A stretch of 64,000 nt of DNA from Chiridota heheva. Taxonomy: Eukaryota > Echinodermata > Holothuroidea > Apodida > Chiridotidae. The stretch is taken from the NCBI GenBank assembly GCA_020152595.1, contig JAIGNY010003238.1:100001-164000 (forward strand), written 5' to 3'. Position 1 is the stretch's first letter, and every line of letters starts with the position of its first letter. A model generated the notes under the pieces. The model worked only from the letters and a program-made list of their open reading frames with translations, made no database searches and was not told the origin of the DNA. Below, piece after piece: positions 1 through 64,000 of this stretch. Both the position numbers and the translations under genes were made by a program.

Positions 1-147
1 TGCAAAACAAGACTTAAGACAATTTAATATGATCATGAAGAAAACAAGCTTAGCAGCAAGTACTAATCTTTCAAACAACTTTGGAGTACTTCTGAACAAA
101 GAAGATTTCACCCAATTCATTGCAATCATCAAGAAACAAACTTATCA
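1..147. other. AT-rich flank, nothing identified
   Basis: AT-rich sequence before the first tandem array. I see no exon-like frame with splice sites and no recognisable element here. Confidence 0.4.
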
Positions 148-352
148 CCAAGTAATATAACAAGTTATTATAACAAGTATCCTTGTATAAGTAATTGTAT
201 GCGTAATATAACAAGTTATTATAACAAGTATCCTTGTATAAGTAATTGTATGCGTAATATAACAAGTTATTATAACAAGTATCCTTGTATAAGTAATTGT
301 ATGCGTAACATAACTAGTTTTTATAACAAGTATCCTTGTATAAGTAATTTTT
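148..352. repeat. 51-bp minisatellite, about 4 copies
   Basis: A 51-bp unit built around the words ataacaagttattataac and tatccttgtataagtaattg is repeated about four times, the last copy diverging. Because 51 is a multiple of three, the array stays open in some frames and gives spurious 17-residue repeat peptides on both strands; I do not regard these as genes. Confidence 0.9.
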
Positions 353-807
353 AGATGTTTTAAAACAATTCCAAACTCCATGTGTTTATCCTTTAAAATG
401 TGATTTGGAAAACAAATTCAAAGACATGGTAAGATTTCCATTTGTATTGCGCATATCAATGAAAACACAAGCCAGAAGACCAAGTTTATGAGAGCAAAAA
501 CATTTTATGACCCATTAATGAAAATGAGGTTTAGTTAAACATGTTACGGTGCAGACTACCTCTGTAATCTTGACCCAAGTCGCACCATGCAATAGCTGAA
601 GAGATACTTGCACTTAACATGTTCTCCTTGTTTAGTTTGATTGTGACAGCAGTCACAATAGAAACCCTTCTATCAGAAACAAAAATATCCCACCTGCTAC
701 CCATCATATTATCTAAACTTCCCATGAAACTTTCCCTATAAGAATAAACCACCTTTCTCTTCAAAAAAAAGTCCCAACTAAAAATGCTTAGGTCTGTATC
801 TAAAGCC

Positions 808-815
808 GTAGCACC
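808..815. repeat. hAT target-site duplication, left copy
   Basis: The 8-mer gtagcacc lies immediately before the left terminus of the hAT element; an identical copy lies at 6627-6634 immediately after its right terminus. Confidence 0.95.
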
Positions 816-3800
816 CAGTGCCGGATTTAGACCTATGGAGGCCCTAAGCTTGGAATTATGAAGAGGCCTCGATGTAGGTAACGCTGCGTTGTAGGCGTGG
901 GGTCCAGGGCCCGCCTAGGGCCCTGGAAGCTATCGTAATTTGGTCGATTCTAATGCAATCTAGCGCATTTCCTGGCTTTAATTACCCAATTTTTAAGACT
1001 TATTTAATGACACTTAATGACATTTAGATAAAATATGTTATTTACATTTTTATCAAGTTATTATAACAGACTCAGTTAGATGAGACATAGGTTTTTATAT
1101 TGTATTTGATGTATATTTTACATAATTTATATACATTTTTACCCCAACATACGGGCACACAACCCGACATTGGGGCAGGCAACATTGTTGTGCTTGTCTC
1201 CAATTAATAAAATACCGTATAATCTATAATGAAAGTCCCCTCTAATAAACGAACCGCCCTTTTTCTCAAAATCAAAAACCATGCAAGGCCTATGAAATGT
1301 ATGTGTATAATCTGCACATACTCCGATCTCAGTAAATAATGTTTAATTAACATATATCCCACAATAACAGAATTAAAAGCAACATATCTGATGGATTGCA
1401 TGCAAAAATGTGTGTAAATGGTAAGTTTTGTGTATGAAAATTATACTCAAATAAACGCCCCCGTTACTAAAATGTCATGCGGGGTTTTATTGGAGATTAT
1501 ACGGTATTCTGAATACATGGACAATAATTTAATTAATTTACACTACGATCAGTCTGTGTATGGCAGTATTGTTACTAGGTTACAGGATAAATGATTTATT
1601 GATGTTCACCTTACTGATATTATATAATAACTCATTTTGCCACAAATTACACTACACAATATGTAAAATCTTTATTTGAATGTTTCTTTTAAAACATTTT
1701 TTTGTCTTGCTTTTTCAAAAGCAAAGTCGTTGATTACATCATCAAATGATAAACTACGAAGCTTATCAGTTTCAATACACAAAATGCTTAGAGCAGACAA
1801 TTTGCTTTGTGAAATTGTTGTCCTTAGTTCATTCTTTGGCGTTTTAGCTGAGAAAATGACCTTTCTCCTGAGCAATTTGTTACCATCATACTCAAAAACA
1901 ACCGTAATATTGATTCTAGATTTGGAAAGGCTAATTTAATGTTATCTTTCCAGATAATTCCATATAAGTCTTGATGACTCATGTCATCGTTTTCATAAGG
2001 AGAATGACTTTGCTTTACATAAGTATGAAACTGTGTAAGTTCTCCAATAAGGTTGTCATCTACGTCATTTGGGTATTCCTTTACAAGATTCGCTACACCT
2101 GCACGTAACAGTTCTTCTGAAGCATCCAAGTTAAGTAAAAATGTAAATTTGTTTGAAATAGAACTATAAATCATTGCGCGTCTGCTTAAATTAGTTTCAA
2201 GGGCATCAATCATCGGAATGAAAGATTTTATTCTAAAGTTGTCTCTTGAGAGAGTTCCACATCAGGTGCAACACCGTTGTTTACTTGAGGGTTTCGGACA
2301 CGACGCCTTTTCTTTGCACACTTATAGTCCCACCAGGCAGAAATTCCTTTGTCTTTGACTCAAAGTCATCAAAACACTCTCGGGTTGTCTTTAAGAATTG
2401 TGTTTAGCGATGCATACAGCTTAGAACATGTGTTAAGTGATATTTGTGGATCTTGAAGTGCCTTGTTGGTTTTCCGAACTTATCTAAAAGGCGATTCCAT
2501 ACAAGCAACATGAAAACAAACTCGATTTCCTCCATTTTATCAAGAATTGCTCCAGCTTCAGTTCTTGTGTCACCCTTTTCATTGTCATCATTGTGGATGT
2601 GACTAAGAGCATCGGTGATTGAATCATAGCTCTCTTCTATTGCTGCAGTAGCCTTGGCATGTGCTTCCCATCTAGTGTCTGAGAGGTTTTGGAACTTTGG
2701 AATCGACATCTAAATATGATAATAATACCCTCCAGCGTTTTGTGGATGCTGAAAAGAAAGTGTATATTTTTGTGCAATTCCAAAAAATTTACAGCATCTA
2801 AACAACAATCAACTGCAGCACGACCTACAAGATTTAGGGAATGTCCTGCACATGGAATAAATAACGCATACTTGTTTTGCTCCAAAATCTTTTGCTGCAT
2901 ACCATTAAATTTACCAGACATATTTGCAGCATTTGTCGTAAGATTGACCTCGACATTTACTAAAGTCCAAATTACATTCTGTGCTTAAATAATCCAAGTA
3001 TCATATTTGCCATACTTTCCCCACTGTGGTTCTCTAATTCTAGAAATGTTAGAAACCGTTCAATCGGGTAAACCATCTTCTGGTGATATATCTAACTATT
3101 ACAGTTAGTTGATCAACATGTGAAAGGTCTGGGGTCGAAGTCAACTGATATGCTAAAGTAACCTGCTTCCCTAATATCACTCAAAATCGAGTTTCTGACT
3201 TTTTGGATATAAGCTGAATTATTTCATCACATATTGTTTTAGACAAATATGAAACATTTCCTGACCCTTTATTGCCATGTTGTTGTATATGATTCGATAG
3301 AAAGGGGTCAAACTTGGCTATCAATTCCAGTAAACCCAAATAATTTCCATTATGTGGCGACCCTACTTTTTCATTTGTACCCTAAAGGCCAAAGCCACGC
3401 TCTGCTAACGTGCATATAACTGCAATGATGCGCTTAAGAACATTTCTCCAATAATTTTGTTCTCCTTCAATTTGTTGTATTAGTTTTGAATCTAGTAAAT
3501 TTAAACGCGTTTTCGTCAGGTATGTTAACATAGCTTGTCTATGCTCTACCGAATTTTCATGAGCTTTAATTACAATGGGATTTCGCCAGTCATCAAACCC
3601 AGTAGAAGCTAGTGCCTTAGATGATGTAGAGAATAACTTGCAAACGAAGCAGAAGACACTACCTTTGGAAGGAGAATACACTAACCATTCTCTGTCATAT
3701 ATTTCTCCGTTAACATTTTTGGAATTAAATAGACCTTTGGAACAAAATCTGTCCTGTGTTTTAAATGACCGTTTTGATTTATCAAATGGGCCATTCCAGT

Positions 3801-6626
3801 GCTGACATTCAGAAGGACCGTTCGGATACAATATGAAATGTCATCTTTAGTTAAAACATCCCACAGTCCAAGATCAAACCTTTCGTTCTCGTTTCATCCC
3901 AGTATTCCCAGGCTCAGCAACCCTTATTGTTGCATCAATATCCACATCAGTAGATGTATGTTGTTGCTCATGTACTGAATGATTTTCTGTAGTGTCGGGT
4001 GCTGTTGCTCTAGTAAAGTAACTATCAACAGTTGGAATTGTTTTTAGTTGATCTTTAAGTTGCTGCTTTCGTTTTCCTTTTCTGGTACCGCTTTGAAAGT
4101 TCTTTTCATTTTGAGATTCTACGGATGGATAAATAATGAAAATGAAATGCTTTACCTGCAGGGTCATATAATTTCATAGGCGGATTTAAGGGGCCGGGAT
4201 GAAAGTCCATTTCCCCAAACCAGTGGTGAAATTACATATCCCATTTTTTAGAGGATGATATGACTCTAACATGAATGCTAACTAAAACTTTATTTTTCCG
4301 AACCACATATCAATTACTTTTTAGCTAATATTAGGTAGAAGGTCTAAACACCACCCTGTACAGAATTCATACACTGATACACTCAAACAACAATGCCATC
4401 GCTTACCATCATGTATGGTGTAATATTCCTCATCAGCGTCACGACCAGGACTCTGTGGGGATGGTCAAAATATTTCCCCAAAGGGCTGACAAGTATACAA
4501 ATATCATGCGGCCCCTCGTCCGCCTCCTACGCCTATGTACAAACCATAATAATTTTGAATTGTGTTACAACTTACCGGTACTAAGAGTGGGTTAGGTAAC
4601 TTAACTTACCGATTTTAAGAAACCGATTTAAGTTAGTTTCCCTTGATACCTACCACCATTCGTCATATTTGTTTATTGTTTATTATTAATGGATCAAAAT
4701 AATAACAGAATAAGCGACCAGTAAAGATGTTCTTAAAGAACAGAGGCCCTCTGTCAGGGCATAAGTGCACATTCAGATATAAGGCAATGGTGATAATTTT
4801 AAAAGAACATGTCCAAGCGTACTGTATCTACTGAGCCTATTCTCTGCGGCGAGTCACCCTGGATCTCGGATGCTTTTCCCGTTGATGACATATATGTATT
4901 TTGCCATATGGTCTTGCCGGTATTTCTTGCTTCTCCCATTAATCCACTGTCCGGCGCACCCCGAGTAAGGACAACATTTCGAACAAACCACAAGTATTGG
5001 GCACTGCAGCATGTCGCACTGTCTGAGGCCCTGTAGCGTCCACGGGTGCCAGTACTAGTGCAATAACCCAATTTGGCAACTGACACCCTTGAGCGACCAA
5101 CACCAGTTCAAGCGGTTGAGACACTGCCACCCCCAACTATCAGCGCACCGCCGCCAAGGCACGGTCATGTCATGAGGCACGGTCATGTCATGTGGCGAAG
5201 CGAGTGGACGATAGTTTCTGCAAATTAAGTATCAGGAAATGCGCTATGATGCATGCAAGCCCTTTGGATGGATGCCCACATTTATTTGCAAATTGCGCTG
5301 AACCATCACAATAAATCGCAGATCTCAGTCTCTCACAGTTCAATTTGCCCCCTTTCCAGATCCCCATGTAATTTAAACAAATATTATGAAATATAATATA
5401 ATTTACCTTAAGTTGTTTTTGTGAAAGTTGCTAAATTGCTGTAATTATGACATCCACATCCACAATATAGTTTTAACTACGAACTTCAATTTTTTTAAAT
5501 TCCTCTGTCGAATTGCAAATTTAAGCATCCAAAATATATTTAACAGCGTTTTACATTTATTAAATCCAGAACATCAATTCTCTGAAAACATGATTTATTC
5601 CATTGTCTGTGACAAATCATGGTTGAGTTGTTTATAAACATATATGGAATTACAATATGATCACACCACATGCACTCTCTAATAAAAAAATGTACCATAA
5701 ATCCAAACTGCATGTGTGCAACTTTAATACTATAATACAATAGAAAATGAAATTACAATACCCACCGCTTTACGATCATGCATGTTCAAAGTACAAACCA
5801 TGTGGATGTGGTATTGTGAGTTATTTATAAATATGTGTATACATTATTATAAAACCCAAGTTTTGTTTATTTATTAATATCTCCTCTCTATGAAAGGGGA
5901 TTTTTATTTGGGTATAATGGATATATTGGATTTCAATTAATCATTTATGTATTTAACCCTTAAAACATCCTATTTATTTATTGCGCAATACCCAGAAAAC
6001 GCTACAAGCGTGTAAACCCCATTGACTTGCTAAAACAACTGGAAGTAAAAGCGAAAAACCGAAAACATGCACTTTTTGTTTTTCGCGATTGATCACTGTA
6101 GGTACCACACAGTCGCGACCAACGTCAAGCGGTAGTACTCGATAAGACCCCAATTCCGTACACAGTAGCCTAGGCCGAGGGTACAGCGTTCAAATTTTAT
6201 TTAGAAACGGCAAAATCGAAAAAAATGAAATATGAGTGGTTTTCTGACCTGAAAAAGTGAAACTTCTAAGGTAGATATGTGAAAATAGACCCGGATTCTT
6301 TGTCACTGGGCGTACAGCTTTATTATGATACCAACTTCGACAGGGTGGTGGCAGTATTCATGAATTTATAATAAATCAAAATCGAAAATCTCCACGACCT
6401 AAAAAGGGAATGGCGTGTATATTAATAAAAAGAAAAAGGAAATTATCAGTCAAATAAATTTTGTGCTTGATATTTGGGCCATGATTTACCATGGTATAAA
6501 AATGCATGATATTAGCCAACCCAAATTATGTAGTACTTTTTCTATTTTTCCAATTTATTTTGAGGCCCTCAATTAGGCGAGGCCCTAAGCTGTAGCTTAG
6601 TTAGCTTATGCGTAAATCCGGCACTG
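816..6626 (-). mobile_element. hAT DNA transposon (ZMYM-type), 5.8 kb, decayed
   Basis: The element starts cagtgccggattta and ends in the reverse complement taaatccggcactg, and is flanked by the perfect 8-bp duplication gtagcacc, the target-site length typical of hAT elements. A subterminal word ggccctaagct occurs near both ends in the same orientation. It carries a minus-strand transposase relic (about 1672-4167). The ~2.4 kb between the transposase start and the right end (4170-6626) holds no gene I can support. Insertion is into an exon of the gene at 531-7034. The clean TIRs and target duplication make the boundaries secure; the broken transposase makes it non-autonomous. Confidence 0.95.
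1672..4167 (-). pseudogene. hAT transposase relic (TTF zinc finger / DUF4371 / hAT dimerisation, ZMYM1-like)
   Basis: Minus-strand fragments line up in the order expected for ZMYM1/ZMYM6-type hAT transposases. The N-terminal Ser/Thr/Lys-rich leader (4167-3874) comes first. The TTF-type zinc-finger region (3831-3382) follows, with WLVYSPSKGSVFCFVCKLF and the FDDW motif. The RNase-H-like core (2921-2637) has MSGKFNGM and CAGHSLNLVG. A segment with LSDTRWEAHAKA spans 2709-2404. The C-terminal dimerisation region (2213-1672) has CSGERSFSQLKR and SKLSALSILCIE. The pieces lie in different frames, with stops and frameshifts between them, so no full-length protein can be made. In active relatives this protein cuts and pastes the element by binding its terminal repeats. 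Confidence 0.9.
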
Positions 6627-7034
6627 GTAGCACCCAGTAACACATGTCTACAATAGGATTTACTTCTAAGAAATCTGTAAACTTCTTTTCTTAAAATGAT
6701 ACCTAGCTGAATCTGCCTTTCTTCCATTCTGTATGATGGATCCAACCGGATTTTTTGCTGACACTCTTTGCATATGTCTTTTTGCACGCTGCTAATTTTT
6801 TTTGTTCAGCTTGGCTGCAAGGGACCGAGGCAAGTTTCAAGCGCGAGATGGGAACAGTTATATTGATGACCTCATCACCAATCATGAAGCCTTCAGCACC
6901 AAATCCATTTCCTATGCAACCTTTCAGTCTTTCCACATCAAAATGAAGTGTCCCATTGCCGAAAGCCAATGAGCAAATATCACCACAAGCAATTACAATG
7001 CCTTCATGGCTCATTGCAGTTAGGAATGAGTAAT

Positions 7035-7924
7035 CTGAAATAATGAAGAGAAATTAAGTTTTTTAAGAAAGACTTTCAGGACCTTTCTCATCAGAAATCA
7101 AGTCTCTGCAAGTAAATACTGAAAAAACAAGGACCTCGTGAACTGATAAATTTAAAGTAAGGACTTAGGATCCATTTTACTGAGACCCAACTTTAGTGTG
7201 AGGGTTTCCAATGTAATCCTACATTTCTGATTTGCTTAAATATTTCTTTGCCTGAATCATGTGTCTTTTTATTTATTTTTTTATTTAAGGAAAGTTACTC
7301 AAATAGGAGAAAGGAAATTCCTTTCATAATCAGGGATTTTAAAAGAAAACAGGATACCTGTCACATCCTTACACAAATTCAATTTCCCGCTGCTTTTCAG
7401 CTGTTGGGAGCGGCAATTTTGAAACAATTTTTGATACTTGGAATTATCCTGGGGGAGGGGAGGATAGTTGATATAGTGAGGTAGGGGAGAGGGACACTGG
7501 CAACTTCAATAAACTTCTAAAAATGTCCTTAAAATTCCGAAATATTAATTTCAATTGAAAGAATAGGGATTGAAGAAGCAATTGAACAAATTTCCAACAT
7601 TTCTGATATCTAAATGTGAAATAATTTACAATAAAAAGTAGGTCCATAAATAGCACCACATATTTTCGCTAAGTGTTTCAACAAGTTTTGTCCAAAATTG
7701 TAGAGTTTCTTGAAGGGATGAATTTGACTGCTTAAACCAACTTTCCTTTCTAATACTTCATTCGGTCCGATGTTTCTTGGCTCCATATTTCCTGCATTCC
7801 CAATATAATTGGTCCATCCATCTGATGGGTGCATTTTTGGTTCCGATGCCAATAGCATAAGGACCTATGTTGGCATGTGTATGCGGGTGTATGTATGTGT
7901 GTCTGTATGTGTGTCTGTGCTCGA
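7035..7924. other. Intron-like / intergenic DNA, no gene identified
   Basis: AT-rich DNA directly upstream (minus strand) of the unrecognised terminal exon, so probably its last intron. A pyrimidine-rich acceptor precedes position 7034. No further exon with convincing coding character was found. Confidence 0.4.
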
Positions 7925-8640
7925 AAGCACGATATAATTTAACAAACGTATGTCTGCTTTGTTTCATATGTGGTGTACTTATGTTGTTAGCTCATGTGTA
8001 CATGTTCATGGTACAAAAATTTTGAATTTCATTAATATGCAAAGTGGGCAGGTCTTAACATGATTTTGTTGAAAAGAACTTGTAAACTCATTTCATGTCA
8101 TATTTGGTACATAGGTAGCCCATGATCGATATATGTGCTCTTTTGATTTGAAGGGAAATTTGTGTGAGTAGGCGGGGCTTAATGTAAAAATCTTGAAATG
8201 TTCATATTTTAACAATTACGTATATGTACATGTTCATTGTATAAAAACATTGAATTTCATTAATATGCATAGCAGGCGGGGCTTAATATGATTTTGCTTA
8301 AAAGACTGAAATTATAAATGCAATATCTCCAGAAGGACATACTGGGTTCACTTCATGTGCAGTACACAGATAGCCCATGGTCTGTATTGTGCCCCTTTGT
8401 TTTTGATGGCGATATCATGCATATTAATGATTAGGTGGGGCTTAATGTAAAAATCATAAAATACTCATATTTTCACAATCACATGTCTATTTTGTTTCAT
8501 ACTTAGTCAAATTATGATGTTAGCTAGTTTGTACATGTTCATTTTATAAAAACATTGAATTTCATTAATATGCATTGTGGCCAGGCTTTAATATGATTTT
8601 GCTGGAAGAAAAACCTGCAATATCTCAAGATATTTCATGA
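7925..8640. repeat. Tandem ~290-bp repeat, 2-3 degenerate copies
   Basis: The words tttcattaatatgca (about 8031, 8257, 8553), ggcggggcttaatg or variants (about 8168, 8275, 8433) and tacatgttcat recur in the same order, separated by roughly 220-300 bp. This indicates a short degenerate tandem array of non-coding units. A TG-rich stretch (7870-7920) precedes it. Confidence 0.7.
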
Positions 8641-9179
8641 CATGCAATGACATTAACAGTTAATACAAAATCAATTTAGTATGAAAAAATCATCAGAACT
8701 ACAAAACCTTTGGTTCTGGTTTAATGCCATTGGAGTGTCACAGTGAGGACAATTCCTTGCTGAAGATATTAATCTGTGTTCCTTGCACCATAATTTAGCA
8801 TATGTTCTCATTTATTAAAACATAATTTTATATAAACTTACATTGGAGTGGCCATTTTGTTCATACACCCTCTAAAAATTGTCTTACACCCAGTATTGAT
8901 TAGAATGTGAATGTATTTCTTTATGAGTCTATTTTAAATTTAAAAGTTATAAGAAATAACCCGCATCCGCATCCATTATCCACATCTGCACCGGCATCTG
9001 TTAGCCATTAAGAATTTTTGGCCCTTAGACCCCTCCAACCAGACACCCTCAATTTTCTAAAAACCAGGGGGTAATCCACACCATTAAACCTGAGAGACTT
9101 CACATTTCATTGACTAGCAACCAGCTATTGTTACACCATACACAACACAGTGGTAATCTATACCTTCTTAACTGACAGC

Positions 9180-9655
9180 ATCTTCATAGTCTATTCACAG
9201 TAGTTCACTTGTTAGCAGCCATGGCATCCGCCTTGGCCACACCTCTCTCACCTATTTTCCGGCTCTCCTGCTCCTCTGCCCTACATGCAACACCAATCTC
9301 TCGATCAAGCACATCCTCTTAACCTGTCCCACATACCTAAATACAAGATCACACCTCTCCGCCTCTCTATCTCCATTTCTGATCTTTTCAAGAACAATCC
9401 TACCTCCAACTTCATCACCTTTCTCCGCAACAGCAATTTATTTCACCTGATCTAAGCCTTTCCTTTCCTTCTCTGCCTTACTTTCCTCATCTTCCTTTTA
9501 TGACCTTAGCTTTTTTCCCTTATTCACCTTCTCTCCTCCCTTTCCTCTCTGTCCTGACTCAAACATCTTAGTTTTTAACACCCTCTTGGCACATTTGACT
9601 CTTGACTCTCGCAGTGCCGTTAAACATCAACAAACCAAACCAAACCTATAAGAAA
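9180..9655 (+). mobile_element. 3' fragment of a non-LTR retrotransposon (LINE)
   Basis: Plus-strand translation around 9275-9365 gives the Cys/His arrangement CPTCNTNLSIKHILLTC followed by a PTY motif and Arg-Ser-His, as at the C-terminal end of many LINE ORF2 proteins. Downstream is a C/T-rich 3' region ending in gcagtgccgttaaacatc and a short run of caaac-type repeats, a common LINE tail. Frames are broken and no reverse transcriptase domain is present, so this is a 5'-truncated dead copy. Confidence 0.7.
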
Positions 9656-10209
9656 TAATTTTTCTTTGCATCAACAAGTGATCTATGAATTTTAATTTGT
9701 ATATGATATTAATGATTCAAGCCCTTAGAACTTTATGTCAAAGCATTTAGGAAAGAAAATTTCAAAGAGAATTCTAAAGAGATACATGATGAATAACTCT
9801 GGCTATAAATTTCCAGTTCATTGAATTTAAACTCACCGGAGTGTTTATAAATCACTGATAAACACATCCTTTTAAAAGTCCAAATAAATCCTCAGCCTTA
9901 CATTACATGCATGACTTAGCCCTTTCAGTAACCAAATCCACAAAACCTGGTCCTTCACAATAAGTTCCATTGTGTGCTTATAGATGATTGGGAGTGTAAA
10001 AACTGATACGTAAAATCAATTAACTATCAGTGATGGGGTTCTTAATTGCTCCTAGCAGAATCTAAAAGTCATAACCGCTGAAATGGAGGTTCTTGCGGGT
10101 GAAAAGACTGAAAATTTATAGCGAGGATTTGGCGTAGTGTACATTATGTGTGCTAGTTAGTGCACATGGGCAACTTAATGTCATCGTTGGTATGATAGTG
10201 TATCAACAC

Positions 10210-10375
10210 AAAATTAGACAAAATGGCAGCATCCATGTTACAATTTCAAACAGAAATAGAATAAGATTTTATGATGGTGTTTTTGGTAGTTGGTTTATTT
10301 TGTAATTCTCTGTCATGCATCAAGCTAGAAGATTTGACTTTATGTCTCCTTTAAGAAAGTCGTAAGTCATAAACT
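10210..10375. repeat. Dispersed repeat shared with 13625-13780
   Basis: The block from acaaaatggcagc through tagttggtt to ctcctttaagaaa is repeated with divergence and small indels at about 13629-13782, in the same orientation. The family is unidentified. Confidence 0.6.
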
Positions 10376-10689
10376 TTCTTATTCTAGAGAATTGTATAAA
10401 AGAGCTGTAAGGATGGGTGTGCTTCTACTGATATCATGGGAGTGAGTGTTAGATTGTTAAACAAGCCTACATAACAAGTACTGTTAAGTAAGTTATATTA
10501 ATTGATAATTATAGTTATGTTAGTTGATGTTGATAAAGTTATGTTTACTTATCGACCAACTGAAAATGTTATTGCATGTGATCATGAAACTTAGACTGAA
10601 TGGTTTTGCTGTTCTTGTTAATTAGTTTTGGATTTTCTGACATAGGCTGGTAGCATTCAGATTACCATACCCTGTAGGTTAAGACTTAA

Positions 10690-11345
10690 GCTGGTAGCAT
10701 TCAGATAATGATATTCTCTTGGTTGGTGACAAGTCACATCCGGGAGATGACGTCATTTGCTGGAGTGAAAACAAAAGCTTTGCGCGTTACACGAATGGCA
10801 AGTCTGTGTGTGTCTGCATGTGGTATGCAAAGTCGGACAAAAATTTTACGATTAATAATTGTTAATGTAACTCCATTTTCATTTATTAGATGCTTCGTTG
10901 GTTGATTGTGCAGTTAGGTTTAACAATTAATTGAAGTTTATATCCATTTTTACGGACAATTGGACATTGTGTGTGTAACTGGTACACCTGTGGGTATTTG
11001 CAAGTGGAAGACACATGGTCGAAATTTGGGTCAGTCGCAGAAATTTCTAATTGACCAAAACTAATATATTTTTACCAAAAATTCAACAAAGCGACGCTAC
11101 TTATCCCAAATCAGTCATCATACATTGTCTCAAAGGATTGTAGATTAAGTTGGAACATTTCTTAGTCAATATTTCAAAGAAAAAAATAGCAAATTTGTTG
11201 AAATTCAGGCCTTTCGTGCTACGTATGGCATATAAACAAACTCAGCTGATTGCTTTGTTTTCACTCCAGAGGCGCGCAATTACTATGCGGTCTGATGACC
11301 TCGGGTCACGAAGTTCCCGGATATCCAACCAAGTGAATACTCTGC
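10690..11345. mobile_element. Probable foldback (inverted-repeat) element
   Basis: The left arm (about 10710-10800: ttggttgg..tccggga..tcatttg..tggagtgaaaacaaa..gcgcg) is matched by the inverted right arm (about 11220-11335). The arms are imperfect, roughly 100 bp long and about 0.4 kb apart. No transposase frame lies between them, so it looks like a non-autonomous inverted-repeat element. I could not fix exact termini or a target duplication. Confidence 0.5.
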
Positions 11346-11634
11346 AGGTTAAGTGCAATTATAGTAATAATGTTGATAATAACTTTCTTGTTGTTATTCA
11401 GTTATGTTGATTCAGGTGTAAGTGCTTGGCTGCCTTGTGGCTTGATCAATGTGGTGCTATAGACAAATGTTTAAACTCTTGAAATGATGGTAAAGGTTCT
11501 TAAATATGGTCTTTTTTTAATTGTGAATAATGAGTTGGTTAAGATTTTCCTTAATTTGGCCCTGAATATCAAGGGGTTAGGGGCCATCTTGCTGAAATGC
11601 TCAACGAACCAGGATGGATATATTAGTATGCTTA

Positions 11635-11898
11635 AAGATGCAGTGGGTTAAGGATTCTTACTCATATGCGAAATGTATCGCATTATGTCCTTAAGCAAGA
11701 CACTTAGCTCGACTTGCTCCAGTCTCCTCAGCTGCTAAATGAGTACCAGCACTGCTGGGGAGTGAACCTGCTATGGACTGGCATCCTGTCCAGGAGAAAC
11801 AATATTCTCTCATCAGTTTGCACCATGGAAACAGGAGATAAGCATATACCCTATGGGCCTCCTGGCTTGGATGGATTTAACTTGAAACTTAAAGGGTA
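11635..11898 (+). mobile_element. tRNA-derived SINE (family A), copy 1
   Basis: Shares the head gcagtggnttaagga, the central words tccttaagcaagacact and gagtaccagcactgctgg, and the 3' part accatggaaacaggagataagc with the other family A copies (12042, 41289, 43261, 44690). The head resembles a tRNA A box, and a B-box-like ggttcgantc is seen in better copies. This copy has lost part of the head. Confidence 0.75.
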
Positions 11899-12041
11899 AC
11901 TCAAAGTATCGAAGGTTCTAATTGGTGTTTTGTTTATTGATGGTGACGAATGAGCTGATTAAGATATTTCTTAATGTGGCCCTGAATATAAAGGGACCAA
12001 CATGCTGAAATGCTCAACGAAACCGGGATGCATATATGCTT

Positions 12042-12240
12042 AGAGGTGCAGTGGATTAAGGAATCTTACTCTTATGCAAAATGTATCAGGTTTGATTCCC
12101 GGCGCAAGCTCTGCATTGTGTCCTTGAGCAAGACGATTTACTCTGCTTGGTCCAGTCCATTCAGCTGTAAAATGAGTACCAGTATTGGGTAGTAATTAAC
12201 CTGCGATGGACTGACTCAAATGGATTCAACTTTTAACTTA
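12042..12240 (+). mobile_element. tRNA-derived SINE (family A), copy 2
   Basis: Contains ggtgcagtggattaagg, a B-box-like aggtttgattcc, then tgtgtccttgagcaagac and gagtaccag. It is shorter than the other copies through an internal deletion in the 3' half. It belongs to the tandem duplicate of the segment holding copy 1. Confidence 0.75.
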
Positions 12241-12354
12241 AACATTTTTCTTTGAGAGATTTTGGGCTCAGGCATGTTCATCTTGTATGATAGAAACATT
12301 TTGCTTTGATTGACATACACAGTAAAAAATAATAGCAAACCTAAATATCTCCCT

Positions 12355-12465
12355 AATGGAATAAGATTTGTGAATGCTTTCTTCACCATGTTATACCTGT
12401 GGAAATCCTCTTTCATTTAAGATAAACTAGCATGACCCCTGAACGAATTCTTTAACTTTCTCCAG
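12355..12465 (-). repeat. Single copy of the ~95-bp 'aagtccatcttacatgaaag' family
   Basis: Read on the minus strand it gives gttcaggggtcatgctag, atcttaaatgaaagaggat, atggtgaagaaagcattca and cttattccatt. These are the same ordered words as in the tandem units at 21640-21950. Confidence 0.65.
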
Positions 12466-13828
12466 ATGATCAATCACAGCTGACTTTATAAGGCTTGTTC
12501 CACTTACAGCTGACACCCTCAGTGGTTTTTGGTCATAAAATTTGGGAATATAGTTCAATAAGATACAAAACATCACAAATGACTTTTCAGGGAATATGAA
12601 GCTGTCATTTTTGTTCTTTTTTCTTATTTCAGTCATTTCTACACTGATGACACTTTTAAAGGTCTATGGACTTGTCAAAATTGTTACTGATTAAAAGAAT
12701 ATTTAAAGTTTTGAATTGTGAAACAAGCCGTTTTTAGTTTTTAAGTAATGGCCGATAACATTGGGATCAAATTTGATTTCATGCAAATTTTGTGATGTAC
12801 AATATGCCTGTGCAAACCAACACAAATCTTTATTTCAACTCTTTCAATTTCTTTCCTAAATCTTAGTCACTGTAAATGATTGGAGGGAAATCTATTCTTG
12901 CCAGGATTTTATTAGGGGCATGACAAGAACTTTTGGCTAGAATTTGCTGCACCGCTATAACAAATAATGGTAAACTTTAAAAAAAAAAAGTTTACAAAAG
13001 AAATACCAATGTCATCCTGTATAGCATCATAACATTTGCATAAATATATATGCAAATTGATGTCAGGAAGTTTAAAAAACCTGTCGGCCCATAAAATGGT
13101 GAATGTTTTACCGATTTTGGTTAAAGGTTTTGTTACTATATTTGACCACTAAACTGTTTGGGGGATCATGAATGTAAAAACATTTTTTTGCAATGTTTTG
13201 AATAAATTATGCAATATTAGGCAATTATTGAATATGCAAAAAAATTCAGATATGCTTAAAGGAGACATAGTCTGACATAATCCTTATTTCATATAATAGA
13301 ATCAAAATAACAAATTTTTTGACCAAGTTTCATACTCCCCCTCAAGCAATTCTAACACAAATTTGTATAATTATTAAAAACTTTAATTTTTAAAAATTAG
13401 TATTATGATGCTTTGTATCTCCTCAAGATTTCAGGATTTGGAAATTTTGTTTCTTTGTAGGGTCAAGGAATATTTTGTGTACACATGAAATTAAAATATT
13501 CTGTTAAAACTTTATGTCGCATCATTTTGGAATAAAAACTTTAATCACATTTATAAAGAAATACATTATATTCCTTATGTTCTTATTGGGCAAATTATCA
13601 TCATGCACAATATTTCAATACAGAATTTAACAAAATGGCAGCCTACATGTGTCAACTTCAAACATGAATAACTTGAGATAGAAATAAGATTTTGATTTTA
13701 TGTTTTTAGTAGTTGGTTAAGATTTGTATCCTCTGTCATATGAAATAATGATTGGATCAGACTTCGTCTCCTTTAAGAAATTTTAGGATATACATTATGT
13801 GATGTATTTTGTGCGGTCAAATTGTACT
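12466..13828. other. AT-rich non-coding DNA
   Basis: No exon, intact transposon or ordered repeat recognised apart from the diverged copy (13629-13782) of the dispersed repeat also seen at 10210. Frequent poly-A and poly-T runs. Confidence 0.4.
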
Positions 13829-14100
13829 GTCATGGTAATAAACAGCTTTTTTTTTTAAATGGATTTCTGTTGTCAAAATGGACTGGAATAAAGCCTGCAA
13901 ATTACCAATATACTCCTTTTTCGGTACTTACCAAAACTCTGTACCAGAATAGCTAACAAAATTCTTGTTTGCTATTCTGGTACATAGTTTATAAAGTAAC
14001 AAAAAAGGAGTAAAATGGTAATTTGAAAGCTTTTATTCCAGTCCATTTTGACAATAGAAATCTATTTTAAAAATAGAAGCTGTTTATATAAAGTTACTGT
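13829..14100. mobile_element. Foldback / MITE-like element with ~110-bp inverted arms
   Basis: The left arm (aaacagctttt..., gtcaaaatggactggaataa, tactcctttttc) is the inverted complement of the right arm (aaaaaggagtaaaatgg, ttattccagtccattttgac, agaagctgttta). The interior holds a second nested palindrome (gtaccagaatagc / gctattctggtac). The element is about 270 bp with no coding capacity; termini were not resolved to the base. Confidence 0.8.
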
Positions 14101-14908
14101 AATATGAGGTTTATTGTCATTATGGTCATCTTTTTATTGTAAATTTAAAAAAAAGAGTATTTTATAAGAGTATTATATTAAAATGAATTGTTTTATATGC
14201 AAGGTAACATTACATATATCAAACTATTCATTTTTATGATGGTGTTGATCTTACAAGTCTGGTGAATAAAACAGAAACACAAGTTGAATTGTTTTCTCAT
14301 CTATGTATATTTTAGGTTTGTATTGTTACAAGAAGGCTGAAGATAGCTTGTAATGTAACTTATGATATAACTAGACCCAAGTCCCTCAAGTATGATTTAT
14401 ATAGCCCTTACTTCTACAGTACCAACTACAATCAGTGGCACTTTACAATCAAAATAAAAAGCAAAATGTCAAGCAGAGTAATCATTTAGATGTTAAGTAA
14501 AAAAGGTGAGTTTTAAGTTTTTTCTTGAAAAGGGGGAAAGAGGTTATACATTTGATCGCGGCCGGCAATCTATTCCATCTTTTGTTACTTTTATTACTTT
14601 TTTCCAGGGGGTCAAAATTTCAGAATAATCATATGCCTTAAGGCTTTAAAATCTAGCCCATACTTCTTTTACCAGTCGGACAGTGGCGTAACTCATTCCA
14701 GGATGGATGAGGGGGGAAAAGCATAGGAAACGATTTAAGCTCCTAGTTGTATGCTTTCTTTCTGCCCAATGTTGGGATGCAAAATTGGAAACATTTTCAA
14801 ACAAATTGAAACTAGAACGGTAAATACCGTCATGGTTTGCATGCCCATGCAAATTGACACCCATATCATATGATCCGGCCAATTATAATAATGGCCTCTC
14901 ACACTTGA
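14101..14908. other. Non-coding flank of the large minisatellite
   Basis: No gene found. A hAT-like terminus cagtggcgtaact begins near 14690. The block 14605-14650 is an inverted relative of 36945-36990, so this is probably a fragment of a small non-autonomous hAT-like element. The second terminus was not found. Confidence 0.35.
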
Positions 14909-16495
14909 GTCCCACATGGCATCCTATGTCCCACATGGCATCCCACCCCATGTCCCACATGGCATCCCACCACATGGCATCCCCCCCATGGCATCCCACC
15001 CCATGTCCCACATGGCATCCCACTCCATGTCCCACATGGCATCCCACCCCATGTCCCACATGGCATCCCACTCCATGTCCCACATGGCATCTTACCCCAT
15101 GTTCCACACGACATTCCATCCCATGTCCCACATGGCATCCCACCCCATGTCCCACATGGCATCCCACTCCATGTCCCACATGGCATCCCACCCCATGTCC
15201 CACATGGCATCCCACTCCATGTCCCACATGGCATCCCACTCCATGTCCCACATGGCATCCTACCTCATGTTCCACACGACATTCCATCCCATGTCCCACA
15301 TGGCATTCCACCATATCTCCCACATGGCATCCCACCCCATGTCCCACATGACATCCCATGTCCCACATGGCATTCCATCATAGGTCCCACAGGACATCCC
15401 ATCCTATGACCCATATGGCATTCCACCTCATGTCCCACATGGCATCCCACCCTATGTCCTACGTGGCATCCTACCCCATGTCCCACACGACATCCCATCC
15501 TATGTCCCACATGGCATTCCACCATATCTCAAACATGGCATCCCACCCCATGTCCCACATGGCATCCCACTTCATGTCCCACATGGCATCCCACCCCATG
15601 TCCCACATGGCATCCCACTCCATGTCCCACATGGCATCCTATCCCATGTCCCATACGACATCCATTCCTTGTCCCACATGGCATTCCACCATATCTCCCA
15701 CATGGCATCCCACAACATGTCCCACATGACATCCCATGTCCTACATGGCATTCCATCATATGTCCCACATGGCATTCCACCATATCTCCCACATGGCATC
15801 CCACCCCATGTCCCACATGACATCCCATGTCCCACATAGCATTCCATCATATGTCCCACAGGGCATTCCACCATATCTCCCACATGGTATTCCACCACAC
15901 AGTGTCTCACATGGCATATTCTACCATATGTCCCACATGGCATTCCACCATACGTCCCACATGTTATCCCATGACCCACATGGATCCCATCCTACATGTG
16001 TGTTCCATATTAATCCAAGCATATGTACCACATGACATCCCTCCCTATGTCCCACATGGCATCCCTCCCTGTGTCCTGCATCAGTGGCTTCCCACCTGAT
16101 GTCCCACATGGCATCCCACCATATGTTCCACATGGTATCCCTCCCAATGTCCCAATGACATCCTACTTTATGTACCACATGGCTTCACATCCCATGTTCC
16201 CATGGCCTCCCACCCTATGTCCCACATAGCCTCCTACCCTATGTCACACATGGCATCCTACCTTATGTCCCACATAGCCTCCTACCCTATGTAACACATG
16301 GCATCCTACCTTATGGCATCCTACCTTATGGCATCCTATCTTATGTCACACATGGCATCACAACCTATGTCACACTCTGTGTTACTCGTGGCATCCCACC
16401 ATGTCCCACATGGCATTCTACCCTGTTCCACATTGCATCCCACCTTATGTCCCACATGTCATCCCACTCCATGTCCCACATGACATCCCAAAGGC
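14909..16495. repeat. Large 24-bp minisatellite with higher-order structure
   Basis: More than 60 near-copies of the 24-bp unit tcccacatggcatcccaccc + catg. The unit is divisible by three, so long frames stay open on both strands (MSHMASHP and GHVGCHVG-type repeats); these are by-products, not genes. A marker variant with gttccacacg or gtcccacacg recurs near 15099, 15267, 15479 and 15647, i.e. about 168, 212 and 168 bp apart. 168 equals seven units, indicating a higher-order repeat. The array decays from about 15900 onward. Confidence 0.95.
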
Positions 16496-17290
16496 TTCTT
16501 AAGAAGTCTCATCCTAGCTATCACAGTCACTAATTGAGCATACTATGTATGAAAGTGTCAGTTCATATAATAAGTTATATGCAAATGACTCGTTGAAATT
16601 AGGATGGGACGCCATGTCCCACATGACATCCCATATCCCACATGGCATTCCATTCCATGGCAATCCACCCTATGTCCTGCATGGCATTCCACCACATATC
16701 CTACGTGGCATTCCACCCTGTTCCACATGGCATCCCACCCCATGTCCCATATGGTATCCCACCCCATGTCTCACATGGCATCCCACATTTCATCCCACCA
16801 TATGTCTCACATGACGTCCCATAAGCTCCATTAGAAGTCTCATCCTAGCTATCACAGTCCCTGATTGAGCATACTATGTATTAAAGTGTCAGTTCATATG
16901 AAACTTATATAATAATAATAATGAATACTTGTTATGCGCCAGTATCCATCAAAATTGATGCTCATGGCGCAGCGACACAACAATTAATGCAAAACAATGT
17001 GAACAAAAAAGAAATGTTAGTTAAGAATACATATTAAGAATACATGGAAATGAGTTGTTGAATAAGAAAAAAAGGTAGAGTCAAATAATTATGCCTGATA
17101 TAGCCCTTGGTGTATACAACATGGTAAATATTATATCATATGTCCCTCATAGCTCCCATCCATGTCCCACATGGCATCCCTCCCTATGTTTATATGCAAT
17201 CACATTCTGTCACACTCTTTGACTAAGCATGCTTAATAAAAAAGTCTGGTCAGGTCATATACTGTAGTAACTTTATGCAAATAAGCACAA
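16490..17290. repeat. Duplicated minisatellite plus non-repeat tail (~320-bp period)
   Basis: A tail containing agaagtctcatcctagctat, gagcatactatgta and gtgtcagttcatat follows the 24-bp array at 16500-16590. It recurs after a second short array (16606-16822) at 16828-16905, and more weakly at about 17200-17275 after a remnant cccacatggcatcc (17165). The array and its flank have been amplified together. An (aat)n tract with tatgcgcc lies at 16910-16975. Confidence 0.75.
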
Positions 17291-18590
17291 TAATAAAGGT
17301 GGAGTTTAAAAAATCATGCCTGATATAACTGTTTGGTGTCCAAATATTTTGAAGAATTTTAAGGATTTCAAATCTCAAATGCTACAAGAGAGACTTGAGG
17401 ATCTCTAAAGAATATTGAAAAATTATATCATTTTACAGTTATCTTCCAAGAAAATAACAAATGTATTGTAGACTTTTTAAAGAACTAGTCTTTAATCCTA
17501 TCTTAAGTACCTCTGAACAACTTTAACATTTTATAAGGAAATTTTGAGGAATTCTCAAAAAACTTTAACATTTCTGAGGAAATCTCAGGACAAATCTGTG
17601 GACGGCTAGACGGCCGTTATCGCCATTACATAGGTCCGCATAAATGCTCCGCATAAATGCTTCGCATGCGAACCAAAAAGGGAAATTATTGGGAATTTGG
17701 GGTAGAATTTGGGATCATTTCCCAATAGTTGAAGAAAATTTTCCCAAAATTGAATACAACTGCCCGAAAAGGAAGATTTCCCGAAAATGGAAGAAAATGT
17801 TCTGAAAATCGAAAAAGAAAAAAAATTTCCTCATTGGCAGCAATGTTCGATAGAAGCTTATTTGCCAGTGCAATTTTCCACTAATCACTAGAAAATTTGG
17901 GGGGTTCTTGGTTTTTGCCTTCCCCTGAGAGGTGACCCTTCCGATGCCCCAGAGGAGTGGTGGGAAAAACCCACATTAAACAAAGTAGCTGATAAAGAAG
18001 CAGCAAGGTCATTTATAAGGGAAATAACTTCACAAGAGTAAAAATAAAAATTATGAAGACAAAAAATAATATAAAACACGGGAAGACATTACCTACTGCA
18101 GATTACATCAAAAGTTTTTTTTATTAACTATGGAGCAAATCAGTGAAGGTCAAATTTGTGTGCGATGAGGCAGATTGCACTACCTCATATATGTAGGAGC
18201 TTTAGTGTTTGATCACCTCCCATCAACATGCCACAAAAAGTTCAATGTGGAGAGAAGAAACACAAATTAGGTTTGCCCACAAAAGGTGCAGGACAAATCT
18301 AGACTTCCTGAAAATCGGGAAGCCTTGGTCAAGTAAGGTCTACCATTATTGGTATGCATTTGATCAACAGGACTCAAATTGGTAATAGTACCACTGACTG
18401 ACAAATACTATGTAAGCACAAGTTTAAGTTCTTTCAAATATAAACAGAATCATGCTTGGCAAGAATTCCAAAAATTATTTGCAAGAAAATTTTCAGTTTT
18501 TCATGTCCAATATTTTAGGAATGTACAAAGCACTGATACACGATGGTAATTACACTGGGCCCTGGCAATAATCAGAGGTAGAATATGGGG
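17291..18590. other. Non-coding DNA downstream of EXOG copy 1
   Basis: No gene-like frame or recognisable element. Around 17660-17830 there is low-complexity sequence with repeated ttcccaaaat / gaaaatttcccg words. This region lies 3' of the EXOG gene on the minus strand. Confidence 0.4.
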
Positions 18591-18598
18591 ACTACATT

Positions 18599-18783
18599 CA
18601 GTGGCAGCACTACTGGGGACAGGAGGGAGGGGGGGCATTTCCTTTCCACGAGATCACTTTCCCCGCGGAAAATGTTCTAAAGTGACATATTTCATCTGAT
18701 TTATATGCAGTTTTCCCCACCCCCAGGAGACAAAATTGCCCCTATCTTGCCTTTCCATGCTCAAAATCTTGGCACCGCCACTG
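18599..18783. mobile_element. Short non-autonomous hAT-like element with near-perfect 8-bp duplication
   Basis: Starts cagtggcagcact and ends caccgccactg. The flanks are actacatt (18591-18598) and accacatt (18784-18791), an 8-bp duplication with one mismatch. 185 bp, no coding capacity. The interior shares words such as aaagtgacatattt with repeats near 25090 and 25370. Confidence 0.75.
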
Positions 18784-18926
18784 ACCACATTTTATTGAGA
18801 AGATTTTGGGTGATTTTCGGAGTTAAACACTTGGAAGGTTTTTAAGTACAAGGTTTTTTTTGTACTTATTTGGTCAAAATAATCACGAATACTGTTCAAG
18901 TTAACTTAAGGTTTTCTTTTTATCGC

Positions 18927-21900
18927 TCAGCCTGCCACTGGTTTGGAATGTTTTGAAAGTTCATCTTTCTTCTGAAAATACAAGCTTCTCAAATAAACAT
19001 TAACCTGCGGATTCTGCCTCTCATAGTTTGACCACACAGTTTCCAACCTTTGCATCGACTCGGCCCCTTCCAGTTTCCGCCCCACAAAATGTAACTCCAA
19101 CATTTCTTGAGATATAAGCCGACATCCATCAACCTCACACAAATCCTTAGCCTTTGACCTGTCTAATAAGGGCATGAGCCTTAAACCAGCAACCCTTTCA
19201 AGGTCCTCTAAGCTGACCTGGTAACCTCCAAGTTGCTCATCCCCTGGTATAGGCTCGTTAGGAACGATGAAAGCCCCAACAGCAATCGGTGGCTGGTGTA
19301 AGTCGTAAGGATTCTCCACAGTGATAACTTTGAATAAATGAGTTGGAGCTGCTACTAAATTTTTTCCGATAACCTGATGCAAGAAAAGAGAAACGTTCAT
19401 TTAAAAAAAGGTATCTTTCAAGAAAAACAAAAATTAATTATAACAGGTCTACAAACACCCGAGAAATATCGACAAGCAAATGTATTTGTAAATGTGCATT
19501 GGTGGATTTTGGTAAACTTCAGTGCCCAACTTTCTTAGCTGAATGTTTACTTTTACAAAGCAGTAGATCTGTCCTGACCACTTTTACTTTGCCGTGATGT
19601 TTGCCCTGATGTATCTTTGTATGAAATTGTATAACCTTTTCTAATGGCACAAATCAGATGCACCCCAGAAATCTTACACTGCCAACATCACATCTTGAAA
19701 TTTTAAAGGTCAATGATAAAACTCTAAAAATAAATAGAATTTATTGTCTCTATTTCCTTTTCAAATTATGGATGATTAAAATTTGCAGATTTTTTTAATC
19801 TTGTAAAATTTGTGATGCATGATAGATATAAAGCTTTTAGACAAATTCAGTTAATAATCCTCGTCAAAATACAATGGTGCAGGATTTGGAAACAATGGTG
19901 TATGAATACGATGAATATACCATACGAATTTGCATAATTAAGTTCTGCAAATTATAAAATTCATCAATCTTAATTGGATTTTGATATAATTTGTTTTAAT
20001 GGCATGGATTTTGATGAGTTTCATTTCCGTATCTGTAGACCTGTAAATGAATGTCTTATCTACTTGGCAGTATGTGAAGGCAATGAATAACCTATATACG
20101 TTTATCAAATAAAACTACCAAAACCAGAAATGAGCTTTCCAGTGATCTTCTTCAGGTTTCTCACTTGGACTTACTTCATATTGCACACGCTGCTTCCCAT
20201 CCTGTGACTGTGTTGGGAGCATGAGAGGACCACTGAGCACTCTCACATCGTGGTACCTCTCTGTGAGATCTCTGACATAAATCTCAAGTCTGTTCCAAAA
20301 CCCAGCATTGTTCTTTATGTCTTGTGGGACAACATTGGATAAGAAGAACGTTTCATCCATTGCTTCCTGAAAGAAAATACCAAATTATTTCATTTTCAAG
20401 CACATCTACATTTATTTTTTGCAAAGTGATTGGACGAGAGGGAACACACCCCTAATTTACATCATCCTGTGACAAACAGATAATGTCAAATTTATACATT
20501 ATACTTAAGAAAGTTGTTCTACTTTTTAATAGTGAAGTCTATTCTATCAATTTAAAGCTTTAAAACTTTCAAGGAAAATATTGTATCTCTTTGTCGATTC
20601 TTTTATCCTGAAATACGTACATGAGCAGGGTTCATGGAATCACATTTCCATCATCACCATCCCTATTTCGGGAGATAATTTAAAAGTGATTTCCCCTGCA
20701 GAAGCCCAATTGTCCATTATCCAGCAGCAAAATTACTATACAGAAAGCTGTTCATCCATGAACCCATGACTAATGCCGTTGTTGCACTGGTTGAGCATTG
20801 ACTTACAACAAAGATCTATGGGAACCAACAGATTAATATTCTACAAAAAGAAGTTTTAAATTCAAAAATTATATCATTTTTTTTATAATCCTAAAAACAG
20901 AAATATAATTTTTGAATTTAAAACTTGCAACAAGATGCAACAACTTCTGATAGAGAATAAAGACAAAATGAAACATTTTAACAGATATCTTAGGAAACTC
21001 TGTTCCAAAGGAAACTCTGTTCCTAAGGAAACTCTGTTCCTAAGGAAACTCTGTTCCTAAGGAAACTCTGTTCCTAAGGAAACTCTGTTCCTAAGGAAGC
21101 TCTGTTCCTAAGGAAACTCTGTTCCTAAGGAAACTCTGTTCCCAAGGAAACTCTGTTCCCAAGGAAACTGTTCCCAAGGAAATTCTTTTCCTAAGGAAAC
21201 TCTGTTCCCAGGGAAACTCTGTTCCTAAGGAAACTCTGTTCCCAATGAAACTCTGTTCCCAAGGAAACTGTTCCTAAGGAAACTGTTCCTAAGGAAATCT
21301 GTTCCTAAGGAAACTCTGTTCCTAAGGAAACTCTGTTCCTAAGGAAACTCTGTTCCTAAGGAAATATGTTCCTAAGGAAACTCTGTTCCTAAGGAAACTC
21401 TGTTCCTAAGGAAACTGTTTCTAAGGAAACTCTGTTCCTAAGAAACTCTGCTCTTAAAAAAACTCTGCTCTTTAAAAAAAGTGCTTTATCTTGATCTCTA
21501 GCTTGTCAATAATTTTCTGTTTAAAGTCGACACAAGGAAATTGAAGTGTCCCCATAATTTTCTGATTACAAAGTAGACAGATTTTCCAACATGTATGAAT
21601 AAGCTTCATGGTCTACATGTAGCATTATATTGGTTAAAGGATAAGTTCAGGGGTCAAGCAAGTCCATCTTACATGAAAGAGGACTTCAAAAGAAACAAAA
21701 TAGTGAAGAATACATGTACGTTTAAAAATCTTACTCCGTTAATGTTTTAGTTCAGTGGTCAAGCAAGTCCATCTTACATGAAAGAGGACTTCAAAAGAAA
21801 CAATATGGTGAAGAAGCATTCAAAAATCTTACTCCATTAAAGGATTAGTTTAGGGGTCAAGCAAGTCCCATCTTACATGAAAGAGGACTTCAAAAGAAAC

Positions 21901-24900
21901 TAAATAGTCAAGAAAGCATTCAAAAATCTGATTACGCTAAGACGTTTTTGTAAGTTTAAAGTTTGGTATCATTTGTGTAAAAAGTTCAACAACTAAAATC
22001 AGACTAGTTGTGATGTCATAGCCTCAGATTCCTCAAAGTCTTTATGTATTCTAACATTTTGCCTTGCAATTTTGTGGCTTAAATACCATGGGATATGTCA
22101 AAAAAAAGTAGTAAAACTGAATCTAGGAAGGGTATTTATAATATACCACCTGAAAAAAGTTGATGAAATAGTGAAAAAAATTAAATAAACTTTCTTTATA
22201 ATACATTAACAAATTGTTAAGAATGTGAGGATGAAGACACCAACTTTACACCAGTCATTTCTACACAGAGCTTTAAACTTGAATATTTCCTTAAAAGAAT
22301 TAGATTTTTGGTTTTCTTCATCATTTAGTTTCTTCTGAAGTCCTCTTTCATATAAGATGGACATGCTTGTCCACTGAACTAATCCTTCACTTTAAAGAAA
22401 AAAGTCAGACAACTTTTTAAATTTTGACAATAGTTCATCATCTCTGGAGTGGTTTGGTTTGGCCCCCATGACATTTTACCGTGGCTCGACACTTAGCCTC
22501 TACTTTGCAATCTGGATCTGGATAGATATGTCGCAGAGACCATCATGTTCGCTGTTATATCACTACAGTGGATGAACGACAAGACAAGAGCCAGTAGTGG
22601 ATGAACAAAGGGTTTCTACCCTGCTTATTGCATCTTTTTAAGAAGTGATCAAAGAACCAGGTAGGGGTGAGGAGACCCTGCAGTGTATTATCGGGACCAC
22701 CATTTAACATCCTCATCCGATGGACAGTGAGCGCCACCCAACCATTGGCCACTTTCCTCAAAGGCTACACAATGCAGGAGACAAACCTCTGCGCTTGATG
22801 TCAACATATCATTCTGCATATTTGTGGGAAAATAACACGTTGAATAGTTGTTGGATTTAAGCTGGAACCTCCAGCATCTCAGCTGTATGCTTAGCAGACT
22901 GAGCTACCTACTTAAACCTGTTGTACTTCCCAAGCTTTCCTCAAACCAGCTCAAAATATAACAATGTCACCAATCTGTATTATAATACATACAAGAAGTG
23001 AAATTTACAAACCTGACTGAATTTATTATCTCCAGCTGGTGCCATATGGCCCCTGGACCAGCCGCTATGTTTGTAATCACTGTTTTGTGACGTAAACAGC
23101 GGATCAAGAAAAGGATCCATGACAAAATTACACCCCTTCCTGTGAGCTCTGCCTGCAAATAGATAAATGCAATATAATTTGACATTTTCCATTTAATATT
23201 CTTTATTTTGATCTTCTCTGGCTGTAGCGCATCCAGGATCCTCCCTCCCACCCCCTCCCTTCCTCCTCCCTCCTCCCTTAATTTATATTATTTAATTATT
23301 AATTTTTTTAACTCTGGCCACACACCACAATTTGTTTTAGCCATTTTGTTTTAAATTATACATTTTCACAGCATTTACCGCAAAACATGTGTTGTGTGCG
23401 TGGTCAAACATGAATCATATTACTTCATGTTAGGGTCCATTTCATTTCACAAAGGGAATATTTGGTCTTATTTGTTGGTCATGCAAAAAGTGAATAATGG
23501 CCTATTGTGTGAGTTGCAGATGCTCTGGATATAATTACTAGGGTGGGGATATCTTTAAGATTATGATGCCTTTCTTCTTTTTTTTCATATATAATTTTTT
23601 TCTTCATTAAATCTGCCACTGCCATCTCATACCTTTTGTCAATGTCTACATCTATTACCATTCCAAATTTGCATCTAATTCCCATAAGTTTTTTTAAGAG
23701 AAGCTACAAATTGATTATGAAGATGAGGTTCTGGATCCTCATTATGTCTTCTCTGCATATAGCGACAGTGTTGACTTTATTCATTAGAGGAATAGTAATA
23801 TATTCCAAGCAACCTGCACATTGCGAGAAAAGCTGAACATACAAAGTAAATTTCACAAATCTTTCAAGATATTTGAATACTTTAGCAAATGATTATTCAT
23901 TGGATCAATTCTGTAAATAAATTTGTATTCTACATGTACCTCTATCTTTTCAAAAAGTACCAAAGTAAAAAATAGGAGCATTACACCTGTCAATAAAGGA
24001 ATAATTAAATTGATTTTTTTACCAAAATGAATTTAAAGGGTATTTTCAACCCATTTTCAACCTTCCCCCTCCCCTCCTCTATATATACTAGGCTTATTTT
24101 AATCAACCGATGTTTTTTTCTCTTTTTCAAAAAAATGGTATACTAGATACAACATGTTCCCTTCTAATTTTCCTTTTAAAAATGGTGTAACTCCCCCACC
24201 CCCTTTTAATTTACCTTCAAAAGGGTGATACTCAAATAAAGCTGCCCTAAATGTAAAAAGCATGTATTTTAGATTAAAAGTTACAATACCTTGTGTGTCA
24301 GCATTATTCAAGTGTTCTGCCACCCAGAGAGGAGTCTTCTTGGCTCTGTCATAACACAGGACATGATTTGCATAATACCTAAGGTCAGGTCCTCGGTCTG
24401 GTGCACCATATTTCAGGATTTCTCTAGCCCTGAGCTTCCTTGCTATGCTTGGATCTGAAAATAGTCAAGAAGATACAAAAACATAGATGTGAGGGATAGA
24501 TATGATCAAATAAATATGAAATTTAGATTTTATGTGATGAGTTGGTACAATACTCAACTGTGTGAATACTTTGGAAATGATTATGCACTGGATAAACTAA
24601 TTAATTAATTTCATTCTCATTTCTATTATCTCCAGTACTAACTGACAGATATGCTTTTACTAGTAGGGAGAGAACTTGACTCAGAGATTTGTACTGCTTT
24701 CTACCCATATTTATGCTATCAGGATGTGGTTACTCTAGATGGCTAATACCTAGGTGATACGTTTTAAAATTATGAGCTTTCTGTATCTTCAAACTTGTCC
24801 ACATCCATTGAACACCAAAATTTACCACACTGGTGTGGGAGTGGGGATTCAAAGTGTGTGCTGGGGGATTCAAAGTGTGTGCATGCTGGGGGAGGGGGGG

Positions 24901-26721
24901 GGGGATCACGCTAAGAATTCCAGACTGAATCGTTTCAAAGTGTGCACCTATGGGTAGAAAATGTGTGCCAAGATCTACAAAATGTGTGCTAATTTCTAAA
25001 AGATTTGCACCAATAATCATCTATTTGATAGGAAAAAAGGCTGTAGGCCTAGTTGAAAAGGAAGTTTTCCTGACTTGCCTCCCGCCAGGAAATTTTGTAA
25101 AGTGACACATTTTGTCCAATTTGTAGGATTTTCCCCCCATGAGGCAAATTTCCCCTCGCTCCCCCCCAATAAGAATTCCAGACTGCAGTTTGAAAAGTGT
25201 GCACTTATGGGTAGAAAATGTGAGCCAAGATCTACAAAATTTAATCATCTATTTGATAGGGGAAAGGCTGTAGGCCTAGTTGAAAAGGAAGATTTTCTGT
25301 GTTTTGGCCAGTGGAGGTACCCCATGAGATCACACACCCCCATCCTCCCACTTGCCTGCCAGAAAATTTTGTAAAGCCACATATTTTGTCCAATTTATAG
25401 GATTTCGCCATAAGACAAATTTCCCTCGCTCTCTGCCCCCACCCCTTCTCCCCTCACAGGTGTTCTAGCATTATGGCAAGCTATATACTTAACACATATA
25501 TGTTATAAGTATATAGGTTGCCATAACACTAGAAACACCTGTTTTCTGTCCCTTCCCCTCCATGACCCAAATCCTGGTGCCGCCACTGGTTTTGAATATT
25601 CTGGAGGTCGGACATCCGGGAATGTTGTGGTGCACCATTGGCGAGGCAGGTTTTTTGTTTGGGGGCTACTCATTGGTATGATTTTTAACCCGTGACAGTA
25701 TCTAAGCTGAGCGCCACCATGGGTTGGCGCGTAGCGTTCAGAGAAATTTTTCCAATAAATGCTGCCCATAGATTGTCGGAAATGGCACTTCCTAGGCCAA
25801 AAACTTGCAAATTTGAGGCTGTATTTCTTTGATTGTTCACAATTTTGCCAGAATTTTGCTGTTAATATGGGATTGGGGGGGGGGCATGGCCCCGTGGCCC
25901 CCCCTCTGGCTACGCCAGTGTGGTGCACGGCAACGTAAGAATGCTTTTTTGACGATCTCGAACTTCAGTCAAAGGGGAAAACCAACAGTCAGTTATCATT
26001 GCATTCACTGAGAGAGTAACATATTTTTTCTCATTTTTCAACAAATACTGGACATATTTTTGGTTTTCTTTTTTATAAATATGTTGTGTATTAGGCCTAT
26101 TATAATAGTTTCCATCATATTATGAGTACCAATAACCTCGAGAATCATGAACTAGACTTTTTGAAACTTTTAAATGATCAAAACTAAAATAAATTAAAAG
26201 ATTTAGACCTAGAAATTGACCCAAAGTGTGCTCCTATAATTACTAAGCACCAAAATCATGAAAATAATTTTTCTCCTTCAAAAATTAGCGCGGGAGATGT
26301 TCCGTGCTAACGACTTAGCTTAAGCCCAACGTTACTATAGAAACAAACTAAGTTATGCAGAGTAGGCAATCTGGGCTAAGATTGAAAAAATCACCAAATA
26401 AAACTTAGATGTAAATTCAGTTACAGGTAGTATCAAAACTTACACATTTGAGGAAGTTTCCACTATGAATCCTGCTATCTTTTAAACGTTTTTCTTCCAG
26501 TTCCTGTCATAGCACTATAACACTAAGTAGGATTATTATGAGTTACACGAAAAAATGTCCCTAAATTACAGTACTGTACCTGCTTCGTGAAGAACAGATC
26601 GAAGATCCCGTGCAGCTGAGCTTGCATGTTTTTCTACTTTTAAGTGATAGGTGGAATACGCTAAAACAGAGGCGACAGTTCCTGATACAAAACCACCGAT
26701 GAATCTTCCCTTTGCGGCCAT
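18927..26721 (-). CDS. EXOG: EXOG copy 1: mitochondrial exo/endonuclease G-like nuclease, complete 5-exon gene
   Basis: Five minus-strand exons join to 361 codons plus stop: 26580-26721, 24290-24454, 23013-23152, 20175-20366 and 18927-19373. All introns are GT-AG, with phases 1, 1, 0, 0. The length is close to vertebrate EXOG (368 residues). The start MAAKGRF has a good context (A at -3, G at +4). Residues ~8-24 form a hydrophobic N-terminal segment, as in EXOG's inner-membrane anchor. The beta-beta-alpha metal nuclease core holds SGWSRGH at 132-138, with His138 the expected general base and the EXOG-type Ser instead of ENDOG's Asp. It also has SNVVPQD at 159-165, and Asn169 and Glu177 in NNAGFWNRLE, the expected metal site. 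Exon 5 encodes VVPN-like, VSLEDLE and CEVDGCRL blocks and the EXOG-specific C-terminal extension. The family cleaves single- and double-stranded DNA with 5'-exonuclease activity and acts in mitochondrial DNA repair. No frame breaks: the likely functional member of the local cluster. Confidence 0.95.
20851..20926. repeat. Perfect 24-bp palindrome, 28-nt loop
   Basis: Arms 20851-20874 and 20903-20926 are exact inverted complements, beginning aagttttaaattcaaaa. It lies in the intron between EXOG copy 1 exons 3 and 4, and could form a hairpin in DNA or pre-mRNA. It may be the remnant of a small foldback element. Confidence 0.85.
20996..21470. repeat. ~17-bp minisatellite in EXOG intron
   Basis: About 27 copies of aaggaaactctgttcct with variants (ctgttccc, missing ct). 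It lies in the EXOG copy 1 intron between exons 3 and 4 and degrades into tctgctcttaaaaaa at its right end. Confidence 0.95.
21640..21955 (+). repeat. Three tandem ~95-bp units
   Basis: Each unit has ggtcaagcaagtcc, atcttacatgaaagagga, cttcaaaagaaac, agcattcaaaaatct; starts are near 21650, 21752 and 21855. An inverted single copy lies at about 22328-22395 and another dispersed copy at 12355-12465. The same family therefore exists singly and as a tandem array with an inverted partner. Confidence 0.8.
22328..22395 (-). repeat. Inverted partial copy of the ~95-bp family
   Basis: The plus strand reads gaagtcctctttcatataag, then atggacatgcttgtcc and actgaactaatcctt, the reverse complement of the start of the 21640 units. 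Together with them it makes an inverted repeat about 0.4-0.7 kb apart. Confidence 0.7.
22597..22912 (-). mobile_element. tRNA-derived SINE (family B), minus orientation
   Basis: On the minus strand the head reads aggtagctcagtctgctaag (A-box-like) and tgctggaggttccagc. It continues with atatgcagaatgat, agaggtttgtctcctgcat and gtggccaatggttgggtggc. The same order is seen in the plus-strand copy at 39727. It lies in the EXOG copy 1 intron between exons 3 and 4. Confidence 0.75.
25040..25300. repeat. Imperfect tandem duplication, ~200 bp
   Basis: The segment around 25014-25140 (catctatttgatagg, aaggctgtaggcctagttga, ttttgtaaagtgacacat) is repeated at about 25246-25400 with the same word order. 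A related part (aagaattccagactg, gggtagaaaatgtg) occurs at 24915-24965 and 25170-25225. It lies in EXOG copy 1 intron 1. Confidence 0.65.
25309..25587. mobile_element. Small hAT-like element hosting a foldback insertion
   Basis: Begins cagtggaggtacc and ends ggtgccgccactg. The flanking 8-mers gttttggc and gttttgaa agree at 6 of 8 positions, compatible with an old 8-bp duplication. The 88-bp hairpin element (25455-25542) is nested inside it. Lies in EXOG copy 1 intron 1. Confidence 0.55.
25455..25542. mobile_element. 88-bp hairpin element sharing termini with the 630-bp foldback at 59998
   Basis: The left arm cacaggtgttctagcattat and agctatatactta, and the right arm taagtatataggttgcc and acactagaaacacctgt, are inverted complements around a ~10-nt centre. 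The same termini bound the foldback element at 59998-60627, so this is an internally deleted family member. Confidence 0.8.
25636..25920. mobile_element. 285-bp hAT-like MITE with perfect 8-bp target duplication
   Basis: Starts cattggcgaggcagg and ends ctggctacgccagtg (inverted termini, imperfect). Flanked by identical tggtgcac at 25628-25635 and 25921-25928. No coding capacity. It lies in EXOG copy 1 intron 1. Confidence 0.85.
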
Positions 26722-27369
26722 GATTTAAATCGCAACGGGCTTTCAGTTTTTCGTTTTTAATGGCGTTAACGATGATCGCAAAAGATGTTACTTTGAATAA
26801 AAAGATCATAGTAATTACAAGGACTTTCATACTCATTTTACTTGACTTTGCAAAATGTAGTATTTATAGATAAATTTGAATATAGATATTTCGTAGTGAT
26901 ATTCTTTAGCTTGTCTAAATATCTTCTGTGATTATGAAAGTTCTTCCCCAATTTATCAAGATTAGGTCTATTTCCTATTACGTGTTTACATTAGTGACTC
27001 TCCGCGTTCATACAAAGGTTCCGAAATTGTACGGTGGCTTGTAAAGTACATATTGGTCGACATCGAATATGCTTAAACGGATTGTAAGGGCAAACAATTT
27101 GCGATACGGCACATTTCTGAGAGAATAATTTATGATGGCCGCTGTCATAGGCGGCTTGCGGAACCGGAGGGCACAGAAAGCACGTGCCTCCCCCCAGTTT
27201 AAAAAGTGTGTTTTTTCCAGACAGGAAAAGTGTCCTTTTTCTGAGGAAAAAGTGTCTTTTCACTGAGACAAGTACTTTTTCAGAGAAGGAACATGACTTT
27301 CCACTAAGACAACTGCCTTTTCAGAAAAGGAACATAAGATAACATAACAAGATTACGGGCTAAGAAGGG

Positions 27370-28555
27370 TTAGTCACCCCGTAAAAAACTCAAACTAACA
27401 CCACTACCACCACACATAAAAAAAAATATAAAAAAACGCCCACAGTTAGTAAAGAACTTTTCAATGTTGACTTTGAAATTGTGAACAGAATTGGAGCTAA
27501 CTACCCACTCAGACAAACCATTCCACTCATTAACAACTCTTTGCGAAAAACTAAAACGCTGAATATCTATTCGTGAGAACTCTTTGATCAACTTCAATCT
27601 GTTACCACGTGTCACATGAGGATTAGCTGAAACAGAGAGCTTTTACTTTAAAGTAACAGCTCCCTGGCTGAAACATGCAAGAAATAACAGGAGCATCACT
27701 ACCAGATAGGAACTTAAAGATCTCAATCATATCGCCACGTACTTTTCTCAACTCAAGCGTGGTCAAACCAAGAATTTGCAACCTAGCTTCATAAGAAAGA
27801 TTCCTTACGTTGGGAATAAGTCTAGTGGCTCTTCGCTCAACCTGCCCCAAAATGAACTTATCCTTCTTATAAAAAGGACTCCAAGCCTGAATAGCATACT
27901 CAAGATGAGGCCTGACTAACTGCTTACACAAATTAAGAACAACCTCTCTACCAAGAAAACAACAATTTCTTTTAATCAAACCAAGCATCATATTTGCCCT
28001 TGCAGCTGCTAAAGCACACTGTTTAGAAGGTTTCTGAATGCTGGTAATGACACCACCTAGATCCCTTTCTTGATCAACACAACCAAGATTTAAACCATTC
28101 ATGCAGCAATTAAAAGCCAAATTGTTCTGACCAAAATAAATAACTTTGCATTTATCAACATTGAATGAAATCTGCCATGTTTGGGACCAAGAAACTAACT
28201 TATTCAGATCAGTTTGCAAAAGTGAAGAATCCTTAGCATCATCAACAATCCTGTACAGCTTACTTTCATCAGCAAATTTACAAATCTTGGTACCAAGGGA
28301 AACATCAATGTCATTAATGAAGATTAAAAAAAGAAGCGGGCCTAATGCAAAACCCTGAGGAACACCACTTGTAACCTTCTTCCATGGAGATACTTCACCA
28401 TTACCAACAACTCTTTGTGACCTGTCAACTAACCAAGAATATATCCAACTGGCACACTTTCCCTCCACACCAAGTGCTCTTGTTTTCATCATTAGCCTGC
28501 GAATAACAAACACTAAATAAGGCATGGAAGTGAAATCAGTACTTAAATATATCAT
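27370..28555 (-). pseudogene. LINE reverse transcriptase palm/thumb and C-terminal region
   Basis: The longest open frame (28555-27623, 310 codons) contains the RT palm blocks GVPQGFALGPLLFLIFINDI and CKFADESKLY. The catalytic second Asp of the usual F/YADD box is Glu. NVDKCKV and LGGVI follow. A frameshift near 27620 separates it from the C-terminal QRVVNEWN block at 27615-27370. Active relatives copy LINE RNA into DNA by target-primed reverse transcription; this copy cannot. Confidence 0.85.
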
Positions 28556-29253
28556 TAATTAGCTTCTGCATGAAATAATAAAACATATGTTCAACAATAT
28601 AAACATTTCCACAATTTGTTAATATAATAATACATCTGTAAATAGATTCAGCATATTTTGACAATATTAATGTTCTTGTGTCAGAACTTGTCTTATAATG
28701 AAATGTTTAAAACCCTCTGGTTTTATTTTAAAGGTTCAACCAAAGATATGGATATATAACTGCCATCCGTTCATATAAACCTAATTTGATATCAAAATAA
28801 ATCAATATCACAACACCCTATAGTTTTCCATATTGAAATAACTCTCCATGCATACAGTTCCCTTCTATTCTATAAATCATTAAGTTATGATACTCAATCT
28901 AAGCGATTAGAAGCATCCAATCATCAGTAATCCTGGTTAATGGGTATGCAGTCAACAGTGCTTTTTGGAAATCTGAATAGATGATAACATCCGCATTATG
29001 ACCAGAATCAACTTGTTTAGTAACATCATCAAGAAACTCCAATCAATTAGAAACACACGACCTCTTAGGTAAGAACCCAAGCTGGGACAAATTCAACAAA
29101 TCATTGACCAGTAAATGATCTAGTACAACATCCTTAACAATGGACTTCATGACCTTGCATACAACACTTGTAAGACTCACTGGCCTATAGTTACAAGGCA
29201 AACTTTGGTCACCCTTTTTAAAAATAGGAGTGACATTAGCATTTCTCCAATCG

Positions 29254-29261
29254 CTAGGAAC
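29254..29261. repeat. hAT 2 target-site duplication, left copy
   Basis: ctaggaac directly before the left terminus at 29262; the identical right copy is at 33091-33098. Confidence 0.95.
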
Positions 29262-29793
29262 CAGGGCCGGATTAAAAAGGAGGTTATTGCCCCGGTCCCC
29301 CTTCCAGAGGGGCCCCGGGTCTCATCTGTGCAAACATATAAAATGACCCCAAAATATCGATTCACCTAAAATGTCACAACTTGGCCATCTTACATCGCAC
29401 ATTACAAAATTTGGACTCCTGGTTAGAGTTTTTGGAGCTAAAACGTCCAATTTTGGCAAAAACAATTTCACCAAAAAAACCCCTACGTGTTTGAAAATTC
29501 CTGAGCCTCTTCAGATCACCCCCCTACCATCGAATTTAGTCTCAAATTGTCGCTAGCAAAAATCCCTACGTCAAAAATTCAATCAACTCCAAATTGGAGT
29601 TTGACAAGAATACAGAGTTTTAAAAGTGAGTGCTAGCTTCAGCGAACTGAATTCCTGAACCGTGTCAATTTTTACTGAACGTGTACAGTATAGCGGAATA
29701 TTTTAAACAAAAACATCAAGAAAACATGTATGAATCAGTAATCTATTTAAATAAAATAACTTAATTATTATCAAGAGGGATGTTCTTAGGCAA

Positions 29794-32040
29794 TTGGTTT
29801 TTATTTTGGAGGCCGTTGGACACAGAAGACTCAGTATGCTACGGAATATTCAGCTATCTGGAGCTCAGAAGAGAGCGTCTTCCAAAGAAAGGAGTGAAAA
29901 AAATGCTGCTGTCTTGGCAGAGAAATTTATATGCTTCACAAGTAAAAATATAGAAGCTAATGATGAAGAACCAGTACCAGATCATGTCCCTTCTGAGGAA
30001 CCATCGGCACTCCCAAGTTCATCTGCAGGAAATGAGAGTAACATATCAAACCAAGATAATGAAGGTGATGGATCACATCCTACAGATATGTCAAACATGG
30101 CTAGTGAAGCGCCGTCATGTGACCCAGACCCAGCCATGTCTGCATGTGGTTTCCTGTCAGAGAAAAACATGTGTCCAATTGGTCAAAATCAGTTATAATG
30201 TGTCAAAACAAAAATGACTCTTGACTCCTACCCAGAATCTCGACGCCATTATCAATCAGGTCAAGACAAACTGGATGGGTATTGCCGTTATTTCAAAGAT
30301 TCCATGTTTTATACGAGTCATGACAATGGTGAGCAGCATTTGAGAAAGTGGCTTCTGTACAGCCCGTCGAAGGGTGCAGTCTATTGCTTTTATTGTACTT
30401 TGATGTTCTGCCGACGTGACAGGTTTTCAGCGAGGATGGATTCAGTAACTGGGAAAAAGCGCGGGAAAAAATGAAAACTCATGAATAAAGCCAAGGTCAC
30501 AGAGATTCTGTGCTCAAGTTCAATCTTCAATGTAGGGAGTCTTCTCATGTTGACAGAAAGTTCGAAAATAAAGTGCAGGAAAACAAGAAATACTGGACTG
30601 AAGTATTGTGCCGTGTTTGGACGTGACAATCTTTCTCGCTGAGAAAGGCCTGGTATTTATGGGTAGTGAAGAGATCATACAGTAGGATCCAAGCATAATG
30701 GGAATTTTTAGGAAGTATGAAACTCATTCCCAATTCGATCCATTTCTGATGCGTCACGTTAAAGAATTTGGCAATCCTGGGAAAGGTAAGGAGTCATACT
30801 TATCACCGACCATCTACGAAGAAATTGTTCTGGTAATGGCAAAACATGTTAAGAATTATATTGTGACAGAACTTAAAACTGCCAAGTACTTCTCACTTTC
30901 CGTAGATTCAACACCGGACCTGGCTTATGTGGACCAGCTAACAGTCATTGTGCGATATGTTGCTTTTGGGAAGCCAGAAGAAAGGTTTTTAACTTTCTTG
31001 CAGACTGGATCTCACAAGGCTGAAGAACTGGCTACGTCTCTGATAAAATTTCTAGAAAAAGAAGGTATCTAATTTGAAGACTGCAGAGGACAGTCTTACG
31101 ATAATGCAAGTAATATGTCTGGTCACTACACAGAAATGCAAGCCAGACTTCAGAATAAGAACCCAGCAGCCGTTTTCATTCCCTGTGCTGCTTACTCATT
31201 GAATCTTGTTGGACAGTCTGCTGCCTCTTGTTGTGTTGAAGCTGTTAGCTATTTTGACTTCATGCAAAGGTTATATACCTTCTTTTCTGCGTCAACACAC
31301 AGATGGGCAAAACTAATAAAGGCTTGGAATGAAGGAAATAAAAGAGCTCTAAATGTGAAGTCCTTATCAACGCCAGTGCACCACAACTGGTTATCAAAGG
31401 CCGTGGACATTGACTTGGTTGTCGATGTTATGTCTGTCCGTACGTCGTACCTGTGTTCTCGTCCGGGTCGTATTAAGCGTTTCGTGATAGCATTTGTACT
31501 ATCATAACCGAATACGCAGGCGACGACCCCGTCATTGTAATTGTGTGTTCAACTCTCTCTCTCTCTCTAAGTCCTTATCAGACACTCGCTGGTCAACGAG
31601 AGCTGATGCTACTGAGGCCCTCGTAAATGGATACAACTGCATTCAAAATGCCCTGAGAGATATTAAAAGTGACTTAGGGCAAACACCTGAAGCACGACAT
31701 GACACTCAAACATTGGCGGACAAAATGGACGGTCTTGAGACTGCTCTGACAGTCTGATGGCCAAAATCTAGAATGTAATTCTTGTACGGGTTAGCAGCAC
31801 AAATAAAGCTTTTCAAGGAGTTTAGGTTGACCTGAAAAAAAGTGGTGGACCTGATTTATTCTCTTGAGAAGTTTCTGAAATCTCTTCGGAATAGGTATGA
31901 AGAGTTGAAACTGATGCCAAGAACTTCTGTGGCGACGCAGACTACAAAGAAGTTACAGGCAGGCCAAGAAAGAGAAATAAACGTTATGATGTGAATCCAA
32001 CACCAGACAGAGGAAGTTGTCATTTCTCAAAGAAAAATTA
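29794..32040 (+). pseudogene. hAT transposase relic 2 (TTF zinc finger / DUF4371)
   Basis: Plus-strand fragments in order: an acidic leader (29794-30198), and the TTF-type finger region (30214-30474: YCRYFKDSMF, WLLYSPSKGAVYCFYC). Next is MGIFRKYETHSQFDPFLMRH and the FSLSVDSTPD catalytic-core block (30698-31072). The RNase-H-like core follows (31115-31360: MSGHYTEMQ, CAAYSLNLVG), then, after the inserted SINE, LSDTRWSTRADATEAL (31580-31757). Further out-of-frame remnants run to about 32040. Stops and frameshifts separate the pieces, and I could not find the C-terminal dimerisation region, so this copy is more decayed and shorter than the one at 1672-4167. Confidence 0.85.
31370..31568 (+). 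mobile_element. SINE (family C fragment) inserted in hAT transposase
   Basis: A 199-bp segment ending in a (tc)n tract is bounded by the perfect 12-bp direct repeat aagtccttatca (31358-31369 and 31569-31580). Removing it restores the transposase reading frame across the junction (NVKSLSDTRW). It includes cacaactggttatcaaaggc, also found in the minus-strand SINE at 35690-35833. Confidence 0.85.
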
Positions 32041-32072
32041 AGATGCGGAACTTTTGATGTCATTTTATATTA

Positions 32073-32937
32073 GTTGTCTGTTACCTTAAAACAACGTAGG
32101 GTAGCGTACCAATCAGTGTATGGCAGTTTAAAGTCATAGTCAACTTATGCAGTTTATTGATACAGAGGTAAGAAGTGAAGCTGAGAAACTTATCACTGTT
32201 TTCCCCCATGATTTCAGTAATGTCTTCATAATTATTATTATTATTACTATTAATATTAAGGAATTTATATGGTGCACATATTTGTACGTAAGCATACATT
32301 CAATGGCGCCTTTCACAAAAAGCATGAAAAAATAAATGAGTTTTTAATTTCCGTTTAAATGAGTTGAACTTTGTACATTCTCGTACTTCACTGGGAAGGG
32401 TATAGAGGAAATTGTCCAGTTGCAACTTTGCCAAGCTCAGTTCCTGTCTCACTCCATCTCAACAGTTGGTCTTACTCCATTAGGAAGAGCTTGCTGATAC
32501 TTTTCCAAGTGTTAATCTGTTAATGTAGCTCTTAGAATATATTTGAGTTTGATGGTCAATAGCTGTTCGGCATAGCGGTCATTCAGCAAATATGTACTGA
32601 TAAAGAATTATCTGAGAACCACGATGACAGATGAAAGACTAAGTGCTCTGTGCCTACTGGATGTAGAGCTGTAGAGAGCGGTGTTCTGAAAATGATACAG
32701 TTTGAAAAGTTTTAGATAAGTTGTCTGTTGCCTTAAAACAACTGGATGTATGACAGCAGTCAACTTATGCAGTTTATCCGATGCAGAGGTAAGAACTGAA
32801 GCTGAGAAACTTATCACTGCTTTCCCCCATGATTTTAGTAATGTCTTCATAATATTATTATTATTATTAAGAAATTTATATGGTGCACATATTTGTACGT
32901 AAACATACATTCAATGGCGCCTTTCACAAAAATAATT
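32073..32937 (+). repeat. Direct duplication of ~230 bp within hAT 2
   Basis: Copies at about 32073-32330 and 32711-32937 share ttgtctgttgcc-like words, gtcaacttatgcagttta, agctgagaaacttatcactg, ttcccccatgatttta, a (tta)n tract, and gaatttatatggtgcacat to aatggcgcctttcacaaa. The ~380-bp spacer is unique in the window. Confidence 0.85.
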
Positions 32938-33204
32938 TTGTAGATGCCAAGTGTAGAAAGAAAGACTTTTTGTAGATATTGTGGTGTGATGCAACTAGCT
33001 GCAAGTTGCCGTGTATTTGATTTTTGTGTATGAGGGGGGGCCCCGAACCTGAAGTGCCCCGTACGCCCATAAGGTCTTAATACGGCACTGCTAGGAACAA
33101 TACCAACATCAAAACACTTTGAAAAGAAGATCAGAACACTCACGTAAGACAGCAGGATGTATACCATCTGGACCAGGTGTTTTATTTTGATTTCAAACCC
33201 TTTA

Positions 33205-33430
33205 ACTTCTTAGACACTATATCAACTGAAAAATCAACATTCTTAATGGGTACTGGAGAAACATTTTCTTAAAGGCTATATATATCAGACCTTTTAACTT
33301 CTTCGACACAATATCAACTGAAAAATCTGACGCTTTAACTTCTTAAACACAACATCAACTGAAAAATCAACATTTTTAATGGATACTGGAGAAACCTTTT
33401 CTTCAAAGGCTATATATATCTGACCTTTTC
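33205..33430. repeat. Tandem duplication in the LINE 5' part
   Basis: ttaacttcttagacac, atatcaactgaaaaatc, ttaatgggtactggagaaac and aaggctatatatatc recur at about 33200-33290 and 33328-33422, with an extra partial unit at 33292-33330. Read on the minus strand the unit encodes part of the LINE ORF2 (SPVPIKNVDFSVD). Confidence 0.75.
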
Positions 33431-35262
33431 ATTTAAGAAAGTAACACAAATATCGCCCTAAAAAGACCAAAATCGGAGAAATTTCACGCGCATACATTAA
33501 TCAGAATTTTCCTAAAGACAAAGTTGGGGGCCCAACAGCCCTACATATTAGACTTATTCATACGTAAAAAGCCTTCGCCTCTGCCTACCTTTTGTTTTCC
33601 CAGCTTATAACTTGTAAAACTGTTTAGGTTTTTCTGGAGTGTGCGAGCCACCACAAATTTTAAAATGGGCATCTTTGAAATGGGCCTTAAAGGGTAAAAT
33701 TACTATTTGGACCCGGTCCATTGTCATGACATACACGTACTAACGTGCCCCATCTTCTTTATAAAGTTTAAAAGGTTTCCCTTTTCAGAGAAATAAAAAC
33801 ATTCTTTAAAATATTAAAATATATTGAAGTCTCATATTTTAATTGATATTTTTAGATTGAAGAAAAGTAAAACAAACATCAAGCAAAATACCCCAATTTT
33901 CATTTGTGAAGCGCTTTTAATTTGAGTTCTGGAAGTCTAAATCCTTCCAATTTCAAGATTTATAATCTATCAATTTTAATTTTTGTAGATTTTGTTATAA
34001 AGTTGTTATTAATTTTCCAAATCTTAAACCAAAACAACTTGAATTTTCAAAGTTGTAAATTAAAAAGAAGGGGAAAATCGGTCCCCAAAAAGGGAAGATA
34101 AAATTTTATAAATTTAACTGGTTGAACCATACTTTGGGTAGTTAAAATAAACGATGAAAGGCCCCTCAGATCTTGCCCCCTTCCCCATCTTTTCTCCCTT
34201 GTTATTAAGGGTGGATGGGTCAAAGAAATTCCTTTCTTCTTGCCCTTGAGTAAAGGGGCGGGCAGGAGATATGAAATCAAGTTTTAAGGAACAAATAGTT
34301 TATAGTATAGAACTACCCTTGCGACTATTAACACTTTACTAAACTGCAGAGGTAACGGAACCAGAGAGAAGTAGTTCATAGTAAAGAAACTACATTTAAC
34401 CCTTGCGAACACTTTACTGGGGAAATCTATGGGGGGGATCACCCCCACCCCTGCCGATTTTTTTTAAAAAGTAGAACAATTTGCACAAGATAAAATTCAG
34501 TATGTTGGATTGTTTTGATAATCCTAATGAAAGGCATCTTGGGAAAAGGGATTGCAATATATCCAAAAACCGAAACCAAGTTTTTCCTCAACATATCTGA
34601 CTTTTCCCTCAACATTTTCGAAGGTTTTCCTCAAAATATCCGATTTTTCCTCAAAATATCCAAAGTTTTTCCTCAAACCTCTTACTTTTCTCTTACAATT
34701 TCCTTTTTTTTTGTGGGAGGGGGGGGGGGATATTTTGGGTTTTCCCCTGCCAAAAAGTCTAACTACGCCACTGGGGAAAAAAAACTGTGAGTCAGTGCCG
34801 TGCGAAGAGAGGACATGGCCCCACCTCTACGCAAATTCGGGAAATGGACTTAGTTTAGGAAATGGAAGGAACGCCTGAGGAAGAAATGATGGAATAGGTT
34901 TTTTTTCTTTCTGCTTTTCATCCTATTAACTGAAATGACTGATTAAACAGTTAAAGCATAATTAAAAACAGAACTTCCCCAAATTTTCAGAAAATATCCT
35001 TTATTTCGGAAAATATCCTTCAATTTGCGGAAAATTTCCTTCAATTTTATGGAAATTTTCTTAATTTTGGGAGATATTTCAATTTTTGTGAAATGCCCTC
35101 AATTTCACTGAATTTCTTTCATTTCAGGAAGTTTTCTTTAAATTTTTAAATGTTGCCAATTTGTATCAAAATTTCCAATAATCGTACCAATTTTTCATTC
35201 AATTTGACATTTTTTTCTTTTTAATTTTATGCTAAGATTTCCCAATTGTATTTTCCAACCGG
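33431..35262. other. Non-coding, low-complexity DNA
   Basis: No gene found. 34580-34700 has repeated ttttcctcaa..atatc words and 34985-35100 has repeated ggaaaatatccttcaattt words; both are degenerate short tandem arrays. A hAT-like terminus (aactacgccactg) ends near 34771, without a partner I could pair. Confidence 0.4.
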
Positions 35263-35264
35263 GA

Positions 35265-36120
35265 GTGCAGTAGCCAAGTAGTTAGGGCGTCGGTCTCGTA
35301 CTCAAAAGGTACCGGGATGGAATCTCAGCCAGGGCGCTGTGCTGTGTCCTTGAGCAGTTCAGTAAGATACTTTGTGCTATTTGCTCCAGTTCAATCACTC
35401 AGTTGTGATCGAGCATGTTTCGGCTGGGGAGTCAAGTACATACTCTCATCAAGTGGCGTAGCTAGATTTTTTTTCGGGATTTGGTAATGGTAGGAAAGTG
35501 GGGGGGGAATTGATCATAATAAAATAAAAAATCCGAATCCAAGCTACACCCGCCTCTGTTACCAGAAAATTTAGTGGAAATGTCGGTAATTTTGAAGAAA
35601 AAGTGAGATATTTTTAAAATATTTTAGGCAACATCGTTTCGAGGGAAAAGTAAGATATTAAGGTTTAACTTGTAAATTAGGGAAAGCATCCCGGTGCTGG
35701 ACATTATATCAAGATGGCCACGGCCTTTGATAACCAGTTGTGAGCATACTGGTTGCAGACCGACTGAGATACGAACCCGGGACATGCGGGTGAGAGGCGA
35801 CAAAGCACTAACCACTACACCACGGAGGTCTAGTTTATTATTGTTTATTTTTTTAAAGATATTTTGAGAAAATTTGCGAATTTCTAAGAAGATGGCTGGT
35901 ATACAACTGCACTCTAACATTGATCACCTTTATCAAGGTTACCAAAGCAATCAATATATCTTGCGTGTAAGTTTTTGGACTTTTTTGGAAATTTCTGACC
36001 AGGGAAATTGCACCTGTCCCCCTCACCTTTTAGCTTTGCCACTGCCCTCACCCGCTTAGCCCCACTGGATATAAGCACTGGCTCTAGAAGCCCTGAGGTT
36101 TAATGGGATTGAACTGTTTT
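35265..36120 (+). mobile_element. tRNA-derived SINE (family A), split by a ~620-bp insertion
   Basis: Head and middle (35265-35447: gtagccaagtagttagg, aaaggtaccgggatgg, gtgtccttgagcag, tactctcatc) are separated from the 3' tail (36070-36120: gatataagcactggctcta, gaggtttaatggga) by 35448-36068. The insert begins caagtggcgtagctag and ends agccccactg, i.e. hAT-like CAGTGGxG-type termini. It contains a family C SINE in minus orientation. No clear target duplication was seen and a short SINE segment is missing at the junction. Confidence 0.65.
35690..35833 (-). mobile_element. tRNA-derived SINE (family C)
   Basis: The minus strand reads gacctccgtggtgtagtgg, ttagtgctttgtcgcctc and ccgggttcgtatctc (tRNA-like A and B boxes). 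These are followed by cacaactggttatcaaaggc. The head looks like a tRNA gene, but the continued SINE body and the related copy at 31370 argue for a retroposon, not a functional tRNA. Confidence 0.75.
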
Positions 36121-36631
36121 AACCACACAACCAGGAAGATATCACTGGATATGTGAATTCCTCATAGTTATCAACCAACCCCTACCACTCTTCACTTTGT
36201 ATGACTCTGACTGAGGAGTTGGCATTAACATCTGCCAACCATTGTTTTTATTTCAAGTATGTGTATTACACAGGGGTGTTTTGAAGAAGGCTTCAAGCTC
36301 TTGTTAAATTTTCTGAAATTCAAGAGGGCTCTGGGGCCCAAATTTAAAAGCAACTTCAAAATTCACTTGGAATCTGAGTAAGAAAATATTATACTTTAAT
36401 ACAATCCAGCATGTACTTAAAAGAGATTCCCAGAACCCGATACAAATATACAATCTTATGTATATCTCACAATCAATTTTTAATTTATTTTTTACAGTAT
36501 TTTCTGGCACTAAATATGGATAATTTTGACTATGCATGTAGATCTGCCACTGCTTATTTAGAGCCCTCTTGTTAAATTTGTATCATACATTCTTGAAAAG
36601 ATTGGATTTTTACTTGATGGGTAGCTATCAT

Positions 36632-37035
36632 CAGTGGCGTAGGAATGGGGAGGGGATTAAATTCTCTCAAGGGGAAATCTGCCCCAATCCCTAGGCCTCT
36701 TTCCATCCCAACCTGACAGGAAGCATAAAACTAGGAGCTCAAGGTGAAATTCTCTCTGGGGTAAAACCTGCCCGCACTACCTACGCCTCTGTCCATTTTG
36801 CATCCCAACTGGTCAGGAAGCATATAACTGGGAAAGTGAAATTCTCTCAGGGGAAAATCTGCCCACGTTTACTGTCTTCTGTCCCCCCTCTCCCACCTTC
36901 GAAAAAAGTCTAGCCACACCACTGTGGTAAAACAAGTGTATAGGCTAAAATTAAAGCCTTCAGGCATATGATTATTCAGAAATTTTGCACTACTTGCTCC
37001 CCCTCTTCCTTGAAAAAAGTATAGTTACGCCACTG
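36632..37035. mobile_element. 404-bp hAT-like non-autonomous element
   Basis: Begins cagtggcgtaggaatg and ends atagttacgccactg. Flanking 8-mers gctatcat (36624-36631) and gttatcac (37036-37043) agree at 6 of 8 positions. The interior holds two imperfect copies of ggggaaatctgcc plus tctgtcc-type words and an internal end-like taGCCACACCACTG at about 36910, suggesting a nested or compound element. Confidence 0.6.
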
Positions 37036-37043
37036 GTTATCAC

Positions 37044-38340
37044 ACTCCCTGAGGCATACTGGAAGTATAGAAGAAGATGGGTGGTGTAATAGCTAAGTGT
37101 AAAATTGTAACTCTTTGTGGAATGATTAAGAACAAAAACAACATTTCAGTTTGAAATACTTTTATTTCTGTCAAGTTTGACAGCAATTGTTATACAAAAG
37201 TACAAATTGTTTACAATTTATGAAATGTTTCAGTGACAAGTATCTTTAAATTTATAATGTAATATCTCTGATATATAGCAAGTACATTTTCATGCATCCC
37301 TTGTACCTCTAATTTCAATGTTGGATAACAATAACCCTCACCCCTAACTTTCCAACATTGCTTAAATTTTAAGTCTATTGCACTAATACCCACCAGTCTT
37401 AATAACTCACTGATAAAAACATCCTTTCACAATGCAAATGGTTCCTCTGTGCTGTTATGACACACATGACCGACCATGTTGTACACCTACAATCTTGGAC
37501 AAACCTCGTTGAAACACTTTTCATGAACCTACTTTTCTATTGTAAATTATTCCACATTTAGAAATCATGAATGCTAGAATTCATACCAGGGGCTTCCCCT
37601 GTACCTCACTAGTCCATGGTCTCTACCACACAGGCTGCTCATTCTGCAATCACACTTAATGCTCATTTGGCTCGTAAGAGCCTCCAACCAATTGCAGCAT
37701 CGGGCACCACCAAGAAATTTGCATCACTGATTGAACATTTATAAATCATTAGTGCTGTCTTTTTTGTAGGTCTTTTCAACCCTCTTTTTACAACTTTAGT
37801 AGTTTGTAATTTGGACATTGTCATATTTTTCAAGACACTTCCTGTTCCCCTAATCTACTTCAATGTATTTACTAATCGCGCTCCCCCTCTTCTTTTAATT
37901 TACACCGGGATTTACACTACCTAACCAATTCGACATGAAAATTTTTTCTCCAAGAACATTCTGTGATTTTCTCAGAGAATATTAAACAAAACTTGTTGAA
38001 ACACTTTGCGAAAATATGTGATGCTTTTCATGAACCTACTTTTCTATTGTAAATTATTCCACATTTAGACATAAATGCTGGAAATTTTTTTGTATTGCTT
38101 CTTCAATCCATATTCTTTCATTTGTAATTAATATTTTAGAATTTTATGGACATTGTTATAATTTCATTGACACCACCAGTGTTCTGTTACCCTACCTCAC
38201 TATATCAACCACCTTTCCCTCCCCCATTCAATTTTGTTCATTGTTGATGTTTTTTCAGGAAATGACGTTAAGAAAGAATTCAATTCAATATTGAAAAGGG
38301 GGAGGGGTAGGGAGTTACAATTCTCGTAAATTATAGTAAA
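37044..38340. other. Non-coding DNA
   Basis: No gene recognised. A sequence around 37520-37570 (cttttcatgaacctactttt, attgtaaattattccacatt) recurs at 38022-38068, so a segment of about 50 bp is duplicated ~500 bp apart. Confidence 0.4.
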
Positions 38341-38534
38341 GAAACAGAACACTATAAGGATGTTTCAGCTGACATCATGAGGTCACATTACTTTGTTTAC
38401 ATCGCCATTTTGTAGGAGAGACTGCCGTCTGCTGTACACTTACATACGTTTGCATGTTGTTATATAAAATTACTTTTGTAAGTAGTATGCCGGAATCTTG
38501 CTGTGCCGTTGGTTGTACTAATAAACGTGTTTAA
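38340..38534 (+). pseudogene. Truncated THAP-domain start (P-element-type relic)
   Basis: An ATG at 38487 opens MPESCCAVGCTNKRV and then a TAA stop at 38532. The spacing Cys-x4-Cys near the N-terminus with MPxxC and N(K/R)R matches the start of THAP zinc fingers, which occur in P-element-like transposases and host THAP proteins. Only the first 15 residues remain. Sequence downstream to about 39150 has two cacgtga words and a duplicated tgtccaagattgtagctgc (38881 and 38919) but no continuing domain. I infer a non-autonomous relic; the identification rests on a short match. Confidence 0.5.
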
Positions 38535-38880
38535 AATCCACTAATTAAGATTACTTGAAGTACTTTGAGGGTAATTTTTCTTTAAAATAACATTTTATAT
38601 TAAAAAATTATTTTAACCAGCGCATATTTATATGCCCAGCACATGTTTTACATGCCCAGCACATATTTTCATTACCAGCGCATGCTAGCGCGTGTTTTAG
38701 ACCGAATCTGTTTGTTTTTCGTGTGATGTGACTGAGCTGTGTGAAGATCAGATGCGTGAAATACTCAATGAACAAAGCTCTTCCCTGCAAAATGGCTTCC
38801 AGTTGAGTTAGAGTCACGTGATGAAATCCCTCTGTAACATATGTAGGTAGTTCTGAAAACGCTGTATTGCTCCAACAGTT

Positions 38881-38960
38881 TTGTCCAAGATTGTAGCTGC
38901 AAAACCTGCTCCAACAGCTATGTCCAAGATTGTAGCTGCCAAAACCTGTCGCTCTACAGT
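38881..38960. repeat. Two-copy ~38-bp tandem repeat
   Basis: tgtccaagattgtagctgc + aaaacctg occurs twice in succession, at about 38882 and 38920. Confidence 0.8.
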
Positions 38961-39149
38961 GAGTTGCATTGTTTGTTTAAAGACTAATAGCGTGACAAGC
39001 AATGAACTTAACTGTCAGTGTTCACACAAAATTAGTGCTTGTGACCCCTCGACAATGAAACTACTTTTACACAGTCAACTGAGGGCGGCGCGCCGTGATG
39101 ACCTTCTTTCGATCACGTGACTAGTAGCAACGACCATCTAAATAGTCTA

Positions 39150-39726
39150 AAAACTGGCGGCCATTTGTCTACGGCCATATTACGCTGAAAATACCGCTTC
39201 CCGTCCTGATGATACTATCACTGAGTTTATTGTAGTGCATTTCTAATTAAAGTCTCTGAGTTGCAAAATAAGGCACAACCACTATACCAACGTGGTAACT
39301 AGATAGGGGAAAACAAACCTCAAATCCGCAATCGTGCATTACCAATGCATTAAGATTTAGATGTTCACAAGGCCTGCCGCAAGCTTTGATCCATTTATGG
39401 CACTTCTCTGGATCTTTATAGCTTTTAGAAAAACCGATAAACAAAATTCAGTTGGCTAAGTATTCTGGGTAACAGCAATCAGATTTACAAAGCCTGCAGC
39501 ACAATTGTTGTTCACCATTTTGCAGTCACTCAGAATGTTTGTGCAGAAATTTGTTTTGTACAGTAAATTGCATTGACTACATGAGCATGCCTCTAGCTAG
39601 TTGTACTTCACCAGTACTGCATAGGATGTTTGCCCTACTTAGTTAAGCAGATAATGTTGCTAAGCAAATTCATGCGGTGATTTGTTAAAAAAGCTGTCAA
39701 TCATCTAACTCAGATTGGATAATTGG
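39150..39726. other. Non-coding DNA
   Basis: No gene, RNA or repeat family recognised. Confidence 0.35.
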
Positions 39727-40043
39727 GAGGCAGGTAGCTCAGTCAATTGAGCATACGACTGATATGCTGGAGGTCCCAGGTTCGAGTCCAACATCGATTT
39801 AACCAGCGATTTTTCCACAGATATGCAGAACAATTTACACCGATATCAAGCAAAGAGGTTTGTCTTCTGCATCACGCCTTCTCCCCCAACCGATCTTTGT
39901 GAAAAGTGACCAATGGTTGGGTGGCACTCACCATCCTTCGGAGGGGATGTATAGCCGTTGGTCCCATTGGTAGGAGTTTCACCCCCTGCCTCTCTGCACA
40001 CTTCTAAAAAAAAGAGCCTGGGTGTTAACCCGGTGTTTATTCA
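39727..40043 (+). mobile_element. tRNA-derived SINE (family B), plus orientation
   Basis: The head reads aggtagctcagtcaattgag (A-box-like) and aggttcgagtcc (B box), then aacaatttacaccgatatca, agaggtttgtcttctgcatc, ccaatggttgggtggcactc and ggtgttaacccggtg. The tRNA-like 5' part joined to an unrelated body, and the second copy at 22597-22912, identify a SINE family rather than a tRNA gene. Confidence 0.8.
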
Positions 40044-41002
40044 CTTTCCATCCTGGCAAATTCATTGGGTACACACTAAAAACAAGTCATTGTGACTTAC
40101 GTTTGTTTTCCCTGGCATATGCTTGAAAAGTGCAAATAAAAAATAAATAAATAAAATTGCTTCTAGCAGATTATTAAAGTCATACCCGCACAAATGAACG
40201 TTCTCGGCCGCATTGGGAAAGACTGCAATTTGGACATTATGTCTTTTTATATAACTATTCTTCAAAGGAATATTCCCGTGGAATTTTATTTTAATATATG
40301 ATTGAGGACAATAAAAGAAACAGATTACAGATTGGTGAAAAAACCAAGTTTATATTTTATTCCTACAAAAAGTTATTGAATTTTAAAGATTGTTCTTGTC
40401 TGTGTAAAAGAGATTGGGTCTGAGTCTAAGGCATCATTATGATGTCATCACAGCACTTCCTGTACTTTCTTTAATTATTTCTTTGAAAATTAATTTTGTA
40501 TTTTCCAAATAATTGGGACCATGTTTATTTTCAGTCTTCAAAAATTATTAAGAATAGTGTAGAATAAGATTTACAATAATGTTTTCCAATCTGTTCTTGT
40601 AAGTTATATATGTTTTGAATTATGAAAAATTGGTGATTCATTTTCAAAGAAATACATAAAGATAAGTGCTGTGATCTCATCAAAATGATGACTTAGACTC
40701 AGTATGAAAGTCATTTTTATGTGAGCGAGAACAATTTTCAAAGTTCAATAATTTTCTTCTAGGAATGAGAGATTAACAATCTTGTTTCTTAAATTTTTCT
40801 CTATCAAATATATAAAAATGAAATTCCATGGGAAAATTCCTTCAGCACTAAGTCTGAGATTTATATCATAAATCTTTTTAAATTCTTTGGGATAAGGATA
40901 TGTTTTGTCCTTCCTTCCCTAGACATTTGGTCATAGAGTTTTTCACCAACATCTCTCTTCCTGCGATTGGATGATAACCCACATCCATCAATTTTACACA
41001 AA
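40044..41002. other. 3' flank of EXOG copy 2
   Basis: AT-rich. Between 40880 and 41002 the minus strand continues past the EXOG copy 2 stop in a shifted frame: DLCKIDGCGLSS aligns with the expected CEVDGCRL block of copy 1. This part was therefore coding before the frame break. Nothing else recognised. Confidence 0.5.
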
Positions 41003-41288
41003 TCAAGCGTCCTTGTCATATCTAATCAAAGGCATGAATCTTATTCCGGCAGTCTTTTCAAGAAACTCCAGATCGACTTGAAAAGTTTTCAGGGTCTCAT
41101 CTTTTGCTATTGGTTGATTGGGAACAACAAAGACTCCAACAGCAACCTTCTGTTGATATGAATCGCTTGAATTTTCCACGGCAATAATTTTGAACAAATG
41201 AGTTGGAACAGCGACTGAATTCTTTCCTATAACCTAATACAAGGAGGATCAAAAGGAAAGAAATATGTCCAAAATGTATTTGAAACTA

Positions 41289-41575
41289 GAGGTGCAGTGA
41301 CTTAGTGGTTAAGGAATCATGCTCATATTCGAAAGGTACCGGTTTCGATTCCCGTCGTGAGCGCTGCATTGCGTCCTTGAGCAAGAAAATTTACTCTACT
41401 TGCTTCAGCCCCCTTAGTTGTTAAATGAGTACCAGCACTGCTGGGGAGTTAATCTGCATTGCACTGGCATCCCGTCCAGAGAGAGTCATGTACTCTCATC
41501 CGCTTGCGCCATGGAAACCGGGAATAAGCACCAACCCTATGAGCCTAATGGCTTGGATGGGTAGCTTAGCTGGCT
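41289..41575 (+). mobile_element. tRNA-derived SINE (family A) with 12-bp target duplication
   Basis: Contains gaggtgcagtgacttagtgg, a B-box-like ggtttcgattcc, gcgtccttgagcaagaaaat and gagtaccagcactgctgg. Flanked by the perfect 12-mer tatttgaaacta at 41277-41288 and 41576-41587. It sits in EXOG copy 2 intron 4, opposite in orientation to the gene. Confidence 0.9.
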
Positions 41576-41601
41576 TATTTGAAACTAATTCGAGAGGTTA
41601 A

Positions 41602-41633
41602 CATACCTTGTACTTCACATACCTTGTACTTCA
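41602..41633 (-). other. Duplicated splice donor at the end of EXOG copy 2 exon 4
   Basis: On the minus strand, gtgaagtacaaggtat occurs twice in tandem (16-bp unit), followed by gt. Each copy holds a good donor AAG|GTATGT, after 41623 or after 41607. Use of the distal donor would add 16 nt and shift the frame. Confidence 0.85.
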
Positions 41634-41824
41634 CATAATTTTCCCCATCCTCTTGTCTTGAAGGCAGCATGACAGGGCCACTGATGACCCGTACATCCTG
41701 GTAGCGACTGGTGAGATTCCTGCAATAGATCTCAAGTTTGTTCCAAAACCCACCATTATTCTGAATGTCTTGTGGAACAACATTTGACAGATAAATGTTT
41801 CCACCATTGCCTTCTAAAATTGCA

Positions 41825-42030
41825 AAAAAAAAAAACCCAGAAGAAAATTCCAGTTGGGATTTTCCCAACAGGAATTTTTTCCACCGGAATTTTGGAAAAT
41901 CCCAACTTGGATGAACTTGAATTGGTCCAAGTTGGGAAAATGGTCAATCCCAGTTGGGACCAGTTGGGAATTTCTTCAAGAACATTCAACCTAAGTTGGG
42001 ACCAGTTGGAAAACCCAACTGGTGTCAACT
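41825..42030. repeat. Degenerate 'cccaactgg/ttgggaa' low-complexity repeat
   Basis: Words cagttggga, ttttccca, aagttggga and tggaaaaccc recur on both strands within EXOG copy 2 intron 3, immediately beside the exon 4 acceptor. They create many short inverted matches. Confidence 0.6.
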
Positions 42031-43260
42031 GGAATTATCCTCTGGGTATAAGAATAAGAATTTTATCATGGAATAACTTGAAGATCTTATACAAGTTTTC
42101 TACCTCTCTTCAGTTGTAGAAATCTAATTTTATGATAAAACATCACCCAAAAATTAAATGGTGTAAAAAATGACAAAAATATCTGATTTGAGATGAAAAA
42201 ACATTCAAGATCATTATTTTGGGCTACCTAGCTGTAACCAATCAAAATACATTTTATTTGACCTTAGAGGCAACTGTCAAGTTTGGAGGGCATTTTAGGT
42301 GAAACAGAGAAAATATCTAAATATCTCATTCCCATTTTCTAAGTGGTACTTCCCTAGATGAAAAAAAATATAAATGGCATATTATGTTCAAAACTGACTA
42401 GTCTAAGATTAACCATAGCCATTATTTACCTTAATTTTTCACATTTTGGGAATAATTTAAGGGAGAAAATGCACCTATTAGTAGCATGTACAACCAGATC
42501 ATCTTGGGGCTGTGGGAAATATGGCAATCAGACACCATAACAAAAATTTTGCAGTGTCATATTAGTCGCAAACTTGGTTTGATATCCTGGGGTGACCACA
42601 CTTTTGTTGTGCTGCCCCTTCCTGTCCCCTCATGGGTAAAGTATGTGCCTGCTTATAGGAAGCATTACATTACAAACCTGATTATACTTGTTGTCTGCAG
42701 CTGGATTCATATGTCCTCTGGAGAACCCGCTCTTCCTGTAATCACTGTTTTGAGACCTGAATAATGGATCCAGAGATTGATCCATGACAAAGTTTATACT
42801 CTTCCTGCTTGCATCTCCTGTAAGACGAAAATCAATGAGAACTGAAGGATATCATAGGTATGGGAGAGAGGCATGCAGAGAGGAAAATATAATATTTTCT
42901 GACAAACTTAAATGTTATTAGCAAAATTTGGGCACAATCTGAATTGCTTATTGACTATCAAAGTTGTTTTTAGGTAAAGTGACTAATTAAGGCTCAGATT
43001 TGATAAAAGTTGACAAATTGTTTAATATATGAACAACTGGAAAATTTGAGATGCATATGCATCAATTGATAGGGCCTTGGCTTGTTCTCTGTGTAATCCT
43101 TTAAATTCCAAAATTGTTTTCAGTGATATTGATAAGAATGTACATTACACTTTGAGAATTTGCCTCGGCCGGAGTTTTTTACAACAATCTGATACTTTAC
43201 AGACTTTGATGGGGGATGATTTGATGATTTTGATAATTTAAATTAGATGTCTTCTCTAAA

Positions 43261-43556
43261 AGAGATGCAGTGGCTCAGTGGTGAAGGAGTCTTGCTCGTA
43301 TGCGAAAGGTACCGGGTTCGACTCTTGTCATGAGCGCTGCATTGTGTCCTTGAGCAAGACACTTTCTCTACTTCCATGCTCCAATCAATCCACTCAGCTG
43401 TAATATGAGTACCAGCAGTGCCAGGAATTTGATCTGCGATGAACTGGCGTCCCTTCCAGGGGAAGCCATGTGCCCTCATCTGCTTGCAACATGGAAACTG
43501 GGATAAACATCAGCTCTATGAGCCTAATAACTCAGATGGATTTAACTTTTAATTTC
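43261..43556 (+). mobile_element. tRNA-derived SINE (family A)
   Basis: agatgcagtggctcagtggt (A-box-like), ggtaccgggttcgactct (B-box), then tgtgtccttgagcaagacac, gagtaccagcag, gcgtcccttccagg, ggataaacatc. Located in EXOG copy 2 intron 2, antisense to the gene. Flanking direct repeats are not clean. Confidence 0.8.
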
Positions 43557-44439
43557 AACTCTAGAAGAAGCTTTGTCACTGTTAATTAACCTTACAACTT
43601 CAAACTTGTATTACAAATGTACATCATTTTAATAAAAAGTAGACTACAAACTTATTTTTGCTACAACTGACTTCAACCATAGGTTACCTTCAAGATCAGC
43701 TTTAGTAATATGCTCTGCAACCCACAAAGGAATTTTCTTGGCTTGGTCATAACTTAAGGCATGGTTGGTGTAATACTTTACATCTGCTCCTCTATTGGGT
43801 ATCCCATATTTAAGGATAGTGACAGCCTCTTCATCAACTTCTTCCTGGACATCCTGATCTAGCAATTAATCAAATTTTAATGTATTTCTTTATCAATATG
43901 AAAGAAAGGTGTGCCTTAATTTTTCAAACTAGCTAAGCTCCATACCGAAGATCTTCAGCATTACCTAGTTTCCAGAATGGTCTGCATTGAATCCAAATCT
44001 TGACTGAAAGGGATTAATACTGCCCATGGGCTATAGCTGAAAAACAGTCTTAGAAAATCAGAAACTTTGAAATTATTCTGAAAGCCATATTAGACTTAAA
44101 AACAGCTCTTACTGTAGTTTGCAACCTCTATCAGATTCATTGAGATAACTAATTGATAAATGACCATACAGTATAAGTCAATATACTTTGGAACCTTTAA
44201 TATTTTCACTCCAAATTTTATATTTGTTTATTATCAATGTAAACATGCTTGTAGTTTTGATTTAAATTGTAAATCATAAACTTCCATTTTTTCCTATCTA
44301 TTTCTTATACTATTTTGTACAATCAATTTGTTATCATTTTTGTTTTGTAATTTGGGAGTGTTGTACTCAGTTAAGCTCACCAGAGTTTTTATACAACACT
44401 TTCTTTTACAACCATATATATATAAATATATATTTCTGT

Positions 44440-44540
44440 AATCTTTTCTGTTAGCTTTCGTTTATTTTGTAGAGCGCCACTGATAATCTATGTAGAAGCG
44501 AGTGCTCTATAAATGTAGCAAATAAATAAATCAATTCAAT
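44440..44540 (+). repeat. Probable retroposon 3' tail
   Basis: tagagcgccactgataatc ... gagtgctctataaatgtag followed by (caaata)n. This organisation is common at the 3' ends of LINE/SINE copies. In EXOG copy 2 intron 1. Confidence 0.4.
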
Positions 44541-44689
44541 AGTTTCATGACCAGGGATCCAAGTCTTTTTAAATAGGAATACAAAATTCAACATTTATGT
44601 CTTTCCTATCAAGCTTAGGTACCCTGATAGTTGGTCATTTCAAGTGTGGCCTACTGGCCTATGTAAATAAACACCAAAGAACAAATCGG

Positions 44690-44916
44690 GGAGATGCTGT
44701 GGCTCAGTGGTTAAGGAGTCATGCTAGTATTCGAGAGGTACCGAGTTAGATTTCTGTCTTGAGTGCTGCATTGTGTCCTTGAGCAAGACACTTTACTCTG
44801 TGATGGACTGGTGTTCCATCCAGGAGAGTATTGTACTCTCATCCACTTGCGCCATGGAAACCGGGGATAAGCACTGACTCCAATGAGCCTAATGGCTCGA
44901 AAGAATTTAGCTTTTT
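44690..44916 (+). mobile_element. tRNA-derived SINE (family A) with 12-bp target duplication
   Basis: gatgctgtggctcagtggtt, gaggtaccgag, tgtgtccttgagcaagacac, gccatggaaaccgg, then the tail. It lacks ~60 bp of the middle compared with the 43261 copy. Perfect flanking 12-mer agaacaaatcgg at 44678-44689 and 44917-44928. In EXOG copy 2 intron 1. Confidence 0.9.
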
Positions 44917-45079
44917 AGAACAAATCGGCAATCCCCCAAAAAAAAACCCAGTAAAAGGGTTAAGTAAATTCTGCCAGAATAATTCCCCATCTCAATCTAA
45001 CTAAGGGGTGGGGCAAGGATTTATCATCATGATGAAATGGGGAGTCCTGTAGACTCAAAAATTCTCTAAAAGAGGCTAA

Positions 45080-45680
45080 TTGTTTTAGATAACATAAAAT
45101 AAACATAAAAAGATTATGGGTTAAGGAAGGTAAGTCACCCCATAAAAAGCCCAAAACTAACACCACCACCACCATAAAAAAAAAAAAAATGTAAATAAAT
45201 AAAATAAAAAATCATAGACACCTGGAGTTATGCACTTGTCAGTTGTATGACTCACCCCTACTACCCCCTGGCAATGTCAGTCAAAGGTGAGTCATTGACA
45301 TATGAAATAGTGACCCACATGTGTGTCATTGTACCAAATTGTCAGTCACCAGGTGACTCTGGGGTGGGTCAATTTACTTCAGACCCATTGACTTTTTACA
45401 GAGGTAAATGATTTGGGGTAAGGCATTTCACAAAAAATGTCAGTCACCTAAGTGACTGAGGGGTGCATCAATGTACATGTTTTATCCACCCACTTTGGTG
45501 CAATGACTTATCTTGTCCGGGGTTGTAGGGGTAAGTCACACAATTAAGAAAAGCATTAGTAAAGAATTATCAATGTTGACTTTGGAATAGTGAACAGAAT
45601 TGGAGCTAACTACCCACTCAGGCAAACCATTCCACTCATTAACAACTCTTTGCAAAAAGTTAAAACGTTGTGAAGCTAAA
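45080..45680 (-). mobile_element. 5'-truncated LINE 3' end with ~340-bp insertion
   Basis: The plus-strand blocks 45085-45190 (aagattatgggttaagga, ccataaaaagcccaaaact) and 45548-45670 (aattggagctaactacccac, caaaccattccactcatt) match 27340-27560 of the large LINE. This copy holds only the end of ORF2 (QRVVNEWNGL) and the 3' region. Between the blocks, 45205-45545 is an insert rich in gtcagtcac / gtgactc words with internal repeats. Confidence 0.75.
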
Positions 45681-46197
45681 ACACCGATCATGAGGTTTAT
45701 ATCTCCCAAATTTGTGACAACTATTACAGATTTGTCCCCTCAATCTACCCCTGCCTAAATTGTGCATATATTTTCTGGAATTGCCAACTTATCCAATCTA
45801 TGTAGGCCTAGGCCTATCCATACAAACGGAGTACAACGGTTATTTTCCCCACCAATAAATTATTTTCCGGCCAATCAATTATAAAATCCTAATAACCCAT
45901 CAAATCCCATCACTTAAACCCCCAAATAACAAATTCCGTTCATACCCCCTCCCCCCCTCCCGCTCTTTCTCCCTCTACTCTAGGCCACATATTTTGTTAT
46001 GATAATTTCCCATTTAGGCCTTTGAGATTATTGAGATATTTAAAAGAAAGTTATAGACAAAAAAAAAGATTGGTCTTAGGAGAAATGGATATGTGTTCAC
46101 ATGCAATCTTACCTAGGCTAGAGTAAACGAGAACAGTAGTCGATATTCCAATGACAAACCCATTTACAAAACTCCGATTTAAAGCTGTCATTGTCAT

Positions 46198-47675
46198 CCT
46201 ATTTGGGTTTGGCCTAGCCTACAGAGCAGCAAAAAATATCGTTTACAAGTTCCAACTTCAATTTGTGTCTATGAACAGCTATCCGTGAAAAGTCTGTATT
46301 CTTTCTGTCATTATTGATAGAAAATCTAGACCAGAACTAAAGTCTTCAACTGTTCAAGGTTCAGCTGCAAAGTTTCTTGTTATCGTGGAACTGCATTGAG
46401 TAGTTTACTCTGTACGGGAATCACGACATACACTCATCACGTAAGTTAATGTCCATAAAATAAACGAAGAACAATGTACGGTAGTCTATAATAACCAGTA
46501 CAACTACAGACCATATGACTACCATCGGCTGATTGTTCCATGCAGGAAGCCTGTAGTTATCAACTTGTTTGCATGCAGTGCCGTAGCGAGGGAAGGAAGG
46601 ACGTGGAGGAAGGGGGAAGGGGGAGGGGAAGGGGTGGGGGAGAGATTCTGGCGCGTCAAATCGCAAGAGTGTTAGGCAGCTAAGGAAACAGGAGTAAGTA
46701 ATGTTTTAAAACCTACGTAAAATTGCATTAACAAAATGATACGAAAAGTGGATGAAACAGGGCGACTCGGAGCTTCATCCCAAAGTTTAGGTGAAAGTGT
46801 TGAAAATGTTTACATAATTCATTTTTCAACAATAGCCCCACTCATCGGCGGCGGAATCGGAGGAACAGGGGGCACCTGAGGAAAAATTACTTGGACCTGG
46901 AACATTGTCATGACCTGATGTACTCTCCCCCATCTTCTTTGTAAGTTTGAAACTGCCCTTTATGGCATAAAAAAATATTTATTTAAGTCCCCTTATATTT
47001 AATCTTTTTATTGACAAATTGAAGGAAGTAACACAAACATCATGCAAAATACCCCAAATTTTCCTTATGGAGGTGACATATCGTCTTTGTGTCGACCCAA
47101 TCATGCACAGCACACTTAGAAATAAGAAAGGCTGTGACGGGAAACTAACTATTCAAAATCAATCAAGAGGGCTGTACAATTTTTTGAAATGTTCTTTTAT
47201 TTCTTTAAATTTTCTTCAATTTTTCTCCATTTTCGTTGAATTTGCTTTAATTTTTTAGAAATGTTGCCAAATTTTATCAAAATTTCCAGCATTTTACAAT
47301 TTTACTTCCATTCTGGAAGAGATACCGATAATGCAACTTAATCAGGAAGGTAAAATCCTCACAGGGTCGGGGGTATTCCCCCCTCCCGCTTCCTATGCCT
47401 CTAAGTAATGCGAGCACATAAGTGTGTTCATATGACATAAAGGTCAGTGGCGGCAACCTCCCCCCCCTCCCTTCCCCAAAAAAACTTTGATCATATGTTA
47501 TCACGTTACCCAACCTAATAACTAAATAAGTCCCCAATATTGTATCACATGTCCCCTAACCTCGTTACCCCACTCCACCATCACCATCACCAATGTTTAT
47601 ACAAATGTTACTCATTGATAAATAATAAACTCTTATGGAACCCCATTCATAATACACATTTAAACCCATTATTTT
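46198..47675. other. 5' flank of EXOG copy 2 and non-coding DNA
   Basis: Contains the likely promoter side of EXOG copy 2; I see no defined core element. Several lone hAT-like ends (cagtgccgtagcg near 46577, cagtggcggcaacc near 47446) mark element fragments without a pairable partner. No gene recognised. Confidence 0.4.
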
Positions 47676-47679
47676 AAGA

Positions 47680-47960
47680 GGTATGGGCTCGTGAAGCTTT
47701 TAGAGGTATGGGCTCATGAGGCTATAAAAGTATGGGCTCGTGAAGCTATTAGAGCCTGAGGTGTGGGCTCGTGAAGTTATAAGAGGTATGGGCTCGTGAA
47801 GCTATAAGAGGTATGGACTCGTGAAGCTGTAAGAGGTATGCTCGTGAAGCTATAAGAGTATGGGCTTGTGAAGGTATAAAAGGTATGGACTCGTGCAGCT
47901 ATAAGAGGTATAGGCTTGTGAAGCTATAAGAGATATGAGCTCGTAAAGCTGCAACGCTGG
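47680..47960. repeat. ~26-bp minisatellite
   Basis: About ten copies of agaggtatgggctcgtgaagctataa, with variants (ggacTcgtg, gggcttgtg). Confidence 0.9.
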
Positions 47961-48749
47961 TTATATGGTTCAAAATTGATTTAAAACCTTTACTCTGCAT
48001 AAAAAGCATACAAATCAGTTCAAAGTGACCGTTTTACCAATTTTATAACTTAATTTATAAGAAATTGCTTCATTCATCACCCATCCGATACAATCTTAGA
48101 ACGTCACATTCGCGGCGGTAATTGATTGGCTTGTTGGTGACTGTGTTAACATTTCGACCAATCAGCAACGTCGAATTGTATTGTATTATTTATCTCCACG
48201 TTTTCCACGTTAACGCGATATCTGGCCTTTTCAAATACTTTTCAGAAATCCATTTAGATAATCTTTAGCAGACCAGGCTCTTTTCAATGACTAAAATCGA
48301 GCTAATCAAATAAAAAAACTTTAGATTGTGTGAGCTGCCACATCTTAAAATTAACATACCTTAACATAAACTTAAATGTTCGATTACTGCCACAACGCAA
48401 CACTGAAATTTCTTTTCGAAAAATTTAAGGCCAGAAAGGGTGTTAAAGAGGGAGGCTCGTCTCAGTAAAATACGGTAAAAATGGGAGAATACTATATTTT
48501 GACGTCACTTCCGGTTGTGGAGGCAAGATCCGATCCTCTTGTCTGTTTGTACCACACAGTACAGCCAGACACTAGCATGTACGTTGTGTGTGCAGAATTA
48601 CATACACAGCGCATTACGTTACTGTGACGAGAAACTTATTTGTTTTTTTCAATGCGTTTTTGTCAGAAAGCGAAAGTGAAATTTAAGTATTATTAACAAT
48701 GATAGTAAATGAAAATTTGATGAAAGCAAAAGTCAAAATAAACGATTCT

Positions 48750-48832
48750 ACCGGGGCTCGAACTCACGACATGATTTGAAAAATAAATTGTATTCGGTCG
48801 CCGCAACCATCTGTGCCATCATGCGTAATGAT
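48750..48832 (-). repeat. tRNA-like segment
   Basis: The minus strand reads gatggcacagatggttgc (A-box-like) and, ~45 nt later, gtgagttcgagccccgg (B-box-like). The intervening AT-rich stretch does not fold as a tRNA by eye, so it is more likely a SINE head or relic than a tRNA gene. Confidence 0.35.
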
Positions 48833-49004
48833 ATTCCGATGCGTTTCAAATAACTATATACCTTGCAATACGAGACAACGAATCGCGCAGCAAAGTTTCA
48901 ACCAATCAAAAAATTTGAAAGGAATTATAAATATTGTGCACATATGACGATATCGCCTCTTTAAGTTAACGTTTCTGATTGATCATACACAAATACCGAC
49001 AACC

Positions 49005-51194
49005 ATGCAGGGGCGTAAGTTAAGGGGGTGTGACACCCCCTTAGAAATTTGTTTCGTCGGGCAATTCCAATTTTGACTATTCCGTCCATTATCTGATTAT
49101 TGAAACAAAATTGTACCGAGCATAGTCGGGCAGAAATGTAGAAAGTCGGATGCACTTGTATCCTGATGTCAGAGTGCATGTCTCAGTCATGTCCGACTCA
49201 GCTAGATTCCGAATCATCCCCCCGACCGCCGACTCGGCACATGATGCTAACAACATTATACTTGGGCGAAGTCGGGCAGAGATGTGAAATGTCGCATGGT
49301 CTGCTTAAATCAGAGATACATCTCAATCATGCCGGAATCGTTATATCAGAATCATGTCCTCCTGGCTAAAAATCAACGAGTCAAATTAAAGTTCCAAAAC
49401 ATAAATCGTAGTCCTGAAGCGAAACAACAGTATAGAGATCCAGAAGAAGAATGAGTCGGGTGAACATGCATGGTTCTGATATTTAGACTCTAGATATTAT
49501 GATCTTTTTCTCCCGACTCGGCATCATGATGCTAACAACATCACACTTAAGCACTCAGTCGGTCAGAGATGTAAAATGTCGGATGAACTGTTTAAATTGG
49601 AGATAAATTTCAACATTATAATTTTTTCTTCTTTTCATCAATTACGTTTCGGATTTTTATGTTGATTTTAAGCTACTTTAGGGAGCAAAAGAGAAATCTT
49701 TAGACCAAGCCCTACAATTTTGAGCCCCACAATTTTTGCCTAATTTTCTCAATTTTCAGGGGCAAAATGGTAATCTAAATGCTTATCAGATGCTAACATT
49801 AGAATTAAAAATTGTATCGTCTTATTTTTGGAACTATGTCTGTTTGTGAAGACTTTAAGCCATTTTGGGGTATGCAAAACAAGAAATTTTTGGCTGCACC
49901 ATTAAACCCCTGCATAATTTTGCTCGAATGTTTTCAATTTTTAGGGCCCGAAATTTCTCCTCTGTCTGTTAAGAAATGGTAACTCTATATAATGCTTATC
50001 TGGGTAGATTTTACCATGAGAATTTAAAACTGTCTTTTCATCATCACTTAAATTTTCCAAAATCTCAGTTTGTGTTTGATTTGGGGGCATCGATATATAC
50101 AATAAATCTTCAGAGCTTCCGAGGGCTTCGCCCCCAGGATCCCTCCCAAGAACTTCTTCTTTTGGATCCCTATACTGTTGTTTCGCTTCAGGACTACGAT
50201 TTACGTTTTGGAACTTTAAGTTGACTCGTTGATTTTTAGCCATTCTAGGGCATCAAAAACAAGAAATCTTCAGACCAGGGCTTCGTCCATGAACCCCACA
50301 TTGCCCGAAGTTTCTCTCAATTTCAGAGGAAAATTTACCTACTATTATACTGTCATATGCTTGTTTAGAAATGGTTACCAAAATGCTTATCCAGTTATTT
50401 GAGTAGATTTTAAGCTTCCTGGGCTTCACTCTTGGACCCCTTCAAATGCTTCGCCTATGAGTCGCACAATTTTGCTCGAATTTTCTCAATTTTCAGAGAA
50501 ACTTTCTCCTCTGCCTGTTTAGAAATGGCAATTTTTATCCGAGTAGATATTAATGCTAGAATTTTGAATTGTCTTCTTTTCACCACCTTACGTTTTGGAA
50601 ATTTGTGTTGATTTGAAACCATTGTGCGTCATCAAAATCAAGAAATCTTTAGAGATTCCCGGGCTTCGCCACTGCACCCTAGCTTACAAGGCTTTTCCCA
50701 AGAGCCCCACAATTTTGCCCGAATTTTACTCAATTTGCAAGGGAAATTTGTCCCTCTGCATGTTTAGAAATAATTATCTGAGTAGGCTTCTTTTTATCGA
50801 TCAAATTATCAAACAAGTTTGTGTTGATTTTGAGCCATTTTGGAGCATCAAAAACAAGAAATCTTCGAGCTGCAGGGGGCTTCGCTTCCTGGACCCCAAT
50901 CAATGCTTCGCCCTTATATACCTCGCTAGGAGCCGTAAGCGGGCACACGGTGTTACGTAGTGCCGTACTAAGCATTTCACTACTGTGCCCTAAGCCAAAA
51001 TCTCTGGCCATGACACTGGTTGGGGATGGGAGGGAGGGAATCTGTTCCCAACCGTTCTATATTGTGTTGATTGTATAGACCCATGTATATCGTTTTTAAA
51101 TACACTGTAATAAGTCGGGCAAATGCAAATTTTCGTCGAGCAAATTTGTCTCACACCACCCACCCCCCTGGGCTCGAAGTAAAGTTACGCCTCT
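49005..51194. mobile_element. 2.2-kb hAT-like non-autonomous element with internal ~200-bp repeats
   Basis: Termini caggggcgtaagtt and aaagttacgcctctg are near-inverted. The 10-mer ccgacaacca flanks both sides (48993-49002 with two extra bases before the terminus; 51195-51204). Inside, the left part has reiterated cccgactcgg / gtcgggcagagatgtgaaatgtcg words (49140-49620). The right part has about six copies of a ~200-bp unit with gagcatcaaaaacaagaaatc and agcttcgcc..ccc (49680-50960). It holds no supportable protein gene. A related copy lies at 56720-58330. Confidence 0.7.
49368..50243. repeat. Inverted repeat arms inside the 2.2-kb element
   Basis: 49368-49452 (gctaaaaatcaacgagtc, aaagttccaaaacataaatc, gtagtcctgaagcgaaacaa, cagtatagagatcc) is the reverse complement, with few mismatches, of 50152-50243. 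Arms of ~85 bp are separated by ~700 bp. Confidence 0.85.
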
Positions 51195-51338
51195 GCCGAC
51201 AACCAATCAATAACCGCCGCGGAAGTGGCTAGCATATCACACAATGCGTACAATGCGTACTTAATTACAAACGATCCACAACCAAATGCGACGTGAAAGT
51301 TATGAACATCGCACTTTCACGTATTTTACTGAGACGAG

Positions 51339-51937
51339 ATTCCGTCTTAGAAAATATCGAACTTGAAAACAATGGTGTACTTTAGACTTATTTAGGCGTG
51401 ATATTTGACCGCAGGAATGCTTTAAACCGTAAAATCGCAGAGCTTTCATAGGCATCGCCCCCATGACCTCCACCAGGTCTTTGCCCCTTAGGCAGGTCCC
51501 AGGACCCTACGCCTATCAGACTTCGTGCTCGTCGCTAAAGCCTTCTTCAGCAAATTTAATAGGCCCACCCCTCCCCCCCCCCTCCCTTCTCTCCTCCCTC
51601 CTTCTTCACAATTTTAACATCATGGTGGCAGTCATGTTTTAACAGTTTAACAAAAAAAATCACGTATTCATGGGACTCATGCATTAGCTGACTCGGGCAG
51701 CAGAGCCACTCGGTTTCTACATTTACATACAATTTGTGGTTATAAGAGACCCATACATTTTTAAAGGTTTGTTGGGACAAAAATCAAATATCTTCCTACG
51801 CTGCTGATGAAGTTCAGGTTCATAAAATTTACATGGCGCATTTTCTAAAACAATTTAGCAGAGTCATAGTTGTAGTGCGAGTACGATGGGGTTTCTCTTG
51901 CTGGGATTGGCTGCTTATCTCCATTGTTTGATTTCTT
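51339..51937. other. Non-coding DNA downstream of EXOG copy 3
   Basis: No gene recognised. 51420-51520 resembles the hAT-like repeat words (gcatcgcccccatgacc, cctacgcctatcag). Confidence 0.35.
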
Positions 51938-53130
51938 TTATTTCTTGGACTTGAGTTGACATGTGTCCACTACACATAGATCCTGGTATCGTGATAAACC
52001 TGGCAAGAATATCACTCCTGCATACTTTTGCAGAATCAATAGGTTCTCCTTAAAACCCTTCGGTTCTCGGTTCTTTCCACAGTCTTTATTAGGCACAATG
52101 AAGGTTCCAACTGCAGTGGAACTGTTTCCTGTAGGATTTTCAACAATGATGATCTTGAATAAATGAGTTGGTACTGATATCATGCTATCTCCTATAACCT
52201 GTTTGATGAAGCGGTAAAAAAGAACACAAAAGTAGTTTGTGCATGCATGCTATATATTTTTTTTAATAATTTTTTTTCTTTATTTCCAATTATTCCTATA
52301 TATTATTTTGCGTAACCATTTGAGATTCGTCTAAATATTGATGGGATGAGTGCTGCAATATATCATCGGTATATGACGGTCATGCCTTTATTGCATTCAA
52401 AATCTTGTAATATGAGTGATTCAGTGATCTTAAAAAATGAGGGTTTCTCCCGGACTGTCAAGTGTTTTAGTTGAGTCCCTCGTAACTAAGCCGAGAACGA
52501 ATGCAACAAAATGAAACTCGAATTATTGTGGAAGAATCCACAGTCCATGCGGAGGAATGAGGGAGGGGAGGGGAGGGGAGTGTATGGGGTTTATATCCTT
52601 AGAAATTAAATCTTTCGCACGGCAAATCCACGCGCATGCACTCTTTCATACACTCTTTTACACCCTAAAAACAACGTTGGGGCCCAATATCCCTATATAT
52701 TGGACTTTTTTCCTGCAACAAGCGATCACATTTGACTTCTTTTTGTTTTTCCTGCCTCTAAATTTGTCAAAGCAGTAGTAATGAAGAGAATATGGAATAA
52801 TACATAAACATTTGTAAAGAAAGAATAATAATGAGTCGTTTACAGCAATAAAAAAAAATTACAGCAATATTCAGATAATAGCCGTGACAAACAGTCGAAT
52901 AAAAGAATCTTCCAGGCAAACTTACATCATATGAAACAGAACATCTGTTGCCCTTGTTTGGATCTGCAGAGCATTGAGGGACATATAGTGGGCCACTGAT
53001 CACACGTACATCCTGGTATCTCTCTGTGAGCTCTCTGACATACTCTTCCAGCTTCCTCCATATTCCTTCATTGTTATGAGCGTTTTGCGGAACCACATTT
53101 GAAAGAAAATTTTTTATCGTCCATTGCAGT
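51938..53130 (-). pseudogene. EXOG: EXOG copy 3: last two exons only, truncated
   Basis: Exon 4-like 52926-53130 (205 bp) and exon 5-like 51938-52198 lie on the minus strand with AG/GT borders at the positions used in copies 1 and 2. Exon 4 encodes FLSNVVPQNAH, NNEGIWRKLEEY (metal-site Asn and Glu kept) and ELTERYQDVRVISGPL, then an extra Cys-containing insert of four residues. Exon 5 encodes VIGDSM, PTHLFKI, FIVPNKD and DLCVVDTCQLK, then a premature TAA. The C-terminal extension is gone. A +1 frame slip in an A6T4 run separates the exon start (TAMDD) from the FLSN frame. No exons 1-3, and therefore no SRGH catalytic motif, were found upstream as far as 59.6 kb. I infer a partial duplicate that has lost function; a truncated transcript is possible. 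Confidence 0.8.
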
Positions 53131-53405
53131 CTGCAAGGGAAATAAATTCGAAACATTATTCGAAAAGGGCCGTACTATATTGTATTGAGAAATTTTTCAA
53201 CAGCATCAGAATATTTTCAAAACTTGTTTGATGTCACGCATAACTTGCCTTGTTCATCCATAGGTGTATGAACCTGGGCCAGAAGGATCACACCCCCTCT
53301 CCTCTCCCACACCGCCTCCCCCCACACACACGCTTTTCCCAGAAAATGACATAAGTGCTCCTTTTGAAAATGAAAAGTGTCCCTAAATTACTGTCAAAGG
53401 TGCAA

Positions 53406-54245
53406 GATCTGGTGGGAGTGCAGTCAGTCAGTAACCCAATAGTTAGGACAGACCGTACTCAAAAGGTACCGGAATCGAATCTCAGACAGTGCGCTGTGCT
53501 GCGTCCTTGAGCAAGACACTTTATCACATTTTATCCAGCTATGATATGACTCGCAAGGGCGTATGAATCGGGAGAGGGGAGGGGGGGCTTTACCCCCACA
53601 GTCAAAAATGTGAGGGGGCGGAAGTATCTTTCCCCATCCCACTTTTCAGGGAAGAAAACTCCTTATTGGGCTTATTTGTACCCTCTGTGAAATCTATAAA
53701 TCTTTTCGGCGCTTGTTTCCCTGATTTATTCGATTATAATTTATAATACCTCGGTCCGATCCCGGGTCCGATTGTAGTTTCCCCAATTATAATGATTTGA
53801 ATTGACTACACTTGGCAGTAAAATGTAGCATTACATCGTATTCACCGACGTAGCGTCTGCGTATATGTAACATACAGCATGCAGTTAGTACGTGTACATG
53901 CAGGTGACAGGTCACTGCACTGCGAGCGTGTATACGTCGTGTCTTATACCAACTTAATTATTGTCTCTTCTTCTTCGTTAGAAAATAAATAAAACATTCC
54001 CACAATTGTGAAAAAAATAAATGGGACTTCTGAATGAGGAGGGCGTTGAGGCTCGTGGTAAAATACCCCCTTCTCAAAAAGAAGAAGTTCCTACGCCGTT
54101 GGAAATGAGTAGTAGTTTCCGCTGGGAGTTGACCTGCGATGAACTGGTGTCCCTTCCAGGGGAGTTCAGCATTCCGGCCCATCTGCTTAGAACCATGGAA
54201 ATCGGGTATAAGCAACGGCTCTATGGGCCCTCAAGCCTTCATGTA
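53406..54245 (+). mobile_element. tRNA-derived SINE (family A) split by a 548-bp element
   Basis: Left part 53406-53553 (gggagtgcagtcag, caaaaggtaccggaatcgaa, tgcgtccttgagcaagac). Right part 54102-54245 (gacctgcgatgaactgg, gtcccttccagg, accatggaaatcggg, ggctctatgggccc) continues the family A body. The insert 53554-54101 starts caagggcgtatgaa and ends ttcctacgccgttg, imperfect inverted termini of the hAT-like type. It has no coding frame and no clean target duplication. Confidence 0.75.
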
Positions 54246-54321
54246 TTCAACTTTGCCCCTTTCAAAATTAAGAACCCCTTTATTACTGCCCCAATAGTAG
54301 GAAACTGGTGACTTTCTTCCA

Positions 54322-54780
54322 AGGTATATGGTCTCCTCATGGATATGGTCTCCCCAGGGTTATGGTCTTTTCATAGGTATGGTCTCCTCAGGATTATGGT
54401 CTCCTCAGGGATATGGTATCCCAAGGATATGGTTTCGTCAAGGATATGGTCTCCCCAGGAATACGGTCTCCTGATGGATATGGTCTCCTCAGGGATATGG
54501 TCTCCTCAGAGATATGGTCTCCCAGGAATATGGTCTCCTCACGGGTTTCCCCAGGAAAATGATGGTCTCCTCAGGGATATAGTCTCCTCAGGAATATAGT
54601 CTCCTCAGGAATATGGTCTCCCCAGAGACATACCCTTCTTGAGGTTATGGTCTACTCGGATATGAGGTCTCCTCATAGATATGGTCTCCAAAGGGATATG
54701 GTCTTCCCAGGGGTATGGTTTTCCCAGGGGTATTGTCTTCTCAGGGATATGCTCTCCTCGGGATATGCCGCTCCTCAGGT
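54322..54780. repeat. ~17-bp minisatellite 'ggatatggtctcctcag'
   Basis: About 26 imperfect copies, abutting the (TA)n tract on its right. Confidence 0.9.
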
Positions 54781-54998
<218 letters not shown>

Positions 54999-54999
54999 G

Positions 55000-56719
55000 G
55001 TTATATATTGACTTGGTTGTCAACAGATCAGATAAAAATCCACCGAAGAATCTTAAATTTGGAGCCATTGTACTTAAAGAAGCAAGTGCTTCAAATGATC
55101 TTATACTGCTTCTGTGAAATACCATTTGGGCCTTGTAATAACTAAGTTTATGGACTAAAGTTCTGTTTACTTTACAAAAGCATACAAAAGTGATGTATTT
55201 TGTGTTATCGTAATCGAGAAATGAATACGCTTGATAAGGAATTATTCATCGTATCTGCTTGACATAAATCGGTGTATAAGCAATTAAAAAGCGTCAAGAA
55301 TGTAAAGGAAACGTTTCTAATTGGTCAAAATATTTACACAATCACAGCCAGGCCAATCAATTACTGCCGCAGAAGTGACGTTACTAGTATGAAATCGGAT
55401 TTATTGGCAACGGGTCAATCAATTTTCTTGAGAAGAGATTCCCTTTTAAATGGCAAAATTTAGGAAATTCATGATTCTCAAGACTGCCTCATTATTTGTG
55501 TTGCTACCCCACCAATCCCACTATTAAAATCATATATGAAAACAATGGCTATTCTGAAGCTACCGAATAAGAAACCGACAGATGACGTGGATTAACAGAT
55601 TAATTCGAACATGTATATAAGATATATACACGTCTAATTAATGAAACTTTCATTGGTCACAGCAGAAATTTTACATTTAATGAAAGAGCATCATTCTTTT
55701 AAATTGTGTAATACTCTGTAATGTGATCATTTTCAAAAGAACAGTAACTCCCAGGACTGGGGACAGGGCAATTGAAACATAATGTAAATATGTTGTGCTA
55801 TAAAATGTTTAGATTTAGATTTTTGATATATGATAGTATGGCGTAACTTCCGAAGTATTGTGTTAGTCTGAGAATGGTCACGTAATATTAGGTGAAGCAG
55901 CTTGAACGTTAATCGGGGTGCACAAACAGCAAAGGTGGCGGAGCTGTGTCCTCACACACTCCCCTCCCCACACAAACGTTTATGCAAGGTTAACAAATCG
56001 GCCTTTTTTAGGTATGAAAAGTGCCCCTTTTAAAATGAAAAGTGAAATATTGAAAGATTGCCTCTTTCTACTTTAAATCTGAAAGTTTTTTAAAGAAAGT
56101 AACGCAAGCCTCGCCCTAAAAGAGAAAGAAATCGTTAAAAATCCGCTTCGTGCGCATACAGCTTATTTCTAGCTTTAATCCTTCAATTGTTCAAAAAATA
56201 CTGGGACCCTTCATTCATACATTGGTTCTTGATACTCAGTGACTGATAAGGCTTTCACTTTTGCCTTTAATTTGTCAGAACACTTTGATGTAGTGGGCAC
56301 GTTTTATGTTTATATGGGCCTGTGGAAAAATTTATGATGGGGATTTATAATCATATTGCTTCGTACAACTTTTTTGTTTTGGAAAAATTTCAATCGAAAG
56401 GTGTCCTTTTACAGAAAAAAAAGGTGCAAGATTGAAAAACTAGATTCTTACAGTAAGCCTATATCTGATCTTTTTATACTGACGAAATTATCACAAACAT
56501 AGTCATAAAAGAAAAAGAAATCGTGCACTGTGTATGCACTTAGCGCACATACAGTGTACTTCATTTAAAGTTTCCATCTATGTAAAGGAAGTCAGCTTGT
56601 CTCTACATAGGATTTTTAACTGATAAAGTTTGTATATCTTCCAAATTCTCTTCTAGCTGGTTACAATTTGGAACTACCGTTTCAGCTATGCTATATACTG
56701 CCGTATGATTTCAACGTTC
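55000..56719. other. Non-coding DNA with dispersed repeats
   Basis: No gene recognised. 56020-56180 (aaaagtgccccttttaaaat, aaagaaagtaacgcaagcc, cgcgcat-like words) is related to 56390-56560 and to 33420-33560 and 53270-53420; this is a dispersed non-coding family. A relative of the 48456 element lies at 55340-55450. Confidence 0.45.
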
Positions 56720-58330
56720 GCCGGGCCCATGGCCGTAAGAAGCCCGCCGCCCCTCCCTTTTAACCCCCTCGTCGGCCGGATACCGATCTAAGTAGGGCAA
56801 GGAATCATGCCCGACTCGGATAGATATCGGGGTGATGTCCTCCAGACTCAACATGATGAAGACAATATGATATTTGGGCACTGATCTATAGTCAGACAGA
56901 GATGTAAAATGTCAGATGTACTGTTTAAACTGTTTAAATCAGTAATTTATTGGAATCATGCTCGACTTGGCTCAGTATATCAGGTCATGTCCTCCCGATG
57001 GGGTGAATCGGTATATGCTGAAAACATGATTCTTGGGCACCGATCTCTTAGTCGGCAGGTCGGGCACAGATAAAAAAAATGTCGGATGCTCTGTTTAAAT
57101 CAGAGATAGTAATAGATCTGAATCATGCCCGACTGGGCTAGATATAACAATCATGTCCTCCCGATTCAGCATGATGCTGACAACATGATTCTTGCATAAC
57201 CAATCTTACTTGGGTAGGGATGTGAAATGTGTTAGATGCAGTAGCGTGGCCAGTCTCCAAAAAGGAACCGTGAAGTTTTATGTCAAAGTGGAGGATCCGA
57301 GGGACCTTGATCACTGAAAAAGTAAAACAGGAATCAGAACCTTTCAATATCACGTGACTTTGCCACTATAATTGACTGGTCCGAATACACAGAGATTTAT
57401 GGCATCACGGTATGGGACCCATGACCGACATGCCCGGATCGGCTCATCATAATCATGCCCGCCCAACCCGACATAACGCAGATTCTCGGGATAGCCGACA
57501 TGAACGTTTGTATGAAAGAAACTCCTCCGACACATTTAAATTCGGAACCCAACAGGATTGGACTGGGACTGGTTTTGAAGTGGTTTACAAGGATCCTCAT
57601 AACAGTAGAAATTAAACAGTTAAATTAGTTTTGTAGATAGGCGGGATTATAGGGTGCACTTTTTTTTTTCTTAAGTTATTGTATCTTATTCTGTTAGTGT
57701 GATTTTATAATTGTGTCCCCATTTTTTGTGGGCAAATTTTATTTTGTGATTTTTCCTCCACTTTCAGTGGGCATGTGGGCAAATCCAGTCTATGGCTCTG
57801 CTGAAGCATCTATTTGCCTATACAGGTTCAACATTTTCAAGAAGGGAAAGACTGTTTTGACACAATAAGATTCCTTGTCTTTTTGCAAATATTTTGACTG
57901 ATTTACATTAAATGGTGGTACGCAAAATTGGCGGAAAACTACCAACACAATAGCCCTAGACCTCACTATTGCGCCCAAATTTTCTCAATTTTCAGGAGAA
58001 AGTTATTTTCTGCCTGTTTACAAATGTTAACCCAAAGCAAATATTAGTCTATCAGTAGATTTTATTGTTAGAATTGTCTTCTCCGTTCACCTTTTGAATG
58101 TTGTGTTTGATTTTAAGCCATTTTGCGGCATCAAAAGTGAAAAATCTTCAGAGCTGCCTGGGGTTTCGCCCCTCAGCCCCTACCACCGCTTTGCTCCTGA
58201 ATTACACTGGGCCCTCAAACAGGCCTCAGGACCCTACGCCGCTATGTGTGCGATACGTGCGCAATCTGCATTTGTCGACTGTGTTACCGCCCCGCCCCCT
58301 CCAGGCCAAAAAGTCTGATGAAGCCGCTGC
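56720..58330. mobile_element. Second, diverged copy of the 2.2-kb repeat family
   Basis: 56770-57230 repeats cccgactcgg, atcatgtcctcccga, atgatgctgacaacatgatt and gtcggatgctctgttt as in 49140-49620. 57960-58200 carries the unit with ttgcggcatcaaaagtg, aatcttcagagctgcc and ttcgcccc as in 49680-50960. The right edge resembles agtctgatgaagccgctg. Boundaries are approximate. Confidence 0.6.
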
Positions 58331-58424
58331 TCAAAATTTACTGTTTATTCAAGGATTCATTGCGATTTTTCCTTCGTTATCTGTTTATAGGTTTTCGCGT
58401 CGGGCAAAAAGTCACCGCCTCCAG

Positions 58425-59040
58425 AATATGGTAAAGATCAATTCCTCTTCATTAACATTATCTCCCCTTTTTTAAAGAGAAATGGCAGATATAAAGGGGG
58501 CCCGTAAGAGCAATATACCATTATACCTATATGGACCTGCAGGGCCCCACTCGCTCCCGGCCCATAGGGCCCATAGGGCCCTAGCTACACCACTGCGCAG
58601 TCTAAGGCTCATAATAGCTTATTCCGACACTGACCCCTGTATCCCAATCTTCCAAATCTGTACATTGCATGTGGACTTTACTCGAGGTTTCCCAAACTGC
58701 CAAAATGAAAATAAAAATTGTATGTGTGGACGTGGGTTTTACACATTTACCTTTCCGCGCTGTATGTCTCATGTATGTCTTATTTAAAGGTATATGGACA
58801 GATACGAAAGTAGCATTGAAAATAGCATGTGTAGTTTTCAAGTTATGAGTAATCAAAGGTTGAATATTGTTTTAATATATTGAAAAAATGTGATGTATAA
58901 CACCTCATATTTCTTCCATTAATTTTAGACCTTGAAAATGTTCAAAATGCCTTCTCAAGCTTGCTGGGTATGGTAAAGATCAAATTCTCTTCATTAGAAT
59001 TATTGTCCTTTTTAAAGAGAAATGGCAGATTGTTAAAAAA
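58425..59040. repeat. ~70-bp direct repeat flanking a GC-rich ~480-bp segment
   Basis: tatggtaaagatcaa, ttctcttcatta-type words and aaagagaaatggcagat occur at 58428-58494 and again at 58971-59036. The segment between begins ggggcccgtaag and includes ggccctagctacaccactg, a hAT-like end. Confidence 0.6.
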
Positions 59041-59649
59041 AAATGAATTTACATAAAAGATTAGGGAAATTGTCCCAGCCATACATTAAAAGAGTAACAC
59101 ACAAATTTGCATATTTGTCTATATTTGAACAAAAATCTTTTAAAAAGCTGTAACTTGAATGGCACACTTTTAATCAAAATTGACGAAATGCTTTCTTCAA
59201 GTTTTTTAGTGGATTTTAAATCAATGCAGCCAATTTTGCCTCTACCTGTCTATATTTCTTTTAAAATCTACAAAAAGCACCCGCTTGGGCATAAAACCAT
59301 TTCTTAATTAGCTGGAGAGTTGTTAATAATTGGAATGTTCTACTTGATATTGTTTTGGACTCTAAATCTCTTTTGTAATTTAAGAATGACATATGACACT
59401 TACAGCACAAACAAGGACATTAAAGGATATGATATGGGCTGGAAGGCTTCCTAACTTACTATTGACCGCAGAAGCGAAATGAGTGGATGTAGCTTTTCTG
59501 GTAAATTGGTCTGCATGATCTGAGCGTTTGATCTATCTACCAATTAAACAATTGCTACCACTTAAAGTATTATGGAAATTTTCACACAGTTAAATTATGA
59601 TTTGCAACATATTTTTAAAGCAATAAATCTTATCCGCAAGGTTTATCAA
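59040..59649. other. 5' flank of the AVL9-like gene
   Basis: Likely contains its promoter and 5' UTR. I see no clear TATA box or CpG-rich core, so no start site is assigned. Confidence 0.4.
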
Positions 59650-59727
59650 ATGGAATCAGAAGACGAAAAGAATGAAACAGTTTTTCACGTTGTTGTTGTT
59701 GGTTTTCATCATAAAAGAGGCTGCCAG
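59650..59727 (+). CDS. AVL9: AVL9 homolog, first coding exon (rest lies beyond the window)
   Basis: An ATG at 59650 opens 26 codons, MESEDEKNETVFHVVVVGFH then HKRGCQ, ending at a GT donor (CAG|GTATTG) after 59727. The block VVVVGFHHKRGCQ matches the start of the AVL9 family, where vertebrate proteins read VVVGFHHKKGCQ just before the same exon junction. AVL9 is a DENN-related (longin-uDENN) protein acting in late secretory traffic and epithelial polarity. The acidic, non-conserved first ten residues also resemble the family layout. The next expected exon (starting VEFSYPP-like) was not found by 64000, so intron 1 exceeds 4.2 kb. Being only 78 bp, this exon is easy to miss; splice phase (0) and motif together make it convincing. 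Confidence 0.85.
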
Positions 59728-59997
59728 GTATTGCTTGTAAATTAAGTTGTGCTTTGGCCTGTGTACGTTAATACTAATAGTAATAGCTACGTTAGGTTAG
59801 TTACCACTGTAGACTAACGTTAGGCGTAGGCCTAGGCCCCTAAACTTTAACTAGTTACACTAGTCACTACACAGTTAGGCCAGAGAGCGTGACGTCATTA
59901 GGGGCAAGAGACAAAACTTTTGTACAAAAAATCGTGATGCCTTTACGGACATCGCCATATTTGTTCCAGCATGGTTAACTAGGAATGCCGGTGGAGA

Positions 59998-60627
59998 CAC
60001 AGGTGTTACTAGCGGTATGGCAACCTAGGCTATATATACTTTAAAATAATAAAACGTATATAAAGAAAAAAAGGTAGGTCACTTTCGACTTTCAAACCGT
60101 ATATGAAAATTCCTTTTTTGACCACTCACAAATCTTAATTACATTTTTTAACTCTACACACATTTGCTGGAGACTCCCTTCTTCGTTTATAAGCCACAAT
60201 ATTTGTTAGTTTTTTCAGATTAGATATACAAACGATTAATTTTCTACCCCATTACTGTCACGACAGTGTAAATGCCCAACAATTTGCTGCAAATTAAAGA
60301 AACGTTGTGATGACGTCATGAAGAAGCAGCACTTCAATTGGTTTGCAACATTGTTGGGCTTTTACACTGTCATGACTAATGTTAGTAGAAAATCCAGCAT
60401 TTTTACATCTCATCAGAAAAAAGAACAAATACTGTGGCTTATAAACTAAGAAGGGATTCTCCAGCAAATGTGAGTTCAGTCAAAAAGTGTAATTAAGATT
60501 CGCGAGTAGTCAAAAAAAGGAATTTTCTTACACAGTTCGAATGTTGCGTTAGAAAGTGACCTACTTTTTTTTTATATATGTATTACTATGAAGTATATAG
60601 GTTGCCATAACACTAGGAACACCTGTG
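59998..60627. mobile_element. 630-bp foldback (long-TIR) element in AVL9 intron 1
   Basis: Almost the whole element is one imperfect palindrome centred near 60313 (gatgacgtcatg). Matching arm words include cacaggtgttacta / actaggaacacctgtg; ggtaggtcactttc / gaaagtgacctac; atctggag-type tttgctggaga / tctccagcaaa; and cagtgtaaatgcccaacaa / ttgttgggcttttacactg. Arms are ~300 bp. The termini equal those of the 88-bp element at 25455-25542. No coding frame. Target duplication not resolved. Confidence 0.85.
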
Positions 60628-62104
60628 GGTGGACAGTACACTATGCAGCATGAGTGACGAGTAGTTATTACTACATCCCTCAGTACGAGTTGACATTGGG
60701 ATTGCCATATGACTCAGGTTGTTATAAATTACAACTCCTAATTAAAAAAAAAAAATTCACACTGTTAAAAATTAAAAAATAACTTTTTGGATATTCTTAT
60801 ACCAATTATGCACTTATGAGATGTATAAACTGCTGGTTGATTTTTTGCTGACAACATTTTTATGGTTTAGATAATTTTATTAAATAGTTTTAGTATAAAA
60901 ACTGTGCGAAAACAAATAAATAAAACACCAAGAAATGTTTAGATTATATAATTGTACTTTTATAAGTTTTATCTTAATTTTTTCCCATCAAATCTAAAAC
61001 ATATTACCCCGCTAAAATGTTATAGCCCGATAGCAGTGTTTTCAACTTTGACCGTACTTAGGAGAGCTTGTTAGAAGATTTTTATGGAATGAAAAGTAGC
61101 CCGATAAAAATAAGTAAAATCACTGTAAAAACAATTTTTGAAGTCATGGATAGGCTTCAAGCATCATGAATAAGCATTGTGGGTCAAAAAATAAGGTAAA
61201 ATGGTTTCGTTTTGACAAAGACCTTACAAGTGAGATTTTTTAAAACAGTACAGTTTTTTTTTATATATGTATTACTATTAAGTATATAGGTTGCCATAAC
61301 ACTAGGAAGGGATTCTCCAGCAAATGTGAGTTGAGTCAAAAAATGTAATTAAGATTCGCGAGTGGTCAAAAAAGAATTTTCTTACACGGTTTGAAAGTTG
61401 CGTTAGAAAGTGACCTATTTTTTTATATATGTATTACTATTAAGTATATAGGTTGCCATAACACTAGGAACACCTGTGGGTGGACAGTGCACTATGCAGC
61501 ATGAGTGACGAGTAGTTATTACTAGATCCCTTCAGTACGAGTTGACATTGGGATTGCCATATGACTCTGGTTGTTATAAATTACAACTCCTGTTTAAAAA
61601 AAAAAAAAAATTCACACTGTTGAAAATTGAAAAATAACTTTTTGGATATTCTTATACCAATTATGCACTTATGAGATGTATAAACTGCTGGTTGATTTTT
61701 TGCTGACAACATTTTTATGGTTTAGATAATTTTATTAAATAGTTTTAGTATAAAAACTGTGCGAAAACAAATAAATAAAACACCAAGAAATGTTTAGATT
61801 ATATAATTGTACTTTAAAAGTTTTATCTTAATTTTTCCCATCAAATCTAAAACATATTACCCCCGCTAAAATGTTATAGCCCAATAGCAGTGTTTTCAAC
61901 TTTGACCGACTTCGGAGAGCTTGTTAGAAGATTTTTACGGAATGAAAATTGCCCGATAAAAATAAGTAAAATCACTGTAAAAACAATTTTTGAAGTCATG
62001 GATAGGCTTCAAGCATCATGAATAAGCATTGTGGGGCAAAAATGAGGTAAAATGGTTTGGTTTTCACAAAGATCTTACAAGTGAGATTTTTTAAAACAGT
62101 ACAG
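60451..62104. repeat. 856-bp tandem duplication
   Basis: Copy A starts at 60451 and copy B at 61307 (aagggattctccagc, offset 856). Homology runs through agtatataggttgccataac, cactatgcagcatgagtgac, ttatgcacttatgagatgta and gttatagccc to acagtacag at 61253 and 62104. Copies differ at a few percent of positions by eye. Copy A includes the right arm of the 59998 foldback element. The junction 61254-61306 is a further partial copy of that arm's end, tying the duplication to the foldback element. Confidence 0.9.
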
Positions 62105-63600
62105 CAGACTATAGGTTTCTTTTGTACCCTCTGACGGCCAATTATCACTAAGCGGCAGCCATACTACATGTAACACGGCTGGCATCAGTCTGACGGTACT
62201 ACGGGGAGTACCAAATGACGAGTGAGTGATTGACTGAGTGATAGTGTATCGGCCGGGCTGGCTGGAGAAAATGACAAGATACGATAGAGAACCAGTCTTG
62301 AAAATATTGTTTTAAGATTTCCATTCAGATTAAATGGCATTGTAGAGGCATGCAAACCAGTCAAGTTTATTTTAAAGATTTTTTTTTTTTTTTTTTTTTG
62401 GGACAGGAACCATTAAGAACAAAAGTTATAAATTAATGTTGAATTATTTTGTCACTAATTTAAGGTCTACCACTTGCATTATTCCAGTTCTGCGAGATAA
62501 TTTAAAATTAGATTGGCATAAGAGTTTCAGACGTTGGCATGATTTCACCATAGAATAGGTCTGTTTTACATGGGTTCTGATGTATATATGAAGAATTTGA
62601 ATCAATTTTTGTCCAAATCTTGCATGCCGCATCGCTGGTCCAACAAATTTTGAGGTAGGCCTTACTTAGGACAAGACTTAAAAAAATAAGTACTAACATT
62701 AGACATACTCAAATTTAAAGGGATATTTTCACCACGGGCGGCAGGCATAGGCCTACTAGGTTAAATGTCAATTTAGACAAAAATGACAACTCTTTGATCT
62801 AAGTGGAATATAAAATATATTGTTACTTTTAGGGTCACATTTTAAAATCACTAAAACAATTTTTTGGTATGTAATTAAGGAATTTATAAGTAGCTTGAAA
62901 AAAGAAAAAAATTGAAATGATCAGAAAATTAACATTTAGGTAACACTGCAGTTACTACTGTATACTTTCATCAGCTTCAATCCACATAGTTTGCTGATTT
63001 TAGGTATAACAGTATAAGAAACACCACCATTTAGTTCTTCATAAATCATTTGCCAAGTATTTTGCCTTACAATTACTGAAAGAGAGTGCATAGTTCTAAA
63101 TAAATTTACTATTAAGAATTAATTACCTTCAGAATGCAATGACAAGTTGACAACATTTGTTACAACTTAAGTTTTAATGTCATGGTTATATACAAGTTAC
63201 TGTCAGGCACCCTGTAAATAAATTAATTTTCTTTTTATCGGTAGGTCTATCAAATCTGCTTGATATTGTAGTTCAACTTCAAAACGATCGATTCAATAAA
63301 ACAACCCCTATGCAAATCAGCTGTTAAGCTTAGCCTAAACATAATGCTATTTATACATGTTTTAATTTTATTTTATTTAATTTCACAAATATTTGTATAC
63401 CTTTTGATATATATATTAGCCCATTATTATTTTAGTTTAAATTTCTGCATTATTTGTTAAACAGTAAAATTTAGGAAGTTAGTTTTTTATATTGTTAGCC
63501 GGTAATTTTAACGCTGGTAAAGCACCAAAAAAAAAACATTCTTGAAGCCAAAAATGTGGTATTAGTTCAGATAATACATTTAAAACTGATTCAAATTAAA
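62105..63600. other. AVL9 intron 1, nothing further identified
   Basis: AT-rich with a ~19-nt T run near 62380. No exon with a convincing AVL9 match or splice pair found. Confidence 0.4.
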
Positions 63601-63609
63601 GTTTCAAGC

Positions 63610-64000
63610 AAAATTAATATTACTTTAAATGCTACATGTGTTACATGCAGGAGATCTTGGTATTTCCAGGCATCAGTGTGCATTTTTAAATGTTACTCTT
63701 AATGATGCATGTGTTATATGTAGGGGATCTTGGTGTTTCCAGGCATCAGTATGCATTTTTAAATGTTACTTTAAATGCTGCATGTCTTATATGTAGGGGA
63801 TCTTGGTATTTCCAGACATCAGTACACAAATGTTACCCTAAATGATGCATGTGTTATATGCAGGGGATTTTGGTATTTCCAGGCATCAAGTACATTTTTA
63901 AATGCTACTCTAAATGATGCATGTGTTATATGTAGTGGATCTTGGTATTTCCAGGCATCAGTATGTATTTTTAAATGTTACTTTAAATGATGCATGTGTT
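63610..64000. repeat. ~78-bp tandem repeat running off the window end
   Basis: At least five copies of a unit with aaatgatgcatgtgttatat, gtaggggatcttggtatttc, caggcatcagtatgcatttt and taaatgttact. Some frames remain open and give Cys-containing repeat peptides (NDACVIC), which I attribute to the repeat. Confidence 0.9.

Follow-up and report, generated by a model that had tools for sequence, protein, structure and literature searches.

Transposons of the hAT superfamily, with its Ac, Buster and Tip groups, are described in PMC3942097 as having terminal inverted repeats of 10–25 bp and lengths of 2.5–5 kb. The mar elements of Drosophila are presented in PMC3517528 as a hAT family of MITEs. The element analysed here, from the holothurian Chiridota heheva, shares with the superfamily an 8-bp target site duplication, short inverted ends and a transposase dimerisation domain, and its family likewise includes short internally deleted relatives. 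Its inverted ends, at 14 bp, fall within the superfamily range (PMC3942097), and its length of 5.8 kb is slightly greater than the range given there. As in hAT MITE families such as mar (PMC3517528), short members occur in this genome, here of 383–413 bp; unlike those MITEs, the inserted copy is full-length.

The window is a 64,000-nucleotide stretch of one contig (C3105:100001–164000), and the genome searched comprised 1.1 Gb. The element, a hAT DNA transposon of 5811 bp from a young multicopy family, occupies positions 816–6626 of the window on the minus strand. The repeat finder returned its left terminal inverted repeat, CAGTGCCGGATTTA, at 816–829 on the plus strand and its right one, TAAATCCGGCACTG, at 6613–6626 on the minus strand; these are counted as 14 bp because the 15th base given by the repeat finder belongs to the flank. 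The octamer GTAGCACC abuts the element on either side, at 808–815 and 6627–6634, and a listed 12-bp direct repeat is this 8-bp duplication extended by a chance CAGT. The inverted termini and the perfect duplication proposed in a sequence-only reading were thus both borne out. That reading had also called the element a hAT, and the call holds: besides the 14-bp ends and the 8-bp duplication, a transposase fragment at 1824–2261 (minus strand) matches the hAT C-terminal dimerisation region (PF05699, 24.5 bits against a cut-off of 21.4, E 2.3e-5). hAT target sites follow the motifs nTnnnnAn in Ac and nnnTAnnn in Buster. GTAGCACC agrees with the first at one of two fixed places and with the second at neither.

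A further transposase fragment lies at 3382–3840 (minus strand); other family copies match parts of it at identities of up to 97%, and it has a weak zinc-finger match, PF25431, below the cut-off. The transposase frame of the inserted element is in several pieces and the other copies are broken at differing places; the protein was read in fragments. Assembly errors may account for some or all of these splits. A second, different hAT-like transposase is represented by plus-strand pieces at 30283–30405 and 31073–31507. The first is 46% identical to part of the inserted element's transposase; the second resembles that transposase by eye only and has no Pfam match.

Other members of the family were sought with the leftmost 385 bp and the rightmost 327 bp of the inserted copy as queries, which gave 40 scored matches of 62 candidates for the left end and 40 of 76 for the right, both counts being lower bounds. 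Pairing by hand joined 26 of the 40 listed left ends to a right end. Of the paired copies, 12 measure 5756–5852 bp (the inserted one among them) and 11 measure 383–413 bp; the other three are 712 bp, 1161 bp and 15 kb long. At the 12 loci read among the 40 listed, again counting the window, each copy begins with exactly CAGTGCCGGATTTA and the flanks are all different. Short internally deleted derivatives are of two kinds with differing deletion joints, exemplified by C2327:676111–676509 (∼399 bp) and C521:315464–315876 (∼413 bp).

The interrupted exon is a terminal exon on the minus strand. Its 5′ part lies at 6627–7034, behind an acceptor CAG at 7037–7035, and its 3′ part, which contains the YSYRES and GSRWDIF blocks, at 531–807. 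Joined, the two make 685 nt that are open apart from one slip, and the frame carries on across the insertion scar to a stop at 531–533, as the sequence-only reading had it. A 51-bp tandem repeat at 152–349, 3′ of the exon, belongs to a duplicated block described below. A DNA search of the genome with the 5′ exon half (6627–7034) found three places, all on this contig: the window copy itself (W), a paralogue A at C3105:78252–78657 that is 94% identical and shares the acceptor, and a paralogue B at C3105:89900–90000, cut by an N stretch and visible in part only, which is 98% identical over the part outside that stretch. The same search found no allelic empty site. No upstream exon for W or A turned up on the contig, and the gene model of W consists of one exon.

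Neither A nor B carries the element. In both, the sequence runs uninterrupted through the insertion point with a single octamer, GCAGCACC (C3105:78250–78257 in A and 89898–89905 in B), so the site as it was before insertion is seen directly. Both octamers of W have a T that is absent from A and B; the simplest account is that this T was already in place when the element inserted. The host sequences differ at 18 of 546 aligned sites between W and B and at 50 of 1075 between W and A, the paralogues thus being 3–5% apart. Among the 12 hAT copies, private substitutions number 19 in 21,538 bases, with two in 1852 for the copy in W. Since the hAT copies are nearly identical compared with the 3–5% between host paralogues, the insertion in W appears to be recent and much younger than the duplications.

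Taken together, it is very probable that a recently active hAT entered the terminal coding exon of W, which belongs to a small group of clustered gene duplicates, and duplicated its 8-bp target. The transposase would most likely have been supplied by another copy of the family, since the coding region of the copy in W is split in the assembly. In the disrupted product, the frame of the adjoining exon would enter the element, add 18 element-encoded residues and then stop. The C-terminal ∼91 residues, which hold the YSYRES and GSRWDIF blocks, would be lost.

The exon of W is interrupted by a single frame slip. The sequence-only reading placed this slip in an A8 run (T8 on the plus strand, 6796–6803), which proved mistaken: paralogue A carries the identical A8 inside an open frame of 180 codons that continues unbroken across it, and the A8 run is therefore rejected as the slip site. 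The frame of W departs from that of A 12 bases downstream of the A8, at a short A5 run (T5 on the plus strand, 6779–6783) whose length differs between the two. Other frame breaks are present in the cluster, with one single-base slip elsewhere in A, and two slips and a stop in B; the stop is the product of a two-base change.

In natural sequence, indels are usually far fewer than substitutions. The near-identical hAT copies of this assembly show the reverse, with 38 private indel columns (20 deletions and 18 insertions) against the 19 private substitutions, and 20 of the 38 sit in short single-base runs. The resulting private indel rate of ∼0.18% per base predicts about one false slip per 685-nt exon. 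An indel excess in long-read assemblies has been described, in a paper on small genomes (PMC12007338). In a histone H4 control, five of 14 rows were full-length, 99% identical and open, the others being cut, diverged or with stops. Given the excess of indel columns over substitutions in the hAT copies, single-base slips are weak evidence of mutation here, and the slip in W may be in part or wholly an assembly error. Such slips in this assembly are insufficient alone for calling pseudogenes.

The 3′ exon half, used as a protein query against the genome, gave at least 15 rows with E no higher than 0.005. Four of these lie on this contig, one each for W and A and two for B, and 11 other contigs have a single row apiece; a second protein query added four contigs, bringing the total to at least 15 besides this one. 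The members on these other contigs share a domain with W and A, mostly at 25–45% identity, and their open frames reach 314 aa (C3249), 259 aa (C962) and 242 aa (C614). Calculated over gap-free codons with stop codons dropped, dN/dS is 0.58, 0.35, 0.55 and 0.55 in four other homologous pairs, one of which includes a fourth copy located on C3105. A fifth, short pair of 56 codons gives 1.11. A chance open frame is rejected, because none of 5000 dinucleotide shuffles of the 540-nt frame of paralogue A kept any frame open and because protein homologues exist on 15 other contigs. Judged by these comparisons, the exon is coding by descent, with homologues on 15 contigs, open frames of up to 314 aa and dN/dS of 0.35–0.58 in four of five pairs.

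The sequence-only reading had described the protein as one it did not recognise. It indeed has no name in the libraries searched: for the pieces and members tested, no model scored above the cut-off in Pfam (best E 0.026) or NCBIfam (best E 0.11), and in the PDB two single sequences drew no match even at E 10, while a profile of six members had a best E of 0.29. It is, however, no lone unknown, given its relatives on at least 15 other contigs. One member was also searched against viral contigs, with three pattern matches of which none was confirmed, and against phages, with no match; nothing in this one-member search points to the protein having come from a virus or phage. For the 91-aa window piece, taken by itself, structure prediction returned a mean pLDDT of 37.9. 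The motifs FSY and LDxLLGxxWD, at the positions of YSYRES and GSRWDIF, form a majority consensus in the family alignments. A six-member alignment has few invariant columns, all before the insertion point, where one member is cut short.

Within the cluster itself the pattern of substitution is different. dN/dS is 1.11 for W and A, on 24 differences, and 0.86 for A and B. Some 20 of the 24 changes between W and A (rounded) are nonsynonymous, with P 0.008 at an omega of 0.35 and 0.08 at 0.55. Fisher's test of W–A against the four pooled pairs, with the fifth pair excluded, gave P 0.065 (20:4) or 0.097 (19:4), so that the contrast in constraint between W–A and the other pairs, as estimated from these alignments, is suggestive and not firm. 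The stop-free state of W and A is little informative, as on a rough estimate about one stop would be expected among 24 changes. Because the pattern is near-neutral and no upstream exons are visible, W was probably a weakly constrained duplicate when the element arrived. The idea of a recoverable gene disruption accordingly stands in part: a hAT does sit in a coding exon, two empty-site paralogues and a protein family accompany it, but the copy hit is one of three or more duplicates with a near-neutral look, and it may already have been non-working.

A rival account, in which the copies of the exon had decayed to pseudogenes earlier and the hAT struck one that was already dead, is a serious possibility falling somewhat short of an even chance. 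W, A and B all have one or more frame breaks in the assembly, the substitutions look near-neutral, and a more diverged fourth copy lies near C3105:47579–47951; yet A keeps its open frame of 180 codons, W is open except for one slip, and single-base slips may be assembly errors. It is rather doubtful that W was still working, so that the hAT was the first inactivating event and the slip just an assembly error. An indel noise that yields about one false slip per exon of this length, with 38 indel columns to 19 substitutions, speaks for such a history, as do the otherwise open frame of W and the relatives on other contigs with long open frames and pairs at dN/dS 0.35–0.58. It is opposed by the dN/dS of 1.11 for W–A and 0.86 for A–B, by the stop in B, which came about through a two-base change, and by the failure to find upstream exons.

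The three copies belong to a duplicated block, common to A, B and W, that spans at least 74500–78881 (A), 86976–90000 (B) and 100001–107258 (W) of the contig, with the insertion points spaced 11.6 kb (A to B) and 10.9 kb (B to W) apart. On a simple reading these are a tandem array, part of which is hidden by N. That B and W are instead two haplotypes of one locus misplaced in tandem, which would make B an allelic empty site, is improbable: the two are 96.8% alike over 819 bp, a divergence of ∼3.3% is possible in a highly heterozygous animal on general knowledge, and an N stretch separates them, but left of the site the three pairs differ almost equally (W–B 17 of 451, A–B 17 of 452, W–A 16 of 452) and the two spacings fit a repeating unit, given the longer 51-bp array of A. 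The empty sites in the two paralogues on this contig, 11 and 22 kb from the insertion, make the order of events readable as duplication, substitution in the target octamer and insertion.

The remainder of the window holds several other features. Two EXOG-like nuclease exons on the minus strand, at 18930–19400 and 52770–53174 and so ∼33 kb apart, both match Endonuclease_NS, and the first also matches EXOG in the PDB at E about 1e-28; such a gene is suggestive of an animal source, and a COX1 search gave no match. A reverse transcriptase fragment lies at 27623–28558 on the minus strand (PF00078, E 1.5e-11). A long 24-bp tandem array occupies 14926–16786; a related inverted array is found near C3105:178.9–180.7 kb, and upstream of two other loci of the host protein family there is translated similarity to it. 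At 54322–54993 a 17-bp tandem array leads into a (TA)n stretch of 107 units, and a 73-bp tandem repeat at 63616–64000 extends past the end of the window. Scanning the window for Rfam families and tRNA genes gave no matches.

At two other loci of the host protein family, candidate upstream exons were identified (L030:1964–2182 and L031:3045–3242). They are weakly similar to each other, with a pairwise E of 8e-6 and an E of 0.002 in an all-against-all comparison of short frames that, in the part examined, otherwise consisted mostly of satellite repeats. From their position alone, these small exons are presumed to be linked to the terminal exon; searched on the contig of W and A, they gave no convincing match, only E values above 1.

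A young hAT insertion into a duplicated gene is an ordinary event and changes no general view. A broader picture can be offered tentatively from the sequence comparisons: the exon may be part of an undescribed, expanding animal gene family with a terminal-exon domain of ∼240 residues, constrained at several loci and preceded in two of them by a small, weakly similar exon, and a very young hAT burst may now be knocking out one of its most recent duplicates. The host protein family, which is without a model in the libraries searched, could deserve one, and it is a more interesting lead than the insertion.
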